The notes below the pieces were generated by a model. That model was not told where the DNA came from and did no database searches. It saw only the letters and a program-made list of their open reading frames with translations. From Solirubrobacterales bacterium (GTDB taxonomy: Bacteria; Actinomycetota; Thermoleophilia; Solirubrobacterales; 70-9), in the NCBI GenBank assembly GCA_020438295.1, contig JAGQUV010000001.1, positions 1 to 64,000 on the forward strand: a DNA stretch of 64,000 nucleotides. The letters run 5' to 3'. This document shows, piece by piece, positions 1-64,000 of the stretch. The position numbers and the translations under genes are program-made. Within the stretch, counting starts at the first letter, position 1. Each line of letters starts with the position of its first letter.

Positions 1-1
1 A

Positions 2-559
2 TTGGTGGTGATCGGCGTCGTCGCGCTGCTCGGCTTTCTGGCCTGGGGCCTGCTCAACAGCGGCGAGGGCGGGATCGCCGAAGGCGAGCCGGTGCCGTCC
101 GCGACGCTGCCCACCCTGCCGGCCGGCGGGCAGAAGTCGCTCGAGGACTATCGCGGCGAATGGGTCCTGCTGAACGTATGGGCATCCTGGTGCGGACCGT
201 GCCGCGAGGAGTCGCCTGCCCTGGAGCAGTTTGAAACGGCCAACCGGGGCGACATCGCGGTGGTCGGGGTCGACACCAGGGACCTGACCGATGACGCGCT
301 CAGGTTTCTCGACAAGTACGGGATCGGCTACGACCAGCTCCGCGACGCCGATGGCCGGTACGCCGACGAGCTGAAGACGACCGGCGTACCCGAATCATTT
401 CTGGTCGACCCGGACGGCAACCTCGCTGCCCAGCGCAAGGGCCCTTTTCGCAGCCTGGGCGACATCGAGAGATTTGCCGCCCCGGCGCTCGGGGACGGGT
501 CCGGGGATTCCGGGGACGGGTCCGGGGATTCCGGGGACGGGTCCGGGGCGGACCAGTGA
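2..559 (+). CDS. TlpA/ResA-like membrane-anchored thioredoxin, 5' end cut by the window
   Basis: Thioredoxin-fold protein tethered outside the membrane, the type that keeps apocytochrome c or CcmH-type thiols reduced. Residues 1-20 are a hydrophobic anchor, residues 45-165 are the thioredoxin-like domain, and the redox motif WCGPC lies at 63-67 with the cis-proline region at VPESF near 129. The last 20 residues are a Gly/Asp/Ser tail made of the heptapeptide GDGSGDS repeated about two and a half times, encoded by a 21-base tandem repeat at 491-548. The first codon seen (TTG) is probably internal because the window begins here. It overlaps ccmH by four bases (GTGA), so the two are probably co-translated and belong to a cytochrome c maturation operon lying to the left. 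Confidence 0.85.
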   Translation: MVVIGVVALLGFLAWGLLNSGEGGIAEGEPVPSATLPTLPAGGQKSLEDYRGEWVLLNVWASWCGPCREESPALEQFETANRGDIAVVGVDTRDLTDDALRFLDKYGIGYDQLRDADGRYADELKTTGVPESFLVDPDGNLAAQRKGPFRSLGDIERFAAPALGDGSGDSGDGSGDSGDGSGADQ

Positions 560-1086
560 ACAGCATCGTCCGCGTCGTCGCGACCGTCCTGACCGCGGCG
601 GCAGTTCTTTCCGGGCCGGCCCTGCCGGCAGCCGCGGCCCCGGCCGGCGAGCCGGCCGGGAACGGAACGTCAGTGGATGCCGGATCACCGGCCCCCAGGG
701 CCAGCCTGCCCCAGCTCGAGGGCGAGGTGATGTGCCCGACCTGCGGCACCCTGCTCGAGCTTTCCCGCGCGCCGGCCGCCGAACGGGAGAGGGCGTTCAT
801 TCGCAGGCTGATCTCTGAAGGAAAGTCCGAGGACGAGATCAAGGACGCCCTGGTCGCCGAGTACGGTCCGGGCGCACTGGCCCTGCCCGACGACGATGGC
901 ATCAACTTCTGGGCCTACGTGCTGCCGTTGCTGATCTTTTCCATGGCTTTGGCGGCGGTCATCTTCGCCGTGATCAGCTGGCGCCGGAACCGAGGCGGGA
1001 CCGGTGGCAACGACCCGGAGCCGGTGACACCCGGCGGGGACGACGAGGACCGCCTGGAGCGCGACATGGCCCGTTTCGACCTCTGA
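556..1086 (+). CDS. ccmH: Cytochrome c maturation protein CcmH/CycL family
   Basis: 176 residues. A signal peptide (about 1-28) is followed by a short extracytoplasmic domain carrying MCPTC with the redox pair Cys60/Cys63, then the family helix pattern (SEGKSEDEIKDALVAEYGP, about 87-105) and one transmembrane helix at about 118-141 with a short acidic cytoplasmic tail. In the family this CxxC thiol pair passes electrons to apocytochrome c haem-binding cysteines before haem ligation. The GTG start lies inside the stop codon of the TlpA-like gene, which fits a shared thiol-redox role. The usual first-motif Arg (RCxxC) is Met here. No CcmF or haem exporter is visible because the operon continues to the left. 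Confidence 0.85.
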   Translation: MNSIVRVVATVLTAAAVLSGPALPAAAAPAGEPAGNGTSVDAGSPAPRASLPQLEGEVMCPTCGTLLELSRAPAAERERAFIRRLISEGKSEDEIKDALVAEYGPGALALPDDDGINFWAYVLPLLIFSMALAAVIFAVISWRRNRGGTGGNDPEPVTPGGDDEDRLERDMARFDL

Positions 1087-1090
1087 ACCC

Positions 1091-1181
1091 GGACGGTCGG
1101 CGGCCGGTTCGCGGACGGTCGGCGACCGGTTCGGACGTCGGCGACCGGTTCGGACGGTCGGTGGCCGGTTCGTACGGTCGG
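1091..1181. repeat. Tandem minisatellite, about 4.5 copies of a 20-base unit
   Basis: Units begin at about 1091, 1113, 1133, 1152 and 1172 and follow the pattern GGACGGTCGGCGACCGGTTC with one 22-base and one 19-base copy. The array fills most of the 123-base gap between the convergent ccmH and argS genes. Each unit contains the near-palindrome CGGTCG..CGACCG, so the transcript can fold in many registers and may act as a crude bidirectional terminator. No open reading frame crosses it convincingly. Confidence 0.8.
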
Positions 1182-1209
1182 CCGAAGCCGGGTCGGGCCG
1201 GCGAGGGAC

Positions 1210-2862
1210 CTACATCCGGTCGGGCGCCGAGATTCCCAGCAGGCCCAGCGAGCGCTCGATGGTCTGGGCGGTGACTTCGCAGAGGGTCAGGCGGGAGGCC
1301 TCCAGCCCCTCGCCCTCGGCCCCGATCACCTGGCAGTCACGGTAGAAGGCATGGAAGGCAGCGGCAACCTCGGTGCCGTAGGCGCAGATCCGATGCGGAG
1401 CGCGACGGGCCGCGGCCTCGTGGACCTCGCCCGGGTAGTCGAGCAGGCGATCGATCAGCGCCTTCTCCGAGCGGTCCACCGGCACTTCGGTCCGCGCCGC
1501 GGGATCATGCCCCCGGCCCTCGGCTGCTGCCTTGCGCAGGATGCTCTGGATCCGGGCGTGGGCATACTGGACGTAGTAGACCGGGTTGTCGGAGGACTGG
1601 GAACGGGCCAGGTCGAGGTCGAGGTCCATGGTCCGGTCGGCGCTCCGCTGGAGCAGGAAGAACCGGGCGGCGTCGTTACCGATGTCGGCGAGCAGCTCGT
1701 CGAGGGTGACGATGTCTCCGGCCCGCTTTGACATCTTGGTCCGCCTTCCCCCCTCGACCAGGTGGATCATCTGCATGATCTGGACCTCGAACTCGACCCC
1801 GGGCCGCTCCATTGCCCGGATCGCCGCGTCCATGCGGCCGATGTACCCGTGGTGATCGGCCCCGAGTACGTCGATCAGCCGGGTGAAGCCCCGTTCGACC
1901 TTGTCGGCATGGTAGGCGACGTCGGCGCCGAAATAGGTGGGCTCACCTCCGGAGCGGACCAACACCCGGTCCTTGTCGTCGTCGAAGTCGGTCGTCCTCA
2001 GCCAGAGCGCCCCGTCCCGCTCGAACGTATGCCCGGCCTCCCTGAGCCACTCGATTCCGCGATCGACCAGGCCTTCGTCGTACAGCGACCGCTCGGAGAA
2101 GAACCCGTCCATCTCGACCCCGAACCCGACCAGCGACGCCCGGATCGAATCGACCATCCAGCCCACGCCCGAGCGGGCCAGAGTCTCCAGGTCATCGGGG
2201 TCGATCCGTTCGGACCGGGCCCGCTCGGCCAGGTCGGTCACGTATTCACCGCGGTAGCCGTCCTCCGGTGGCTCGTCTCCGGTCATCCGTGCTGCGATCG
2301 AAGCGGCGAAGTTCTCGATCTGGCTACCGCCGTCGTTTACGTAGTACTCGGTCGAGACCTGGTGTCCGGTAGCCCTGAGCAGCCTGGTCACCGCGTCGCC
2401 ATAGGCCGCATGTCGCCCGGATGCCGCGGTCAACGGACCGGTCGGGTTGGCCGAGACGGACTCGACCAGGGCTCGCTCGGGATGCTCGACCGGTGGCACG
2501 GTGCCGCCGGCCGGGTCGGCCAGGCCGGCCACCGCCCGGCGGTACCAGTCGTCGGCCAGGAACAGGTTGATGAATCCGGGCCCGGCGATCTCGGTCCGCT
2601 CCACCGACTCGCCCAGCCGCCCGGCGATCTCATCGGCGAGCTCGCCCGCGACCTCGCGCGGCGGCCGGCCGAGCGCCTTCGACATGACCATCGCCGCGTT
2701 CGAGCTGTAGTCGCCCATTTCCGGCTTGGGCGAACTGTCGAGGCTGGGCTCGATCGAGTCGTCGCCGGCGAACGCCCGCGCTACCGCGGTGACCGTTTCG
2801 CGCAGCCCCGAAACCGGGTCCTGGGCCGGGGAGTCGTACCTGTTCGGGTCCTGCTCGCTCAT
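1210..2862 (-). CDS. argS: Arginyl-tRNA synthetase (class I), HIGH motif replaced
   Basis: Charges tRNA-Arg with arginine in the cytoplasm. 550 residues from the ATG at 2862, which has AGGA eight bases upstream; GTG at 2889 and ATG at 2871 are in-frame alternatives. The N-terminal Arg-N domain (about 15-115), the catalytic core with SANPTGPL (136-144), the DHHGYIGR region near 337 and a KMSKR loop at 377-381 are all recognisable, followed by the DALR anticodon-binding domain (about 430-550). The oddity is the position of the class I HIGH tetrapeptide: residues 145-148 read TAAS, giving PLTAASGRHAAYGD where PLHIGHGR.AALGD is expected. The family assignment is not in doubt, but the ATP-binding histidines are absent from their usual place. 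Confidence 0.93.
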   Translation of the reverse strand: MSEQDPNRYDSPAQDPVSGLRETVTAVARAFAGDDSIEPSLDSSPKPEMGDYSSNAAMVMSKALGRPPREVAGELADEIAGRLGESVERTEIAGPGFINLFLADDWYRRAVAGLADPAGGTVPPVEHPERALVESVSANPTGPLTAASGRHAAYGDAVTRLLRATGHQVSTEYYVNDGGSQIENFAASIAARMTGDEPPEDGYRGEYVTDLAERARSERIDPDDLETLARSGVGWMVDSIRASLVGFGVEMDGFFSERSLYDEGLVDRGIEWLREAGHTFERDGALWLRTTDFDDDKDRVLVRSGGEPTYFGADVAYHADKVERGFTRLIDVLGADHHGYIGRMDAAIRAMERPGVEFEVQIMQMIHLVEGGRRTKMSKRAGDIVTLDELLADIGNDAARFFLLQRSADRTMDLDLDLARSQSSDNPVYYVQYAHARIQSILRKAAAEGRGHDPAARTEVPVDRSEKALIDRLLDYPGEVHEAAARRAPHRICAYGTEVAAAFHAFYRDCQVIGAEGEGLEASRLTLCEVTAQTIERSLGLLGISAPDRM

Positions 2863-2919
2863 CCGGGCCATCCTATTTGGGAGAGCCACCGGTCGCCGAG
2901 ACAGCCGGCCCGGGAAGGG

Positions 2920-3336
2920 TCAGAGGTGGTACTTCTCCCCGGCGAGGATCTTGGCCGCCCGGTAGATCTGCTCGAGCAGAACGACCCGGGCGAGCTGGTG
3001 GGCCATCGTCTGCGGACCGAGCGAGAGCCGCTCCCGGGCCGCGCCGACGGCTTCCGCCGGAAGGCCGGCCGGGCCGCCGACCACGACCACGACCCGGCGC
3101 CCGGCGCGGCGGCGTCGGTCCAGCCAGGACGCCCACCGTTCGGAGCTCATCGCCTCTCCTCCGGCTTCCAGGGCGACCAGATGGCATTCGGGGTCGATCC
3201 GCTTGACCAGCGTCCGGTCGTCCTTGACCTCGACCACTTCCACCGGCTGTGGACCGCGGAGCATCTTCAGGTAGTGGCTCTGCCCTTCGGCGAACGGCGC
3301 CCGGATCCGCCCCACCGCCATCAAGGTGATCTTCAT
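2920..3336 (-). CDS. rlmH: 23S rRNA pseudouridine-1915 N3-methyltransferase RlmH
   Basis: SPOUT-class methyltransferase acting on helix 69 of 23S rRNA in 70S ribosomes. 138 residues, close to the usual 150-160, starting MKITLMAVGRI. The SAM-binding knot is seen in the VVVVVGGPAGLP segment and the C-terminal family block LARVVLLEQIYRAAKILAGEKYH, which ends two residues before the stop. The ATG at 3336 shares one base with the stop of the upstream M48 peptidase gene (TGATG), so translation is probably coupled. A longer frame reaching 3510 exists but only overlaps the M48 gene and was not used. Confidence 0.93.
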   Translation of the reverse strand: MKITLMAVGRIRAPFAEGQSHYLKMLRGPQPVEVVEVKDDRTLVKRIDPECHLVALEAGGEAMSSERWASWLDRRRRAGRRVVVVVGGPAGLPAEAVGAARERLSLGPQTMAHQLARVVLLEQIYRAAKILAGEKYHL

Positions 3337-4658
3337 CAGCTTCCACCGCTCCAGCCCGGAACCCGGACCGGACCCCCCACCACCCACGGATCGGGGGGCC
3401 CGGGCCGCGGCCAGGACTCGGCCGTCTCGATCCGGTCGGCGGTCGAGGGATGCGAGCGGAAGAGGAACTGGTACAGACCCGGTGGGTCCGGGTCGGAGAT
3501 GTTCGCCCACGAAAGTTGGACCTGGAGCGAGATCTGGCCGTCCGGATCGGAGGTCAGCTCGAGCGCCTCTCGATCGGCCCGGGATTCCAGCGACCGGGAC
3601 AGCATGTTGCCCGGAAAGGACAGGAAAAGGGCCGCCAGCGCGGTCATCAGGGCCAGCGCGGGCACGATGCCGGGACCGCCCGGATCACCATCATCGCCAC
3701 TGCGACGCGCCGCCGCGGCGGTGCCGACCTGGACGAACAGCACCGCGAGCGGGATCACCAGGATCGCGAACGCGAGACCGCGATACAGGTCGTGCTGTTT
3801 GACGTGGGCCAACTCGTGTGCGATCAGGGCCGAGAGCTCGGCCGGGGTGAGCTTCCTGATCGCGTTGTCGTAGATCACGACCTGTTTCGAGTTTCCGATG
3901 CCGTTGACGTACGCATTGATCGCCGACGACCGCCTGCTCGAGTCGACCTCCTGGATCTTTCCGACTTCGACCCCGGCCCGGGCGGCGAGCCTCTCGACCC
4001 GATCGCGGTTCGCTCCGTCCGGAAGCGACTCGAACTTGCCGAAGATCGGCGACACGACCACCGGCCAGGCCCAGACCACGATCACCGCCCCCACCGCCGC
4101 CAGGGCCGACCCGGCGATCCAGAACCGCGGTCCGAATCGCCGCCAGACGAATACCGCAACCAGCGCGGCTATCGCCGCCAGCGAAGCCGTCAGTAGCGCC
4201 GACACGGTGACATCGAGCAGCCAGTCGTTTCGCGCCTGGGTCACCAGTCCGACCTCCCGGCCGAGGTCGAAGCCGGCCAGCCTCAGCGGGAACTGGACGA
4301 TGGCCAGCACCAGGGCCAGCGTGAAGCCGACCGCCGCCGAGCCGAGCAGCGGCCGGCCGGCGGCCCGGTCCAGGGCCTGCCTGACCGGCGGCCCGCGATA
4401 GAACGCAAACAGGGCGAGCACCGCGAACTGGAGTGCCAGGCCGGCCAGGAACAGACGGCGACCCCGCGACCGGTACCGCTCGGCCCGCTCCACCACATCG
4501 GGGCCGATCCGGGCCTCGACGCTGGGGGCGGCTGAAACGGCCGAGGACCGCGTTCCCGGGCCAGGACCATTGTCCGGGGCAAGCCCCCAGGCGAGCACGT
4601 AGGCCACGATCAAGGCGGCGAGGCCGAACCACAGCGGGCTGTGCCGGTTCAGACTCAC
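3336..4658 (-). CDS. M48 family (Ste24/CAAX protease 1-like) membrane metalloprotease
   Basis: 440-residue integral membrane zinc peptidase. Hydrophobic segments lie near 8-27, 70-87, 108-125, 150-172, 180-203, 293-316 and 331-350. The zinc site is HELAH at 281-285, with the third ligand probably Glu358 in SRSLESRADREAL. The N-terminal half resembles the CAAX prenyl protease 1 N-domain rather than the short HtpX type. Family members trim or degrade membrane proteins; the substrate here is unknown. GTG start with GGAG six bases upstream; a TATGGT -10-like element at 4692-4697 suggests a promoter just ahead, back to back with the metallophosphoesterase gene. Translationally coupled to rlmH. Confidence 0.88.
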   Translation of the reverse strand: MSLNRHSPLWFGLAALIVAYVLAWGLAPDNGPGPGTRSSAVSAAPSVEARIGPDVVERAERYRSRGRRLFLAGLALQFAVLALFAFYRGPPVRQALDRAAGRPLLGSAAVGFTLALVLAIVQFPLRLAGFDLGREVGLVTQARNDWLLDVTVSALLTASLAAIAALVAVFVWRRFGPRFWIAGSALAAVGAVIVVWAWPVVVSPIFGKFESLPDGANRDRVERLAARAGVEVGKIQEVDSSRRSSAINAYVNGIGNSKQVVIYDNAIRKLTPAELSALIAHELAHVKQHDLYRGLAFAILVIPLAVLFVQVGTAAAARRSGDDGDPGGPGIVPALALMTALAALFLSFPGNMLSRSLESRADREALELTSDPDGQISLQVQLSWANISDPDPPGLYQFLFRSHPSTADRIETAESWPRPGPPDPWVVGGPVRVPGWSGGS

Positions 4659-4747
4659 TTAAGGCTCCGGGTGGACACTCATCACGCTCTACCATAGACA
4701 CCCGGCACAGTGACCATTCCGGTCGATCCGGGTGCCGCCCTCGCCCC

Positions 4748-5488
4748 ATGAAAGTAGCCGTAATCTCCGACATCCATGCGAATCTGCCTGCTCTCGAGAC
4801 GGTTCTCGCCGCGATCGACGAAGCAGGGGTCGACCAGATCTGGTGCCTCGGCGATGCGGTCGGCTACGGCGCCGATCCCGTGCCCTGCATCGATCTGCTG
4901 GCAGATCGATGCGAGGTCTGCCTGGCCGGCAACCACGACCTTGCGGTCCTGGACCGGATCGAACTCTCCACCTTCAGCCCCAGCGCGGCCGCGGCCGTGG
5001 TCTGGACCCGGGGAAACCTCGGCGATGACGGGCTTTCCCGGCTCGCCGCCCTGGTCGGCGAGGCTGCCGATGAACGTGAGGGCATCGGGCTGTACCACGG
5101 CTCGCCGCGCGATCCGGTCTGGGAATACGTGATCGAACCCGGGCAGGCCGAGGACTGCCTCGACATCCAGCCGCAGCGGGTCGCGCTGGTCGGGCACTCC
5201 CACGTCGCCGTCTACTTCATCCGGATCGACGAACTGGCCCGGGTCAGCTCGGTCCTGGCTCCCGACGGCACCGAGGCGAAGATGGACGCGGGGAGGTGGC
5301 TGGTCAATCCCGGCAGCGTCGGCCAGCCTCGGGACGGCGACCCGCGGGCCGCCTGGATGGAGTTGGAAACCGGCTCGATGAGGGCCCGGTTCCACCGGGT
5401 GGGGTACCCGGTTGACGCTGCCGCCGAAGCGATCCGCAAGGCCGGACTGCCCGACCACCTGGCCGATCGCCTCCACCAGGGCCACTGA
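4748..5488 (+). CDS. Calcineurin-like metallophosphoesterase (YfcE/MJ0936 type)
   Basis: 246-residue cytoplasmic binuclear metallophosphoesterase. The motifs appear in order: SDIHAN (D-x-H) at the N-terminus, GDAVGYG, GNHDLAV, LYHGSP and GHSHVAVYF. This pattern is that of small YfcE/MJ0936-like phosphodiesterases, whose natural substrates are mostly unknown. The ATG at 4748 is chosen because the family begins immediately with the first beta-strand MKVAVISDIH; a longer frame from 4433 would add residues lying antisense to the M48 gene. It stands alone, ahead of the lipoprotein and kinase genes. Confidence 0.88.
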   Translation: MKVAVISDIHANLPALETVLAAIDEAGVDQIWCLGDAVGYGADPVPCIDLLADRCEVCLAGNHDLAVLDRIELSTFSPSAAAAVVWTRGNLGDDGLSRLAALVGEAADEREGIGLYHGSPRDPVWEYVIEPGQAEDCLDIQPQRVALVGHSHVAVYFIRIDELARVSSVLAPDGTEAKMDAGRWLVNPGSVGQPRDGDPRAAWMELETGSMRARFHRVGYPVDAAAEAIRKAGLPDHLADRLHQGH

Positions 5489-5525
5489 TGGCCGTCGCCC
5501 GGACCAACCCGTGATCTCGTTTCTC

Positions 5526-5531
5526 TAGACT
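5526..5531 (+). promoter_or_regulatory. Probable -10 box (TAGACT) for a leaderless transcript
   Basis: TAGACT ends eight bases before the ATG at 5540 and no Shine-Dalgarno sequence precedes that ATG. In actinobacteria a TANNNT box 6-8 bases from the start codon is the mark of leaderless mRNA. No convincing -35 element was found. Confidence 0.45.
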
Positions 5532-5539
5532 CGGTTCTG

Positions 5540-6133
5540 ATGCCCGAACTGTCTCGAATTCCAGCGATTTTCCTACTCGTGGTGCTGGTCACCGCGTTCG
5601 CAGGCTGCGGCGAGGACCGCAGCAACCTGCTGCCCGAAGATGCCGTGGCCGAGATAACCACCGAGATTGACGAAGTCCAGGACCTGGTCAGCCAGGGCGA
5701 GTGCTTTTCGGCCGACATCGCGGCCGAGCGGGCTCGCACCCGGGTCGAAGCACTGGGCCCTGAAGTCGACGCCAAGCTGAAGAGGAGCCTGCTCGACGGC
5801 GTCACCCAGCTCCAGGTCACGGTCAAGAACCGCTGCGAAGAAGCCGACACGACGACGACCACCACGACGACCGCGGAACCGGAGCAGCCAACCGGGACGA
5901 CCGATACCACGGTCCCGTCCGGAACCACCGACTCGGGCAACGGAACGACCGGCAACAACGGCGACGGGGGCGGAAAATCCGGAGGTGGTGATAATGGGGG
6001 CAACCCGGCTCCGGAGCCCTCTCCGCAGCCGAACCCGGAGCCTTCAAATCCGACCAACCCCCAACCCACCCCCCAGCCTCCTTCGCAGCCCGACAACGGT
6101 TCCGGCGGTGTGGGTCCGTCGGCCGGAGGCTGA
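5540..6133 (+). CDS. Putative lipoprotein with Thr- and Pro-rich tail
   Basis: 197 residues. A lipoprotein signal peptide ends in a lipobox with Cys23 (FAGC). Residues 30-105 form a small helical domain containing two cysteines (Cys57 and the Cys of VKNRCEE near 100). Residues 107-197 are low complexity: Thr runs, a Gly/Asn stretch and a Pro/Asn/Gln-rich end typical of wall-spanning spacers. I do not recognise the family. The Ser/Thr kinase gene follows seven bases after the stop, so the two are almost certainly one operon and the lipoprotein could be a sensor, substrate or partner of the kinase. That link is inference. Confidence 0.75.
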   Translation: MPELSRIPAIFLLVVLVTAFAGCGEDRSNLLPEDAVAEITTEIDEVQDLVSQGECFSADIAAERARTRVEALGPEVDAKLKRSLLDGVTQLQVTVKNRCEEADTTTTTTTTAEPEQPTGTTDTTVPSGTTDSGNGTTGNNGDGGGKSGGGDNGGNPAPEPSPQPNPEPSNPTNPQPTPQPPSQPDNGSGGVGPSAGG

Positions 6134-6140
6134 TCAGTAG

Positions 6141-7331
6141 ATGAGCAACACAGTGCTGGGGGAGCGGTACGAGCTTCACGACAAGCTCGGCTCGGGCGGG
6201 ATGTCAAACGTCTACCGTGCCACCGATCGCATCCTCGAAAGGAGCGTCGCGGTGAAGGTTCTGGCCGAGCACCTCTCGGACGACGACCGCTTCGTGGCGC
6301 GGTTCCGCCGGGAGGCGCTGGCGGTCGCAAAGCTGATTCACCCCAACATCGTCCAGGTATACGACACCGGCGTCGACAGCGGCAGGCACTTCATCGTGAT
6401 GGAACTGGTCGAGGGGCGATCCGGGGCGCAGATCCTCAAGGGCGACGGGATCCTGGACCCCGAAACCACGGTCGAGATCGGGGTTCAGGCCTGTGCCGGC
6501 CTCGAGTACGCCCATCGCCACGGGATCATCCACCGCGACGTCAAACCGGGAAACCTGATGATCATCGGCGAGAGCCGCCCCGGCGAGATGACCTGCAAGC
6601 TGACCGACTTCGGAATCGCCCGCCTGGCCGAGCAGACCCGGATAACCCAGGTCGGCTCGGTGGTCGGCACCGCGGCCTACCTGGCTCCGGAGCAGGTCCG
6701 GGGCGAGGAGGCGACACCGGCCACCGACGTCTACGCGCTCGGGGTGGTGCTCTACCAGTTCCTGACCGGTCGCCTGCCGTACGAGGGGTCTTCGCTGGCC
6801 GAACTGGCGGTCCGGCAGCAAAACGAAAAGCCGCTGCCGCCGACCACTTACAACTCGGACGTACCGGAAACGGTCAGCGCCTCGGTGATGCGGGCCCTGG
6901 AAGGCAACCCCGAGATCCGCTTCCACACGGCCGGAGCGTTCGCCGACGGCCTGGAGCGGGGCCTGCGGGGCGAGGACGTGACCCTGACGCTGGACGAAGA
7001 CGAGCCACAGGATGCGGCGACCTACCCGCTGGCCGAAACCGCGACCAGGCCGCTGGAGCGCACCGCCCGGACCGCGCACCGCCCGGCCCCGGCACCGGCC
7101 CGCTACACACCGCCCCCGCGACCGGTCGTGAAGAAGCGCTCGTTCATGGGCAGGGTCGGCCGCTTTCTTCTCGGCCTGATTGTGATGATCCTGATCGCCG
7201 GAGTGGTCGCCGGTGCAGTGATCGCGCTGACCGACCGGGCCGCATCGGTGAAGGTCAAGGAATGGGCCGGGCAGTCGGTCGACGACCTGTCCAACGAGAT
7301 CAAGCAGACGCTCAGGGATAACACCCAGTAG
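6141..7331 (+). CDS. Membrane-anchored Ser/Thr protein kinase (PknB-like, no PASTA domains)
   Basis: 396 residues. The Hanks-type kinase domain occupies about 9-275: glycine loop GSGGMSNVY (17-25), ATP lysine Lys39, catalytic HRDVKPGN (131-138), DFG at 156-158 and APEQV after the activation loop. All catalytic residues are present. A Pro/Arg-rich juxtamembrane linker (290-335) leads to one transmembrane helix at 342-363. Only about 33 residues lie outside, so unlike PknB/PrkC it has no PASTA sensor. Context suggests the adjacent lipoprotein could supply sensing. GGAGG lies about 11 bases before the ATG. The 3' end overlaps the tail of the convergent tgt gene by 20 bases. Confidence 0.93.
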   Translation: MSNTVLGERYELHDKLGSGGMSNVYRATDRILERSVAVKVLAEHLSDDDRFVARFRREALAVAKLIHPNIVQVYDTGVDSGRHFIVMELVEGRSGAQILKGDGILDPETTVEIGVQACAGLEYAHRHGIIHRDVKPGNLMIIGESRPGEMTCKLTDFGIARLAEQTRITQVGSVVGTAAYLAPEQVRGEEATPATDVYALGVVLYQFLTGRLPYEGSSLAELAVRQQNEKPLPPTTYNSDVPETVSASVMRALEGNPEIRFHTAGAFADGLERGLRGEDVTLTLDEDEPQDAATYPLAETATRPLERTARTAHRPAPAPARYTPPPRPVVKKRSFMGRVGRFLLGLIVMILIAGVVAGAVIALTDRAASVKVKEWAGQSVDDLSNEIKQTLRDNTQ

Positions 7332-8520
7332 GGGCCGCCCCGGAGAGGATCCCGCGGCGATAGTCGCCGAACGCGTTCGCCGAGATCGCCTCGCGCGCCC
7401 CGGACATCAACCGTTCCATATAGGTCAGGTTGTGCTCGACCAGCAGCCTGACAGCGGTGAGTTCTTCCGAGCGGGAGATGTAGTTGATGTAGTCCCGGTC
7501 GTACTCGGCGCAGGCAGTACAGGGACAACCGGCGACCAGGGGGCGGCGGTCGCCCGCCGAGCGGCTCTTGCGCACATCTATCCGGAACCGCTGGTCCGGC
7601 TCCGGGGCGAGCGCCATGCCGTGCCGGGCCAGCCGGGTGGGAACCGCACAGTCGAAGACGTCGAGACCGAGCCCGATCCCGTGCATCAGGTCGTCCACCT
7701 CGCCGATCCCGAGCAGGTGCTTGGGTGCATCGGCCGGCAGTCCGGGAACCGTGAACCCGAGCACTTCGGCCATCTCGGCCTTGTCCCGTCCCAGCGTCCC
7801 GCCGATCGCAATCCCGTCCACCCCGGCCCCGGCCACCGCCTCACAGGATTCGCGACGCAAGTCCTGGTAGGTCCCGCCCTGAACGATCCCGAAGACCGCC
7901 TGCCGCCGCGGTCCGTGCTCGGCGTGCCAGGCCAGGCACCGGTCCAGCCAGCGATGGGTGCGCTCGGTCGAGCGCGCCGTGTAGTCGCGATCGGCGTGAA
8001 ACGGGGTGCACTCATCGAACGCGAGCGCGATATCCGAGCCCAGCGCAGCCTGCACCGACATCGAGGACTCCGGCGAGAGCATTAGCTCCGAGCCGTCGCG
8101 ATACGAACGGAACCGGACCCCCTCCTCGGAGATGTCGAGCGTCTCGGCAAGCCCCTGACGCTTCTTTCCGGTGCCCTTGATTTCCTCGGAGATGCTGCCG
8201 TGGGCCAGCGAGAAGACCTGGAAGCCGCCCGAGTCGGTCAGGATCGCCCCCGGCCAGGCCATGAACCGGTGCAGCCCTCCGGCCGCGGCTATCCGGTCGG
8301 GGCCGGGCGCGACCAGCAGGTGGTAGGTGTTGCCCAGGACCAGGTCATAACCGAGCCCGGCCACCTCTCGCGACGACATACCGCGGACGCTTCCCCTGGT
8401 CGCCAACGGGATGAACGCGGGGGTCTCGACCGGGCCGTGCGGTGTGAGCAGACGCCCGCGCCGGGCGAGGCCGTCGCGGGCCTGAATCTCGAAGCTGAGC
8501 CTTTCCGGGTCCTGGCGCAC
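7312..8520 (-). CDS. tgt: Queuine/archaeosine-family tRNA-guanine transglycosylase
   Basis: 402 residues, normal bacterial length. It exchanges guanine-34 of GUN-anticodon tRNAs for preQ1. Asp96 in LTDSGGFQVF is the general acid/base, Asp290 in VFDCAVPTR the nucleophile, and the zinc site is Cys332, Cys334, Cys337 (CPCTAC) with His363. GTG start at 8520; no strong ribosome-binding site. It lies 106 bases downstream of gpmI in the same direction and probably forms the end of that transcript. No queuosine synthesis genes are in the window. Confidence 0.95.
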   Translation of the reverse strand: MRQDPERLSFEIQARDGLARRGRLLTPHGPVETPAFIPLATRGSVRGMSSREVAGLGYDLVLGNTYHLLVAPGPDRIAAAGGLHRFMAWPGAILTDSGGFQVFSLAHGSISEEIKGTGKKRQGLAETLDISEEGVRFRSYRDGSELMLSPESSMSVQAALGSDIALAFDECTPFHADRDYTARSTERTHRWLDRCLAWHAEHGPRRQAVFGIVQGGTYQDLRRESCEAVAGAGVDGIAIGGTLGRDKAEMAEVLGFTVPGLPADAPKHLLGIGEVDDLMHGIGLGLDVFDCAVPTRLARHGMALAPEPDQRFRIDVRKSRSAGDRRPLVAGCPCTACAEYDRDYINYISRSEELTAVRLLVEHNLTYMERLMSGAREAISANAFGDYRRGILSGAAPTGCYP

Positions 8521-8626
8521 GGCAACGCAGGCTACCCGCAGGAGCGGGCGGAGTGGCCGGGAGGAGCCGGCGTAACCGGTCGGCCGGGCCGGGGCGACCG
8601 GCTGCGGCTCAGGTGGTCCCGGGGGC

Positions 8627-10167
8627 TCAGATGATCAGCGAGCGCCCGGTCATCGCCTCCGGCTGGGGGATACCCATCGCCTCCAGGATGGTCGGGGCCA
8701 CGTCGGCGAGTATCCCGCCGTCGTCCAGGGCCGCTCCCGAGACCGTCAGGATCAGCGGCACCGGATTCAGCGAATGGGCCGTATTCGGCGAGCCGTCCGG
8801 CTCCAGCATGTTGTCGGCGTTGCCGTGGTCGGCCGTGATCAGGCAGGCGCCGCCCGCCTCGATCACCGCCTCGACCACCAGACCGAGGCAGCGATCGACC
8901 TCTTCGATCGCCTCGACCGCCGCCGGGATCACGCCGGTGTGGCCGACCATGTCTGCGTTGGCAAAGTTGATGATGCCGAATCTGGTCGGCCGGCCCTGCC
9001 AGCCACTGACGAACGCCTCGGCCGCCGCCGCCGCGCTCATCTCCGGCTTGAAGTCGTAGGTCGGTACATCCCTGGGGGAGTCGACCAGCAGCCGTTCCTC
9101 CCCGGCCCACTCCTCTTCCCGCCCGCCATTGAAGAAATAGGTCACGTGGGGGTATTTCTCGGTCTCGGCGACATGGACCTGATGACCGCCCTCCTCGGAG
9201 ATCACCTGGGCCAGCGTGACTTCGGGCCGCTGCTCAGGAAAGGCGACCGGATAAGGCCAGCCCTCGCGGTAGCTGGTCATCGTGGTCAGATCGATCAGCG
9301 GCCCGCCCGACCGCGGAAACTCGTCGAAGTCCGGCTCGGCGAGCGCCCTGGTCATCTCCCGCGCCCGGTCGGGGCGGAAGTTGATGAAGATCGCGACGTC
9401 ACCTTCAGCCATGCCGTCGTAGTCGCCGATCACGGTCGGCACGATGAACTCGTCGGACTTGCCCGATTCGTAGGAGTCGGCGATCGCTTCGGCGCTGGTC
9501 GGAGCCCGCGGGCCTTCGGCGTGGACCATCGCATCGTAGGCGAGCTTGATCCGCTCCCAGCGGGTATCGCGGTCCATCGTGTAGAACCGTCCGCTCACCG
9601 TGCCGACCCGGCCGGCCGAGCGCAGCCAGCGCTCGAGCTCCTCGACGTACTTGGCGCCGCCGTTGGGCAAGGTGTCTCGGCCGTCGGTGATCGCGTGGAA
9701 CACCGGGTCGGGAACGCCTTCCTGGGTCGCCAGTTCGACCGCGGCCTCGAGGTGTTCCCATCCGGAGTGCACGCCCCCGTCGGAGACCAGACCGATCAGG
9801 TGTAGCCGGCCACGCGGGCTTTCCGCCGCCCTCCGGCAGGCCGAGACCAGGACCTCGTTCTCGAAGAACGAGCCGTCGGCCACCGCGCTGTCGATCCGGG
9901 CCAGGTCCTGCTTGACGATCGATCCGGCGCCGAGGTTCAGGTGCCCGACTTCCGAATTGCCCATCTGACCGGGCGGAAGGCCGACATCCGGTCCCTGGGC
10001 GCTGAGCTGGGTGGTCGGGAAACCGGCCCAGAGGCGATCGAACACCGGTGTCTCGGCCAGTGAGACGGCGTTGCCAGGACCGGGCGGCGCCAGCCCCCAG
10101 CCGTCGAGGATGATCAGGGCCATCGACGGCACCGGGAGGCTGTCCGGTGGGTCGAACCGGTCGCCGG

Positions 10168-10171
<4 letters not shown>
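8627..10171 (-). CDS. gpmI: 2,3-bisphosphoglycerate-independent phosphoglycerate mutase
   Basis: Interconverts 3- and 2-phosphoglycerate in glycolysis using two Mn ions. 514 residues, the usual size. The metal ligand Asp23 sits in LIILDGWG, the phospho-acceptor Ser73 in GQMGNSEVGH, and the alkaline-phosphatase-type metal motif ITADHGNADNM is near the C-terminus. The start is a TTG at 10171 whose last two bases are part of the tpiA stop (TTGA overlap); an ATG 16 codons further in (MALIILDGWG) is possible but leaves little N-terminus. It is the fourth gene of the gap-pgk-tpiA-gpmI series. Confidence 0.95.
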
Positions 10172-10932
<761 letters not shown>

Positions 10933-10940
10933 GGCGAACA

Positions 10941-12128
10941 TCATGCCGCTTCCAGTGCCTCGACGCCGGGCAGCGGCCGGCCTTCCAGAAGTTCCAGTGA
11001 GGCCCCGCCTCCGGTCGAGACCCAATCGACCCGCCCGGTCAGTCCGAACCTGGCCAGTGCCGCAACCGAATCCCCTCCGCCGACCACGGTGAAGCCGGGG
11101 GCGGCGGCAACCGCCTCGGCGACCGTCCTGGTGCCGTCGGCGAACTGCTCCAGCTCGAATGCACCCATCGGACCGTTCCAGAGCACGGTTCCAGCCGCGC
11201 CGACCCGGGCGGCGTAGTCGGCCGCAGTGCGCGGCCCGACGTCGAGGCCCATCCAGCCTTCGGGGACCTCGACCCCGCCCAGTTCCCGTTTCTCGGTCGC
11301 GGGGTCGAACTCCCGGCCGAGTGCGAGATCGACCGGCAGGCAGAGCTCGCATCCGGAGCCGCTCGCCTTCTCCATCGCCCCCGCGGCCAGCGGGATGCCG
11401 TCCTCCTCGACCAGGGAATCGCCGGTGGGGAGGCCACGGGCCCGGAAGAACGGGAAGCACATGGCGCCACCGATCAGGATCTGGTCGGCCAGCTCGATGA
11501 AACGGTCGATCACGCCGATCTTGTCGGAGACCTTGGCCCCGCCGAGCACCACGACCAGGGGCCGGTCGGGGCTTTCGGCCACCGCGGACAGGTTGGTCAC
11601 CTCGCACTCCAGCAGCAGACCGGCATAGGCCGGCAGCAGCGCCGCAACCCCGGCCGTGCTGGCGTGGGCCCGGTGGGCGGTACCGAACGCGTCGTTCACG
11701 AACAGGTCGGCGATCTCGGCCAGGCCGCGCGAGAGCTCGGGGTCGTTCTCGGTTTCTCCCGGCTCGAACCGGGTGTTCTCGAGCAGCATCACCTGACCGG
11801 GGTCGAGGCTCGCGGCCATCTCACTGGCCCTTTCGCCGACCACCTCCGGGGCCAGACCGACCTCGGTCCCGAGCAGCCGCGAAAGATGGTCGGCGACCGG
11901 GCGCAGCGAGAACTCCGCGGCCGGGGTACCTCCCGGTCGACCGAGATGGGAGCAGACCACGACCCGGGCGTCACGGGAGATCAGGTCCTGGATGGTCGGA
12001 AGCGCGGCCCGGATCCGGGTGTCGTCACCGACCGTCCCGTCGTCGAGCGGCACGTTCAGGTCGGCCCGGACCAGGACGGTCCGCCCTCCCACATCGGCAT
12101 CCCGCAGACGGGCCCGGTCGAATGCCAT
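10941..12128 (-). CDS. pgk: Phosphoglycerate kinase
   Basis: Transfers the acyl phosphate of 1,3-bisphosphoglycerate to ADP. 395 residues with the two-domain layout intact: VRADLNVPLDDG near 20-31, CSHLGRPGG, ENTRFEPGE, the nucleotide-binding LGGAKVSDKIGV segment and C-terminal VGGGDSVAALA. ATG start 25 bases after the gap stop. The 3' end overlaps possible tpiA starts, which fits translational coupling. Confidence 0.96.
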   Translation of the reverse strand: MAFDRARLRDADVGGRTVLVRADLNVPLDDGTVGDDTRIRAALPTIQDLISRDARVVVCSHLGRPGGTPAAEFSLRPVADHLSRLLGTEVGLAPEVVGERASEMAASLDPGQVMLLENTRFEPGETENDPELSRGLAEIADLFVNDAFGTAHRAHASTAGVAALLPAYAGLLLECEVTNLSAVAESPDRPLVVVLGGAKVSDKIGVIDRFIELADQILIGGAMCFPFFRARGLPTGDSLVEEDGIPLAAGAMEKASGSGCELCLPVDLALGREFDPATEKRELGGVEVPEGWMGLDVGPRTAADYAARVGAAGTVLWNGPMGAFELEQFADGTRTVAEAVAAAPGFTVVGGGDSVAALARFGLTGRVDWVSTGGGASLELLEGRPLPGVEALEAA

Positions 12129-12153
12129 CGCAGTCCCCGCTTCGCCGGAGCGC

Positions 12154-13224
<1,071 letters not shown>

Positions 13225-13587
13225 TCATTCGCCCCCGACCGTTATCTCGATGTCGTGCCCGTCGGGATCACGGACGAAGGCCGAGTAGGAGCCCGACCCG
13301 TGCGCACCGGTCTCGCCGGGCTGGGCAACGTTGCTACCGCCCGAATCACAGCCGCCCTCCCACGCCGCCTTGACCGCGGCGATCCCCGGGGCACCCAGGC
13401 TGACCAGGGTGCCCTCGGCCCGGGCTCCGGTCCGCTCCGTTATGAACAGCACGGGCCGTGAGATGCCATACCCGATCGCTTCTTCGGAATTCGTGTGGCG
13501 GCGCCAGCCGAGCGGCGAAAGCATCGCGTCGTAGAACCGTGAGGCGCGGTCGAGATCGGAGACTTCGAGGACGATGTGGTGTAGCAC
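13225..13587 (-). CDS. VOC (glyoxalase/bleomycin resistance/dioxygenase) family protein
   Basis: 120 residues forming one complete paired beta-alpha-beta-beta-beta unit: MLHHIVLEVSDLDRASRFYDAML at the N-terminus and the C-terminal metal-ligand region AFVRDPDGHDIEITV. Likely metal ligands are His4 and the Glu of DIEIT. Substrate unknown; family members range from glyoxalases to thiol-drug resistance proteins. It sits between the ABC exporter genes and gap on the same strand, 52 bases after the permease stop. Confidence 0.8.
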   Translation of the reverse strand: MLHHIVLEVSDLDRASRFYDAMLSPLGWRRHTNSEEAIGYGISRPVLFITERTGARAEGTLVSLGAPGIAAVKAAWEGGCDSGGSNVAQPGETGAHGSGSYSAFVRDPDGHDIEITVGGE

Positions 13588-13639
13588 ACCTTCAGGCTAT
13601 TGAAACCGGGCCATGCCATGCCCTGATCCACCGGGCCGG

Positions 13640-14410
13640 TCAGCTGTTCGGCGTCCAGCGAAAGTACCGGAACGCCAGAACCAGCCCCCCCAGGCCCCAG
13701 GCGACCACTACCAGGAGGTTCGACCAATCGAACCCGCCCGGGGTCGAAGCCGGGTCGTACGCACTGAAGAAGGCCTCGAAAAGCGGCCTGACCGGAAAGA
13801 ACCCGGCCACGGTCAATACCTGGTCGGGGATCTCGTTTTCCGGGATGAAGATCCCCGACAGGAAGTACAGCGGCAGCACGATCACGTTGGTGATTGGCGA
13901 GGCGGCGTCACGGGAAGGGATGACCGATGTCAGGGCGATCCCGAGGCAACAGAACGCGGCGGCGCCGACCACCAGGGTGACCAGGATGGTCCCCAGGTGG
14001 CTCCACGGGACCGGCACGCCGTATAGGGCCCGGCCGATCACCGTGATCACCACCAGCATCACCAGCGAGATCACCAGCGCGTTGCCGACCCGGCCGCCGA
14101 TGAACACCCATTCCGGGAGCGGGGTTCCGCGCCCCCGCTTCAGCAGCCCGGCCTCGCGGGAGACGGTCAGGTTGATCGCCAGGCTGACGAAGGTCGCCGA
14201 GACCACGGAGAGCGTGATAATCGCCGGGATGTAGTACGTCGTGGTCGGGATGTCGCCAAGCGATTCGATCCTGTCGTTGCCGAAGATGGTGGCCAGGATG
14301 ACCAGGAAGATCACCGGCAGCAGCGCGGTGAAGAAGACCGAGGCCGGGTTCCGCCAGAAGACTTTCTGGTCGTACCGGAACTGGTGAACGGCGAGACGCA
14401 GCGAGCTCAC
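13640..14410 (-). CDS. ABC-2 type transporter permease (DrrB-like)
   Basis: 256 residues with about six membrane helices in ABC-2 arrangement; the amphipathic N-terminus (QFRYDQKVFWRNPASVFFT) precedes helix 1 and a gap of about 35 residues separates helices 1 and 2. The GTG at 14410 overlaps the ATPase stop as GTGA and is chosen for that reason; the longer frame to 14497 would lie antisense-free but inside the ATPase gene. Works with the next gene as an exporter of unknown substrate, resembling daunorubicin/lipid exporters. Confidence 0.88.
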   Translation of the reverse strand: MSSLRLAVHQFRYDQKVFWRNPASVFFTALLPVIFLVILATIFGNDRIESLGDIPTTTYYIPAIITLSVVSATFVSLAINLTVSREAGLLKRGRGTPLPEWVFIGGRVGNALVISLVMLVVITVIGRALYGVPVPWSHLGTILVTLVVGAAAFCCLGIALTSVIPSRDAASPITNVIVLPLYFLSGIFIPENEIPDQVLTVAGFFPVRPLFEAFFSAYDPASTPGGFDWSNLLVVVAWGLGGLVLAFRYFRWTPNS

Positions 14411-15324
14411 GGACCGGTCACCTCGAGGTAGATGTCCTCCAGGGTCGGCCGGCGGACCTCGAAGTCGATCAGTTCGAACCCCTGCTCGAGGGCCCACCCG
14501 GTCAGCCGGTTGACGGCCGGGACCGGGTTCGAGGTCTCGATCAGGCCGACCGGGCCGGAGCCGGTGACCTCACCGGTCCACTCGATCGGGCCGACGCCCG
14601 GCACCTGATCGGGGCGGGCACCTCCGCCCAGCCGGAAAGTGATCCGCGCCGGCCCGGCCCGGGAGCCCCTCAGGTTCTCCGGCGAGTCCTCGGCCCGAAT
14701 CTCGCCCTCGGCGACGATCGCCACCCGGTCGGCCAGCTGCTGGGCCTCGTCCATGTAGTGCGTGGTCAACAGGACGGTCTTGCCGAGCTCACGCAACCCG
14801 CTGATCATCGCCCAGGCCTGGCGCCGGGCCGAGGGGTCGAAACCGGTCGTCGGCTCGTCCAGGAAGAGCAGGTCCGGATCTCCGATCAGGGCGATCCCGA
14901 CGTCGAGGCGCCGCCGCTGGCCGCCGGACAGCCGGCCCGCCCGCGAAGCGGCCTGCCCCTCGAGGCCGACCAGGCCGATCACTTCGTCCACGCTTCGCGG
15001 CGCCCGGTAATAGCCGGCATACAGCGACAGCGACTCCCGGACTGTGAGAAACGGCTCCAGGGCGGTCTCCTGCAGCACGATCCCGACCCGCTCCCGCCAA
15101 GCGGCCGTCGGTCGGCCCGGATCGACACCCAGGACCTCCACCTCTCCCCCGGTTCGCTCGCGGTAGCCCTCCAGGATCTCGACCGTGGTCGTCTTTCCGG
15201 CGCCGTTCGGGCCGAGAATGGCGAACACTTCACCGGCCCCGACTTCGAGATCGAGCCCCCGCACCGCTTCCAGCTTGCCGTACGACTTGCGCAGTCCTCT
15301 TGTCCTGATGACCGGTTCGGACAC
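14407..15324 (-). CDS. ABC exporter ATP-binding protein (DrrA-like)
   Basis: 305 residues. Walker A GPNGAGKT at 38-45, signature LSGGQRRRLDVG, Walker B LLFLDEPTTGFDPSARR and the H-loop LLTTHYMDEAQ are all present, and an approximately 85-residue C-terminal extension typical of the DrrA class follows. It powers the adjacent ABC-2 permease. The pair is embedded between rapZ and gap, where yvcK and whiA are often found in related genomes. Confidence 0.92.
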   Translation of the reverse strand: MSEPVIRTRGLRKSYGKLEAVRGLDLEVGAGEVFAILGPNGAGKTTTVEILEGYRERTGGEVEVLGVDPGRPTAAWRERVGIVLQETALEPFLTVRESLSLYAGYYRAPRSVDEVIGLVGLEGQAASRAGRLSGGQRRRLDVGIALIGDPDLLFLDEPTTGFDPSARRQAWAMISGLRELGKTVLLTTHYMDEAQQLADRVAIVAEGEIRAEDSPENLRGSRAGPARITFRLGGGARPDQVPGVGPIEWTGEVTGSGPVGLIETSNPVPAVNRLTGWALEQGFELIDFEVRRPTLEDIYLEVTGP

Positions 15325-15386
15325 GCACCGATCCTACGCATCGGCGATCCACCGGACCCGGGCCGCCCGACGGACCGGGCCCGGAC

Positions 15387-16286
15387 TCAGGTCAGGTCGC
15401 GGTGGGTGATGCGGACGACCACGTCGTCGCGGGGGGAGAGATCGCGCCAGACCCGCTCGGCCACGGTCACCGAGCGATGGCGCCCGCCCGTACACCCGAT
15501 CGCGATCGTGAGGTGGCTCTTGCCCTCGGCCACGTAGGCCGGGACCAGGAACTCGAGCAGCGGCAGCAGACGGCCATAGAACTCGCCTGCCTGGGTGCCG
15601 GCTTCGACGAACTCCCGGACCTCGGCGTCAAGTCCGGTCATCGGCCTCAGGCGGGCGTCGTAGTGCGGGTTCGGCAGGAAGCGCACGTCGAGCGTGAGGT
15701 CGGCATCCCGGGGCGGCCCGTTCTTGAAACCGAAGGTGAGCAGGGTTACCGCCATGCGGCCCTCGTCTCCGACCGCGACCATCTCCTCGGTGATCCGCCG
15801 ACGCAGGGCGGCTGCGGTTTCGGTCGAGGTGTCCATCACCCTGTCGGCCCTGGCCCGGAGCGGCGCCAGCAGTTCCCGCTCGGCCCTGATCCCTTCCAGG
15901 ATCCTGCCCTCGGGAGCGAGCGGGTGCCGCCGGCGGGTCTCCTTGTAGCGATCGGTGAGGACCTCCTCGTTCGCCTCGAGGAACAGCACCATTGGCCGGA
16001 GGCCGTCCGACTCGAGATCGTCGAGCACCGCCAGCAGCTGATCGAAGTACTCGCCGCTCCTCACATCGGATACGACCGCGGCCCGCTCCACCCCGCTGCC
16101 GGGAAGCCTGAACAGCTCACCGAGCGCGCCGATCATCTGCGGCGGGAGGTTGTCCACGCAGAAGTAGCCGTTGTCCTCGAAGGCCGCGATCGCCTCTGAC
16201 TTGCCGGCACCGGAGTGACCGGTGATGACCACAAGGTTCACCCCCTTGCCCTGACTCTCCCGGTCATGCCCGGACTGTTCGGCCAA
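15387..16286 (-). CDS. rapZ: RapZ/YvcJ family nucleotide-binding regulator
   Basis: 299 residues. N-terminal P-loop GHSGAGKS at 23-30 and the DNLPP motif, then the C-terminal domain with NPHYD, and the GCTGGRHRSV phosphate-binding motif near the end. In Enterobacteria RapZ guides RNase E to GlmZ; in Gram-positives YvcJ binds nucleotides and affects competence and wall metabolism. Its stop-to-start spacing from uvrC is five bases, a typical uvrC-rapZ pair. Confidence 0.93.
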   Translation of the reverse strand: MAEQSGHDRESQGKGVNLVVITGHSGAGKSEAIAAFEDNGYFCVDNLPPQMIGALGELFRLPGSGVERAAVVSDVRSGEYFDQLLAVLDDLESDGLRPMVLFLEANEEVLTDRYKETRRRHPLAPEGRILEGIRAERELLAPLRARADRVMDTSTETAAALRRRITEEMVAVGDEGRMAVTLLTFGFKNGPPRDADLTLDVRFLPNPHYDARLRPMTGLDAEVREFVEAGTQAGEFYGRLLPLLEFLVPAYVAEGKSHLTIAIGCTGGRHRSVTVAERVWRDLSPRDDVVVRITHRDLT

Positions 16287-16291
16287 CTTCG

Positions 16292-18178
16292 CTATCCGAT
16301 TCTGTTCAGCTGTTCGTGGATCTCCCGGGCCACTTTACCGGGAAGGCCGGGCACGGCTTCGATCTCCTCGCGGCTGGCCCCGAGCATCCGGTCGGGAGAG
16401 CCGAAGTGGTTCAGCAACAGCCGCTTCCGGGCCGGCCCGACGCCGCGCAGGCCGTCCAACGCCGACTCGGTCATGGCCCGCCCGCGGCGGCCACGGTGAT
16501 GCTCGATCGCGAATCGGTGTGCCTCGTCGCGGACCCGCTGAAGCAGCAGTGAGGCCTCCGAGTCGGCGGGCAGGTCGATCGGCTCGGCACTGCCCGGACG
16601 GTAGACCTGCTCGAGGCGCTTGGCCAGGCCGATCACCGTCACTCCGAGGTCGATGAACTCTCCCAGCGCGCGGACCCCGGCGGCCAGCTGGCCCTTCCCG
16701 CCGTCGATCAGGATCAGCGACGGCAGCGCCGCGAAGCTGTCGTCACGGCCTGAATCGTGCGGCGAGAGGTCGGCCTGCTCGCGATAACGGGTGATGCGCC
16801 GGCCGAGGATCTCCTCCATCGAGGCGAAGTCGTCCGGTCCGGAGTGGCCGGTGTCCTCTCTGATCCGGAACCGGCGATAGTCGGACTTCTTCGGCGCCCC
16901 CCCTTCGAACACGACCATCGAGGCGACCGTGTGCTGTCCGCCCAGGTTGGATATGTCGAACCCCTCGATCCTGATCGGCAGCTCGGTCATGCCCAACGTA
17001 TCGGCCAGCGACGAGAGCGACTCCACCCGTCGCTGCCTGCGGTGCTCGGTTCGCAGCCGGTCCTGGTCCAGGGCCAGGTGCGCGTTTCGCTCGGCCAGTT
17101 CACGCAGCCGGCGGCGGTCCCCCCGTTCGGCCACCCGGACCTCGACCTTCGAAGGTGATCGTTTCTCGCTGAGAAACTGCTGCAGCGGCTCGACCAGCCC
17201 GGCCATGTAGGGCCCGACCACGATCAGCTTCGGGATCGCCGGCGAGGCGGCGTAGAACTGCTCTATGAACTCGGCGGTCACCTCTTCCAGCCCGCGTTCG
17301 GCCGGGTTCTCCAGATAGAAGCTCTGCCGCTCGGCGAGGATCCCGTCCCGGACCTGAAAGACCTGCGCGTTGGCATCGGCGCCTTCGGCTGCGACTCCGA
17401 TCAGGTCGGCCGTGCCGACCTTGGAACCCGTGATCCGCTGCCTCTCGAACAGCGAGCGCACCGAAGCCAGCCGGTCACGGAACAGTGCCGCGGTCTCGAA
17501 ATCCTGACTCCTGGCCGCGGTCTCCATCTGGCTCTCGAGGTCCGACTCGATCTGGTCGTACCGGCCCGAGAGGAAGTCGACCACCGCGTCGATGTTCGCC
17601 CGGTAGGCCTGGCGGTCGATGTAGCCGACACAGGGGGCCCCGCAGCGCTTTATGTAGTAATCGAGGCAGGGGCTGCCGGAACGGCGACCCGGTTCGACCC
17701 CTTCGCAGGTCCTGTATTGAAACAGCTTGCCCAGCAGGTCGAGCGTGTCACGCACCCTCCGGGCCGACGAGAACGGGCCGAAGTAGGCCCGCCCGGGCCG
17801 ATGCCGTTCCCGCGTGAAGTAGACCCGCGGATACTCCTCGTCCAGACTGACCGCGACATACGGATACGACTTGTCGTCACGCAACTTGATGTTGAAACGG
17901 GGGCGGTACCGCTTGACGAAGTTCTGCTCGGCGATCAGCGCTTCCGATTCGGACTCGGTCACCAGGAACTCGAAGCGGTCGACCAGCGAGGTCATCTCGG
18001 CGTTGCCACCGGAGAAATGGGAGGCCACCCGCTTGCGGATCGATACCGCCTTGCCGACGTAGATCACCTGATCGTCGCGGTCGCGGAAGATGTATACCCC
18101 GGGCGCATCGGGCAGGGCCTTGCGCTCGGCCACGATGCGGCGGCCGGAGTCGTCGGAGGTGTCGGCGGGACTGCCCAT
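16292..18178 (-). CDS. uvrC: Excinuclease ABC subunit C
   Basis: Makes both incisions in nucleotide excision repair. 628 residues from ATG 18178. The GIY-YIG nuclease (about 23-105: GVYIF, VIYVGKA) is followed by four cysteines, Cys158, Cys171, Cys179, Cys183, in the pattern now known to hold an Fe-S cluster, then the UVR motif (about 205-240), the RNase H-like nuclease domain (GFDISNLGG) and the C-terminal tandem helix-hairpin-helix (LRGVGPARKRLL and AVPGLPGKVA). The frame continues upstream to 18556 but that part is antisense to the enoyl-CoA hydratase gene and was dropped. Confidence 0.96.
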   Translation of the reverse strand: MGSPADTSDDSGRRIVAERKALPDAPGVYIFRDRDDQVIYVGKAVSIRKRVASHFSGGNAEMTSLVDRFEFLVTESESEALIAEQNFVKRYRPRFNIKLRDDKSYPYVAVSLDEEYPRVYFTRERHRPGRAYFGPFSSARRVRDTLDLLGKLFQYRTCEGVEPGRRSGSPCLDYYIKRCGAPCVGYIDRQAYRANIDAVVDFLSGRYDQIESDLESQMETAARSQDFETAALFRDRLASVRSLFERQRITGSKVGTADLIGVAAEGADANAQVFQVRDGILAERQSFYLENPAERGLEEVTAEFIEQFYAASPAIPKLIVVGPYMAGLVEPLQQFLSEKRSPSKVEVRVAERGDRRRLRELAERNAHLALDQDRLRTEHRRQRRVESLSSLADTLGMTELPIRIEGFDISNLGGQHTVASMVVFEGGAPKKSDYRRFRIREDTGHSGPDDFASMEEILGRRITRYREQADLSPHDSGRDDSFAALPSLILIDGGKGQLAAGVRALGEFIDLGVTVIGLAKRLEQVYRPGSAEPIDLPADSEASLLLQRVRDEAHRFAIEHHRGRRGRAMTESALDGLRGVGPARKRLLLNHFGSPDRMLGASREEIEAVPGLPGKVAREIHEQLNRIG

Positions 18179-18256
18179 TCCCCGAAAGGGTAGGCATTGG
18201 GTACGCTGGCCTACGATTTCGGCTTCGAACCGGCCGCTCCGGCCAAGGGGAAAGAC

Positions 18257-19078
18257 ATGACTGAACGCGTCACAGAAATACCGGAACTGACCACCCTCGA
18301 GCTCGAGACGGACGGCAGGATCGGCACCCTGACCCTGAACCGCCCCGAGTCGCTCAACGCGATGAGCCCCGGGATGATCGACGAACTCGAGGTCGTCTTC
18401 GGTTGGCTGGCCGACCAGCCACTCCGCGCGCTGATCGTGACCGGCGCCGGCGGAGCATTCTGTGCCGGAGGAGACGTCAACTGGTTCAAGAAGGGGATAG
18501 AGGACCCCGAGATCGACATCGTCGCTTCGGTCAAGCGGGGCGCCGACGTCCTGCACGAGGCGATCGCCGGGGTCCGGGCGCTGCCCTGTCCGGTGATCGC
18601 CGCGATCAACGGGCCGGCAGCCGGGGCCGGGTTCTCACTGGCGCTCGCCTGCGATCTGCGGATCTGTTCAGATGAGGCGATCCTGGCCTGCGCCTACGGC
18701 CGGATAGGTGCCTCGCCCGACGGTGGCATGACCTACTTCCTGCCGAGGGTGGTCGGACCGAGCCGGGCGATCGAGATCCTGCTGAACGATCCCAACCTGT
18801 CCGCTGAAGCGGCGCTGGACGAGAAACTGGTGACCGAGGTCGTCGCCGCGGACGACCTGCTCGGGCGAGCCCGGGAGAAGGCGGAAAAGCTGGCCGCGAT
18901 GTCCCCCCACTACGTGCGGATGGCCAGGAAGCTGGCCGGCAGCAGCCTCGATCACGAGCTGATGGAGCACCTCGACATCGAACGCGACGCGATCGCCCGC
19001 GCGATGGCCACCGAGGATCTCCACAACGCGGTCAACGCGTTCCTTTCCGGCGGCGAGGTCGAGTTCACCGGGAACTGA
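18257..19078 (+). CDS. Enoyl-CoA hydratase/isomerase family protein (PaaG-like)
   Basis: 273-residue crotonase-fold enzyme. Oxyanion-hole segments FCAGGDVNWF (68-77) and GPAAGAGFSLALACD (119-133) are present. At the catalytic position the sequence reads SPDGG with Asp155, and the first catalytic Glu of true hydratases (the ALGGG..E site) is not seen; this matches isomerases such as PaaG and dienoyl-CoA isomerase. The ATG at 18257 with GGGGA seven bases upstream is preferred over an in-frame start at 18197. Divergent from uvrC. A beta-oxidation or aromatic-CoA role is likely; the substrate is unknown. Confidence 0.88.
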   Translation: MTERVTEIPELTTLELETDGRIGTLTLNRPESLNAMSPGMIDELEVVFGWLADQPLRALIVTGAGGAFCAGGDVNWFKKGIEDPEIDIVASVKRGADVLHEAIAGVRALPCPVIAAINGPAAGAGFSLALACDLRICSDEAILACAYGRIGASPDGGMTYFLPRVVGPSRAIEILLNDPNLSAEAALDEKLVTEVVAADDLLGRAREKAEKLAAMSPHYVRMARKLAGSSLDHELMEHLDIERDAIARAMATEDLHNAVNAFLSGGEVEFTGN

Positions 19079-19133
19079 CCCCGACTGCTGTTCGGGGTGC
19101 GGGCGCCGCGACCGGGGCGCCGCCTCCGGCGGC
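19079..19133. terminator. Hairpin cluster between convergent genes
   Basis: Directly after the hydratase stop, CCCCGA (19079-19084) pairs with TCGGGG (19092-19097), and GCCGCC/GGCGGC form a second short hairpin with a three-base loop near 19120-19133. No T-tract follows, as is usual in high-GC actinobacteria. It fills the 60-base gap between two convergent genes. Confidence 0.45.
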
Positions 19134-19138
19134 CGTGG

Positions 19139-19609
19139 TCAGTCGGGCAGCAGGCGGCCGACGCTGTCGGCCACGCAGCAGGGCTTGTCGGCCCCTTCGA
19201 CCTCGAGCGTGAAACGGGTGACGTTGTGCACCCACCCGCTGTCGAGCACTTCCGTGCTGACCAGCTCGGCCCACGCGCGGACCTTCGAGCCGGCCGGGAC
19301 GGGACTGGGGAAGCGAACCCGGTCCCAGCCGTAGTTCACTCCCAGCTTGAAGCCTCCGACCACTTCGAACAGCTGCTCGCGCAGCCCGTCGATCATCGAG
19401 AGGGTGAGGTTGCCGTGGGCGACCGTCGTGCCGAACGGGCTCTCCTTCTTCGCCCGCTCGACGTCGACGTGGATCCATTGGTGGTCGCCGGTCAGCTCGG
19501 CGAAACGGTTGATCATCTCCTGGCTGACCTCGCGCCATTCGGTCGGCCCGACCTCCTGGCCGATCAGCCCGGAGACCGAATCTAGTCCGTCAATCGTCAA
19601 TCTTTCCAT
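19139..19609 (-). CDS. MaoC-like (R)-specific enoyl-CoA hydratase
   Basis: 156-residue single hot-dog domain. The hydratase-2 motif FAELTGDHQWIHVD carries the catalytic Asp42 and His47, followed by the GTTVAHGNLTLSM segment that lines the acyl-CoA pocket. Family members (PhaJ, NodN, HtdZ) hydrate trans-2-enoyl-CoA to the (R)-3-hydroxy form. ATG at 19609 is supported by family N-termini; the frame continues to 20137 only as an antisense shadow. It converges on the crotonase-family gene, so the two acyl-CoA enzymes are neighbours but not co-transcribed. Confidence 0.88.
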   Translation of the reverse strand: MERLTIDGLDSVSGLIGQEVGPTEWREVSQEMINRFAELTGDHQWIHVDVERAKKESPFGTTVAHGNLTLSMIDGLREQLFEVVGGFKLGVNYGWDRVRFPSPVPAGSKVRAWAELVSTEVLDSGWVHNVTRFTLEVEGADKPCCVADSVGRLLPD

Positions 19610-19635
19610 GGGCCCAACCCTATTGACTGACTCGG

Positions 19636-21648
19636 CTACCTGACCAGGGACACCTCCATCGCCACCGGGGCGATCGCACCGGCCCCGCCGAGCATCGCGA
19701 GTATCCGGGCGACGTAGGCCCGGGTCTCCGGGTAGTCGGGAACGCAGTCGCAGGGGGAGACGGCCCCCGGGCCGGCGTTGTAGGCGGCGAGCGCCAGGGC
19801 CGGTGAGCCGAACCGTTCCAGCAGGTCCGACATCAGGTGCGCCTGCGCATTGATCGCGGCATCCGCGTCGAACGGATCCCGGAGCCCGTAGGCGGCGGCC
19901 GTCCCGGGCATGAACTGGGCGATCCCCTGCGCCCCGGCCGGCGAAACGGCCCGCCGGTCGAAGTTCGATTCGGCCAGGATCTGCGCCGCGATCAGGGCCG
20001 CCGAAACGTTCCATCTCATCGCTGCGGCCAGGATCGGACGACGGTAGCGGCCCGGGACGAAGCCGGGCAGGGCACCGGGAGAGGTCCGAGTCCGGTCGGC
20101 ACCCGAGCCGGTGACGCGATCGCCCGCCTCGGAACACGGCGGCGGACCGGTGGCCAGGCCGAAATGCCAGGGCTCCCAGCTGTACCGCTGCCGGAAGCCG
20201 AATCGGGACGCGTTGGCACGCAGCCAGCCATACGCCGACGGCGGCCCCAGGTCGAGCTCGGTCGCACAGCGGTGAAGCGAAGTGCCGGGCCGTGCGACCC
20301 AGGTCGGATCGGGGTTGGCCGCGAACAGGGCCGCCTGCTCGGCGTCCGAGCGGAAAGCCGAATTGATCGCCAGGGTCACGCCGGCCGCCGCGGCCGCCGC
20401 GGCCATCCGGTCGAACGCCGCCGCCACGTCCGGGCGCATCCCTCTGCCCTGCCGCTCGGCGAGCGGGCCGCCGTACCCGGCTCCACTGGCCATCCCCGGG
20501 ACCGCGCCCATGGCGAGCGGTGCTCCGACCATGGCCTCGGCCCAGCTTCCGGCAGCCGGCCTTCTCCGGCCTCCGGCCTCGACCGTGGTCCGGACCGCCA
20601 CCCGGGCGCGAACCGGGGCGTAGGAAAGCCGGTCCGGGAAGCCGACCGAAACGGTCAGCGGCGAGGCCCCGTTGGCTACCGCAAATCGCGTCGCCGCCAA
20701 CCTTGCCCGGGCCAGATAGACCGCCTTGCTCATATGGACCGGGTTGGGCAGACCGTTGGGCAGCGTGGGCGGTGCCATCAGCCGGGGCAGATCGTCTTTC
20801 ATCGAGCGCGCGGCCGACATCGCGGCCAGGTCAACCGTGCGCTGGGCCCTGCCCTTGCCGGTGATCGCCCCGGCGATCGCGACCAGGGCCACCGCCCCGA
20901 CGGTCAGGGCGAAGACCGCACCGAGGACCAGCGGAGTCGCCTGGCCCCGGTCGCCGGCCAGCCTGTCCCGAATCCACGCGCCGACCGTCCGGCCCGGCCC
21001 GGCGCGCCCGGCCCGCACCGCCGCAGCCGGAGCGGCAGCCACGGACGGCACCCGGTCGCTTTCCGATCGCGGCCGGTCGCCGTCGCGCGGCACCCGGCCG
21101 GCCCCGGCTAGGGCACGCGATGTGGTGATTCGCCCCGGAGTCCCGGTCACCAGGTCGACTCGATCGACCAGCCGACGGGCCTCGGCGATCGCCAACGAGA
21201 GCAGCGGATCGTCGGCCGGATCGCTTACACCGTCAACTACAATCGCCACCGAATCGAGGTGATCGTGCCCGATCTCGAGCAGCCGCCTGTACTGCTCCGG
21301 GGCGGACGCCACAACCCAGCCCGTCCCCGCGGGCAGGAGCCCGATCGCACCGAGCAGTGAATCGGCCGCCGAGCCGTCTCCGGGAAGCATCGCCACAACG
21401 ATCCGGCCCCGGGCGCTGGCGCGCAGCTCCGGGTACCCCGCGTCGAGCGCCGACTCGGCCACCTTGGCCGGGCCGGTCGAGACGACGGTCGCCGGCCTGA
21501 CCCGGCCGCAGCCGGCCTGGAACAGGACTACTGTCCCGCCGTCGCCGACCGCCCGGTTGGCGCTCACGGCAGCCGACTCGAGCACGCCTCCGACTCCCGC
21601 GGTCCCGGTGACCAGCAGGCGGATCGGACTGTCGCCGCGTCTGGTCAT
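19636..21648 (-). CDS. Fusion protein: unknown N-domain, TadG-like pseudopilin helix, M15 D,D-peptidase, SLT transglycosylase
   Basis: 670 residues. About 8-170 is an alpha/beta region I cannot assign (LLVTGTAGVGG start). Residues 235-262 are one hydrophobic helix in TadG-like context (DRGQATPLVLGAVF), followed by an extracytoplasmic stretch typical of Tad pseudopilins. Residues 400-500 form a VanY-type M15 peptidase with zinc ligands His459, Asp466, His495 and catalytic Glu492 (EPWHF). Residues 535-650 are a lytic transglycosylase with Glu560 (AESNF), GAQGIAQFMPGTA and AYNAGPG. All key residues are intact, so one polypeptide could cut both peptide and glycan parts of peptidoglycan. ATGA overlap with the TadE-like gene upstream. 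A frameshift-made fusion is unlikely because the frame is continuous, but Tad and hydrolase parts could also be two ancestral genes joined recently. Confidence 0.85.
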   Translation of the reverse strand: MTRRGDSPIRLLVTGTAGVGGVLESAAVSANRAVGDGGTVVLFQAGCGRVRPATVVSTGPAKVAESALDAGYPELRASARGRIVVAMLPGDGSAADSLLGAIGLLPAGTGWVVASAPEQYRRLLEIGHDHLDSVAIVVDGVSDPADDPLLSLAIAEARRLVDRVDLVTGTPGRITTSRALAGAGRVPRDGDRPRSESDRVPSVAAAPAAAVRAGRAGPGRTVGAWIRDRLAGDRGQATPLVLGAVFALTVGAVALVAIAGAITGKGRAQRTVDLAAMSAARSMKDDLPRLMAPPTLPNGLPNPVHMSKAVYLARARLAATRFAVANGASPLTVSVGFPDRLSYAPVRARVAVRTTVEAGGRRRPAAGSWAEAMVGAPLAMGAVPGMASGAGYGGPLAERQGRGMRPDVAAAFDRMAAAAAAAGVTLAINSAFRSDAEQAALFAANPDPTWVARPGTSLHRCATELDLGPPSAYGWLRANASRFGFRQRYSWEPWHFGLATGPPPCSEAGDRVTGSGADRTRTSPGALPGFVPGRYRRPILAAAMRWNVSAALIAAQILAESNFDRRAVSPAGAQGIAQFMPGTAAAYGLRDPFDADAAINAQAHLMSDLLERFGSPALALAAYNAGPGAVSPCDCVPDYPETRAYVARILAMLGGAGAIAPVAMEVSLVR

Positions 21649-21992
21649 CCCGGCTTTGCACTCGCGGTCGAGGTGATCTCGAGGCGCTCCGAGACCGGTC
21701 CGAACAGCGACGGCGGGCGGAGTTTCACTTGCACAGAGCCACCGCCGGTCCCGACCGAGATCCTGGACCGGGCCCAGCCCGGCAGCGCATCACGGACCGC
21801 TCGGTCGACCGGCTCGCCGCGAACCAGGGCCACCGCCCCCGCAGTTGCCGCTCCGTCGGCCAGCGAGGCCGCGTAACCGGTGGCGAGCAACTGGAAGCAG
21901 ACCAGCCCGGTCAGCAGCAGGACGACGGTTCCGGCCACCGCCTCGACCGAAGCCTGACCGGAAACCGCCGTCGGTCCGGCCCGGGGGTTCAA
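21645..21992 (-). CDS. TadE/TadF-like pseudopilin
   Basis: About 115 residues from a TTG at 21992, nine bases after the previous stop. The N-terminal SGQASVEAVAGTVVLLLTGLVCFQLLA is a pseudopilin-type segment with the Glu that follows the processing site in Flp/Tad proteins, then a small extracytoplasmic domain. The frame runs back to 22217 but that part overlaps the preceding TadE-like gene, so the start is uncertain. Stop overlaps the start of the fusion protein gene (ATGA). No Tad ATPase, prepilin peptidase or secretin-like gene is close. Confidence 0.65.
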   Translation of the reverse strand: MNPRAGPTAVSGQASVEAVAGTVVLLLTGLVCFQLLATGYAASLADGAATAGAVALVRGEPVDRAVRDALPGWARSRISVGTGGGSVQVKLRPPSLFGPVSERLEITSTASAKPG

Positions 21993-22000
21993 CCGGCGGT

Positions 22001-22384
22001 TCAGCTTTCCCCCAGTGAGCTGGAGCCGTACACCCGGGCCGCCGGCAGGCCGGGGATCAGCTGCGGGATCCTGACCCCGACCCGGACCCCGTCGTCCCTC
22101 GAGACCCGGAGGCCGGGCCTGAGCGGCGCCGGAAGTGCGTTCTCGGCCGCCCCCCGGGCAGGCTCGCCGGTCAGCACGGCCCGCGCTCCGGCTCGTGCGG
22201 CGAGGCCGGCGGACCACAGGGCATGCCCGGCCACCGCGATCTGGGCGGCGACCAGAACCGCCAGCAGGACGACCGGGATCGCCCCGATCAACTCGAGCGA
22301 GGCGGAACCGCTCCGTTCGGCGAGGCGGGCGGTACCGGTGGATCGACTTCCGGCCGGGCGGCCGGACGGGCTTCGGGTGGGCAT
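22001..22384 (-). CDS. TadE-like pseudopilin
   Basis: 127 residues from ATG 22384. A basic N-terminus leads to GSASLELIGAIPVVLLAVLVAAQIAVAG, a TadE-type membrane segment with the conserved Glu after the predicted processing point, then a soluble domain of about 70 residues. First of three overlapping genes that look like the tadE/tadF/tadG end of a tight-adherence pilus locus. An upstream in-frame ATG at 22405 would add seven residues. Confidence 0.7.
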   Translation of the reverse strand: MPTRSPSGRPAGSRSTGTARLAERSGSASLELIGAIPVVLLAVLVAAQIAVAGHALWSAGLAARAGARAVLTGEPARGAAENALPAPLRPGLRVSRDDGVRVGVRIPQLIPGLPAARVYGSSSLGES

Positions 22385-22447
22385 GGCCCGACCATGACCG
22401 GCCAATGCTCAGCGATGGCCGGCGGAGTGCAACAAAAGGGTGACCGC

Positions 22448-23257
22448 TCAGACGGAGATCCGCGAAGCCACCGGCGTATGGTCGGACAGCCTGATCAGGA
22501 GGTCGCTTTCGGTGTCGGGTACGTCCCGGCGGCTATCCGGCCAGGCGGTCGCCGCCACGGTCCGTTCCACACCGCGGGTCAGCAGGTGATCAATCGCAGC
22601 GTCGCCGGTGACGCCGCTCAGGCCGTACCGCTCCGACAGGTCCTCAAACAGGTCGCCGTCATCCGGGCGCAGGTTGAAGTCCCCGCCCAGCACGAGAGGG
22701 TCGTTTCCCGCCCACCGGTCGGCCAACCCGGCCGCCCTTGCCACGTCGCCGGCGGCCCGGGCGCCGGTGCCGGCGTGGAAGTTGGCCGCGCAGAGCCCGC
22801 ACTGGAGCCGGACCATCGATACCACCCTCCGCTCCGGAAGACGGCTCAGGACCGCGCTGCGATGCTCGACCACGGCCGAGCCCGGCCGTCCCCTGCGTAC
22901 CAGGATCAGGTTCGACCCTCCCTCCCAGCTGCCGGTGAGATGTGGTCGGTAGCGGGCCAGCGGCCAGGTCAGAGGCCGCATCCAGTTGCGCGAGGTGAGT
23001 GACGCCCGACCGTCGGCTCCGGTCGCGTCGGCCAGCGCCCCGATCCAGCGGGGTGGCACCTCCTGGAGCAGGGCGAGATCCCACTCGGCCGCTGCCAGCA
23101 GCGCTCGGAACTCGATCGAGAGGTCCCGGTTGACCAGCACGTGTCGGTCTCCCGCGACCGGCCTGCCGAGCAGTCTCCACCCGAGGCCGCCGCGATCGGG
23201 TTCCGGGGGACGGTCCCGGCCGTGGAACAGGTTCCAGGAGAGAAGCCGCCAGTTCAG
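22448..23257 (-). CDS. Endonuclease/exonuclease/phosphatase family protein, probable CTG start
   Basis: About 269 residues if begun at the CTG at 23257. Motifs in order: LLSWNLFHGRD (residues 5-15, catalytic Asn), LLQEVPPRW (metal Glu), NFHAG, GGDFNLRP, IDHLL and LSDHTPV, which is the complete DNase I-like active site. The first ATG/GTG/TTG in frame is GTG 23140, which would delete the SWNLFHG strand and its catalytic residue. The CTG overlaps the stop of the upstream membrane-protein gene as CTGA, the same geometry as the ATGA/GTGA overlaps elsewhere in this window. Substrate may be nucleic acid, a lipid or a phosphate ester. Confidence 0.75.
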   Translation of the reverse strand: MNWRLLSWNLFHGRDRPPEPDRGGLGWRLLGRPVAGDRHVLVNRDLSIEFRALLAAAEWDLALLQEVPPRWIGALADATGADGRASLTSRNWMRPLTWPLARYRPHLTGSWEGGSNLILVRRGRPGSAVVEHRSAVLSRLPERRVVSMVRLQCGLCAANFHAGTGARAAGDVARAAGLADRWAGNDPLVLGGDFNLRPDDGDLFEDLSERYGLSGVTGDAAIDHLLTRGVERTVAATAWPDSRRDVPDTESDLLIRLSDHTPVASRISV

Positions 23258-23613
23258 TAGCTCTTGGCCTCCGAGACGACCAGCCAGATCCCGATCCCGG
23301 CCGAGCCGAGCAGGAGGATCCAGGCTAGCGTCCCCAGGCCCGACTCGAACATCTTCGAGGATCCGGCGACCATCAGGACGACCAGTCCGACCGATGAATA
23401 GAGGACCGCCCGGCGTGACACCGGCAGCGAATCGAGGGTCAGGCTGTTGGCCCGGGCGAGCCTGAATACGGCGAGGGTCAGGACCACCAGGAAGGCCATC
23501 GTGACCGCGGTCAGGACGGCCTCTGCCACATCGCCGCCGCGCGGCAGGAACGCCACACCCAGGGCCAGGACGGCGATGATCGCAATATTGCGGACGACAA
23601 CCATCGGGGCCAT
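23254..23613 (-). CDS. Small four-helix membrane protein, unrecognised
   Basis: 119 residues with four hydrophobic segments near 5-22, 30-50, 68-85 and 92-112; a short basic loop lies between helices 2 and 3. I do not recognise the family. The ATG comes one base after the pit stop and the GGGGATAG stretch spanning that stop serves as ribosome-binding site, so it is co-translated with the transporter. A role in phosphate transport is only suggested by position. Confidence 0.7.
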   Translation of the reverse strand: MAPMVVVRNIAIIAVLALGVAFLPRGGDVAEAVLTAVTMAFLVVLTLAVFRLARANSLTLDSLPVSRRAVLYSSVGLVVLMVAGSSKMFESGLGTLAWILLLGSAGIGIWLVVSEAKSY

Positions 23614-23614
23614 G

Positions 23615-24724
23615 CTATCCCCCTGCCACCGGCTCCCCCGGCCGAGCCCTGCGGACGAGCACTGTGACCGACAGGGCCAGCGCGATTGCGCAGATCAGGA
23701 CCGGGCCTACCGCCCCGCCTCCGGCCAGTTCGGTCACCCCGAAAGTCACCGCGGCGATCGCCGCGGCCGCAGGCAGGGTCACGATCCAGGCGGTCGCGAT
23801 GTTGCCGGCCACGCCCCACCTGACCGCCGACAGGCGGTTCGCGATCCCGGAACCCATGTTGCCGCCGCTGATCACCTGTGTGGTGGAAAGCGGGATGCCG
23901 ACGAACGAAGCCACGAGGATCACCGCCGCCCCGGCTCCCTGCGCCGAAAAGCCCTGGGCGGCATCCATCTTGACGATTCTCGTATGGCCGGTCGTGGTGG
24001 CCCGCCGGCCGCTGCCGTAGGTCCCGAGCGCGATCGCCGTCGCGGCGGCGGCGATCACCCAGAACGGCGGATCGGCCCCCGCGCCGAGAGTCCCGTCGGC
24101 GATCAGGGCAAGGGTCACCACGCCCATCGTCTTCTGGGCGTCGTTCATCCCGTGGGCGAGTGCCAACATGCCGCCGGACAGGATCTGGGCCGACCGGAAC
24201 CCCCTGGTGACCGGCCCGGGACGCTTGCGGTGGACGATCCGGTAGATCAGCGCGATCAGCAGGGCCGCCAACGCGAACGCGAGAACCGGCGCGACGACCG
24301 CCGGGATCAGGAACTTGCCCAGCAGCCCGGCGCCGTCGAGCGCACCGGTCCCGACCGCCGCCACGGTCGCCCCGACTATCCCCCCGATCAGGGCGTGGGA
24401 GCTCGACGTCGGCAGCGCCAGACGCCAGCCGACCAGGCTCCAGGCGATCGCGCCTGCCAGAGCAGAAAAAACGATGTTGAGCGGCGCAGATTCGGCAAGC
24501 GCGGCCGGGTCGACCAACTCGGTGGCGACGGTCGTCGCCACCTGGATTGAGATGAACGCCCCGACGAAGTTCAGCGCCGCGACGAACAGGATCGCGGTCC
24601 TGGGCGACGCGGCGCCGGTCGAGACCGCCGTGGCGATCAGGTTGCCGGCGTCCTGAAAACCGTTCGAGAAGGTGAACGCGAGCGCCGCCGCGACCACGAT
24701 GACCAGGATCAGGTTGCTTTCCAC
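23615..24724 (-). CDS. pit: Low-affinity inorganic phosphate transporter (PiT family)
   Basis: 369-residue multi-helix carrier with the two inverted PiT signature regions: SNGFQDAGNLIAT near residues 20-32 and AHGMNDAQKTMG near 186-197, each with the GxxDA core, plus LPTSSSHALIGG and PLSTTQVISGG repeats. PiT proteins carry metal-phosphate with protons or Na. The gene follows a DUF47 PhoU-like gene by six bases, the usual pit accessory pair, and ends a long phosphate/polyphosphate transcript. Confidence 0.93.
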   Translation of the reverse strand: MESNLILVIVVAAALAFTFSNGFQDAGNLIATAVSTGAASPRTAILFVAALNFVGAFISIQVATTVATELVDPAALAESAPLNIVFSALAGAIAWSLVGWRLALPTSSSHALIGGIVGATVAAVGTGALDGAGLLGKFLIPAVVAPVLAFALAALLIALIYRIVHRKRPGPVTRGFRSAQILSGGMLALAHGMNDAQKTMGVVTLALIADGTLGAGADPPFWVIAAAATAIALGTYGSGRRATTTGHTRIVKMDAAQGFSAQGAGAAVILVASFVGIPLSTTQVISGGNMGSGIANRLSAVRWGVAGNIATAWIVTLPAAAAIAAVTFGVTELAGGGAVGPVLICAIALALSVTVLVRRARPGEPVAGG

Positions 24725-24730
24725 GAATCC

Positions 24731-25348
24731 TCAGCTGTTCTTCATGACGATGCCTTCGAGGATGTGCGCGGCCGTCTCCGTCGCGTCGATCGCCCTCTCG
24801 AGCACCGCAAAGATGTCCTTCCACCTGATCACGACCATCGGGTCGATCCCGTTGGAGAAGAGTGAGGCGACCGCATCCCGGGACACCCGGTCGCCCTCGT
24901 TCTCGAGCCGATGGATCTCGATCCAGTACCGGTCGAGGTCGCGCAACGACGGGAGGTGCTCCAGGCCGGTCGCCAGCTGTTCGCAACAGCCGACCAGGAT
25001 CTCGGTCAGCTCCTGCGCCTGCGACATCGGCGCCTCGATCTTGTACAGCACCAGGAAGTCGGCCGCCTCCTCTATGTAGTCGACCACGTCGTCGAGCCGA
25101 CCGGCGAGGTTGAAGATGTCGTCGCGGTCGATCGGGGTCACGAACGTGGCGTTGAGCCGGCTGACGATGTTGTGGGTGATCCGGTCGCCTTCCTGTTCGG
25201 CGATCAGGATCTCCCGGTTGAGTCCGGTGTCCTCGGGCCAGGTGTCCATCATCTCGTCCAGCATTCGGGCGGCGCGCAGCGTGTTCTGCCCGGCCTCGTT
25301 GAAGAGGTCGAAGAAACTGCGGTCCTCTGGCAGCAGCGAGAAGCGCAT
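24731..25348 (-). CDS. DUF47 (PhoU-like) Pit accessory protein
   Basis: 205-residue all-helical protein of the PhoU-like DUF47 family: LPEDRSFFDLFNEAGQNT start, EQEGDRITHNIVSRLNATFVTPIDRDDIFNLAGRLDDVVDYIEEAADF core and a second ENEGDRVSRDAV/RWKDIFAVLERAIDATE repeat. The repeated E-x-x-G-D and metal-binding acidic motifs are those of PhoU proteins. Members regulate the neighbouring Pit transporter. ATG 25348 is at the family start; the frame back to 25813 is antisense-type noise within ppk1. Second PhoU-fold protein of this locus besides phoU. Confidence 0.92.
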   Translation of the reverse strand: MRFSLLPEDRSFFDLFNEAGQNTLRAARMLDEMMDTWPEDTGLNREILIAEQEGDRITHNIVSRLNATFVTPIDRDDIFNLAGRLDDVVDYIEEAADFLVLYKIEAPMSQAQELTEILVGCCEQLATGLEHLPSLRDLDRYWIEIHRLENEGDRVSRDAVASLFSNGIDPMVVIRWKDIFAVLERAIDATETAAHILEGIVMKNS

Positions 25349-25359
25349 CGCGGGCCGGC

Positions 25360-27459
25360 TCAGCCGACGACTTGGGGCTTGGACGTTTCGGCCAGGGCCA
25401 GGTGCCGTTCGCGAAGCTCGTTCTGGACGTTGCGCCGATCGGAGCCCTCCGGGCTCAGCCGCGACCAGTTGCCGGAGCTGTCCAGGACCCAGGAGTTCGT
25501 GTTGTCGGCGAAGCAGCGCTCCAACACGTCGAGGATCTGTCCCCGGACCGTTTCGTCGTCGATCGGAGTGACCAGCTCGACCCGGCTGTCGAGGTTGCGG
25601 GGCATCAGGTCGGCCGAGCCGATGAACACCGACCATTCGGTGCCGCGCCTGAACGCGTAGGCCCGCGAGTGCTCGAGGAAGGCGCCGACCACCGAAACCA
25701 CCCGGATGTTGTCCGACAGGCCCGGCACGCCCGGCCTCAGGCAGCAGATCCCTCGCACGTTCAGCTCGATCTCCACCCCGGCCCTCGACGCTTCGTACAG
25801 CGCGTCGATGCACTTCCGGTCGACCAGCGAGTTCATCTTCATCCAGATCTTCGCCTCGCGGTCTTCGCGGTGGGCCTCCACCGTGGCTTCGATCTGCTCG
25901 AGGATCTGCGACCGCATGCCGTATGGAGAGACCAGCACCCGGCGGTAGGTCGACTGGCGCGAGTACCCGGTCAGCACGTTGAACATCTCGGCCACGTCCG
26001 AGGCGATCTCCTCGTTCCCCGTGAACAGGCCGAAGTCGGTGTACAGGCGGGCCGTGGTCGAGTGGTAGTTGCCGGTCCCGATGTGTGCGTAGTTGCGGAC
26101 CTGGTCGCCCTCGCGCCTGGCCACCAGGAGCGCCTTTGTGTGCGTCTTCAGTCCCGGGATCCCGTAGGTGACGTGAACCCCCACCTCCTCCAGCCGCTTC
26201 GACCAGTCGATGTTCGCCTGTTCGTCGAACCGGGCCTTCAACTCGAACATGCAGACCACCTGCTTGCCCAGTTCAGAGGCCCTGATCAAGGCCGAGATCA
26301 GCGGCGAGTCCTCGTTGGTCCGGTAGACCGTCAGCTTGATCGCGAGTACGTCGGGATCTCTTGCCGCCTGGTTGATGAAACGCTCGACCGAGCTGGTGAA
26401 CGAATCGTACGGCAGGTGCACCAGCACGTCCTCCTGCCTGATAACGCTGAAGAAATCGACCGGCTCGTCCTCCTCACCCTGGAGTCTGGGTTGCGTGACC
26501 GGTGCCCATGGCGCGTACCTGAGGTCGGCATGGCCGGGAACCTTCACGACGTCCCCGAGGTCGGCCAGGTCCAGCAGGCCACCGATGTCCATGACCTCGC
26601 TCTCCTGGAGGTGGAGAACCTCGACCAGCTGGTCCCTGAGTTCCGGGTTCATCCGCTCGGAAACCTCGAGCCTCACGACCTCGCCGAACCGCCGGCGGCG
26701 GATCTCTTCCTGGACGGCCTCGAGCAGATCGTCGGCCTCGTCGCTGACCGTGAAGTCGGCGTCACGGGTGACCCGGAAAAACCCGTGGTCGATCACCTCG
26801 ACCCCCGGGAACAGCATTCCCAGGTTGGCTGCAATGACCTCCTCCAGTGGTACCAGGGTGATCTCGTCGTCCTTGCCGATCTCGACGAAACGGCCAAGCA
26901 GCTCTTTCGGGACTTTGACCCTGGCCAGGACCCGGGTCGAGGTTTCGGGATCACGCAGCAGGGCGGCCAGGCTGAGCGACAGGTTGGAGATGTACGGAAA
27001 CGGTCGGCCGAGACCGATCACCAGCGGCGTGAGGGCCGGAAAGACCTGCTCCTCGAAACGGCGGTCGACTTGGGCCCGCTGCTTCTTGCCGAGCGATTCG
27101 ATCGAAGCGATGTTGATGTTCTCGGCTCGAAGTTCGGGCCGCAGGACCCCATCGAAGCAGTCGTGCAGCCGCCGGTCGAGCTCCAGCGCGCGGCTGTGGA
27201 TGGCCTGGATCTGCTCGCGGGGAGAGAACCCGTCGGGCCCGCGGGCGTCGATTCCGGCGTCCACCTGGTCCCACAGGCCGGCCACACGGACCATGAAGAA
27301 CTCATCGAGGTTGGAGGCATAGATAGAGCAGAACTTGACCCGCTCCAGAAGCGGCACCGACGGGTCTTCGGCCAGCTCGAGAACACGCTGGTTGAAGTCC
27401 AGCCACGAGAGTTCGCGGTTGAAGTAGAGCGACGGGTCGCCGAGTTCAGGGGTCTTCAT
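25360..27459 (-). CDS. ppk1: Polyphosphate kinase 1
   Basis: Makes polyphosphate from ATP via a phosphohistidine. 699 residues, the usual size. FNRELSWLDFNQRVLE marks the N-domain; the head domain and the two phospholipase-D-like catalytic domains follow. The autophosphorylated His lies in NYAHIGTGNYH (about residue 456), and the second catalytic His in LEHSRAYAF; GSADLMPRNLDSRVE is also intact. The ATG at 27459 overlaps the CHAD gene stop as ATGA. The protein acts with the CHAD protein, Ppx and Pst system of the same locus. Confidence 0.96.
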   Translation of the reverse strand: MKTPELGDPSLYFNRELSWLDFNQRVLELAEDPSVPLLERVKFCSIYASNLDEFFMVRVAGLWDQVDAGIDARGPDGFSPREQIQAIHSRALELDRRLHDCFDGVLRPELRAENINIASIESLGKKQRAQVDRRFEEQVFPALTPLVIGLGRPFPYISNLSLSLAALLRDPETSTRVLARVKVPKELLGRFVEIGKDDEITLVPLEEVIAANLGMLFPGVEVIDHGFFRVTRDADFTVSDEADDLLEAVQEEIRRRRFGEVVRLEVSERMNPELRDQLVEVLHLQESEVMDIGGLLDLADLGDVVKVPGHADLRYAPWAPVTQPRLQGEEDEPVDFFSVIRQEDVLVHLPYDSFTSSVERFINQAARDPDVLAIKLTVYRTNEDSPLISALIRASELGKQVVCMFELKARFDEQANIDWSKRLEEVGVHVTYGIPGLKTHTKALLVARREGDQVRNYAHIGTGNYHSTTARLYTDFGLFTGNEEIASDVAEMFNVLTGYSRQSTYRRVLVSPYGMRSQILEQIEATVEAHREDREAKIWMKMNSLVDRKCIDALYEASRAGVEIELNVRGICCLRPGVPGLSDNIRVVSVVGAFLEHSRAYAFRRGTEWSVFIGSADLMPRNLDSRVELVTPIDDETVRGQILDVLERCFADNTNSWVLDSSGNWSRLSPEGSDRRNVQNELRERHLALAETSKPQVVG

Positions 27460-28499
27460 TTGTTCGCCACCCCCAGCGAAGTTTCGAGCGCAACCCAGAC
27501 TCCCTGGCGTGACTGCTCGGTCCAAAGGCGCTTGACCCGATCAATAAGCCTCCGCCGGGTGGCGTCGAGGTGCACCAGGGAAAGTTGCAGCCCTCGATAG
27601 TAGCCCCGGTTCGGAGTCGCCTGGACCAGGACCGGATCAAGCTCGCGACTCCCCCTGGCCCGTTCGAGGATCGTCTTGATGTCTTCAACTTCGAGTTGCC
27701 TGATCTGGTCGCGAGCCACTGGAATCGCGAGGTTACAGACCCGCGTATCGGTCAGGATTTCCTGGAGGGCCCGCGCCGCCCGCCTGGCGGTGTGGGCCTG
27801 CGTGCCCAGCGCGTCGCCGGTCAGCTCCAAGGCGTAGCGAAGCCGCTCAGCGGCCACCCTCATCCGCCGCTGGTCGTCAACCGCCTCCAGTTCCAGTGCG
27901 CCGGGGGCGGCTCCCCGAAGCTTCTCCAGCCTGCGGGCGACCAGCTTCACCGTCTTCGGTGGCAACTGCTCGACCGGGCGGTAGTCGTCGGCAACGACCT
28001 GGCGGTCGGTCCCGGCGGCTACCTGCACCAGTTCCTCGAAGCGAAAACTGAAAGCCTGGAGCCGGCGTCCATGCAGCGCCCGGGCCAGCTCCCGGTTCGC
28101 TTCCGCCTGATCCCGCCTGAGCTGGTCGACCGCCCCCCTTATGCCGGCCCCCTCGGTGTGGCCCATTTCGGCTTCGATTCCCTCCAGCGATGTTATGACG
28201 CAGTCGACATCGCGTCTCGCTCCCACCGGCCCGAGCAGGAACTTCACTTCGTCACGGCCGGCCCTGAACTGGGACTTGCTGAGACAGGGCCGGAAGACCT
28301 CGAGAGCCGCCCTGAGCCGTCGCAGGGCGAACCACATCTGCTCGACCGGGTCCATGTCGGTGACGTCGAGGAGACCGCGACTCAGCTCGACCACCCGGTT
28401 GACGCGAAGCTCAAATACCTGCGCCCCGGCCAAGCGGAACCGCTCCATCCCGGCTTCGTCAGATTCGGAATCGAAAACGGGGCTCTTCGCGCTTGCCAT
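27456..28499 (-). CDS. CHAD-domain protein, signature histidines replaced
   Basis: 347 residues, largely helical with two CHAD half-repeats. Basic motifs ALRRLRAALEVF (about 58-69) and MRVAAERLRYALEL (about 213-226) are the CHAD signatures. CHAD domains bind polyphosphate through basic residues and localise to polyP granules; the tight link to ppk1 (ATGA overlap) fits. The histidine that usually precedes each motif (VHxxRVxxRRLR and LHRLRxxxKRLRY) reads Glu/Trp in the first (VEQMWFALRRLR) and Arg in the second. No CYTH domain is fused. It lies 115 bases downstream of pstB, with a long palindrome between. Confidence 0.85.
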   Translation of the reverse strand: MASAKSPVFDSESDEAGMERFRLAGAQVFELRVNRVVELSRGLLDVTDMDPVEQMWFALRRLRAALEVFRPCLSKSQFRAGRDEVKFLLGPVGARRDVDCVITSLEGIEAEMGHTEGAGIRGAVDQLRRDQAEANRELARALHGRRLQAFSFRFEELVQVAAGTDRQVVADDYRPVEQLPPKTVKLVARRLEKLRGAAPGALELEAVDDQRRMRVAAERLRYALELTGDALGTQAHTARRAARALQEILTDTRVCNLAIPVARDQIRQLEVEDIKTILERARGSRELDPVLVQATPNRGYYRGLQLSLVHLDATRRRLIDRVKRLWTEQSRQGVWVALETSLGVANK

Positions 28500-28548
28500 C
28501 CTCCGGGAGAATATCCGCAGCTGAGTTTCGGCGCGGCCTCCGCCGGCC

Positions 28549-28566
28549 GGCCGGCCGCGGCCGGCC
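28549..28566. repeat. Perfect 18-base GC palindrome between pstB and the CHAD gene
   Basis: GGCCGGCCGCGGCCGGCC is exactly self-complementary and is embedded in further CCGG repeats from 28541 to 28570. In RNA it can form several GC-only hairpins. It lies in the 115-base gap between pstB and the CHAD gene and may attenuate or process the transcript there; no other feature was seen in that gap. Confidence 0.7.
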
Positions 28567-28614
28567 CGGGCAGCCGGTTCGCCTGCCGGAAAGCGGACCG
28601 ACGCCGCGGCTCGA

Positions 28615-29457
28615 TCAACCGAATCGACCGCTGACGTAGTCCTCGGTTTCCTTGTGGGCCGGGTTGGAGAAGATCTTGTCGGTTTCGTCGAGTTCGATCA
28701 GGATCCCCGGGTCACCGCTCTGCCCGATGTTGAAAAAGCCGGTGATATCGCTGGCCCGGGCCGCCTGCTGCATGTTGTGGGTGACGATCACGATCGTGAA
28801 CTTCTGCTTGAGCTCTTCGATCAGATCCTCGATCGCCAGCGTTGCGATCGGGTCGAGGGCCGAGCAGGGCTCATCCATCAGCAGTACGTCAGGCTCGACC
28901 GCCGTGGCCCGGGCGATGCAGAGCCGCTGCTGCTGGCCGCCGGACAGGCCCGACCCGGGCTTGTCGAGCCGGTCCTTGACCTCGTCCCAAAGGTGAGCTC
29001 CGCGTAGGGCCTTCTCGACGATCGCGTCCATCTGGTCCCGCTTCATACGCTTGCTGTTCAGTTTCAGGCCGGCGGCGGTGTTGTCGTAAACCGACATGGT
29101 CGGGAACGGGTTCGGGCTCTGGAAGACCATTCCGATCTGCCGCCTCACGCTGACCGGGTCCATCGACGGGGAGTAGATGTCCCGGCCATCGAGCAGGACC
29201 GAGCCCTCGACGCTCGCCCCCGGGATCAGCTCATGCATGCGGTTGAGCGAACGCAGGAACGTCGACTTGCCGCAACCCGAAGAGCCGATCAGGGCCGTCA
29301 CCTTGTTCGGCTGGATCCTCATGGTCACGTCCTTGACGGCAAGGAACGCGCCGTAGTAGATGTTGAGGTCGGCGACGTCGATCCGCTTGGCCACCCCGGT
29401 CGTCCTCACCGTGGGCCCGTTCTTTGCCGGTACCGGATCAGCTGCGGCTGCTGTCAT
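28615..29457 (-). CDS. pstB: Phosphate ABC transporter ATP-binding protein PstB
   Basis: 280 residues from ATG 29457, chosen because AAGGAG stands six bases upstream; ATG 29478 is also in frame. Walker A GSSGCGKS at 58-65, Q-loop FQSPNPFP, signature [14 protein letters not shown], Walker [14 protein letters not shown] and the PstB-specific [14 protein letters not shown] are present. Drives high-affinity phosphate import through PstC/PstA. It follows pstA with minimal spacing. Confidence 0.96.
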
Positions 29458-29481
29458 TTGTTGCTCCTTGGTCTCCATGGG

Positions 29482-30570
29482 CTAGCGGCGGAGCTCTGTC
29501 CCGTAGCGCCGCGAGATGAATCGCGCCACCAGGAAGAGCACCATTACGATTGCGATCAGCACCAGGGCGGCCGCCCAGGCTCGATCGATATACGGCTCCG
29601 GGGGGACGCCCGGGTTCTTGTACTGGTTATAGGTGAAGACGGGAAGGTTGTCCATCCGGCCGCTGAACGGGTTCAGATTGACCGATGAGAACGCCCCGGT
29701 AGTTATCAGCAGCGGTGCCGTCTCGCCGATGATCCGGGCGACGGCCAGCATGACCCCGGTCACGATGCCGGCCATCGCGGTCGGCAGCACGACCTTGGCG
29801 ACGGTTCGCCACTTGGACACGCCGAGCGCGTATGAGGCCTCCCTGAGTCCGTCCGGCACGATTCGCAGCATCTCCTCGGTCGAGCGCACCACGATCGGGA
29901 TCATCAGCACGCAGAGCGCGACCGAACCCATCACGCCCATACGGATTCCGGGGCCGAAGAAGATCGCGAACAGGGCGAATGCGAAAAGTCCGGCAACGAT
30001 CGAGGGGATTCCGGTCATGACATCGACGAAGAAGGTGAGTGCGCGCTTCAGCTTTCCTTTGCCGTACTCATGGAGGTAGACCGCCGCCATGATCCCGACC
30101 GGGACAGAAGCCAGGGTGGCCAGGCCGGTGATGATGAACGTGCCGATGGCCGCGTGGAGGATCCCGCCACCTTCGCCGATCACGTTCCTCATCGAACTGG
30201 TGAAGAACTCGGCGTCGATTCGCGAAAGCCCCTTGGAGACGACCGTGTAGAGCAGCGAAACCAGCGGGATCATGGCCAGCGCGAACAGCGAGGTGACACC
30301 CAGGGTGACCGCCCGGTCGAAGGCTTGACGGCGACCCTCGATCAGCCTGGCCCACAGGTAGATGCCGAAGATCGAGATGATCACCGTGCCGAAGATCAGC
30401 AGGGCGAGATTGAATGCGGTCAGGGCAAGAAGGCCGCCCAGTACCGCAGCCGTCCCCGCTACGACGACCCAGGGTCCCCAAGTCGGGATCCGGTTGTCGG
30501 TCGGACCGCTTTCGGGCAGGTTGTCCGCCTCGCCCACCTCGGGAAACGGGATCAGCGGGTCAGGATTCAT
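29482..30570 (-). CDS. pstA: Phosphate ABC transporter permease PstA
   Basis: 362 residues, longer than typical because of an N-terminal extension of about 75 residues with two hydrophobic segments (about 32-51 and 54-70) before the classical six-helix binding-protein-dependent permease domain. The EAA-like loop EMLRIVPDGLREASYALGVSKWRTVAKVVLP is the contact site for PstB. Start overlaps the pstC stop by 11 bases. Confidence 0.94.
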   Translation of the reverse strand: MNPDPLIPFPEVGEADNLPESGPTDNRIPTWGPWVVVAGTAAVLGGLLALTAFNLALLIFGTVIISIFGIYLWARLIEGRRQAFDRAVTLGVTSLFALAMIPLVSLLYTVVSKGLSRIDAEFFTSSMRNVIGEGGGILHAAIGTFIITGLATLASVPVGIMAAVYLHEYGKGKLKRALTFFVDVMTGIPSIVAGLFAFALFAIFFGPGIRMGVMGSVALCVLMIPIVVRSTEEMLRIVPDGLREASYALGVSKWRTVAKVVLPTAMAGIVTGVMLAVARIIGETAPLLITTGAFSSVNLNPFSGRMDNLPVFTYNQYKNPGVPPEPYIDRAWAAALVLIAIVMVLFLVARFISRRYGTELRR

Positions 30571-31513
30571 CGAGCTTCTGCCTTTCGATTACCGCCCGGG
30601 CCAGCATGTTGACCGCCAGCGTGATCGCGAACAGGACCAGGCCGCTGGCGATCAGCACATTGATGTCCAGGCCGGAAGACTCGGGGAAGTCGAGTGCGAT
30701 GTTGGCGGCGATCGTCGACGGATTGTCCGAGCTGATCAGGTTGAACGTGACCCCCCCGGAAACGGAGAGGATGATCGTCACCGCCATCGTCTCGCCGAGG
30801 GCGCGGCCCAGGCCCAGCATCGACCCGGCTACCACGGCCGACTTGCCGAACGGGAGCACGACCATGCGGATCATCTCCCAGCGGGTGGCGCCCAGCGCCA
30901 GCGCGCTCTCCTGGAGCCCGCGCGGAGTCTGGGTGAATACTTCGCGGGCCACCGCGCTCACGATCGGCAGGATCATCACCGCCAGGACGACTCCGGCGAC
31001 CAGCATCGTCCTTCCGGTAGTGGAAGCCGGACCCTCGAAGAACGGGATGAAGCCGAGGTTGTCGGCCAGCCACTCGGTCAGCGGGACGAGGGCCGGGCCG
31101 AGCACGGCGATCCCCCAAAGGCCGTAGATGATGCTCGGAATCGCGGCCAGCAGGTCGACCAGATAGCTGAGCGTGTCGGCCACCCTGCGCGGGGCGAAAT
31201 GACTGATGAAGAGCGCCACCGCGACCGCCATCGGGACGGCCAGAATGATCGCCAGCGTGGCCGCCAGGACCGTACCGAATGCGAGCGGGGCGATGTATGA
31301 AACCAGTCCGTCGCCACCAGGGATCTCGTCGGATGATGCCGTTATTGCCGGCCAGGCCTCGATCAGGAGGAAGATCGCCACACCGGCGAGCAGGGCCAGG
31401 ATGAATACGCCCGAACCGATCGCCAGTCCGGAGAAGATCCGGTCGCCAACCCCGTGCGTTCCCGGTTTGGCCGGCTCGCCCGGTACTGATGCTGTTGGTG
31501 AGGTCTGTTTCAT
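30560..31513 (-). CDS. pstC: Phosphate ABC transporter permease PstC
   Basis: 317 residues with six to seven membrane helices and the permease loop EVFTQTPRGLQESALALGATRWEMIRMVVLP. Forms the channel heterodimer with PstA. Preceded by a 130-base intergenic region that contains a strong GC hairpin after pstS. Overlap with pstA suggests coupled, equimolar synthesis. Confidence 0.94.
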   Translation of the reverse strand: MKQTSPTASVPGEPAKPGTHGVGDRIFSGLAIGSGVFILALLAGVAIFLLIEAWPAITASSDEIPGGDGLVSYIAPLAFGTVLAATLAIILAVPMAVAVALFISHFAPRRVADTLSYLVDLLAAIPSIIYGLWGIAVLGPALVPLTEWLADNLGFIPFFEGPASTTGRTMLVAGVVLAVMILPIVSAVAREVFTQTPRGLQESALALGATRWEMIRMVVLPFGKSAVVAGSMLGLGRALGETMAVTIILSVSGGVTFNLISSDNPSTIAANIALDFPESSGLDINVLIASGLVLFAITLAVNMLARAVIERQKLDES

Positions 31514-31550
31514 CTGGCGGGCTTGGCTGTCTGGTCAGGATAAGAGGCGG

Positions 31551-31593
31551 CCGGCCCGGGCGTTTCGCCCATTCGGCGATTCGCCCGGGCCGG
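31551..31593 (-). terminator. GC-rich stem-loop between pstS and pstC
   Basis: CCGGCCCGGGCG (31551-31562) is exactly complementary to CGCCCGGGCCGG (31582-31593), a 12-bp stem; the 19-base loop holds a nested CGCC/GGCG pair. No T-tract follows. Position right after pstS suits a partial terminator or RNA-stabilising hairpin that lets the binding protein be made in excess over PstCAB. A full terminator would leave pstC without an obvious promoter. Confidence 0.7.
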
Positions 31594-31643
31594 GGCCCGC
31601 CGCCCGGCCAACTGCGTGCCGGGCGGCTATGTGACGGTTCGAC

Positions 31644-32741
31644 TCAGTTCGATCCGATGGCATCGATCGCCGGCTGGATCTGATTGCGCAGCTCACTCGT
31701 GATCGGCGCCGATCCGGCCGCCTCGGCGGCCGCGTTCTGGCCGTCTTCACTGGCAATGTAGTCGTAGAACGCCTGGACCAGGGTCCCGTCGCTCTCGGAG
31801 TCGTACTTGGTGCAGGCCATCTCGTACGAGACCAGCGAGATCGGGTAGATCCCCTTCTCGACAGTGCTGCGGTCCAGGTCGTAGGCGAAGACATACTTGC
31901 CCTCACCCTCCACCTGCTTCGAAACGGAGAAGATCTCCGCCGCGGCCTCGGCCGACGGCGCAACGAACTCCCCGCCGACGCCGATGTTGACCGAGTTGAG
32001 ATCGCCCACCTGGCTCAGGTCGGCGTATCCGATCGTGCCCGATCCCTGTTTGATCGCGCTGATCACACCCGAAGTACCCTGCGCGGCTTCGCCGCCCTTG
32101 ACCGGCCAGTTCCCGTCGACCGGGTAGTCCCATACATCGGGGGCCGCCTGGGACAGGTATCCGACGAAGTTCTCCGTGGTCCCGGATTCATCGGAACGAT
32201 GGACCGGAGTTATACGGGTGTCAGGAAGGTCCGCGTCCGGGTTCTCGTTGGCGATCGCCTGATCGTTCCAGGTCGTGATGTCGCCCTTCATGATCTTGGC
32301 CAGCGTATCGGCGGTGAGGTTGAGGTCGTCCACGCCGTCCAGGTTGTACGCCACCGCGATCGGCGAGACGTAGACCGGGATCTCGACGTAGTTGTCGACC
32401 CCGCCGCAACGGTCCTGGGCGCCCTTGAGCTCGGAGCCCTCCATCGCGGCATCCGTTCCGCCGAACGGGGTGGCGCCGGCCACGAACTGCTCGCGACCAC
32501 CACCGGAGCCGACCGGGTCGTAGGAGATCGTGACGTCGGGGTTGTCGGTCTGGAAGTTGGCGATCCAGGCCTGCATGGCCGCCTCCTGGGAACTGGCTCC
32601 AGCCCCGGCGATCTGGCCGGACAACGAGGAGCTGCCGCTGCCCGATCCCCCGTCATCGCTGCTGTCACTGCTGCAGGCGGCCACGCCGAATACGAGCGCC
32701 GCCGAAAGCGGGAGCACCAGCATCAAGTTCTTGATTCTCAC
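31644..32741 (-). CDS. pstS: Phosphate-binding lipoprotein PstS
   Basis: 365-residue periplasmic-type binding lipoprotein. GTG start at 32741 with GGAG seven bases upstream; lipobox VAAC with Cys24, then a Ser/Gly/Asp linker. Phosphate-site motifs GAGASSQEAAMQAW, GSGGGREQF, FGGTDAAM and RSDESGTTENF correspond to those that hydrogen-bond phosphate in PstS. First gene of the pstSCAB set; a phased repeat at 32825-32840 lies 84 bases upstream. Pst transport and Pho signalling share these proteins in many bacteria. Confidence 0.95.
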   Translation of the reverse strand: MRIKNLMLVLPLSAALVFGVAACSSDSSDDGGSGSGSSSLSGQIAGAGASSQEAAMQAWIANFQTDNPDVTISYDPVGSGGGREQFVAGATPFGGTDAAMEGSELKGAQDRCGGVDNYVEIPVYVSPIAVAYNLDGVDDLNLTADTLAKIMKGDITTWNDQAIANENPDADLPDTRITPVHRSDESGTTENFVGYLSQAAPDVWDYPVDGNWPVKGGEAAQGTSGVISAIKQGSGTIGYADLSQVGDLNSVNIGVGGEFVAPSAEAAAEIFSVSKQVEGEGKYVFAYDLDRSTVEKGIYPISLVSYEMACTKYDSESDGTLVQAFYDYIASEDGQNAAAEAAGSAPITSELRNQIQPAIDAIGSN

Positions 32742-32824
32742 TAGCTTTCTCCAATCGTTCGGTTTGTAGCGGCCGAGCTTTCGTGGCCACAGACCGGAAG
32801 TGAACAGGCAACGTGGCCGCCCCG

Positions 32825-32840
32825 TGTTACCGCCCTGTAA
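32825..32840 (-). promoter_or_regulatory. Candidate PHO box upstream of pstS
   Basis: Read toward pstS the units are TTACA (32840-32836) and TAACA (32829-32825), 11 bases apart. The TAACA unit is 84 bases from the pstS start codon. The same arrangement recurs at three other places in this locus, which is the reason to call it. A -10-like TACAAA at 32768-32763 lies closer to the gene. Confidence 0.6.
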
Positions 32841-32859
32841 ACGTCCCGAAACGGAGCAA

Positions 32860-33204
32860 CTACCACTCGCCGGTCGAAGGACGGGGCGAGAAGCAGTAGC
32901 CGAATCCGATGTGGGTCCGGATGTATGCCCAGTGGGGAAGCGCACGCTCGAGCTTGGACCTGAGCCGGGAGACATAGACGTCGACCGATCGGTCGTGATC
33001 CCTCATCTCGCCGTGCCAGACCGCTGCGTACAGCTCTTCCCTGCTGACCACCCTTTCGGCCCGGTTGACCAGCGCGGCGAGGATCTGGAACTCCCGGACG
33101 GTGAGCGGCAGCGGGCGCTGGTCGGCCAGAACGGTCCGGTCTCCTAGCCGGACTTCCAACGGCCCGGCTCTCAATACCGGGTCCCCCTGCTGGGAAGTTT
33201 CCAT
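32860..33204 (-). CDS. Stand-alone OmpR/PhoB-type winged-helix DNA-binding protein
   Basis: 114 residues comprising only the OmpR/PhoB C-terminal effector domain: LPLTVREFQILAALVNRAERVVSREELYAAVW, DRSVDVYVSRLRSKLE and YIRTHIGFGYCF. There is no receiver domain; about 20 residues precede the fold. ATG at 33204 has GGAGG about seven bases upstream, which rules out the longer frame to 33675 that runs into ppx antisense. It sits between ppx and pstS and has its own triple operator repeat upstream. It probably binds the same kind of site as the response regulator at 35283 and could be a constitutive activator or a competing repressor; that is inference. Confidence 0.85.
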   Translation of the reverse strand: METSQQGDPVLRAGPLEVRLGDRTVLADQRPLPLTVREFQILAALVNRAERVVSREELYAAVWHGEMRDHDRSVDVYVSRLRSKLERALPHWAYIRTHIGFGYCFSPRPSTGEW

Positions 33205-33284
33205 CTGCGTTCCTCCGGGTCTCTGGTTGCCGTCGACATCCTCGACGGCACCGGTAGAACAAAACCGTGTTGCCCGGCCCGCGG

Positions 33285-33311
33285 TGTTATCGCGGTGTGA
33301 AAGGGATGTGA
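33285..33311 (-). promoter_or_regulatory. Candidate PHO box, three phased units, upstream of the winged-helix gene
   Basis: Read toward the gene: TCACA (33311-33307), TCACA (33300-33296) and TAACA (33289-33285), each exactly 11 bases apart. The last unit is 81 bases from the start codon at 33204. Eleven-base direct repeats put each unit on the same DNA face, as for PhoB/PhoP-class regulators that bind head to tail. Confidence 0.68.
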
Positions 33312-33346
33312 AAAGGTCTGGACCGAGACCGCAGCCGGGGGCCGGA

Positions 33347-34252
33347 TCAGACCAGGGCCGCCGACCGGTGCGAGTTCTCGCTCCCGTTGAGGAGGTCGAG
33401 CACGATCCCCTCCCGGATTCCGCCCTTACCGATCTGAAGCGGCTGGCCCAGCAGATCGGAGATCTTCTCGAGAAGCAGAACGCCGGAGGGAAGGATCCGG
33501 ACCCGCTGCGGATCCAGCTCGAATTTACGACCCACCTCTTCCGCGGTGTCGCCGCAGAGCAGCCGGATCGACCGTTCGAGAGTCTCGTACTCGAGCATCG
33601 ATCCGACCATCTTGCGAAGCGAGGTCGCACTTCCACCGACCGCCACGGCCTGCCTGGGCCGGCCGATAGAGACACCGTCGAAAAGGTCGTCGATCCTGTC
33701 CCGCATCCTCCGGATCTCCGAGGCGGAAGGCGGATCCGACGAAATCATCTGGTCGGCGAGCATCCCCGATCCGACCGGCCAGGACTGAACCGATTCGATC
33801 CCGCCGGCAGCGGAACCGAGCACCACCTCACTGGAACCGCCGCCCACGTCGACCACTGCGATCTGGCCCTCGAGCGGGTGACCGAGGCTCTTGGTGGCGC
33901 CGATGAACGCGAGCCGACCCTCCTCTTCCTCGGACACGACGTCGACCGGTACCCCGGATGCCGATTCCACCCTGGAGGCGAACTCGTCGCTGTTCGAAGA
34001 TTCGCGGACCGCGGCCGTCGCGACCGCCCGGAATGCCTCCGCACCCAGCTCCCTGGCCAGGCGGACCTGGGTTGCGACCACCAGCCCCACCTCTTCGATC
34101 TTTTCGTCGGCGATCGGATCGCCGGGGTCGACTCCTTTGCCGATCCTGGTGTAGGCACGCTGTTCCATCACCTTCTTGAGCTGCCCGCCGGCCGGCTCGG
34201 CTACGAGTATCCGAGTCGTGTTCGAGCCGATATCAATCGCTGCGCATAGCAT
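33347..34252 (-). CDS. ppx: Exopolyphosphatase, Ppx/GppA family (short form)
   Basis: 301 residues: only the two actin-like (ASKHA) domains, without the C-terminal HD-like domains of E. coli Ppx. AAIDIGSNTTRILVAE is the first phosphate loop, EEEEGRLAFIGA carries the catalytic Glu, VVDVGGGSSEVVLG is the second phosphate loop, and VAVGGSATSL the adenosine-type loop. Releases terminal phosphate from polyphosphate or hydrolyses pppGpp. Located between phoU and the winged-helix gene, 129 bases after the phoU stop. An intact counterpart to the degenerate paralogue at 38407. Confidence 0.93.
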   Translation of the reverse strand: MLCAAIDIGSNTTRILVAEPAGGQLKKVMEQRAYTRIGKGVDPGDPIADEKIEEVGLVVATQVRLARELGAEAFRAVATAAVRESSNSDEFASRVESASGVPVDVVSEEEEGRLAFIGATKSLGHPLEGQIAVVDVGGGSSEVVLGSAAGGIESVQSWPVGSGMLADQMISSDPPSASEIRRMRDRIDDLFDGVSIGRPRQAVAVGGSATSLRKMVGSMLEYETLERSIRLLCGDTAEEVGRKFELDPQRVRILPSGVLLLEKISDLLGQPLQIGKGGIREGIVLDLLNGSENSHRSAALV

Positions 34253-34374
34253 TCAGATCATTCCGATCATTGCAGGTGTCGCGGACGCGGCCCCGGGCCG
34301 GTGGCGCGATCGGAGGCCGTGACCTTCCGGGGTCATGTCCGGCAGGTCCCGGACGGTTCCCGACACCAAGGCGA

Positions 34375-34391
34375 CCCGATCTCAGATCGGG
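34375..34391. terminator. Short hairpin over the phoU stop codon
   Basis: CCCGATC (34375-34381) pairs with GATCGGG (34385-34391); the three loop bases include part of the phoU stop. Seven-base stem without T-tract. It may protect the 3' end or attenuate read-through into ppx. The rest of the 129-base gap to ppx shows no other clear signal. Confidence 0.35.
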
Positions 34392-35062
34392 TGTGAAGCG
34401 TCTTCGAACTCCCTGAACAGCCCGGTTACCACGAATGCCACCTGCTCACCGACGTCGACCGCGTTGTCGCCGATCCGCTCCAGGGCCCGGGCGGTGAGCA
34501 GCATGGTCATCGCCCACTCGCGACGGTCGTGATCATCGCCGATTTCGAGAGCGATCGCGAAGCACTCGCGGTTCAGCCGGTCGATCAGGTCGTCCTGCCG
34601 CACCAGGTCCTGGGCCATCGCTTCGTCCCGGTCTGCGAACGCATGCTTTGCCTGGATGATCTGCGAATGGGCCTGCTTGCCCATGCGCAGGATCCTGTCC
34701 ATCAGTTCCTTGTTGGCCGGGGGGTTCGTACCGGTGAGCGGGATCAGCTTGCAGACGTTCACACACTGGTCGCCCATCCGCTCGACCGACTTGATCACGT
34801 GGAGGAGCGCCGAGATGAGCCGCAGGTCGGTGGCTACCGGTGACTGCGTGGCCAGCAGGGTTATCAATCCCTGGTGAATTTCGAGGTAGCGACCGTCGAT
34901 CTGGTCGTCGTCGGCGATCACGAACTCGGCGAGTTCGATGTCCCTGCCCTCGACCGCCTCCATGGTCCGGTCCAGCGACCCGATCACCAGGTCGAGGCCG
35001 TTGAGGGTCTGGGCCTCGAGCCGGTCCAGCTCATCCTGATATTGAATTCGCATTTTCTCCAT
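34382..35062 (-). CDS. phoU: Phosphate signalling protein PhoU
   Basis: 226 residues forming two three-helix repeats. ALLHVIKSVERMGDQCVNVCKL and LLTARALERIGDNAVDVGEQVAFVVTG carry the E-x-x-G-D-x-x-x-(D/N) metal motifs. PhoU links Pst transport to the PhoR kinase and limits phosphate uptake and polyphosphate build-up. ATG at 35062 with GAGGAA seven bases upstream; the frame beyond is non-coding. A four-unit operator lies 127 bases upstream, in the gap to the response regulator gene. Confidence 0.95.
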   Translation of the reverse strand: MEKMRIQYQDELDRLEAQTLNGLDLVIGSLDRTMEAVEGRDIELAEFVIADDDQIDGRYLEIHQGLITLLATQSPVATDLRLISALLHVIKSVERMGDQCVNVCKLIPLTGTNPPANKELMDRILRMGKQAHSQIIQAKHAFADRDEAMAQDLVRQDDLIDRLNRECFAIALEIGDDHDRREWAMTMLLTARALERIGDNAVDVGEQVAFVVTGLFREFEDASHPI

Positions 35063-35188
35063 TGCTGCTTCCTCAGGCCCTCCCGGGCCGTATGCCCACG
35101 GTAGCGGAATCGGCATCAGGCACGTTCCGCTCCCGTTTCGGGCTGATCGATTTGCGGTGTTCAGATTCCCACCGCCCACCGGGCGATT

Positions 35189-35226
35189 TGTTACCCAGGT
35201 GTGTCGGGCATGTGAAAAACCTGTGA
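35189..35226 (-). promoter_or_regulatory. Candidate PHO box, four phased units, upstream of phoU
   Basis: Read toward phoU the units are TCACA (35226-35222), TCACA (35215-35211), ACACA (35204-35200) and TAACA (35193-35189), each exactly 11 bases apart. The TAACA unit is 127 bases from the phoU start. This is the longest of the four arrays and lies in the 220-base gap between the regulator and phoU genes. The same gap also holds the 9-base direct repeat GTTCAGATT (near 35159 and 35260). Confidence 0.7.
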
Positions 35227-35282
35227 CCCCCGGCGGATACAGAACGCCCGTTTCCGGGACGTTCAGATTGCAGGTAACAGCT

Positions 35283-36074
35283 CTAGACCGGGACGGAGAG
35301 TGTCTCGACACTCGTTGTTTGGGCCCGGTCTGGGCCGCCCTTGTCCGGAGGCTCAGCCTCCGGAATCGGCGTTTCGGCCGCGAATCTGTAGCCAACGCCG
35401 AAGTGCGTGTGGATGTAACTGAAACCGGGAGAACGGCGCTCCAGTTTGTGCCGTAGCTTGCGGATGAAGACGTCGACCGAGCGGTCGCCGTGGGCCATCG
35501 AGTAGCCCCAGACCTTCTGGTAGATGGTCTCGCGCTCTAGCACCGTGCCTTCGCTCTCGCCCAGCAGCAGGAGCAGCTCGAACTCCCGGCGAGTGAGGTC
35601 GAGGCTCTGACCGGCCACGAAAGCCTGGAACTGGTCGGCGCGGATCTCCAGCTCACCGACGACCAGTGGTGCAGCTTCCCCGTTTCCGTGATGCCGGCGC
35701 CGCCTGCGTGCCACCGCTTCGATCCTGGCGATCGCTTCCTCCGGATGGCAGGGCTTGTTGATCCAGTCGTCGGCCCCCATCCTCAAGCCGCGTACACGCT
35801 GGGACACGGTCGCACCAGAAGTGCAGACGACGACCCCGAGGTCGGGCATCAGCCCGCAGATCTTCTCGAGATAGGACCAGCCTTCGTCGGCCATGACCCG
35901 AAGGTCGACCAGTACCGCGTTGACCTTCATCGAAACCAGCTCGTCGGGGGGGACGGCCGAGGCCAGGACGCGGTGACGCCAACCGGCCGTGTCCATCCGG
36001 TTGACCAGAACCTGCACGAAACTCGAGTCGTTGTCGATCACCGCGACCCGCAGCGATGCCCTTTCCTGGTTCAT
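35283..36074 (-). CDS. OmpR/PhoB-family response regulator
   Basis: 263 residues. The receiver (about 8-125) has the acidic pair Asp14/Asp16, phospho-acceptor Asp57, Thr85 and Lys107, so it should be phosphorylated. The winged-helix output domain (about 140-235) includes LTRREFELLLLLGESEGTVLERETIYQKVWG and HGDRSVDVFIRKLRHKLERR. An acidic/Pro-rich tail of about 28 residues follows. Its place at the head of the phoU-ppx-pst-ppk run argues for a PhoB/RegX3-like role. No histidine kinase gene is in the window. Start ATG 36074 lacks a clear Shine-Dalgarno; a TTG at 36095 is possible. Confidence 0.9.
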   Translation of the reverse strand: MNQERASLRVAVIDNDSSFVQVLVNRMDTAGWRHRVLASAVPPDELVSMKVNAVLVDLRVMADEGWSYLEKICGLMPDLGVVVCTSGATVSQRVRGLRMGADDWINKPCHPEEAIARIEAVARRRRRHHGNGEAAPLVVGELEIRADQFQAFVAGQSLDLTRREFELLLLLGESEGTVLERETIYQKVWGYSMAHGDRSVDVFIRKLRHKLERRSPGFSYIHTHFGVGYRFAAETPIPEAEPPDKGGPDRAQTTSVETLSVPV

Positions 36075-36128
36075 CTGGGAAAAGTGTAGGGACAAATCAG
36101 GTCGGAGTGGTTGCCACCGGGCAAATTT

Positions 36129-36144
36129 TCACAAGCCCTTAACA
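36129..36144 (+). promoter_or_regulatory. Candidate PHO box between the regulator gene and a small membrane-protein gene
   Basis: On the plus strand TCACA (36129-36133) and TAACA (36140-36144) are 11 bases apart. Orientation matches the other three arrays if the target is the plus-strand gene at 36236 (92 bases away); it lies 55 bases upstream of the response regulator start on the other strand, so autoregulation is also possible. Confidence 0.6.
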
Positions 36145-36222
36145 AGGTCGCTCCCGCTCTGGCGCTCCTACCGGCTTTTCCCGGAAATGGTCGGGCGGTC
36201 GGCTTGCCCGGGACGGTTGCGC

Positions 36223-36228
36223 TAGATT
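36223..36228 (+). promoter_or_regulatory. Probable -10 box (TAGATT) for a leaderless transcript
   Basis: TAGATT ends seven bases before the GTG at 36236 and no ribosome-binding site precedes the gene. A TTGCCC at 36204-36209 is too close to be a standard -35. Confidence 0.45.
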
Positions 36229-36235
36229 TCAGTTC

Positions 36236-36493
36236 GTGATCGTGAATCGTCGAATTGCCGTTCCGGTGGCCGCCACGCTGGCCGCCCTCTCGGCCCTGAT
36301 TCTCTCTCCCGTGGCGCTCGGCGCCGACGGCGAAGGCACCGCCGGGCGGATCGACGACGTGTACATCACCTACTTCTGTTTCGCGGTGATCGCGTTCTTT
36401 GCCGTGGTGGTCACCGTGCTCTCGCTGATCCAGGGACGACTCGACGCAAAGAAGGAACAGCGCCGGCACGACCTGGACCGGTTCAACTCCTGA
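36236..36493 (+). CDS. Small membrane protein with signal-like N-terminus, unrecognised
   Basis: 85 residues: a hydrophobic N-terminal segment (about 8-29, with a possible signal-peptidase site after LGA), a short polar stretch DGEGTAGRIDDVYI, a second helix (about 46-66) and a basic cytoplasmic tail (KKEQRRHDLDRF). I do not recognise the family. GTG start seven bases after a TANNNT box. It shares an intergenic region and a candidate PHO box with the response regulator gene, so it may be phosphate-regulated. Converges on the deacetylase gene with a one-base gap. Confidence 0.7.
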   Translation: MIVNRRIAVPVAATLAALSALILSPVALGADGEGTAGRIDDVYITYFCFAVIAFFAVVVTVLSLIQGRLDAKKEQRRHDLDRFNS

Positions 36494-36494
36494 C

Positions 36495-37565
36495 TCAGCC
36501 GAGTTGCCGGTAGGGCCGCTGCGCGGCCACGATCTCTCGCCGTCGCTCGTCCCAGCCGGGATCGGACCCGCTCAGCCTGGCGCGGCCGGCTTCCGGTTCG
36601 TCGAGTTCGGCGGGGTAGTCGCCGAAGCCGGCCAGGATCGCCCGGTCGAGCCCGGGCAGGGTGGCCAGGTTGTAGCCACCTTCGTGAACAGCAAGCAGTC
36701 CGATCCCCAAGCGCCGGGCCAGCGAGGCCGACCTTGCGGCCAGCCGGTTGTACCCGGCCGCGGTGATCGCCTCGTCGGAAAGCGGGTCGGCAACGTGGCC
36801 ATCCTGGCCGGCCGAGACGATCAGCAGTCCGGGATCGAACGCCTCCAGCGTCGGCTCGACCACGGCGACCATGGCCTCCAGATACTCGCGGTCGCCACAG
36901 CCCGGCGGCATCGGCAGGTTGACCGTCGTGCCCTCGCCTTCCCCGGCACCGGTTTCGACCAGCCAGCCTGTTCCGGGATACAGCGGCCACTGGTGCAGCG
37001 AGACCACCATGACCGAGGGGTCGTCCCAGAAGGCGTCCTGGGTGCCGTTGCCGTGGTGCACGTCCCAGTCCAGGATCGCCACCCGTTCCACCCCGTGGCA
37101 CTCCTGCGCATAGCGGGCCGCGATCGCTGCGTTGTTGAACAGGCAGAATCCCATCGCCCGCCCCGGCGTCGCGTGATGTCCCGGCGGGCGGATCAGCGCG
37201 AACAGGCTGTCGGGCCGGGAAGCGGAGTCGCCCAGCAGCGAATCGATCCCGACCAGCGCCCCGCCCGCGGCTCTCAACGCCACCTCGAAGCTGCCGGTGC
37301 TGACCGGCGTATCACCGTCGATCCACGACGGGCCGGCTGCGGACCGGCTCTCGATCAGCTCGAAGTGTTCCGGGGTATGCACGCGGATGATGTCTTCGGG
37401 CCGGGCCCGGCGGGACTCGAGCAGGGCGAGCCGTGACCATTCGGGCGCCTGGCGGAGATGCTCGAGGACGGCCGGGATCCGCCGGCCGTTCTCGGGGTGG
37501 TCGCCGGTGTCATGCTCCGCCTGTTCCGGCAGCAGGACGAGTCCGGTCTTGCGGCTATCGGACAT
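36495..37565 (-). CDS. HDAC-like deacetylase (AcuC/acetylpolyamine amidohydrolase family)
   Basis: 356 residues of the arginase/deacetylase fold. The catalytic His pair His130/His131 is in RPPGHHATPG, and zinc ligands are Asp168 and His170 in DWDVHHGNGTQ with Asp255 in SAGQDGH. Family members remove acetyl groups from lysines (acetyl-CoA synthetase control in AcuC) or from polyamines. The start shares one base with the stop of the HD-domain gene upstream (TGATG), so it is the last gene of a coupled three-gene run with the HD and pseudo-Ppx proteins. Confidence 0.92.
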   Translation of the reverse strand: MSDSRKTGLVLLPEQAEHDTGDHPENGRRIPAVLEHLRQAPEWSRLALLESRRARPEDIIRVHTPEHFELIESRSAAGPSWIDGDTPVSTGSFEVALRAAGGALVGIDSLLGDSASRPDSLFALIRPPGHHATPGRAMGFCLFNNAAIAARYAQECHGVERVAILDWDVHHGNGTQDAFWDDPSVMVVSLHQWPLYPGTGWLVETGAGEGEGTTVNLPMPPGCGDREYLEAMVAVVEPTLEAFDPGLLIVSAGQDGHVADPLSDEAITAAGYNRLAARSASLARRLGIGLLAVHEGGYNLATLPGLDRAILAGFGDYPAELDEPEAGRARLSGSDPGWDERRREIVAAQRPYRQLG

Positions 37566-38410
37566 CAGTCCGACAGCCGAAAACCGGACAGCAGCCGCTT
37601 TTCGCTCTCGCCCCTGACCTCGGCCACGACTTCCACGTTCCCGGCCAGCGGCGTGTCGCGGATCTTGGTCGCCAGCAGATCGTCGACCTGGAAGATCCCG
37701 GCCGAGTTGTTCAGGTCGATCTCGATCCTGACCGGCCTGCTTTCGCCGGCCGAGATCCGGACGTTGTCGATCGCCGCGGCCGAGATCGAGTGGATTCCCT
37801 CCTGGCCGGCCTCGAGCGGGATACGGGTTCTCCCCTCGGCCATGTCGAGCGCGTCGGCGACCCGCACGATCCCGGCTTCGACCGTGTACGGCTGGCCGCG
37901 ACGGCGGTGGCCGATGATCGCGTGCAGAATCTCCGAGGCGACGATCGAGCGCTCCGGCTCCGGGTAGATGTCTTCCAGCAGGCGGCCCAGTGCGCCGTTG
38001 GCCAGGAACAGGCTGTAGGCCTCGTGATCGGCCCGGTGGATCGACATTCCCACGTCGTGGAGCAGGGCACCGCCGGCGACCACGACCTCGGCGTCGCGCT
38101 CACTCATCCCGTGGTCGGTGACCATCGCCGGCCGGACCCCGCCTTTGACCAGTAGCCGGGTCAGTCGCAGTGCGATGTTGAGCACGATCTGCATGTGAAC
38201 CCAGGAATGGTCCGACATCCCGAGCCGCTCGGCGTGGACCTGCGCCATGTACCACCAGGCCCGGACCTGATCGTCCCGGTTGATCGCGTCGAGGAAGCTC
38301 TCCAGCTTGCGGTTGCCCCGGGTAGGGGCCTTGACCGAAACCGAGGCGATCGCGGCGCGACCGGTCTGTTCCTGCGGGACGGCCGCCGGTACTTCGCGTT
38401 CCTGGCTCAT
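37565..38410 (-). CDS. HD-domain phosphohydrolase-like protein
   Basis: 281 residues. The HD domain spans about 60-190: HSWVHMQIVLNIALRL provides the first His, LLHDVGMSIHR the HD pair, HAIIGHRRRG further His residues, and ADALDMAEGRTRI the distal Asp. A beta-rich C-terminal part (about 195-281) follows. HD proteins cleave nucleotide phosphates or cyclic nucleotides; the substrate is unknown. ATG 38410 overlaps the stop of the pseudo-Ppx gene (ATGA). In long Ppx/GppA proteins an HD-like domain is fused to the actin-like domains, so this adjacent pair looks like a split version. Confidence 0.85.
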   Translation of the reverse strand: MSQEREVPAAVPQEQTGRAAIASVSVKAPTRGNRKLESFLDAINRDDQVRAWWYMAQVHAERLGMSDHSWVHMQIVLNIALRLTRLLVKGGVRPAMVTDHGMSERDAEVVVAGGALLHDVGMSIHRADHEAYSLFLANGALGRLLEDIYPEPERSIVASEILHAIIGHRRRGQPYTVEAGIVRVADALDMAEGRTRIPLEAGQEGIHSISAAAIDNVRISAGESRPVRIEIDLNNSAGIFQVDDLLATKIRDTPLAGNVEVVAEVRGESEKRLLSGFRLSD

Positions 38411-39276
38411 CCCGGTCGACGCCCGGCGAACACCCGGTCGGCCTCGGCCAGCCACCTTCGGCCGGCTACCGGGTCTCCGGCGAGCGGCTCGACCGGCTGC
38501 CCGAACGCCTCCGAGAGCGCACCGTGAACGACCATGGCGGGGATCAGCCCCCGGGCCTCGGCCGGACCGATCCCGAAACGGGCGGCGAGATCTTCGGTAC
38601 GAAGTTCCCGGATCGACTCGAGCCCCGTCCGGACCTCGCCCGGCCCGATCCGCGGACCGCACAGGTTCGCTACCTGTTCTGCCCGGGAGGAAACCACAAT
38701 GGCGCGCTCGCCAGGCGGCGCGATCAGCGTCCCGAGCGCGCGGGTCGCGCCGGTCAACGCCGCCTCGACCTGGTCCTGCCGTGGCGGATTCGAGAACCTG
38801 GCCTTACGCGCGATCGCGGTCGTCCCGACCGGCCTCGAACCGAACCAGCCCGGTACCCGTCCGGCCGTACCCGACGCGACCTCGACTCCGGCCTCACCGA
38901 CCCTGGCCACGGTGACCTGTTCGTCATCTCGGGCCTCGGCCGCGACCGTGGCCCCGAGGAACGCAGCGGCGGCGATCTCGCGCCGGGAGGGGATCCTGAT
39001 GCTGCCCGATCCGACCGCAGACGAGACCCGGTCGAGCAAGCGGATCAGGCGGGTTCCCCTTAGCTCGGGTGAGGCGGTCACCTCGATCCCGGACGCCCCC
39101 AGGTCCCTCAGCATCTCGACCTCGGCCATCAACAGCGAGGTCAGGCGCTCGATGTTCTCCTGCCGGGCGGCTATGGCGTGTTCACGGGCGAGCAGCCGCG
39201 ACGACGTCTCGGTACCCACATCGGCCGCGCTGACCCGGGTGGAGCGGAGCGATATTTCGATTACCCCCAGAAGCAA
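38407..39276 (-). CDS. Degenerate Ppx/GppA-like (actin-fold) protein
   Basis: 289 residues that align by pattern with the two-domain Ppx/GppA fold: LLGVIEISLRSTRVSAADV for the first loop (normally DIGSNTTRL), a REIAAAAFLGATVA stretch where the catalytic EEEARLAFLGA lies in Ppx, and an AALTGATRALGTLIAPPGERAIVVSS C-terminal segment. The catalytic Glu, the GGGS phosphate loop and the first-loop Asp-Gly-Ser are missing, so catalysis as in Ppx is unlikely. TTG start at 39276 lies in the loop of a perfect inverted repeat. The assignment rests on layout and is moderate; an unrelated fold is possible. Confidence 0.6.
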   Translation of the reverse strand: MLLGVIEISLRSTRVSAADVGTETSSRLLAREHAIAARQENIERLTSLLMAEVEMLRDLGASGIEVTASPELRGTRLIRLLDRVSSAVGSGSIRIPSRREIAAAAFLGATVAAEARDDEQVTVARVGEAGVEVASGTAGRVPGWFGSRPVGTTAIARKARFSNPPRQDQVEAALTGATRALGTLIAPPGERAIVVSSRAEQVANLCGPRIGPGEVRTGLESIRELRTEDLAARFGIGPAEARGLIPAMVVHGALSEAFGQPVEPLAGDPVAGRRWLAEADRVFAGRRPG

Positions 39277-39288
39277 GTGGGGGTAATC
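39259..39288 (-). repeat. Perfect 11-bp inverted repeat with the start codon in its loop
   Basis: GATTACCCCCA (39259-39269) and TGGGGGTAATC (39278-39288) are exactly complementary with an eight-base loop, and the TTG start (39276-39274) of the pseudo-Ppx gene is in that loop. It begins five bases after the rpf-like stop. It could terminate the upstream transcript, hide the start codon, or be an operator. Confidence 0.75.
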
Positions 39289-39293
39289 CTAGA

Positions 39294-39854
39294 TCACTGC
39301 CCGCAGACCGGCCACTGGCCGGGCCCGGACTGCGCGTAGAGGAGCGCCGCCCGGTAGTCCTGTTCGGCCTCCGAGGCCTCGGCCGGATTGCCCTGGCCGC
39401 CGACCGCGGCCCAGGTGCTGGTGTGGAACTGGTACTTGCCGAAGTAGAGGCCGGTCGACGAGACCGCCCGGGGATTCCCGCCGGACTCGCAGCTCGCGAT
39501 CGCGTTCAGGGTGGCCAGGGAGACGCCGCCCGGCAGATCGCTGAACCTCGCCGCCTGCTTCTTCTTTTGGGCCAGACGCCTGGCCCGGGCCTCGGCGACC
39601 GCGGCCCGGTGGCGGCGCAGATGGCCCTCCGGATCGAGCGCGACCGGCCGCAGTCCGGAACCGGGCCTATCCGCCCGGACACCGTCGCGGTCGACCTCGA
39701 GACCCGGGGAACCGGCCTTCCCGGAATCCGGGTTCCCGGCCGGCGCACCGGTCGACCGTGAGATCAGGAGATTCCCGGCGATAATGGCGACGACGATCAG
39801 GCCCAGAACCACGCCCGCTGCCAATCGTCCACTTATGTTCAATGTTTCGATCAT
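39294..39854 (-). CDS. Rpf-like (resuscitation-promoting) transglycosylase
   Basis: 186 residues. One N-terminal membrane anchor or uncleaved signal (about 10-32), a charged spacer (40-105) with the basic run RLAQKKKQAAR, and a C-terminal lysozyme-like domain (108-186) with ASCESGGNPRAVSSTGLYFGKYQF, catalytic Glu123 and a probable disulfide Cys122-Cys184. This is the Rpf/transglycosylase-like pattern of actinobacteria, which cleaves peptidoglycan during regrowth and division. ATG start without Shine-Dalgarno; AT-rich promoter region directly upstream. Confidence 0.9.
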   Translation of the reverse strand: MIETLNISGRLAAGVVLGLIVVAIIAGNLLISRSTGAPAGNPDSGKAGSPGLEVDRDGVRADRPGSGLRPVALDPEGHLRRHRAAVAEARARRLAQKKKQAARFSDLPGGVSLATLNAIASCESGGNPRAVSSTGLYFGKYQFHTSTWAAVGGQGNPAEASEAEQDYRAALLYAQSGPGQWPVCGQ

Positions 39855-39856
39855 TT

Positions 39857-39874
39857 ATTAGCAATTACTAATAT
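39857..39874. promoter_or_regulatory. AT-rich bidirectional promoter with inverted repeat
   Basis: In the 36-base gap between two divergent start codons, ATTAG (39857-39861) and CTAAT (39868-39872) form an inverted repeat with a six-base spacer, and TAATAT at 39869-39874 is a good -10 box for the plus-strand gene at 39891. The stretch is the most AT-rich in the window. Both genes lack ribosome-binding sites, so short or leaderless mRNAs are likely. Confidence 0.5.
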
Positions 39875-39890
39875 CACACACATAGAACCT

Positions 39891-40646
39891 ATGCATTCCG
39901 AGTTCGAGCTGATACGAGAGGCGTTCCCCGATCGTCCGGAGGCCGGTCCGGCGCTTTCGCGGATCCTGCTCGACCAGGTCGCCGATGGACGGCGGGCTCC
40001 GACGATCAGGCTGAGCCGGCCCGGGCGGGTGGTCGCGTTCGGCCGGCGGGACACCAGGAGCCGTGGCTACACCAAGGCCGTGGCCGCGGCCAGGAACTGC
40101 GGCTTCGCAGCGATGGAACGGCTCGCCGGAGGCCGGGCCGCGGCCTACTGCGAGGGGACGCTCAGCCTGACCGTGACCACTCCCGACCCCGATCCGGGGA
40201 GACGGACAGGGGAGCGTTTCGAATGGGCGGCCGGACTGCTCCGGCAGGCTCTGGCCGAGCTGGGGATCGACGCCCGCACCGGTGAGGTGCCCGGCGAGTA
40301 CTGCCCCGGCGCCTACAGCATCAATGCCAGGGGCGAGACCAAGCTGGCCGGGATCGGGCAGCGGCTGATCAGCGGTGCCGCACACCTCGGCTTCGTGATC
40401 GTCGTATCGGGCGGCGACCGGATCGGGGCGGTGCTGGAACCGGTATACCGGGCGCTCGAACTCGACTGGAACCCCGAGACGGTCGGGGCGGTCGCCGACG
40501 AGCTCCCGGGCACCGGCCTCGAGGACGTGGAAGGAGCGATCCTCGCCCAATTCGGGCATCGGGCCAGGCTCCGGCCGATCGCCCTCGACCGGGCCACACT
40601 CGAAGCGGTGCAGGCCGCCGCGGCCGGGTTCCGCTCGCCGGGCTGA
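39891..40646 (+). CDS. Lipoate/octanoate protein ligase family (BPL/LplA/LipB fold)
   Basis: 251 residues. VVAFGRRDTRSRGY and RLAGGRAAAYCEGTLSLT match the lipoyl-binding strand and RRxGGxAV loop of the LplA/LipM fold, and GEYCPGAYSINARGETKLAGIGQRL holds a candidate active-site Cys plus the conserved Lys in TKLAGIGQR. These enzymes attach lipoyl or octanoyl groups to E2/GcvH domains. Which acyl donor is used (octanoyl-ACP or free lipoate) cannot be told. No Shine-Dalgarno; ATG follows a TAATAT -10 by about 16 bases. Confidence 0.82.
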   Translation: MHSEFELIREAFPDRPEAGPALSRILLDQVADGRRAPTIRLSRPGRVVAFGRRDTRSRGYTKAVAAARNCGFAAMERLAGGRAAAYCEGTLSLTVTTPDPDPGRRTGERFEWAAGLLRQALAELGIDARTGEVPGEYCPGAYSINARGETKLAGIGQRLISGAAHLGFVIVVSGGDRIGAVLEPVYRALELDWNPETVGAVADELPGTGLEDVEGAILAQFGHRARLRPIALDRATLEAVQAAAAGFRSPG

Positions 40647-40713
40647 GCGGGGAGCACCGGGGGCGACCATCCCGCGGTCACGGCGGATCGCCGACCGGCG
40701 GTAGGGTTGGGCC

Positions 40714-41769
40714 GTGGACACCGACCCCGATCCCGGAGACCGGCCAACCCGCGATCTGCCCGAGTCCGAGCAGGCCAACGGCGGCCCGGCGGTCGACGAC
40801 GGGTCGAAGACGCTGGCCGAGCGGCTGGTCTCGGGCGGGACCCGGGGAGCCCAACGGGTGGCCGGCGCGACCGGGGTCGACCGAGCGGTGGAAAACGCCG
40901 TCGAAGACGCTCTGGTGAAGGCGATCGAGAGCGAAGCGACCGAGCGGGCGATCGCCCGGATCCTCAACGGGCCGGTGATCGAACAGGCCGCACGGGACGC
41001 GCTGCAGAGCGAATCGGTGGAAAGGGCGCTGGTCGAGGCGATCGACAGCGAGATGGTCGACCGGGTCTGGGCCCGCCTGCTGGACAGCGAGGAGACCCAG
41101 CGGCTGATCGAGCGGATCGCCGAGTCGCCCGAGGTGAGGGCGGCGATCGCATCGCAAGGGATCGGGCTGCTCGACGACATCGGTCGTCAGGTCGCAAGGG
41201 TGACCCGGATCATCGACTTCATCGGCGAGCGGATCGCCCGCCGGATCCTGTTCCGCCCCCGGCGCACGACTCCGACCGATCGGGTCGGCCTTTTCACCCG
41301 GGCCCTGGGGATCGGCCTCGACGCGCTGATCATCAACCTGGTCCTGGTCACGACCGCGGCGCTGCTCGGACTCGTGGCCTCGGTCTTCGGAGCCAGCTTC
41401 GCCAGCGCCGGGAACCAGCTGCTCGCCCTGGGGGCCGCCACCTGGTTCCTGATCTCGTCGCTCTACCTGATCACCTTCTGGGCGCTTTCGGGCCAGACGC
41501 CGGGGATGCGCTTCCTCGACATCAGGATCGAGCACCGGGGCAGCCCGGAGATCGGCATCCGGCTGGCGTTCCGGCGGCTGATCGGGTTCTGGCTGGCCGC
41601 GATCCCCTTCTGCCTGGGCTTCCTGGGGGTCCTGGTCCGGATCGACCGTCGCGGCTTCCACGACCGGCTGGGCAGGACCGCGGTCTTCTACATCGACCCG
41701 GCCCGGCCGGACCAGCAGCACGAAGCGGCCGCCACCTACGCCGCAGAGATACCGGCCTCACCGGAGTAG
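40714..41769 (+). CDS. RDD-family membrane protein with helical N-terminal domain
   Basis: 351 residues. The first 160 are hydrophilic and strongly helical with repeated E-A-I-E-S-E patterns (VEDALVKAIESEATERAI, VEAIDSEMVDRVWARLLDSEE). Residues about 190-330 form an RDD domain with three to four helices, TRALGIGLDALIINLV and GQTPGMRFLDIRI carrying the Arg and Asp residues. Some RDD proteins act as ion exchangers; most have no known role. GTG start with TAGGGT at 40702-40707 seven bases ahead, suggesting a leaderless transcript. Confidence 0.8.
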   Translation: MDTDPDPGDRPTRDLPESEQANGGPAVDDGSKTLAERLVSGGTRGAQRVAGATGVDRAVENAVEDALVKAIESEATERAIARILNGPVIEQAARDALQSESVERALVEAIDSEMVDRVWARLLDSEETQRLIERIAESPEVRAAIASQGIGLLDDIGRQVARVTRIIDFIGERIARRILFRPRRTTPTDRVGLFTRALGIGLDALIINLVLVTTAALLGLVASVFGASFASAGNQLLALGAATWFLISSLYLITFWALSGQTPGMRFLDIRIEHRGSPEIGIRLAFRRLIGFWLAAIPFCLGFLGVLVRIDRRGFHDRLGRTAVFYIDPARPDQQHEAAATYAAEIPASPE

Positions 41770-41836
41770 CACTGGTAATCTCGGGGCAGGGAAACCGTCG
41801 GAAACCGCCACGACGGCCGATCGAGCGGGGAATGGA

Positions 41837-44800
41837 TTGAACTTGAAACGTATTCCGGGATTCGTACTAGTCGTCGCGGTGGCGCTCGCGGCCGCTGCCG
41901 GTACGGCAACGGCCGACCCGGCCCCCGAGCTGCCGGCAGGCCCGGTCCTCCCCCAGGCCGAGTGGCCCAACGATCCCGGCTTCGCTGCCTGCGAGCTCCA
42001 GGACCCGGTTTCCGGCTGCACCAACCACGAACAGTGGAACCTGTACGGCCCGATGGACGGCCTCTGCAAGGCGCCGGGCGGCGTCACGTTCGACCAGCCC
42101 CGGCCGGACGGCGGCCTGCCCTGCTGGGCCCGCAACGCGACCGACCCGGAAGGCTCGTCCGGCATCAACATGACCGGTGCCTGGGCACAGGGCAACCTGG
42201 GACGGGACGAGATGCTGATCGCCTACATAGAGGGCGGCGTCAACTACAGCCAGAACTCGATCAAGGACGGCCTCAACTCGATCTACATCAACCCCGGCGA
42301 GCTGCCCTATCCGCAGGGATGGGACGGGAACGACCTCGGCCGGCACGACTTCGACGGCAACGGCCGGTTCGACATCCGCGACTACGCCCGGGACCCTCGG
42401 GTGAACCCGAAATGCCAGGGTGGCTCGCCCCAGTTCTCGACCGAAGAGGAGGGAACCGTCCGGGGCTGCGTCAGCAACGGGCGGCACGAGTACCTGCACG
42501 AGGTGAACATCGGCGGGTCGCGTACCCCTTACCTGTCACCGGAGGACCTGATCGCGGTGTTCGGCCACTGCCGGATCGAGAACTCGCGGGTCAGCTCCTG
42601 CCCGGCCGGCGGCCGGATCGACAACGACGGCAACGGCTACCCGAACGACGTTTCCGGCTGGAACACCTATCGCAACAACAACGACCCCCAGACCGAGGAC
42701 CCGGGGTACGGCCACGCATCCAGCCTGATCAGCCTGATCGGCGCCGAGGCCGACAACAACTACGGGGACGTCGGGGTCTGCCGCGAATGCCGGGTACTGC
42801 CGGTCAAGGCCAACGCCGAGGCGGTAGGCAAGACCGACAACTGGACTCCCGCCCTGACCTATGCGGTCGACGCCGGTGCCCGGGTGGTCTCGTCGGTGGT
42901 CGTCTCGTACAGCTACTCGAGCGCCGCGGCCGAAGCGGTCGAGTATGCGGTCGACAACGACGTGCTGCTCTCGTTCGACTCGAACGACTTCGACTCGATG
43001 GACCACACCGACGGTCACCTCTATGAGCAGGTATTCCCAGGTAACTCGGTGATCGCCAACGTCGACGGCAGCAACGTCCGCAGCTTCAGGGCCCGCTCGA
43101 ACGTGACCAGCTACGGGACCCACTCGGTTTTCTCAGGGGGCGAGAAGACCACCTCGGGATCGACCCCGTTCCAGGCCGCCTACCTGGGCATGGTGCAGTC
43201 GGCGGCAATGGACGCGGTCGACGCCGGGAAGTACCGGCGGACCCTCACCCCGAACGAGGTCAAGCAGGTCCTGATCAACACGGCCAGCCCGGTTGTCACC
43301 CAGGTCGATCACCCGACCGTGCCCAACCAGTGGCCGGGCAACCCCGACTCGAAGACCGACGCCACCCACAGCAACTGGTCGACCCAGTACGGGTACGGCC
43401 GCCCCAACATCGGCAAGGCGACCAGGTTGATCCTGGACGGCAGGGTGCCGCCGAGCGCGGTGATCGAGTCTCCCGAGTGGTACCGCTACGTCGACCCGTC
43501 CGACGGCGGCGAGATCCAGGTCAAGGGCTCGGTCGCACCGTCGGCCTGGGGCTCCCAGGGGATCGACTGGACCCTCGAGTGGGCGCTCGGTGCCGATCCC
43601 GCCGATTCCGATTTCAGGACGATCTCGACCGGCAAAGCCGGCAAGGCCGGAGTGTTGGGAACCCTCGACCTGAGCCGGATCCCGGCCCAGTATGCGGCCA
43701 AGGACCCGGCCGACCCGCTGCCGCCCGAAGGCCCCGAGCAGTACACGGTCACGCTCCGGCTCCGGGCCAGGGACGGGAACGGTCTCAAGGGCGAGGACAG
43801 GCGCTCGATCGGTACCCGGACCGATCCCCAGCTGGCCGACGGCTACCCGAAACCGATCGGCACCGAGATCAGTGCCGCGCCGTCGTGGGTCGACCTGACC
43901 GGGAAGCGCCGGCTCGAGCTGATCTACGGCACCTACGACGGCACGGTCAATGCGCTCGACCCGGCCGGCAAGCAGATCGACGGCTTCCCGGTGAAGACCC
44001 GTCAGCTTCGGTACGTCGATCCCGACTCCGCCCAGAACTTCGATTCGAAGGCCTACCAGAGCGTGCGGGCCCTGCGGGAGGCCCGCGACCCGGTCAGCGG
44101 CATCGCGGTCGGGGACCTCCGCGGCAACGGCAGCCAGGTCATAGTCGCTTCTACCGCCAGCGGCTGGGTCTATGCCTGGAACGGTTCCGGCAAGCTGCTC
44201 CAGGGCTTCCCGGCCCGGCCCGACGACTCGTACGCGACCCTGCCGGTACCGACCCCGATGGAATCCGAAGACGGCGCCCGAAGCCCGGTGCGTGGCAACT
44301 GGTCGGCGCCGGCACTCGGCAATCTGACCGGCGACGGGAAGTTGAGCATCCTGATGTCGTCGTTCGATGGCCAGGTCTACGCCTTCCGTCCCGACGGCAA
44401 GCCGGTCCCCGGCTGGCCGGTCCGGGTGACCCTGCCGGATTCGGTCCGCGAGACGATCCCGCCGGACAAGCTGATCCGGGACCCCAAGCTGATGGTCACC
44501 CCGGCGGTCGGAGACCTGCTGGGGACCGGGACAGACCAGGTCTTCGTCCCCGGGTTCGAGTGCGACGAACAGTCCAACCATACATTCGCCTACGGGATCC
44601 ACTCGGACGGCAACAACCACTCCGGCGGACCGTTCATGACCGGCTGGCCGGCGCCGATGACCAGCACCGGCGGCTGCTATTCCGAGTCGATCGACTTCGT
44701 CCAGGGCGGAGCGAATTCGCCGTCGATCGCCGACTTCGACGGGTCCGGCCGGCTCCAGCTGGGGATCACCCCGGTTGCCGGGTTCCCGGTTGTGCTGAAC

Positions 44801-45886
44801 GCGGACGGTTCGACCGAGAAGGTGCTCGCCGGGAGCTGCCTCACGCCAACCTGTGCCGGGATCCCCCCCTACTACGGAGCCGATCCGTTCACGGTCGGGG
44901 TCACCAGCCAGGCGGCGCTTGGGGATCTGAGCGGAGACGGCGCGCCCGACTACATGCAGGCGGTCACCGGTGCGATCACGATCAGCTCGGCCCTGGGAAC
45001 CGCGGGCAGAGCGGCCCTGATCCACACCTTCGACCAGGCCTGGGATGTTCGCGACGGAAAGGCCTTGCCGGCCTTCCCGGTCGACCAGGACGGCTTCCCG
45101 TTCTTCACCTCCCCCCTGGTCGCCAGCCTGAGCGACGGCGGCAGCCAGTCGATGATCGCCGCGAACGATTCATACTGGATCCACGCCAGGGACGCCAACG
45201 GCGAAGAGGCGCCCGGCTTTCCCAAGTGGACCGGCCAGTGGACCTCGTTCGGCGGAACGATAGGCGACCCCGGGCTGGACGGCCGGCAGCGACTCGCGTT
45301 CGGCACCCGCGAGGGCTACCTGTTCGTCTGGGAGGTCGGGGGCGACCCCGCTGACAACGATCAGTGGTGGAGCTTCCGCCACGACGAGCACAACTCGGGC
45401 CGCTACGGCAACGACACCCGCCCCCCGGCCGGGATCAAGGCCGCGATCAACCGCAAGCGGAAGAAGGCGAAGCTGACCTGGCGGGCCCCCGGCGACAACG
45501 GGGTCAGCAACGGAAAGGCGGTCGGCTACCAGATCTACCGCTCGAAGAAGCCGATCAAGCTGAACAAGTTGGACCGGACGTCCAGGGTCAAGGCGCCCAG
45601 ACCGGCCGAGCCGGCCAGGAAGCAGTCGATCCGGCTCAAGGTGGCAAAGAAGCGCAAGCTGTACGTCGCCTTCCGGTCACGGGATGCGGCCGGCAACTGG
45701 TCGTCGCTGACCAGGGTGAAGGTGCCGAAGTTCCGAAAGTCGGTCAAACAGAAGATCAGGCAGTGCAAGAAGGCCTACAACAAGAAGCGGAAACGCCACC
45801 GAGGCAACCACAGGGCCCTGAAGCGGGACAGGAAGCAGAAGAAGAAGTGCATCCGGAAAGCCCGGAAGTCCGGTAAGAAGAGCTAG
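41837..45886 (+). CDS. Large secreted subtilase-like (S8) protein with FG-GAP/VCBS-type propeller and basic tail
   Basis: 1349 residues with a signal peptide (1-27). About 105-540 is an S8 fold: AYIEGG at 129-134 in the Asp motif position (Glu132 instead of Asp), DNDGNGYPNDVSGWN before GYGHASSL (His293), FDSNDF (oxyanion Asn383) and SGSTPFQAA (Ser442). A linker with Cys-poor beta-sandwich features follows, then propeller repeats at about 670-1170 with GDLRGNGSQVIVA, GNLTGDGKLSILM and GDLLGTGTDQVFV blades. Residues 1195-1300 resemble an Fn3 domain, and the last 75 residues are mostly Lys/Arg. Extra Ca-type loops (DFDGNGRFDIRD, 171-182). TTG start at 41837 or 41843. It may be an active protease with an altered triad or a binding protein. 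Confidence 0.8.
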   Translation: MNLKRIPGFVLVVAVALAAAAGTATADPAPELPAGPVLPQAEWPNDPGFAACELQDPVSGCTNHEQWNLYGPMDGLCKAPGGVTFDQPRPDGGLPCWARNATDPEGSSGINMTGAWAQGNLGRDEMLIAYIEGGVNYSQNSIKDGLNSIYINPGELPYPQGWDGNDLGRHDFDGNGRFDIRDYARDPRVNPKCQGGSPQFSTEEEGTVRGCVSNGRHEYLHEVNIGGSRTPYLSPEDLIAVFGHCRIENSRVSSCPAGGRIDNDGNGYPNDVSGWNTYRNNNDPQTEDPGYGHASSLISLIGAEADNNYGDVGVCRECRVLPVKANAEAVGKTDNWTPALTYAVDAGARVVSSVVVSYSYSSAAAEAVEYAVDNDVLLSFDSNDFDSMDHTDGHLYEQVFPGNSVIANVDGSNVRSFRARSNVTSYGTHSVFSGGEKTTSGSTPFQAAYLGMVQSAAMDAVDAGKYRRTLTPNEVKQVLINTASPVVTQVDHPTVPNQWPGNPDSKTDATHSNWSTQYGYGRPNIGKATRLILDGRVPPSAVIESPEWYRYVDPSDGGEIQVKGSVAPSAWGSQGIDWTLEWALGADPADSDFRTISTGKAGKAGVLGTLDLSRIPAQYAAKDPADPLPPEGPEQYTVTLRLRARDGNGLKGEDRRSIGTRTDPQLADGYPKPIGTEISAAPSWVDLTGKRRLELIYGTYDGTVNALDPAGKQIDGFPVKTRQLRYVDPDSAQNFDSKAYQSVRALREARDPVSGIAVGDLRGNGSQVIVASTASGWVYAWNGSGKLLQGFPARPDDSYATLPVPTPMESEDGARSPVRGNWSAPALGNLTGDGKLSILMSSFDGQVYAFRPDGKPVPGWPVRVTLPDSVRETIPPDKLIRDPKLMVTPAVGDLLGTGTDQVFVPGFECDEQSNHTFAYGIHSDGNNHSGGPFMTGWPAPMTSTGGCYSESIDFVQGGANSPSIADFDGSGRLQLGITPVAGFPVVLNADGSTEKVLAGSCLTPTCAGIPPYYGADPFTVGVTSQAALGDLSGDGAPDYMQAVTGAITISSALGTAGRAALIHTFDQAWDVRDGKALPAFPVDQDGFPFFTSPLVASLSDGGSQSMIAANDSYWIHARDANGEEAPGFPKWTGQWTSFGGTIGDPGLDGRQRLAFGTREGYLFVWEVGGDPADNDQWWSFRHDEHNSGRYGNDTRPPAGIKAAINRKRKKAKLTWRAPGDNGVSNGKAVGYQIYRSKKPIKLNKLDRTSRVKAPRPAEPARKQSIRLKVAKKRKLYVAFRSRDAAGNWSSLTRVKVPKFRKSVKQKIRQCKKAYNKKRKRHRGNHRALKRDRKQKKKCIRKARKSGKKS

Positions 45887-45887
45887 G

Positions 45888-46637
45888 TCAGACGCGGCCG
45901 GCCTCGAGCAGTCGGCGCAGGAACTGACGGGTTTCGGGTTGCTGGGGGTCGTCGAGGACCCGGTCCGGGGTGTCCCGCTCGACGATCCTCCCCTGGTCCA
46001 GGAAAGCGACCGTATCGGCAACCTCGCGGGCAAAGCTCATCTCGTGGGTGGCGATGATCATCGTCACGCCCTCCTGTTTCAGGTCGCGGACGACCTCGAG
46101 GACCTCCCCGACCAGTTCCGGGTCGAGCGCACTCGTCACCTCGTCCAGCAACAGGGCACGGGGACGGCCGGCGAACGCCCGGGCGAGTGCCACCCGCTGC
46201 TGCTGGCCCCCTGACAGCTGGTCGGGCCGGTCGTCCTCACGCCCGGCCAGCCCGAACCGCTGGAGCAGGTCCCGGCCCCGCTCGCCGGCCTCGGGCCGGC
46301 CGACCTTCTGGGCCCGGACCGCGCCGAGGACCACGTTCTCGAGCGCCGTCATGTGGGGAAACAGGTTGAAGGCCTGGAACACGAAACCGAGCCGGCGGCG
46401 TACCGCGACCGGATCGACCGACGGGTCGGTGATCACCTCGCCGTCGAGGAAGATGTCGCCGTCATCGATCTCGACCAGCAGGTCGATGCAGCGCAGCAGG
46501 GTCGACTTGCCCGAGCCCGAGGCCCCGATCAGGGCGACCGCTTGATGCTCGTCGACCGCGAGGTCTATCCCGTCCAGAACCGGCCGGTCGCCGAACGACT
46601 TGGTCACCCCGGTGATCTCCAGGACCGGTGCACTCAT
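45888..46637 (-). CDS. Polar amino acid ABC importer ATP-binding protein (GlnQ-like)
   Basis: 249 residues. Walker A GASGSGKST near 37, Q-loop FQAFNLFPHMTALENV, signature [14 protein letters not shown], Walker B ALLLDEVTSALDPE and H-loop ATHEMSFAREV: the typical GlnQ/HisP sequence. Pairs with the permease (ATGA overlap) and the binding lipoprotein upstream. The stop lies two bases from the stop of the convergent subtilase gene, so the two transcripts run into each other. Confidence 0.93.
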   Translation of the reverse strand: MSAPVLEITGVTKSFGDRPVLDGIDLAVDEHQAVALIGASGSGKSTLLRCIDLLVEIDDGDIFLDGEVITDPSVDPVAVRRRLGFVFQAFNLFPHMTALENVVLGAVRAQKVGRPEAGERGRDLLQRFGLAGREDDRPDQLSGGQQQRVALARAFAGRPRALLLDEVTSALDPELVGEVLEVVRDLKQEGVTMIIATHEMSFAREVADTVAFLDQGRIVERDTPDRVLDDPQQPETRQFLRRLLEAGRV

Positions 46638-47368
46638 GCGTTGACCTCGCCGCGGGCCGTTATGTGGTCGAGGACGCGAGCCATCGGGATGGTCACCGCC
46701 AGGTAGAGCAGGGCCGCTGCGATCAGCGGCGTGTAGTTGAAGGTCGACTGGGAATCGATCTGGGCGATCCGGAAAGCCTCCTGGATTCCGAGTACCGAAA
46801 CCAGGGCAACGTCTTTCTGCAGCGAGATGAAGTCATTCAGCAGCGGTGGCCGGACCCGTCTGATCGCCTGGGGCAGGACCACGAAGCGCAGTGCCTGTAG
46901 CGGGGTCAGACCGGTCGCCAGCGCGGCGTCCGTCTGGGCCTGGTGGACCGAGGCGATGCCGGCCCGGTAGACCTCGGCCACGTAAGCACTGTAAGCCAGC
47001 GAAAGGGCGAAGCAGGCCAGGATGATCGGGTCGGTCGGTACCCCGGCCAGCTGCAGGGCCGGGATCCCGAAGCCGAACAGGTAGACCAGCAGGATCACCG
47101 GCACCCCCCTGAAGAGGTCGCAGTAGACCGCCGCCAGCAAGCGGATCGGGAACAGCGCCGGCAGCCGGCTGGTCCGGATCAGCGCGATGACCAGGCCGAG
47201 GATCAGCACGATCACCTCGACCGCGAGAAACATCTTCACGTCCAGCCAGAATCCGTCGAGTATGTCGGGGAACGAGGTGCGGAAGGCCTGGGCGGAAAAG
47301 AAGGTCTCCTTGACGTCGGGCCAGCCCGTACTGGTGAAGATCAGGGCGGCCAGCCCGCCGATAACCAC
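46634..47368 (-). CDS. Polar amino acid ABC importer permease (HisM/GlnP type), N-terminus uncertain
   Basis: 244 residues from GTG 47368, with the HisM/GlnP-family helices and the loop DAALATGLTPLQALRFVVLPQAIRR that contacts the ATPase. The frame stays open upstream for another 43 codons, 47497 to 47369, encoding a strongly basic stretch (RRAARERARRAKSRR) just before helix 1, until it meets the TAG stop of the binding-protein gene, which is in the same frame. No ATG, GTG or TTG occurs in those 43 codons. Starting at GTG 47368 cuts into the first helix, so the real N-terminus may lie upstream. Confidence 0.85.
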   Translation of the reverse strand: MVIGGLAALIFTSTGWPDVKETFFSAQAFRTSFPDILDGFWLDVKMFLAVEVIVLILGLVIALIRTSRLPALFPIRLLAAVYCDLFRGVPVILLVYLFGFGIPALQLAGVPTDPIILACFALSLAYSAYVAEVYRAGIASVHQAQTDAALATGLTPLQALRFVVLPQAIRRVRPPLLNDFISLQKDVALVSVLGIQEAFRIAQIDSQSTFNYTPLIAAALLYLAVTIPMARVLDHITARGEVNA

Positions 47369-47497
47369 GACCGACGAGAGCGCGGCGATCGCCTGGCCAC
47401 GCCGCGACTTGGCCCGCCGGGCCCGCTCACGGGCGGCCCGGCGATCGCCCCTCTCGGCGACTGCGGATCCGGCAGAAGACGTTGCGATCGGCTCCGT

Positions 47498-48355
47498 CTA
47501 GTTGAGCTTGGGAGCGTTGGCCGCTTCGCTCATCCACCGGTCGGTGATCTGTTCAAGCGTGCCGTCCGCCTTCAGTTCGTCGATCGCCTGGCTGACGCAG
47601 GGCGTCATCTCGGAGCCCTTGGCCAGCAGGGCACCCCACTGGTCGCCGCCGGGCGCGTCGAACTGGCCGACCACACTGGAACCGGAGACGACCGCGTCGC
47701 GCAGATAGATCGCCTGGGGCAGGTCGACCACGATCGCGTCGACCTGGCCCTGTTTGAGTGCGCTGACCACGTCGTTCGAGTTGTCGAACACCTTCGGGGC
47801 AGTATCGGGCTGGATCTCGTCGTTGACCGCGTCGAGGCTGGTGGTCCCGATCTGAACGCCGATCACCGCGTCCTTGAGCTGATCGATGCTGGTGATCCCT
47901 TCCAGGTCGGAGCCCTTGCCGACCAGGACCCCCTGGCTCGCGGTGTAGTACGGAACCGAGAAGTCGACCACCTTCTCACGGGCCGGGGTGATCGAGATCT
48001 GGTTGAGGTCGAAGTCGAACTTCTTCGGACCCGGGGCGTACGAGGCGTTGAACGGCACCTTAGTCCACTCTACGCCCGACTTTTCGAAGCCCATCTGGTC
48101 GGCGATCGCGTAGGCGAGCGCTCCCTCGAAGCCCTTGCCGTTGGATGGATCGTTGTCTTCGAAGTACGGAGGGTAGGCCGGGCTGTCGGTGGCGATGGTC
48201 AGGTAGCCGTCCTTGTAGACCTGGAGATCGGCGTAGTCGCACTTGGTCTCCACCGCGGCCTGTTCGTCGCTGGACGAATCGTCGCTACTGCATCCGGCGA
48301 TCAGGGCCAGGGCGAACACACAGATCAGCAGCAGCACGAAGCGGTACCGGGACAC
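47498..48355 (-). CDS. Amino acid ABC importer substrate-binding lipoprotein (SBP_bac_3)
   Basis: 285 residues from GTG 48355 with GGAGGA six to seven bases upstream. Lipobox LIAGC with Cys22, Ser/Asp linker, then the family-3 binding fold: LTIATDSPAYPPYFE, GFEGALAYAIADQMG, ISITPAREKVVDFSVPYY and IGVQIGTTSLDAV. The TDxxxxPxxF and PAREK..DFS motifs bind the amino group and carboxylate of amino acids. Precedes the permease and ATPase genes in the same direction. Substrate probably a polar or charged amino acid. Confidence 0.93.
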   Translation of the reverse strand: MSRYRFVLLLICVFALALIAGCSSDDSSSDEQAAVETKCDYADLQVYKDGYLTIATDSPAYPPYFEDNDPSNGKGFEGALAYAIADQMGFEKSGVEWTKVPFNASYAPGPKKFDFDLNQISITPAREKVVDFSVPYYTASQGVLVGKGSDLEGITSIDQLKDAVIGVQIGTTSLDAVNDEIQPDTAPKVFDNSNDVVSALKQGQVDAIVVDLPQAIYLRDAVVSGSSVVGQFDAPGGDQWGALLAKGSEMTPCVSQAIDELKADGTLEQITDRWMSEAANAPKLN

Positions 48356-48445
48356 TTTTCTCCTCCGTTTGATGACGAGAGTACGGCAGAAGCCTACGCA
48401 AACCGTGGAATCCGTGTCTGGAGCCGCCGGTAGGGTGCGACCACG

Positions 48446-49291
48446 GTGGACAGCTTCGGCGAGGCAATCGAGTTCGGCCTGGCGGTCGCCCTCTTCACTT
48501 TCCTGATCCTGGTCTCGATCGGGCTGGTCACGCTGCGCTGGCGAAGGCACCGGAACCTGCCGCGGCCGGCCCGGATGAAACACCTGTGGCGATACCTGCT
48601 CGGACGGGCCGCGGTCGCGGCCGGGGTCGGCCTGGCCGCGCTCGCGATCCTGGGTGCGTTCTTGACCCTTAACACCTACCGGCCACAGACCGACACGACC
48701 CCGTCGATCCGGATCGACGGGCCGGCCGGCCGGACGACCGTACGACTCAACGTCGAGGACTGCTGGTCATCGGCCGACCTCCAGCTGCGGGTCGACCCGC
48801 CGCACGGTTCCGGTTCGGGGGCCCGTTCGGCCGGGCGGGCGGAGCTCTATTCCGACCAGGGCGGTATCCGCCCGATCGAGCTCGGCAGCAACGGAGTCGG
48901 CGAGCTCGAGCTGGACGACCCGAGCTCGAAGCGGGGACTGCTCTCCTGCTATATAGCGCTGCCCACCGTGGCCGGAGCCGACGGGCCGGTCCGGGTGGAG
49001 CTCCAGATGGCCGACTACATGCAGGTCGACACGGTCGAGTCGATCCCGGCCCCCGACGGCTATCGCAACGACAGCTGGATCTGGGACTGCCCCGCCGGCC
49101 GGAAGTGTCCGGCCCTGACCACGGCCGGCTTCGCGTTCGAAGACGGTGCGAAGCAGGTGATTGTGGTGGTGCTCGCCTCGATGATCGGGGCGATCATCGC
49201 GCTGATCATCGGTGAGGCCGTTTTCAAGCCGATCCGGAGGCGGCTCGACGGCGATGGCGGCGGGTCCGGCTCGAATGCTCCCCCGACCTGA
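48446..49291 (+). CDS. Unrecognised membrane protein with extracytoplasmic Cys-containing domain
   Basis: 281 residues. Transmembrane helices near 10-29, 53-74 and 236-259; residues about 78-232 lie outside and form a beta-rich domain with four cysteines (near 107, 170, 216 and 222), enough for two disulfides. The C-terminal tail is basic then Gly/Ser-rich. No known domain recognised. GTG start with a TAGGGT box at 48431-48436, ten bases upstream. Divergent from the amino acid importer genes; convergent with the GGDEF/EAL gene 36 bases away. Confidence 0.7.
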   Translation: MDSFGEAIEFGLAVALFTFLILVSIGLVTLRWRRHRNLPRPARMKHLWRYLLGRAAVAAGVGLAALAILGAFLTLNTYRPQTDTTPSIRIDGPAGRTTVRLNVEDCWSSADLQLRVDPPHGSGSGARSAGRAELYSDQGGIRPIELGSNGVGELELDDPSSKRGLLSCYIALPTVAGADGPVRVELQMADYMQVDTVESIPAPDGYRNDSWIWDCPAGRKCPALTTAGFAFEDGAKQVIVVVLASMIGAIIALIIGEAVFKPIRRRLDGDGGGSGSNAPPT

Positions 49292-49327
49292 GCCCGGACC
49301 GGTCAGGATGCCGGGTCCCGACCGGGA

Positions 49328-52300
49328 TCAGACCTCGGCCGGGCCGACGCCGAGCCGCGGGTCGAGAACGATCATCGCCAGCGGCTTGGGTGTGCCGAGA
49401 TAGTAGCCCTGGGCGAAGTCGACGCCGAACTGCCTGAGCAGCTCCAGCGAGTCGCCGTCCTCGACACCTTCGGCCACGGTCAGCTTGCCCATCGCGCGCG
49501 CCGCGTAGACCAACGACCTGACCAGCAGCCGGTTGTCCCGCTCGGTCGCGAGATCGTGGACGAACTCCCCGTCGATCTTCAGGTAGTCGCAGTCGATGTG
49601 CTTGAGGTTGTAGAACGACGCGAAACCGGTCCCGAAATCGTCGAGCGCCATGCTGCAGCCGAGCTGGCCGAGCTCTTCGGCCAGCTTCCGGGCGCCGGTC
49701 ATGTCGCTGATCGCGCCGGTCTCGGTTATCTCGAATACCAGGCTCCCCGGGTCCACCCGGTATCGGTCGAGTTCGGTGGCGATGAAGTCCGGCAGTCGCG
49801 GATCGCCGACCGACCGGCCCGACAGGTTGACGCTGAACTTGAGGTCGTCGCCGCCCAGGTCGAAACCGGCCAGCGACTTGATCGCGCTGCTTATCACCCA
49901 CTGATCGATGTCCTGGATCAGGTCGTGCCGCTCGGCGATCGGCAGGAAGGTGCCGGGCTGGACGATCGATTCATCGTCGTCACGCATTCTGATCAGCAGC
50001 TCGAAGAAGGCCGGGCCACTTCCTTCCAGGCTGACGATCGGCTGGGCGTAGAGCCGGAAGCCCCCTGATTCGAGCGCCCGCCCGATCCGGCTGTGCCAAT
50101 CGATCGACTTCGCCATGCCGGGGTCGCCGGTACGGTCGTACAGGCGCACGCAGTTCCTGCCCGAAGCCTTGGCGTCGTACATCGCGGTATCGGCCTCCAT
50201 CAGGATCTGTTCGGTCGACGCGTCTTCACCGGTCTGGGCGGTGGCAATCCCGATGCTCACCGTGAGCCGGACCGTGCGGTCGGCCACGCCGACCCTGACT
50301 TCGGCCGAGATCGCCTCGGCCAGGCCCTCGGCCAGCAGCCGGGCGGCTTCTCCGTCCAGCCCCGGAAGCAGCACCGCGAACTCGTCGCCACCGGGCCGGG
50401 CCAGGATCCCGGCCCCGTTGACGTGAGCCCTGAGCACTTCGGCGGCACGGACGATCAGCTGATCGCCGACCGTGTGTCCGAAGCTGTCATTGACGAACTT
50501 GAGGTTGTCAAGATCGAGGCTCAGCAGGGCGACCTGCGAATCGGCAGGGCCGGCCAGGGCCGAAGCCAGCTCCTCCCTGAATCGACGCCGGCCGAACAGC
50601 CCACTCAGGGCATCGTGATCGACCATGTGCTGAAGACGCTGGTGGAACTGGTGCCGCTCGGTTATGTCCTCGACCATGTAGAGGGCCCGCGGATCGTCTC
50701 CGGCGACCTCGCTGAGGCGGGCCACGGTGAGGTCGACCCAGACCACGTCGCCATCCTTCCTGATATTGCGCTTCTCGAGGCTGTACCGGTCGATTTCGCC
50801 TTTGAACAGCGACCTGACCAGCCGCCGGTCCTCTTCCAGGTCATCCGCGTGGGTGATCTCGGTGAACGGGATGCCTTCGAGCTCGCCGGCGGTGTACCCG
50901 GTGATCCTCTCGTAGGCGGAGTTGACCCGCTCGAAAGTCCCGTCGGGCCTGACCAGGCAGATCCCGATCGGGCTCTGCTCGAAGACCTGTCGGAACCGGT
51001 CGAGCGCCCGGGCCCCCGCCTCCTTTGCCCGGTGCTCGGCCGTGATGTCACCGACCACAATGATGCGGACCGGGCCGTGCTCGGGGTGGTCCGCCACCGA
51101 GACCTTGCTCCGCGCCCAGATCGTCGCTCCGTCCCGGCCGACCGAGCGTCCCTCGAATGCGACCTGCCCGGTTCTCTTGAGCTCCCTTTCGAGCCTGACC
51201 CACTCCGCCTTTTCTTCGGGGTCGAGGTCTGCCGGGTACAGGCATGAGACGTGGCGCCCGATCAGCTCGCCGGGGCCATAGCCGTACATCAGATCGAACT
51301 GGGGGTTGGTCAGGATGATCTCCTGGTCTTCGTCCCGCAGCATCGCCACGCCGTCGCTCATCGAGCTGAGGACGGCCGCCCGTTCGGCCCGGCCGGCCTC
51401 GGCGATCTGCCATGCCCGGTAGAACCGCTGGAGCCTGCGCGAAGTCCCGGTAACGACCAGCAGCAGCAGACCGAGCATCACGATGTCGCCCAGGCCCTCG
51501 GCCAGCCGGTCCCCGACCAGGGGCTCGCACAGCGACGAGGTCGAGATCAGGACCGGCAGCAGCATCACGGTCGGGACCAGGAAGCGGGCCATGGCCGGGC
51601 CGGGTCCGGTCGCGAGCATGAATCCGGCGATCCCGCGATCCGGCCGCAGGAAGAAGTAGCCGAGGTACGCGGCGACCGTGACCAGCATGATCGTCAGGCT
51701 GAAAGCGGGGTCCATCCGCCCGATGCCCAGGTCCACCTGATAGCCGAAGGCCAGCAGCCCGACCATCAACGCGCCCGCGATCAGCGGGTTGAGGAAGTCG
51801 TTCCAGCGGTACCGCGGCCCGCCCGCATCGATCATCAGCACCCCGACCGAGAGCAGAAGGATCATCACGACCGGACCCGATATCGGCTGCTGCCAGGCCC
51901 CGTCCGCCGCCCAGTCGAACAGCAGGCGGTCGCTGACCTCGTTGACGAGGAGGACCGTGGCCCCGGCGATGGCGGCCAGGACCACGAGCTTGGCGGCCCG
52001 CCGGTGACGTGCCCGTCCGTTCGCACCGGAGCGCGAAAGGACTATCGCCGCCCCGAGCAGGCCGATCAGGATGGCCGTCCAGCCGGTGATCGGGGGGAGT
52101 TCGAAGTAGGCGCCCTGAAGCGGCTCCGACCCGGTCGCCCAGCCGAGGCCCACGGAGACCGCGCAGAGCAGGGCCAGGCCCCCTCCCAGAACGGGCGCGT
52201 GGGACGCCGACCCGAGCCAGAGCCGGCGGAAACTACCGGCGTTCGCCTCATCCCAGGCGTCAGCCGGAATCGGAAGGTCGGCCGTGGCGTCCGGAGTTCC

Positions 52301-52333
52301 CTTCGCTCCCGGACCAAGGGTTATTCGAGACAT
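49328..52333 (-). CDS. Membrane PAS-PAS-GGDEF-EAL protein (c-di-GMP turnover)
   Basis: 1001 residues. About nine helices in the first 300 form a MASE-like sensor; two PAS domains follow (about 320-430 and 445-560). The GGDEF motif is intact near residue 648 (ARPGGDEFAVLLP) without an RxxD inhibition site nearby. The EAL domain starts near 740; its first motif reads ELL (Glu kept), and the catalytic set SVNLSG, EITETG, DDFGTGFAS, LKIDGEF, AEGVEDG and QGYYLG is complete. Both synthesis and hydrolysis of cyclic di-GMP look possible. ATG 52333; the long upstream frame is antisense to the ABC-F gene and was excluded. Confidence 0.93.
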   Translation of the reverse strand: MSRITLGPGAKGTPDATADLPIPADAWDEANAGSFRRLWLGSASHAPVLGGGLALLCAVSVGLGWATGSEPLQGAYFELPPITGWTAILIGLLGAAIVLSRSGANGRARHRRAAKLVVLAAIAGATVLLVNEVSDRLLFDWAADGAWQQPISGPVVMILLLSVGVLMIDAGGPRYRWNDFLNPLIAGALMVGLLAFGYQVDLGIGRMDPAFSLTIMLVTVAAYLGYFFLRPDRGIAGFMLATGPGPAMARFLVPTVMLLPVLISTSSLCEPLVGDRLAEGLGDIVMLGLLLLVVTGTSRRLQRFYRAWQIAEAGRAERAAVLSSMSDGVAMLRDEDQEIILTNPQFDLMYGYGPGELIGRHVSCLYPADLDPEEKAEWVRLERELKRTGQVAFEGRSVGRDGATIWARSKVSVADHPEHGPVRIIVVGDITAEHRAKEAGARALDRFRQVFEQSPIGICLVRPDGTFERVNSAYERITGYTAGELEGIPFTEITHADDLEEDRRLVRSLFKGEIDRYSLEKRNIRKDGDVVWVDLTVARLSEVAGDDPRALYMVEDITERHQFHQRLQHMVDHDALSGLFGRRRFREELASALAGPADSQVALLSLDLDNLKFVNDSFGHTVGDQLIVRAAEVLRAHVNGAGILARPGGDEFAVLLPGLDGEAARLLAEGLAEAISAEVRVGVADRTVRLTVSIGIATAQTGEDASTEQILMEADTAMYDAKASGRNCVRLYDRTGDPGMAKSIDWHSRIGRALESGGFRLYAQPIVSLEGSGPAFFELLIRMRDDDESIVQPGTFLPIAERHDLIQDIDQWVISSAIKSLAGFDLGGDDLKFSVNLSGRSVGDPRLPDFIATELDRYRVDPGSLVFEITETGAISDMTGARKLAEELGQLGCSMALDDFGTGFASFYNLKHIDCDYLKIDGEFVHDLATERDNRLLVRSLVYAARAMGKLTVAEGVEDGDSLELLRQFGVDFAQGYYLGTPKPLAMIVLDPRLGVGPAEV

Positions 52334-52424
52334 GTGGCCTGAATCTATCAGCGGTTTTCCGGTGGGACCGCGGCCCGGTGACCCTGGCAGACCGCTTTCA
52401 GCCTGCACCGGCGCTTTCTTCGGC

Positions 52425-54353
52425 CTACCGCCGCTGTTCCGGGACCAGCGCCTGCTCGGCCCGCTCCCACTCCTCGTAGAGCCGGGCCACCTTGTCCCTG
52501 GCCCTGTCGTGGCGCCGGGCGGCCCGATCGCTCTTCTCGGGCGTCGACCAGGCGGCCGGATCGGCCAGCTCGTCCTCGAGCGCCGCCAGTTCGGATTCGG
52601 CCCGCTCGATCTTCTTCTCCAGGCTGCCGACCCTGCGCCGGGCCCGGGCCGACTCCCGGCCGGGCGACCCACCGCGTCCGGCCTTTCCTTCGGGCGGATT
52701 CCGCTTCGACCCGGCCGCCAGTCGCGCCGCCTCCCGCCGGTCGGCCTCGTCCGACTCGTCCCTCGCCTTCTGGTATTCCGCCCAGCCGGTCATGTGGTTG
52801 TCCAGCTCGCCCCCCTCACAGACCAATGTCCGGCTACCGACCGCCTCCAACAGCGCCCGGTCGTGCGAGACCAGGATTACGGCCCCGGGGAAGGCCGACA
52901 GCGCATCTTCCAGGGCCTCGCGGCTCTCCAGGTCCAGGTGGTTGGTCGGTTCGTCCAGCAGCAGCACGTTTGCGCCCGAAGCGACCAGGATGGCAAGCGA
53001 GAGCCGGCGCTGCTCGCCCCCCGAGATATCGGCGAGCGACTTGTTGACTTCGTCGCCGGAGAACAGGAATGCGCCGAGCAGATCGCGGACTTTCTGCCCG
53101 CTCAGCCCGGTCTCTCGCGCGGCGGCGTCGATCACCGTGCCCTCGCCGGCCGCGGACTCGGCGTGCTGCGAGAGATACCCGACCACGGCGTTGTGACCCA
53201 CTCTGACACTGCCCGAAGCCGGCTTTCGCTCGCCCGCCAGAGTCTCGATCAGGGTCGTCTTGCCGGCCCCGTTCGGGCCGACCAGCACAACGTGTTCATC
53301 CCTCTCGATCAACAGGTCGGCGTGCTCGAGCAGGACCCGTCCCGGGACCTCGATCCTGCCGTTGACCATCTTCAGGACCACCCGGCTCGCCCTCGGCGGC
53401 TCGGCGAAGCTGAAGGCCAGGCGGCGCCGGTCCTCCGGGTCGCGGGTGGCTGCATTCTGCCTGACCCGGTCGATCCTCTTCAGCCGGGACTGGGCCTGAC
53501 GGGCCTTGGTCGCCTTGTAGCGGAACCGTTCGACGAACCGCTCCATCCGGGCGATTTCGGCCTGCTGCCGCTCGATCGCCTTGCCCAGCGCGACCTGCCT
53601 CGCGGCCTGCTCTTTGCGCCAGGCATGCCAGGGACCGGAGAAGTACCGCGCCCGGCCCGCCTCGAGCTCAAGCACCGCGGTCCCGACCGATTCGAGAAAC
53701 CAGCGGTCGTGGGCGACCAGGACCACCGCTGCATCGAGCGCTTTGAGGTACTCCTCGAGCCACTCCAGGGTAGGAATGTCGAGATGGTTGGTCGGCTCGT
53801 CCAGGAGCAGCAGGTCCGCGCTCGCCGCGAGGGCCCTGGCCAGCGAGGCCCGGGTCAGCTCTCCGCCGGAGAGGGTGGCCAGCGGGCGGTCGAATTCCTG
53901 CTCGCCGAAGCCGAGCCCGCGAGCCACGGCCACTACCTGGTCCCGCCAGCGGTACCCGCCGGCCATCTCCAATCGCTGCTGGGCGGCCGAGTACGCCCTC
54001 ATCGTCTCCTCATCGTGCCGGCCGGCCGACATCACCTTCTCCAGCCGCTCTAGTTCGGCCTCGGTTTCCAGCACGTCGGCCCGGCCGGTGAACACGTACT
54101 GCTCGAGCGAAAGGCCGGAATCGCGCGGCGGGCGCTGGTCGTGCAGCGCAACCCGCACGCCCTTCTGGAAACTCAGTGCGCCCGAATCATTGCTCAACTC
54201 CCCCGCCAGGATCCGCAGCAGGGTCGATTTCCCGGCTCCGTTCCGGCCCGACAGGGTCATCCTCGTACCCCGGCTCAGCTTGAACGAGACCTGGCTGAAC
54301 AGGGGCTCGCCCCCGAGGTGGATCCCGATGCCTGTTGCGGTTACGACTGCCAT
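52425..54353 (-). CDS. ABC-F family ATPase (ribosome-associated type, Uup-like)
   Basis: 642 residues, soluble, two ABC domains. First Walker A GRNGAGKS at 36-43, signature LSGGELTRASLARA; second Walker A GPNGAGKT near 360, signature ISGGEQRRLSLA; each Walker B is LLLDEPTNHLD. The interdomain linker (about 235-300) is rich in basic helix, and the last 80 residues are a coiled-coil like Uup's C-terminal domain. ABC-F proteins act on the ribosome, in translation rescue or antibiotic protection. ATG 54353; upstream frame is non-coding. Divergent from the GH15 gene with a 187-base gap in which no clear operator was seen. Confidence 0.92.
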   Translation of the reverse strand: MAVVTATGIGIHLGGEPLFSQVSFKLSRGTRMTLSGRNGAGKSTLLRILAGELSNDSGALSFQKGVRVALHDQRPPRDSGLSLEQYVFTGRADVLETEAELERLEKVMSAGRHDEETMRAYSAAQQRLEMAGGYRWRDQVVAVARGLGFGEQEFDRPLATLSGGELTRASLARALAASADLLLLDEPTNHLDIPTLEWLEEYLKALDAAVVLVAHDRWFLESVGTAVLELEAGRARYFSGPWHAWRKEQAARQVALGKAIERQQAEIARMERFVERFRYKATKARQAQSRLKRIDRVRQNAATRDPEDRRRLAFSFAEPPRASRVVLKMVNGRIEVPGRVLLEHADLLIERDEHVVLVGPNGAGKTTLIETLAGERKPASGSVRVGHNAVVGYLSQHAESAAGEGTVIDAAARETGLSGQKVRDLLGAFLFSGDEVNKSLADISGGEQRRLSLAILVASGANVLLLDEPTNHLDLESREALEDALSAFPGAVILVSHDRALLEAVGSRTLVCEGGELDNHMTGWAEYQKARDESDEADRREAARLAAGSKRNPPEGKAGRGGSPGRESARARRRVGSLEKKIERAESELAALEDELADPAAWSTPEKSDRAARRHDRARDKVARLYEEWERAEQALVPEQRR

Positions 54354-54540
54354 GCGAGAGACCGGCCAGTTTGCCAACTTGCCCGGATCGGTGGTAGGCG
54401 GCGGCCGGCAGCCGGCCGGGACCACGGCGGGCGCAACCGGTGCGGGCCATCCTGCACGGTCCCGCCCGGAATGGACAGCCGGCGCACGGGTGTGCCAGCA
54501 TCCCTCCCCAGTCCCTGAATTTCGTTGGAAGGAGATCGCA

Positions 54541-56511
54541 TTGAGCAACGGCTCCTATGAAGCGGGGCCCGGTCCCGGGCCCCAGTTCGGCTCTACCTGG
54601 GAGACCCAGATACCGACCCACGAACCGGTCCACGGAGTCTCCCCGTATCCGCCGATCGCCGATTACGGCTTCCTGTCCGACGGCGAGGTCTCGGCCCTGG
54701 TCGCGCCGAGCGGCAACGTCGAGTGGCTCTGCCTGCCTCGGTTCGACTCACCCAGCGTCTTCGGCTCGATCCTGGATCGCAGCGCCGGCACCTTCCGTCT
54801 CGGACCGGCCGACATCAACGTCCCGACGAACCGGCGCTACGTACCGGGCACGATGGTTCTCGAAACCAGCTGGGGAACCGGCGACGGATGGATAATCGTG
54901 CGCGACGTCCTGCTGATCGGCCCCTGGCACCACAAGCGCGATCGGTCGAACACACACCGCCGCGCCCCGACCGACTACGACGCCGACCACGTCCTGCTCC
55001 GCATGGTCCGGTGCGTCCACGGCGAGGTGCAGCTCGTGCTCGACTGCAAGCCGGCCTTCGACTACGGCCGCCGCCAGGCGAGCTGGGAGTACACCGGAGA
55101 GGCCTACCACGAAGGAGTGGCCACCGCGCCCGGCTCGGACCTTCAATTGCGGCTGACCAGCGACCTCAACCTCGGTTTCGAGGGGCCCCGGACCACCGCC
55201 CGTACCCTGCTCAAGGAGGGAGACGTCCGGTTCGTGGCGCTCTCCTGGAGCGAGCACGAACCGCCCAGGGACTACGACGAGGCCCACGGGAAGCTGGTCT
55301 GGACCGCCCACCACTGGCAGAACTGGCTGGCCCGCGGGACCTTTCCCGACCACCCATGGCGGAGCTACCTCGAGCGCTCCGCCCTGACCCTGAAGGGCCT
55401 GACCTATTCCCCGACCGGAGCGCTGATCGCGGCCGCGACAACCTCGCTTCCCGAAACCCCCGGCGGCCTGCGGAACTGGGATTACCGGTACTCCTGGATC
55501 CGCGACTCGACCTTCACGCTGTGGGGCCTTTACACGCTCGGCTTCGACTGGGAGGCGAACGATTTCTTCTACTTCATCGCCGAGATCGCCCGGGAGGCCG
55601 GGGACATCCAGATCATGTACGGGGTCGCCGGCGAGAAGGAACTCGACGAAGAGATCCTGCACCACATGCACGGCTACGAAGGTGCCGCCCCGGTCCGGAT
55701 CGGGAACGGGGCCTACGACCAGAGCCAGCATGACGTCTGGGGGGCCGTGCTCGACTCGTTCTACCTGCACGTCAAGTCGCGTGACGGGATGCCGGAGGAA
55801 ATCTGGCCGATCCTCAAGCGTCAGGTCGATGCCGCGCTGGAGAACTGGCGCAGCACCGATCACGGGATCTGGGAAGTGCGCGGCGATCCCAAGCACTTCA
55901 CCTCGTCCAAGGTCATGTGCTGGGTCGCGGTCGATCGCGGCGCCCGGCTCGCCCTGATCCGTGAAGACGAGGAGCTGGCCGCCGAATGGCGCCGGGCGGC
56001 GAATGAGATCCATGCCGACATCTGCGAGAACGCGATCGACGACCGTGGCGTGTTCACCCAGCACTACGACACCGACGCCCTGGACGCGTCGTGCCTGTTG
56101 ATGCCGCTGCTTCGCTTCCTCCCGCCCGACGATCCCCGGATCCGTGACACCGTCCTGGCGATCGCCGAGGAGCTGACCGAAGAGGGCCTGGTCCTGCGCT
56201 ACCGCCCCGAGGAGACCGACGACGGCATGGACGGAGACGAAGGGAGCTTCACGATCTGTTCGTTCTGGCTGGTCAGCGCCCTGGTCGAGATCGGTGAGCT
56301 GCACCGGGCCCGCCAGCTCTGTGAGAGGCTGCTCGGTTTCGCCAGCGGCCTCCAGCTGTACGCCGAGGAGATCGACCCCCTTTCGGGCCGGCACCTGGGG
56401 AACTTTCCCCAGGCCTTCACCCACCTGGCGCTGATCAACGCGGTCATGCACGTGATCCGGGCGGAGCAGGAGACCGGTCCCGCCGGCGGTCGGACCCGCC
56501 ACCCGGGCTGA
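54541..56511 (+). CDS. GH15 glycoside hydrolase (glucoamylase or trehalase)
   Basis: 656 residues from TTG 54541, which has AAGGAG six to seven bases upstream; the frame reaching back to 53581 is antisense to the ABC-F gene. An N-terminal beta-sandwich (about 35-275: PPIADYGFLSDGEVSALVAPSGNVEWLCLPRFDSPSVF) is followed by the alpha/alpha barrel, with GGLRNWDYRYSWIRD and QIMYGVAGEKEL, and the C-terminal catalytic block LYAEEIDPLSGRHLGNFPQAFTH. This matches actinobacterial GH15 enzymes, some of which are trehalases. No signal peptide is seen, so it is cytoplasmic. Substrate alpha-glucan versus trehalose undecided. Confidence 0.9.
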   Translation: MSNGSYEAGPGPGPQFGSTWETQIPTHEPVHGVSPYPPIADYGFLSDGEVSALVAPSGNVEWLCLPRFDSPSVFGSILDRSAGTFRLGPADINVPTNRRYVPGTMVLETSWGTGDGWIIVRDVLLIGPWHHKRDRSNTHRRAPTDYDADHVLLRMVRCVHGEVQLVLDCKPAFDYGRRQASWEYTGEAYHEGVATAPGSDLQLRLTSDLNLGFEGPRTTARTLLKEGDVRFVALSWSEHEPPRDYDEAHGKLVWTAHHWQNWLARGTFPDHPWRSYLERSALTLKGLTYSPTGALIAAATTSLPETPGGLRNWDYRYSWIRDSTFTLWGLYTLGFDWEANDFFYFIAEIAREAGDIQIMYGVAGEKELDEEILHHMHGYEGAAPVRIGNGAYDQSQHDVWGAVLDSFYLHVKSRDGMPEEIWPILKRQVDAALENWRSTDHGIWEVRGDPKHFTSSKVMCWVAVDRGARLALIREDEELAAEWRRAANEIHADICENAIDDRGVFTQHYDTDALDASCLLMPLLRFLPPDDPRIRDTVLAIAEELTEEGLVLRYRPEETDDGMDGDEGSFTICSFWLVSALVEIGELHRARQLCERLLGFASGLQLYAEEIDPLSGRHLGNFPQAFTHLALINAVMHVIRAEQETGPAGGRTRHPG

Positions 56512-56563
56512 TGCCGGCCGCCGTCCGGCGCCCCGGATCGGCCGTAAGCCCACCCGCCCCCGA

Positions 56564-58330
56564 ATGAGCCTCGACGCCTGGATAGCGGCCGCGGTGATCG
56601 TCTCGATGCTGGTCGTGCTGGCACTGGAGCTGATGCCGCCGGCCGCGACCGTGCTCACCGCCACGGTCACCCTGCTGGTGCTCGGCGTGATCGACGAGCA
56701 GCAGGCCCTTTCCGGTTTCTCCAACCCGGCTCCGCTTTCGGTCGCCGCGCTGTACGTGCTGGCCTACGCCGCCGACAAGACCGGCCTGCTCGGGCCGCTG
56801 GTCAATCGCATGCTGGGCAGGCGGGGCGAGGTGGACCGGAAATCGCTGGCCCGGCTCAGCATGCCGACCGCGGCGATCTCGGCCTTCATCAACAACACCC
56901 CGCTGGTCGCGATGCTGATCGGCCAGGTCACGACCTGGTGCAAGCAGCGCGGCGTCTCTCCCTCGCTCCTGCTGCTGCCGATCTCCTACGCGGCGATCCT
57001 GGGCGGGACGCTGACCGTGATCGGCACTTCGACCAACCTGGTCGCGTCCGGCCTGCTGGAGGCGACCGGGGAGCCGGCGATCGGCATGTTCGAGATCACC
57101 AAGATCAGCGGGATCTCGGCCCTGGCCGGAGTGCTGGTCGTCTTCCTCCTGGTCCCGCGGCTGCTGCCGGAACGGCGGGCGGCGGTCGAGGAGTTCACCG
57201 AAGAGATGCGCGAGTTCACGGTCCAGATGGAGGTGATCGAAGGCGGGCCGCTGGACGGGTCGACGGTCGCCGAGGCCGGCCTGCGCAACCTGAGGGGCAT
57301 CTTCCTGGTCGAGATCGAGCGTCACGGGACCAGGTTCCCCGCGGTTTCCCCCAGCCGCAGCCTGAGCGGCGGCGACCGGCTCACCTTCGCCGGTGACTCG
57401 GACTCGATCGTCAGCTTCCAGCGGACGGCCGGGCTTAAATCGGCCGAGGACCAGCACATGCTGGCGATCGACAGTCCCGGGCACACCTTCTTCGAGGCGG
57501 TGATCGGCGCCGACTCGAGGCTGGTCGGGCAGACCCTGAAAGAGGTCGAGTTCCGGGGTCGCTACCAGGCCGCGGTAGTGGCGATCCACCGGGCCGGCAC
57601 CAGGATCGACCGCGGCCTCGGCCGGGTCGAGCTCGAAGCCGGCGACACGATGCTGCTGCTGGCCGGGCCCGATTTCCGAGCCCGGTCGCGCCGCGGGCGG
57701 GACTTCCTCCTGGTCACCCGGCTGGGTGGGCCACCGCCGTCGGCTACCCGCCGGGCGCCGCTGGTCGGGCTGGTCGCGCTCGCGGTGATCACCCTGGCCG
57801 CGTTCGAGGTGATGTCGATCCTCCAGGCCGCCCTGATCGCGGCCGGCTTCCTGATCGCGACCCGCACGATCAGCTTTTCCGAGGCGGGCGAGGCGATCGA
57901 TTTCGGCGTGATCCTGCTGATCGCCTCGGCCTTCGGGATCGGCGAGGCGATGCAGGCGACCGGCCTGGCCGAGCACGTGGCCACCGGCCTGCTCGACCTG
58001 TTCGGCGGGCTGGGCGACCTGGGGATCATCTTCGCGCTGGCCCTGGCGACCACCGTGTTGACCGAGGTGATCACCAACAACGCGGCGGTCGTCGTGGTAT
58101 TCCCGATCGCGGTTGCGATTGCCGCCGGCGCCGGGCTCGATCCCCGGATCATCGCGATGATGGTCGCGGTGGTCGCCTCGTCGTCGTTCCTGACCCCGAT
58201 GGGCTACCAGACCAACACCATGGTCTACGGGCCCGGTGGCTACCGCTTCTCCGACTACGTGCGGGCCGGCCTGCCGGTCAACCTGGTCGTCCTGACCTCG
58301 GTCACCCTGACCGCCTGGGCGCTGGCCTGA
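56564..58330 (+). CDS. SLC13/DASS-type transporter with two RCK-C (TrkA-C) domains
   Basis: 588 residues. The membrane part is split: helices in 1-205 with SAFINNTPLVAMLIG and the GGTLTVIGTSTNLVASG substrate loop, two cytoplasmic TrkA-C domains (about 220-295 and 305-390), and a second membrane half with EVITNNAAVVVVFPIA and SSSFLTPMGYQTNTMVYGPGGY. The paired SNT-like motifs and re-entrant hairpins are DASS features; relatives carry dicarboxylates, sulfate or, in some cases, act as efflux carriers. RCK-C domains may bind a ligand for regulation. Follows the GH15 gene by 52 bases. Confidence 0.9.
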   Translation: MSLDAWIAAAVIVSMLVVLALELMPPAATVLTATVTLLVLGVIDEQQALSGFSNPAPLSVAALYVLAYAADKTGLLGPLVNRMLGRRGEVDRKSLARLSMPTAAISAFINNTPLVAMLIGQVTTWCKQRGVSPSLLLLPISYAAILGGTLTVIGTSTNLVASGLLEATGEPAIGMFEITKISGISALAGVLVVFLLVPRLLPERRAAVEEFTEEMREFTVQMEVIEGGPLDGSTVAEAGLRNLRGIFLVEIERHGTRFPAVSPSRSLSGGDRLTFAGDSDSIVSFQRTAGLKSAEDQHMLAIDSPGHTFFEAVIGADSRLVGQTLKEVEFRGRYQAAVVAIHRAGTRIDRGLGRVELEAGDTMLLLAGPDFRARSRRGRDFLLVTRLGGPPPSATRRAPLVGLVALAVITLAAFEVMSILQAALIAAGFLIATRTISFSEAGEAIDFGVILLIASAFGIGEAMQATGLAEHVATGLLDLFGGLGDLGIIFALALATTVLTEVITNNAAVVVVFPIAVAIAAGAGLDPRIIAMMVAVVASSSFLTPMGYQTNTMVYGPGGYRFSDYVRAGLPVNLVVLTSVTLTAWALA

Positions 58331-58385
58331 GCGGCTACGAGCGGGCCGCCGGAGACCGTCGCGGGCGGACCGGTCGGTCGCAAGT

Positions 58386-58409
58386 GGCGGCCCCTGGTCG
58401 GGGGCCGCC
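58386..58409. terminator. Hairpin between the transporter gene and tmRNA
   Basis: GGCGGCCCC (58386-58394) and GGGGCCGCC (58401-58409) form a perfect nine-base stem with a six-base loop. It lies 16 bases beyond the mature tmRNA 3' end on the minus strand and 55 bases after the transporter stop on the plus strand, so it can serve both convergent transcripts. No T-tract. Confidence 0.6.
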
Positions 58410-58424
58410 CTGGGGGCTGGATAG

Positions 58425-58782
58425 TGGAGACGGCGGGAATTGAACCCGCGTCCGCAGCCGCGTGACGAACAGTATCTACAGGCTTAGCCGGCGCTTTGTT
58501 GTCGCCTCCCGGGGGCCGTGCCGGCGGGCACTGCGAGAGACCGAGCCCCTGAATGTCCCCTCGAGGCCGGGGCGCTCCTCGCGGGCGAGCCCGTTTCTGA
58601 AGCCGGTGCCCCTCCCCACGGGCCGAGGGAGGACCGACTCTCATCGCTTAGGTATCAGCTAAGCGGCGAGGGCGAACTCATGGTCCGCACGTATTGGTTT
58701 TTGCCGATTTTTTACGAGGCCATCGGCATCCTCGACCTGCAACCCTCCGCACGGACCGACTGCGTCGAAGCCTGTCGTCCCC
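58425..58782 (-). ncRNA. ssrA: Transfer-messenger RNA (tmRNA)
   Basis: Rescues stalled ribosomes with SmpB. The 5' end GGGGACG (from 58782) pairs with CGUCUCC at the 3' end through seven base pairs with one G-U, as in E. coli tmRNA; the T-arm GGTTCAATTCCCG stands before it. GGCCTCGTAAAAA is conserved, and the tag frame runs from GCG at 58688 to TAG at 58659, encoding ADHEFALAA. The sequence AATACGT before the resume codon mirrors AATAGTC of E. coli. The 3' CCA is not encoded (genomic sequence after the discriminator is CTA), so it must be added. SmpB and RNase R genes lie 2.6-5.2 kb downstream on the same strand. Confidence 0.95.
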
Positions 58783-58799
58783 GGAATTGCTGCCGATCA

Positions 58800-58828
58800 A
58801 GTGTACGGCGTCGGGGAAACGGGGTCAA
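58800..58828 (-). promoter_or_regulatory. Promoter of ssrA (TTGACC - 17 - TACACT)
   Basis: Reading toward ssrA, TTGACC (58828-58823) and TACACT (58805-58800) are separated by exactly 17 bases, the best sigma-70-type promoter I found in the window. The -10 ends 17 bases before the mature tmRNA 5' end, leaving a leader of roughly 10 bases for RNase P removal. Confidence 0.7.
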
Positions 58829-58936
58829 CCGCGCGGTCGGGGCCGACCGGCCCTCTCCACCTGGAGCGGGATCCGGCCCGGGCTGTTGGATTCCTGGGAG
58901 CCGGCCGGCGGTAGACCCCGCGCCCCACCGGTGGAC

Positions 58937-58942
58937 TAGGGT
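58937..58942 (+). promoter_or_regulatory. Probable -10 box (TAGGGT) for a leaderless transcript
   Basis: TAGGGT ends six bases before the ATG at 58949 and no ribosome-binding site is present. The same TAGGGT box precedes the starts at 40714 and 48446. Confidence 0.45.
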
Positions 58943-58948
58943 TGAGCC

Positions 58949-59548
58949 ATGCGACTACTCGCGTTCAGTGACCTGCACCGTGACCTGAACCAGGCCGCCA
59001 AGCTGGTCGAACTGTCCGCCGACGCCGATGTGGTGGTCGGGGCCGGCGACTTCGCTTCGGTCCACGAGGGCCTCGAAGAGGCGATCACGGCGCTTTCGGC
59101 GATCAGCAAGCCGACCGTGCTGGTGCCGGGCAACAACGAGACGCTCGACGCGCTCGAGCAGGCCTCGGCGGCCTGGCCCGCCGCCACCGTGCTGCACGGC
59201 GCCTCGGCCGAAATCGGCGGCGAGACCTTCTTTGGACTGGGAGCCGGGATACCGACGACGCCATGGTCCTGGAGCTTCGACCTGGATGAGTCCGAGGCCG
59301 AGCAGGCGCTGGCCGGACTCCCCGATGGAGCGGTCCTGGTCGTCCATTCCCCGCCCAAAGGGCACTGCGACGAATCGGGCAACGGCATGCACCTCGGCAG
59401 CAGCTCGATCGTTGCCGCGATCGAACGGACCGCTCCGAAACTCGTGGTCTGCGGACACATACACGAAGCCTGGGGCTGCAGCTCGACGATCGGCTCGACC
59501 GAGGTGTGCAACCTCGGTCCCGAGGGCAGGTTCTTCGAAATCGAGTAA
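58949..59548 (+). CDS. Small calcineurin-like metallophosphoesterase
   Basis: 199 residues. Motifs: SDLHRD (D-x-H), GAGDF, GNNE in place of the usual GNHD, VVHSPPKGHCD and CGHIHEAWG. The core metal ligands are therefore present, with Glu for Asp in the third motif; the PPKGHCD insert and GHIHE..G pattern match a group of archaeal-type and actinobacterial phosphoesterases of unknown substrate. Starts immediately at the first strand MRLLAFSDLH. Convergent with the following gene across a terminator hairpin. Confidence 0.85.
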   Translation: MRLLAFSDLHRDLNQAAKLVELSADADVVVGAGDFASVHEGLEEAITALSAISKPTVLVPGNNETLDALEQASAAWPAATVLHGASAEIGGETFFGLGAGIPTTPWSWSFDLDESEAEQALAGLPDGAVLVVHSPPKGHCDESGNGMHLGSSSIVAAIERTAPKLVVCGHIHEAWGCSSTIGSTEVCNLGPEGRFFEIE

Positions 59549-59551
59549 GCG

Positions 59552-59570
59552 CGCCGGGGCGACCCCGGCG
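59552..59570. terminator. Bidirectional hairpin terminator
   Basis: CGCCGGGG (59552-59559) and CCCCGGCG (59563-59570) form a perfect eight-base stem with a CGA loop, filling almost all of the 27-base gap between two convergent genes. Confidence 0.6.
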
Positions 59571-59575
59571 GCGGG

Positions 59576-61285
59576 TCAGACGGTGATCCGGCCGCGCAGG
59601 CTCTCGATCAGGTCTTCCGGGAAGCCGGGGACCTTCTCCAGGTCATCGACCGACCTGTACCCGCCGAACCGCTCGCGGTAGGCCAGGATGCGGGTCGCCT
59701 GGGTGACCGAAAGGTCTGCGTCGCGGAGGTCCTCGAAGGTCGCGCTGTTCAGGTCTATCGCGTCGGGGTCGGCGCTCGATGCGGCCAGAGGGGGGCCCTC
59801 GGTGCGGTCCGCAGCTCCGGTCCTCCCCACATCCCGGCCGTCGAACATCCCGGGGCCGGTTGCCGGTGCGCTTTCCGGCCGCTCCTCCTGAATGCGCGGC
59901 GGCGGCCCGGTTTCGGCTCCCGCCGATCCGCCGCCGCCCGGTTCCGGGGGGTCGGCCGGGGCGACGCTCCGCTCTTCGAGCGCCGCGGCGGCGGCCCTTT
60001 CGGCCGACTCGGCCCGGGCCTCCGCCTCTCGCGCCCGTGCCTCTGCCCGGTCTATCCCGGAGACGACCTCGTTGAGCCGCCGTTCCCGGTCCGATTCCTC
60101 GATCTTCAGCTGGGCGAGCCGCTCGGCGAACGCAGCCCGGCGCTCGGCATCCTCAGCGCGGCGCTCGATCCGGCGCAGGCGCTCTTCGGCCTCGCGCAGA
60201 GTCCGGTCGCGCTCCTGGCTGTCGGCACTGAGCCGCCGCTCGACCGAGGCCAGCCCCGGGGTCAGCGGCGGCAACGGGTCGACCTGGTCGAGATCGCGCT
60301 CCAGCTCCTCGACCCGCTGGATCTGCTGCTCGGCCAGCGGGGCGGCCTCCGATCCGGACTGTTCGGCCTTGATCTCCTCGACTTTGGCGCGCAGACGGGC
60401 CTCGGCGTCGTGGGCCGCCTGGTCGGGGGCCTGCTCGTCGGGAGGGCTGGCCGAGCTGGCCGCCCGCCCGGCAACCGCTCCCCCGGCTGCCCCGGCCACG
60501 GCTCCGGCCGCCAGAGCGACCCCGGTCTGCGGCGCGGACGGCGCTCCGGATGTTTCGGACGCCACCTCGGAACTACCGGATGGAGCCGGCGGCGGGGCGG
60601 TCTGCGGAGCCTCGGTCACCACCGTGTCGGGCTCGGGGCCGACGGCCGGCGCGGCCGCCGACGGAGTGGCAGTGACCGCGGCCGACGGTGCGGTCTGGCT
60701 GGGCGAAGGCGGGGCCGGGATCGCGCCGCCCGAACGGGCAACTGCGGCGGCCGCCATGCGCTGATCGCGGGCGGCCTGTTTTTCAGCGGTGACCGGGTCG
60801 ACCGCGGCTCCGGTGGCGGCGCCTGCCGCCAAGCCGGCCGCGGCGGATGGTGCCTGGCGCCGGGGGTCGGCGCCACCCTTCCGGCGCAGCCGCTCTTCTT
60901 CCCGGGACCGCTGGATCGCAGCCCGCTTGCGGCGCTTCATCTCGGCAGCGCTGGGCTGACCGGCGCCTGACGTCGAGCCGGCCGGGCCTGCAGGCCGGGA
61001 CCGCCCGCGCACGATGAAGATCCCGGCCACGATCGCAGCCACGATCACGATTCCGATGATGAAGAACGGAGCGTTGTCGGTCACGAAGTCGGAAACGTCC
61101 TGAAACACGCTCTGATCACCTGAGTTCTGACCCGACGCCTCTTCCAGGGCGGAAATCTGATCGTCGCTCAGGGTGACCGGTGCCTGGTCCGCCCCGTTGC
61201 CGTCGGCGGCCTGGGCAAGTCCGGGCAGCGCGGCCGTCAGGGCCAGCGCAGCGAGGCAGATCACGAGGCTGAATCGCTTACTCAT
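59576..61285 (-). CDS. Membrane protein with coiled coil and C-terminal ComEA-type helix-hairpin-helix
   Basis: 569 residues from ATG 61285 (AAGGA about ten bases upstream; TTG 61294 is in frame). Signal peptide about 1-27, extracytoplasmic stretch to 70, one transmembrane helix at about 73-93, then Ala/Pro/Ser-rich low complexity to about 280, a long charged coiled coil (about 285-445, many ERRAEDAERRA-type heptads) and a final helix-hairpin-helix (about 508-569: IDLNSATFEDLRDADLSVTQATRILAYRERFGGYRSVDDL). ComEA-like HhH domains bind double-stranded DNA without sequence preference. If the signal is cleaved and the helix crosses once, the coiled coil and HhH lie inside. Function unknown; DNA tethering to the membrane is a guess. 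Confidence 0.75.
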   Translation of the reverse strand: MSKRFSLVICLAALALTAALPGLAQAADGNGADQAPVTLSDDQISALEEASGQNSGDQSVFQDVSDFVTDNAPFFIIGIVIVAAIVAGIFIVRGRSRPAGPAGSTSGAGQPSAAEMKRRKRAAIQRSREEERLRRKGGADPRRQAPSAAAGLAAGAATGAAVDPVTAEKQAARDQRMAAAAVARSGGAIPAPPSPSQTAPSAAVTATPSAAAPAVGPEPDTVVTEAPQTAPPPAPSGSSEVASETSGAPSAPQTGVALAAGAVAGAAGGAVAGRAASSASPPDEQAPDQAAHDAEARLRAKVEEIKAEQSGSEAAPLAEQQIQRVEELERDLDQVDPLPPLTPGLASVERRLSADSQERDRTLREAEERLRRIERRAEDAERRAAFAERLAQLKIEESDRERRLNEVVSGIDRAEARAREAEARAESAERAAAAALEERSVAPADPPEPGGGGSAGAETGPPPRIQEERPESAPATGPGMFDGRDVGRTGAADRTEGPPLAASSADPDAIDLNSATFEDLRDADLSVTQATRILAYRERFGGYRSVDDLEKVPGFPEDLIESLRGRITV

Positions 61286-61389
61286 CCGCAGCAATCCTTA
61301 CACGCCCGCCAGTCCCGGACAAACCGGGGCCCCGCCATGGTGCCGATCTTGCCGTCGAATTCGGGTCCGGTGCGGGCGGCGCCGACCGC

Positions 61390-61878
61390 TCAAGAGCGGT
61401 ACCGGCCCTTGAATTCGCGCTCGACGTCACGCTGTACATCGCGGTCGGCGATCTCGCGGCGCCGGTCCCGCCCCTCCTTGTGGCGGGCCAGCGCGAGTTC
61501 GACCTTGGCCCGCGGGCCCTTGAAGTAGATACGGGACGGGATCAAGGTCAGGCCCTTCTGCTGCGACTTGCCGATCAGGCGCTCGATCTCGGCCTTGTGA
61601 AGCAGCAGCTTGCGGGGACGCTCCGGCTCGTGGTTGTTGGTCGTGGCCGGAGCGTACGGCGGTATGTGCAGATTTCGCAACCAGACCTCGCCGTCTTCGA
61701 TCGCCGCGTACGCGTCGCCCATCTGGGCCTCGCCCTGGCGCAGCGCCTTGACCTCGGTGCCGAGCAGCGCGATCCCGGCCTCGAGCTTCTCGACCGTTTC
61801 GAACTTCTGGCGGGCCCGCCGGTTGGTCGCGACGTCACCCGACGCGGGAGCTCTCTTCTTGCCTTTCTTCTTGCCCAT
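61390..61878 (-). CDS. smpB: SsrA-binding protein SmpB
   Basis: 162 residues of the SmpB beta-barrel: NRRARQKFETVEKLEAGIALLGTEVKALRQGEAQMGDAY, GEVWLRNLHIPPY and PERPRKLLLHKAEIERL are all conserved. The C-terminal basic tail (KEGRDRRREIADRDVQRDVEREFKGRYRS) is the part that enters the empty mRNA channel. Partner of the tmRNA at 58425. ATG 61878; 46 bases after the RNase R gene stop. Confidence 0.95.
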   Translation of the reverse strand: MGKKKGKKRAPASGDVATNRRARQKFETVEKLEAGIALLGTEVKALRQGEAQMGDAYAAIEDGEVWLRNLHIPPYAPATTNNHEPERPRKLLLHKAEIERLIGKSQQKGLTLIPSRIYFKGPRAKVELALARHKEGRDRRREIADRDVQRDVEREFKGRYRS

Positions 61879-61924
61879 ACAGGGTTCAATCTAGCCGTAG
61901 GCCGGCCCCGGCCCCGGCCGTGGT

Positions 61925-63667
61925 TCAGGCCGGCTCCAGATCGACCCGGCCTCGCGGGCCGTCCACCCGTTCCACCGAAACCTCGACCGGGTCGCCGAAA
62001 CGGAAAGCCCTGCCGCTCTTCGCTCCCACCAGGGCGGTCTCCTCCGGGTTGAGATCGAACCTGTCTCCTTTCATCTTCCTGACCGGGATCAGCCCCTCGT
62101 AGCCCGCTCCCAGCTCGCCACCGAAGGTGACGAACGCTCCGGCCCCAATCACCCCCGACACCTCGCCCTCGAAGGTCTGCTTCCAGCCACGCTCGAACAG
62201 CTCCCTCTCCAGCAGGAAGGCGGCGCAGATATCGTCGGTATCGCGTTCCAGCCGGGTCGCCTCCCGCTCCATCTCGGAGCAGTTGATCGCGGCGGCAGCT
62301 ACGTCCCCGGGATCGGGGGCCCGCTCGCCCTGCCCCAGCTCGGAGAGCAGCCCCCGGTGCACGATCAGGTCCGCATAGCGCCGGATCGGCGAGGTGAAAT
62401 GCGAGTAGGCCTCACTACCCAGCCCCGCATGGCCGAGGTTCTTCTCCGAGTAACGGGCCGGTTTCAGCGACCTGAGCACGAGCGAGCCCCACGGCACCGC
62501 CCCGTGCCCACGCCGCGCCGCCTCCTTGGCAACCGAGCGGGAAGACTCGATCGCGAGCCGGCCGGCCTGGACCGGCCCGATCCCGTCCGGAACCGGCGGT
62601 GCCGGCAGGTCGAGCGAGGCGAGCTGGTCGGTCAGGCGAACGATCCGGTCCGGGTCCGGAAGTTCATGGACGCGGTACAGCGTCGGAGTCCGCTTTGCCT
62701 CGAGCAGTTTCGCGACCTGCTCGTTGGCCAGCACCATCAGCTGTTCGATCAGGCGGTGGGCCTCGGTCTGCGACTCCGCCTTCGAGCCGGTGACCTGCCC
62801 ATCGTCGTCGAAGCTGAACGACGGCTCGGTCGAGCTGACATCGAGCGTAGCTTCGGACCTTGTCTCGGCCAGTCGCGCCGCCACCTTGCGGGCAAGCCCG
62901 AGTGGCTCCGCGGCGGTCTCGGGCGGACGCTCCTGCCCGACAAAAATTCGGTCGAGTTGGTCGTAGTCAAGCCGGGCATCGGAAACCACCCGGCTCCGGT
63001 ACCAGGCGATCGAGCTCACCTCGCCGCTGCCCGAAAGGACGATCTCGCTGGTCACGGCAAGTCGCTCCTCTCCGGGTGACAGCGAGCAGACCCCTGCGCT
63101 CAGGGCGAGCGGCAGCATCGGCTCGACCGACGTAGCCACGTAGGTGCTGTTGGCTCGCCGGGCGGCCTCCGCCTCGAGGCCGGAGCCCGGCCGGACGTAG
63201 GCGGCGACGTCGGCGATGTGGATCCAGACCCTCACGCCGTCCGCTTCGCGCCGGGCCGAGACGGCGTCATCGAAATCGCGGGCGGAAGATGGATCCACCG
63301 TGAACGTCGGCAAAGCGGTCAGGTCTCGCCGGCCGCCCGGCACCTCGACCGGGTTCCCGGCCGCCGCTTCCGCCTCCGCCTCGATCGCCTGCCGGAATCC
63401 CCGGTGCCGCAGCCGTTCCAGCGTAAGGGCCTCGCTGACGTCGGTGGCGTTGTCGATCTGACCGAGGTCCCGGACGATCCTGGCCCGTCCGCCGGCGAAC
63501 TCGGCCCACGCGATCTGTCCGCGGCGGAACCTGGTCCTGCGGTCGAGCGTCGCCTGCTCTCCCGGCTCGAACAGCGGCCTGGCCACGGTGAACCGGCCGC
63601 GCCGTTCGAGCGTCGCTACGTGAAAGGTCCCCCGCCGACGACCGCGGGACCGGCCCGAACGGCTCAC
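61925..63667 (-). CDS. rnr: Ribonuclease R/II family 3'-5' exoribonuclease, short form
   Basis: 580 residues, shorter than the 750-800 of E. coli RNase R because the N-terminal helix-turn-helix and part of the cold-shock domains are reduced. The RNB domain has DPSSARDFDDAVSA (Mg-binding Asp residues) and HFTSPIRRYADLIVHR; an S1 domain lies at the C-terminus (GEVSGVIGAGAFVTFGGELGAGYEGLIPVRKM). Degrades structured RNA and, with tmRNA-SmpB, faulty mRNAs. GTG start overlaps the stop of the S41 peptidase gene (GTGA). rnr-smpB-ssrA on one strand makes a trans-translation neighbourhood. Confidence 0.92.
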   Translation of the reverse strand: MSRSGRSRGRRRGTFHVATLERRGRFTVARPLFEPGEQATLDRRTRFRRGQIAWAEFAGGRARIVRDLGQIDNATDVSEALTLERLRHRGFRQAIEAEAEAAAGNPVEVPGGRRDLTALPTFTVDPSSARDFDDAVSARREADGVRVWIHIADVAAYVRPGSGLEAEAARRANSTYVATSVEPMLPLALSAGVCSLSPGEERLAVTSEIVLSGSGEVSSIAWYRSRVVSDARLDYDQLDRIFVGQERPPETAAEPLGLARKVAARLAETRSEATLDVSSTEPSFSFDDDGQVTGSKAESQTEAHRLIEQLMVLANEQVAKLLEAKRTPTLYRVHELPDPDRIVRLTDQLASLDLPAPPVPDGIGPVQAGRLAIESSRSVAKEAARRGHGAVPWGSLVLRSLKPARYSEKNLGHAGLGSEAYSHFTSPIRRYADLIVHRGLLSELGQGERAPDPGDVAAAAINCSEMEREATRLERDTDDICAAFLLERELFERGWKQTFEGEVSGVIGAGAFVTFGGELGAGYEGLIPVRKMKGDRFDLNPEETALVGAKSGRAFRFGDPVEVSVERVDGPRGRVDLEPA

Positions 63668-64000
63668 CCGGAGCCCTGTTCGGTGGCCACCTCGTCGCCC
63701 AGCACCTCGAACGCGCGCTCGAGCTGCCGGTCCCGCCTCGCCTTCGGCGGCTGGGCCACATGGACATCGGGCTCGAGCCCCTTGCCGGCCAGCGATACGC
63801 CGTCGGCCGTCAGGAATTCGCCGACCGTCAGATCGAGCGCACCGCCGTTGTCGAGATCGATCACCTGCTGAAAGACACCTTTGCCGAAGGTCCGGGTGCC
63901 TACCACCGGCACGTCGACGTTGGTCTGGAGAGCGGCCGCCAGGATCTCGGCCGCCGAGGCCGTGTCCCGGTTGACCAGAACGGTCAGCGGGAAATCACCG
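63664..64000 (-). CDS. C-terminal processing peptidase (S41, CtpA-like), C-terminal part only
   Basis: The last 111 codons of a gene that continues beyond the window. LTVLVNRDTASAAEILAAAL holds the catalytic Ser (in TASAAE), and VVGTRTFGKG the catalytic Lys. The C-terminus ends TEQGSG. CtpA-like peptidases process or degrade extracytoplasmic proteins with exposed C-termini; a PDZ domain would be expected upstream. The codons before the first in-frame GTG (63912) belong to the gene, because the Ser motif lies there. Overlaps the RNase R gene by four bases. Confidence 0.88.
   Translation of the reverse strand, partial: GDFPLTVLVNRDTASAAEILAAALQTNVDVPVVGTRTFGKGVFQQVIDLDNGGALDLTVGEFLTADGVSLAGKGLEPDVHVAQPPKARRDRQLERAFEVLGDEVATEQGSG

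What the first reader, a model, noticed from the sequence alone, without database searches (positions are those of the whole stretch)
19636..21648. TadG-like, M15 peptidase and lytic transglycosylase in one protein
One continuous 670-residue frame carries a Tad pseudopilin-type helix, a VanY-type zinc peptidase with all ligands (His459, Asp466, His495, Glu492) and an SLT domain with Glu560, plus an unassigned 190-residue N-domain. A pilus-anchored enzyme cutting both stems and glycans would be able to open the wall at the site of pilus passage. I know of no described protein with this arrangement.
Basis: partly seen in the sequence, partly recalled or inferred. Interest (0 to 1): 0.66.

Follow-up and report, generated by a model that had tools for sequence, protein, structure and literature searches.

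The report
Pilus protein with two wall-cutting domains
A membrane protein of a Tad-type pilus machine in a little-studied group of soil and water bacteria carries two cell-wall-cutting enzyme domains, and this joined gene is kept across dozens of genomes although no wall-cutting enzyme had been reported for Tad pili.

Summary
Window 19636-21648(-) is one 670-residue frame with a TadG/Rv3654c-type helix (235-291), a VanY-type M15 domain (392-500; VanYB Z 14.6, rmsd 1.2) and an SLT lytic-transglycosylase domain (about 529-656; Z about 18). Catalytic H459/D466/E492/H495 and E560/S561 are invariant in 35/35 relatives. It is no artefact: the Tad-VanY-SLT fusion recurs throughout the order (55 of 61 relatives match) and in a sister family, mostly near uvrC, including the isolate Conexibacter arvalis. 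No full-length match was found outside the class. The 'unassigned' N-domain has a MinD/ParA fold and is probably a degenerate TadZ/CpaE-like protein; it is a separate gene in several relatives. Directly upstream lie two TadE-like pseudopilins with processing motifs (G|xxxxE); the TadG helix lacks that Glu. The matching CpaB-CpaF-TadB-TadC motor sits elsewhere, beside mraZ-rsmH. In one relative NlpC/P60 replaces the M15 domain at the same locus. A 2025 paper states that no peptidoglycan hydrolase is known for Tad pili. Best explanation: a TadE-TadE-TadG complex whose TadG loosens the cell's own wall for the Tad filament. Activity and localisation are inferred. VanY-type enzymes usually trim stem ends, so the SLT half probably does the opening.

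The parts
22001..22384 (-). TadE-like pseudopilin 1, prepilin motif RSG|SASLE (Glu at +5); ATG start assumed, ORF as listed extends to 22405
   Evidence: NF041390 TadE_Rv3655c E 1.2e-4, below its curated cut-off; motif scan
21645..21992 (-). TadE-like pseudopilin 2, motif VSG|QASVE (Glu at +5); TTG start assumed, 8 bases after TadE1's stop
   Evidence: NF041390 E 0.0029, below its curated cut-off; motif scan; matches the separate 105-115 aa genes of relatives
19636..21648 (-). Whole fusion gene, 670 aa; its ATG overlaps the TGA of TadE2 by 4 bases (ATGA)
   Evidence: matches in 55 of 61 relatives
21079..21648 (-). N-domain, residues 1-190: degenerate MinD/ParA-fold, probably TadZ/CpaE-like; predicted cytoplasmic
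   Evidence: AlphaFold2 pLDDT 90.4, pTM 0.88; Foldseek 3ea0 ParA family E 1.4e-4; Z 10-11 to MinD/ParA; separate gene in L014, L015, L023, L025
20776..20946 (-). Tad/TadG-type membrane helix, residues 235-291 (RG|QATPL, no Glu at +5)
   Evidence: PF13400 20.4 bits, TIGR03816 E 1.4e-5; helix 237-291 in model; +5 never Glu in 35/35
20473..20775 (-). Pilin-like alpha/beta module and linker, residues 292-392
   Evidence: helix 308-325 and strands 333-375 in model; 'pilin-like' is my reading of that order of elements
20149..20472 (-). M15 VanY-type zinc peptidase domain, residues 393-500; H459, D466, H495 zinc ligands, E492 catalytic
   Evidence: PF02557 E 4.1e-13; VanYB 5hnm Z 14.6, rmsd 1.2 over 109 residues; residues invariant 35/35
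19681..20064 (-). SLT lytic transglycosylase domain, residues 529-656; catalytic E560
   Evidence: PF01464 E 8.6e-19; Slt/MltF Z about 18; E560/S561 invariant 35/35

Best explanation
This is the TadG component of a Tad (type IVc) pilus-type system in which TadG carries a two-domain peptidoglycan hydrolase. The protein sits in the membrane by its Tad helix, N-end inside. Inside is a degenerate TadZ/CpaE-like (MinD-fold) module, likely a docking or positioning element. Outside are a pilin-like module, an M15 peptidase and an SLT transglycosylase. With the two processed TadE-like pseudopilins upstream it would form the TadE/F/G complex of the Tad motor (CpaB-CpaF-TadB-TadC, beside mraZ-rsmH; single prepilin peptidase elsewhere). 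When the motor pushes this complex outward, the enzymes would loosen the cell's own wall just where the filament must pass. Shown by sequence or model: domains, conserved catalytic residues, the TadE pair, the order-wide fusion, the matching motor lacking its own TadE. Inferred: topology, enzymatic activity, physical assembly with the motor, own wall as target, and that a filament is made.
For: Domains and folds. Catalytic residues invariant in 35/35. dN/dS 0.08-0.23 in both enzyme domains in the pairs tested. Two TadE-like ORFs with G|xxxxE directly upstream in most of 23 loci scanned, one in the rest. Motor loci of fusion genomes have CpaF, mostly with TadB, TadC and CpaB, and mraZ/rsmH where the stretch reaches them; no TadE-like ORF was found in 32 of them, whereas 13 of 14 other Tad loci in the class hold a Flp- and/or TadE-like ORF, so the uvrC-linked trio fits as the missing minor pilins. 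CpaFs of fusion genomes group apart from the others. Of 40 class genomes with the fusion, 35 have a near-full CpaF; four relatives without the fusion lack it too (my tally). Prepilin peptidase in 57/61 relatives. M15-to-NlpC/P60 swap at the same locus: the position keeps a stem peptidase plus a transglycosylase. N-domain MinD/ParA fold.
Against: No enzymatic, localisation or interaction data. The trio and the motor are in different loci. No Flp major pilin found by PF04964 or PF14029 or a motif scan at the motor loci of the window's order, though the sister family has a Flp-like 92-94 aa ORF there. Five fusion genomes of the sister family lack a clear CpaF, perhaps through incomplete assembly. 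VanY-type enzymes normally trim stem ends. The Tad helix lacks Glu+5, so it may not enter a filament. An SLT subgroup in the window's genus has an altered second motif.
Confidence: 0.55

Rival explanations
1. Cell-cycle wall remodelling device: the Tad-type motor and the TadG hydrolase act on the cell's own septal or polar wall, placed by the MinD-like domain, with no long filament. It would be a pseudopilus-borne wall hydrolase linked to division.
For: Motor beside mraZ-rsmH, with an ftsI-like gene near in the window's genome, across the order; MinD-fold N-domain fused or adjacent; no major pilin found in the window's order.
Against: The sister family with the same fusion has a Flp-like pilin ORF beside TadC, which suggests a real filament. 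Linkage to mraZ-rsmH may be mere synteny. The uvrC locus has no division genes.
Confidence: 0.2
2. Pilus-tip weapon or tool against other cells: TadE/F/G form the tip of a Tad pilus, and the tip's hydrolases attack neighbouring cells' walls.
For: TadEFG-type minor pilins form variable tips in the Myxococcus Kil pilus and are proposed to do so in other Tad systems (PMC12075869); CpaL, the TadG orthologue of Caulobacter, is modelled at the tip (PMC12607857); both enzyme types act on peptidoglycan.
Against: Near-universal in the order and well conserved, unlike the variable tips of predators; a two-enzyme payload also suits boring out through the own wall; no immunity-like gene was noticed beside it (not searched systematically).
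Confidence: 0.13
3. Ordinary membrane-anchored wall-turnover enzyme that borrowed a Tad helix as signal anchor and has no tie to the Tad motor.
For: The motor is at another locus; Glu+5 is missing; five fusion genomes lack a clear CpaF.
Against: TadE-like pseudopilins stay beside it in two groups of the class, and a TadZ-like domain or gene in the window's order; fusion and CpaF mostly come and go together; a pilin-like module follows the helix.
Confidence: 0.12

Closest known systems
Actinobacterial Tad/Flp system (Rv3654c-Rv3660c of Mycobacterium; models TIGR03816, TIGR03819, NF041390)
   Same: TadZ-like protein, TadA ATPase, TadB/C, TadE-type small pilins and a TadG/Rv3654c-type helix protein
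   Different: There the Rv3654c-type protein is about 100 residues with no enzyme (TIGR03816 model length 109); here it carries M15 and SLT domains, the genes are split into two loci, and no Flp pilin was found in the window's order
CpaL (Caulobacter) / TadG (Aggregatibacter), tip-type minor pilins with a vWA domain
   Same: Pilin-like module joined to a large extracellular domain, beside two small minor pilins (PMC12607857)
   Different: Payload is a two-enzyme peptidoglycan hydrolase instead of an adhesive or mechanosensing vWA domain; motif G|xxxxL instead of G/A-x4-F/E; N-terminal MinD-fold domain
Bifunctional wall hydrolases of Gram-positive conjugation systems (CwlT; VirB1-like), from general knowledge
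   Same: One membrane-tied protein with a glycan-cutting and a stem-peptide-cutting domain serving an apparatus that crosses the wall; the G381 variant even has NlpC/P60
   Different: Conjugation (type IV secretion), not Tad; anchor and M15 domain differ; not homologous as a whole as far as known
VanYB / LdcB (M15B carboxypeptidases)
   Same: M15 domain 392-500 superposes on VanYB with rmsd 1.2, 32% identity, ligands kept
   Different: Carboxypeptidases not tied to a pilus machine
Slt70/Slt and MltF (lytic transglycosylases)
   Same: SLT domain, Z about 18, catalytic Glu-Ser
   Different: No Tad helix or M15 domain

Membership tests
Tad (type IVc) pilus system, TadG/Rv3654c-type component | Tad/TadG-type N-terminal membrane helix | tested here: met
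   PF13400 20.4 bits (cut-off 22.3) and TIGR03816 E 1.4e-5, both below curated cut-offs in the window protein; relatives L089 and L217 exceed the PF13400 cut-off
Tad (type IVc) pilus system, TadG/Rv3654c-type component | Beside TadE-type minor pilins with prepilin motif | tested here: met
   two TadE-like ORFs with G|xxxxE; model scores below curated cut-offs
Tad (type IVc) pilus system, TadG/Rv3654c-type component | CpaF/TadA ATPase, TadB, TadC and prepilin peptidase in the genome | tested here: met
   L051 CpaF TIGR03819 E 1e-99 (below its curated cut-off) and T2SSE over cut-off; TadB/TadC by similarity to L052's T2SSF proteins; CpaB by TIGR03177 and SAF; Peptidase_A24 at G000:C87
Tad (type IVc) pilus system, TadG/Rv3654c-type component | Flp-type major pilin | tested here: inconclusive
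   none found in the window's genome with PF04964 or PF14029, nor at its motor locus by motif scan; Flp-like 92-94 aa ORF in the sister family
Tad (type IVc) pilus system, TadG/Rv3654c-type component | A filament on the cell surface | not testable with these tools
   needs microscopy
M15B peptidase (VanY) | Zinc ligands H, D, H and catalytic E on the VanY fold | tested here: met
   H459, D466, H495, E492 invariant 35/35; VanYB Z 14.6
M15B peptidase (VanY) | Carboxypeptidase activity | not testable with these tools
   needs an assay
Lytic transglycosylase (SLT) | Catalytic Glu-Ser and YNAG motif on the SLT fold | tested here: met
   E560, S561, Y623, N624 invariant 35/35; Z about 18
TadZ/CpaE (ParA/MinD superfamily), N-domain | MinD/ParA fold | tested here: met
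   Z 10-11 to MinD/ParA, but the same to SRP GTPases; Foldseek best 3ea0 E 1.4e-4
TadZ/CpaE (ParA/MinD superfamily), N-domain | Walker A loop | tested here: not met
   no K-T/S loop in the window's N-domain; stand-alone relatives keep GCGATT-like loops without Lys
TadZ/CpaE (ParA/MinD superfamily), N-domain | Direct sequence match to a TadZ/CpaE model | tested here: inconclusive
   no Pfam or NCBIfam hit above cut-off

The most novel reading that the evidence does not exclude
In this order the Tad machine has been turned into a wall-opening device: a short pseudopilus without a major pilin pushes a TadG-borne two-enzyme hydrolase into the cell's own wall at a site set by a fused MinD-like domain, in step with the division gene cluster.
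Probability: 0.2. Interest if true: 0.82.

Novelty: new variant of a known kind. Interest (0 to 1): 0.62.

Why it matters
How Tad pili get through peptidoglycan is an acknowledged gap: a 2025 structural paper notes that no hydrolase or transglycosylase has been reported for them, and says TadG has not been characterised (PMC12307814). Here the TadG-type subunit itself carries the enzymes, with conserved active sites, throughout a bacterial order that includes a cultured species in which it could be tested. It would also give an example of a TadZ-like protein and TadG joined in one chain.

Tried and rejected
Sequencing or assembly error: rejected by recurrence in many independent assemblies and an isolate. 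'Separate genes in relatives': true only of the N-domain, not of the Tad-M15-SLT part in the loci examined. Direct sequence matches of the N-domain (Pfam, NCBIfam, PDB sequences) gave nothing significant; the fold comparison and the stand-alone relatives gave the answer. TadZ itself did not appear in the fold lists, which proves nothing. Flp pilin in the window's order: not found with two Pfam models, a motif scan of the motor loci or the sister family's pilin.

Full report
WHAT IS THERE. The frame 19636-21648(-) is exactly as described: 670 codons, one frame. Its ATG overlaps the TGA of the upstream ORF by four bases (ATGA), as in a translationally coupled operon. Pfam finds SLT (539-630, E 8.6e-19), VanY (404-496, E 4.1e-13) and Tad (235-281, 20.4 bits, cut-off 22.3); NCBIfam finds the Rv3654c TadE-like model at 233-286 (E 1.4e-5, below cut-off). 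A predicted model (mean pLDDT 80.6) gives a long helix 237-291, a pilin-like alpha/beta module, and two enzyme domains. The M15 domain superposes on VanYB with Z 14.6, rmsd 1.2 over 109 residues, and the SLT domain on Slt and MltF with Z about 18.

IT IS NOT AN ARTEFACT. The protein has matches in 55 of 61 relatives, 40 of 43 good genomes. In a 119-genome sample of the class I count 37 genomes with the Tad-VanY-SLT fusion (most full-length; G043 is frame-broken and a few are cut) and three more with fragments, all in the window's order or in family f5 (my tally). In a 396-genome sample of the phylum, the listed matches outside the class cover only the SLT part. Named carriers are the isolate Conexibacter arvalis DSM 23288 and Solirubrobacterales MAGs; the C. 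arvalis protein scores VanY E 8.2e-16 and SLT E 2e-19. In most loci looked at the gene lies near uvrC, with rapZ, GAPDH and PGK close by, in both groups. Catalytic H459, D466, E492, H495 and E560, S561 are invariant in 35/35 aligned sequences. dN/dS in the two enzyme domains is 0.08-0.23 in the pairs tested; the N-domain is looser, 0.35-0.72.

THE N-DOMAIN. Residues 1-190 fold with high confidence (pLDDT 90.4, pTM 0.88) and resemble ParA/MinD proteins: Foldseek best 3ea0, a ParA family ATPase, E 1.4e-4; Z 10-11 to MinD, ParA and AF2382, though SRP GTPases score as high. In several relatives of the same family it is a separate gene just upstream (L014, L015, L023, L025). In another family the stand-alone protein has a GCGATT-like loop, an LVLDV strand and a VLNRA strand; profile comparison links these to the window's domain (hhalign probability 86% directly, and 97% with an intermediate set). 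With its place beside TadE and TadG, this makes a degenerate TadZ/CpaE-like protein the best reading. It lacks a Walker A loop, and no TadZ model matched it directly.

THE TAD CONNECTION. Directly upstream lie two TadE-like proteins (NF041390, below cut-off) with the motif G|xxxxE. Most of 23 loci scanned show two such ORFs, the rest one. The fusion protein's own motif has no Glu at +5 in 35/35 (Leu in 29). The window's genome has one clear Tad ATPase, far away: response regulator, histidine kinase, CpaB, CpaF (TIGR03819 E 1e-99), TadB and TadC beside mraZ, rsmH and an ftsI-like gene. The same layout recurs, and these CpaFs group apart from those of other Tad loci in the class (split support 87/75). 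No TadE-like ORF was found in 32 such motor loci, while 13 of 14 other Tad loci carry Flp- and/or TadE-like ORFs. So the uvrC-linked trio fits as the missing minor pilins. In the class sample 35 of 40 fusion genomes have a near-full CpaF, and G052, G074, G510 and G517 lack both (my tally). A prepilin peptidase is present. No Flp-type pilin was found in the window's order except in genomes with a second, different Tad locus, but family f5 has a Flp-like 92-94 aa ORF beside TadC, so the ancestral system may well have made a filament.

A NATURAL DOMAIN SWAP. In genome G381 the gene at the same place (TadE-like ORF upstream, uvrC downstream) encodes Tad, NlpC/P60 (E 2.9e-17) and SLT (E 1.1e-22), all over Pfam cut-offs. 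It is one genome on one contig, but it suggests that the position demands a stem peptidase next to a transglycosylase, whatever its fold.

HOW IT PROBABLY WORKS. TadE/F/G-type minor pilins are proposed to form pilus tips (PMC12075869), and CpaL of Caulobacter, a TadG orthologue, is a pilin module joined to a vWA domain and modelled at the tip (PMC12607857). By analogy the trio here would prime a Tad filament and carry wall-cutting enzymes at its front or base, so that the cell's wall is loosened where the filament passes. Whether TadG is built into the filament or stays in the membrane is open: cleavage after G235 would free the N-domain, as in relatives with two genes; no cleavage would keep a cytoplasmic docking or positioning domain on the enzyme. 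A caution: VanYB and LdcB are carboxypeptidases, so the M15 half may trim rather than open; the SLT half is the likelier cutter. Rivals are a division-linked wall remodeller without a filament, a tip weapon, and an enzyme unrelated to the motor.

NOVELTY. In the open-access library searched, a 2025 paper says that no peptidoglycan hydrolase or lytic transglycosylase has been reported with the Tad pilus and that TadG has not been characterised (PMC12307814); further searches found no such protein. Subscription journals are mostly missing from that library. The parts are known; the combination and its lineage-wide conservation appear new.

Noticed in passing
L217:1966-3252 (-), genome G381: Orthologous locus with NlpC/P60 in place of the M15 domain between Tad and SLT.
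   Followed up: partly
L005, L007-L013, SLT domain: A subgroup of the window's genus has GNGIAFGIAAFTP in place of SPAGAQGIAQFMP while keeping the catalytic Glu-Ser; specificity or activity may differ.
   Followed up: no
window 23254-23613 (-): A 119-residue membrane protein of unknown family lies near the TadE pair in many relatives' loci, in more than one family of the order.
   Followed up: no
L051:8299-9779 (-): A response regulator and a short histidine kinase sit upstream of the CpaB-CpaF-TadB-TadC motor genes, also in many relatives.
   Followed up: partly
L200:2665-2940 (-) and homologues in family f5: Flp-like pilin with a five-residue leader and a proline-rich tail beside TadC; no counterpart found in the window's order.
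   Followed up: partly
L210 (G263): A second, long-branched CpaF with an internal TAG stop in a genome without the fusion, perhaps a decaying system.
   Followed up: no
L069 / L046 (G040), upstream of the fusion core: An upstream ORF in place of the N-domain reads like an M23-type peptidase (HLHFELRV motif, by eye), possibly another wall enzyme at this locus.
   Followed up: no
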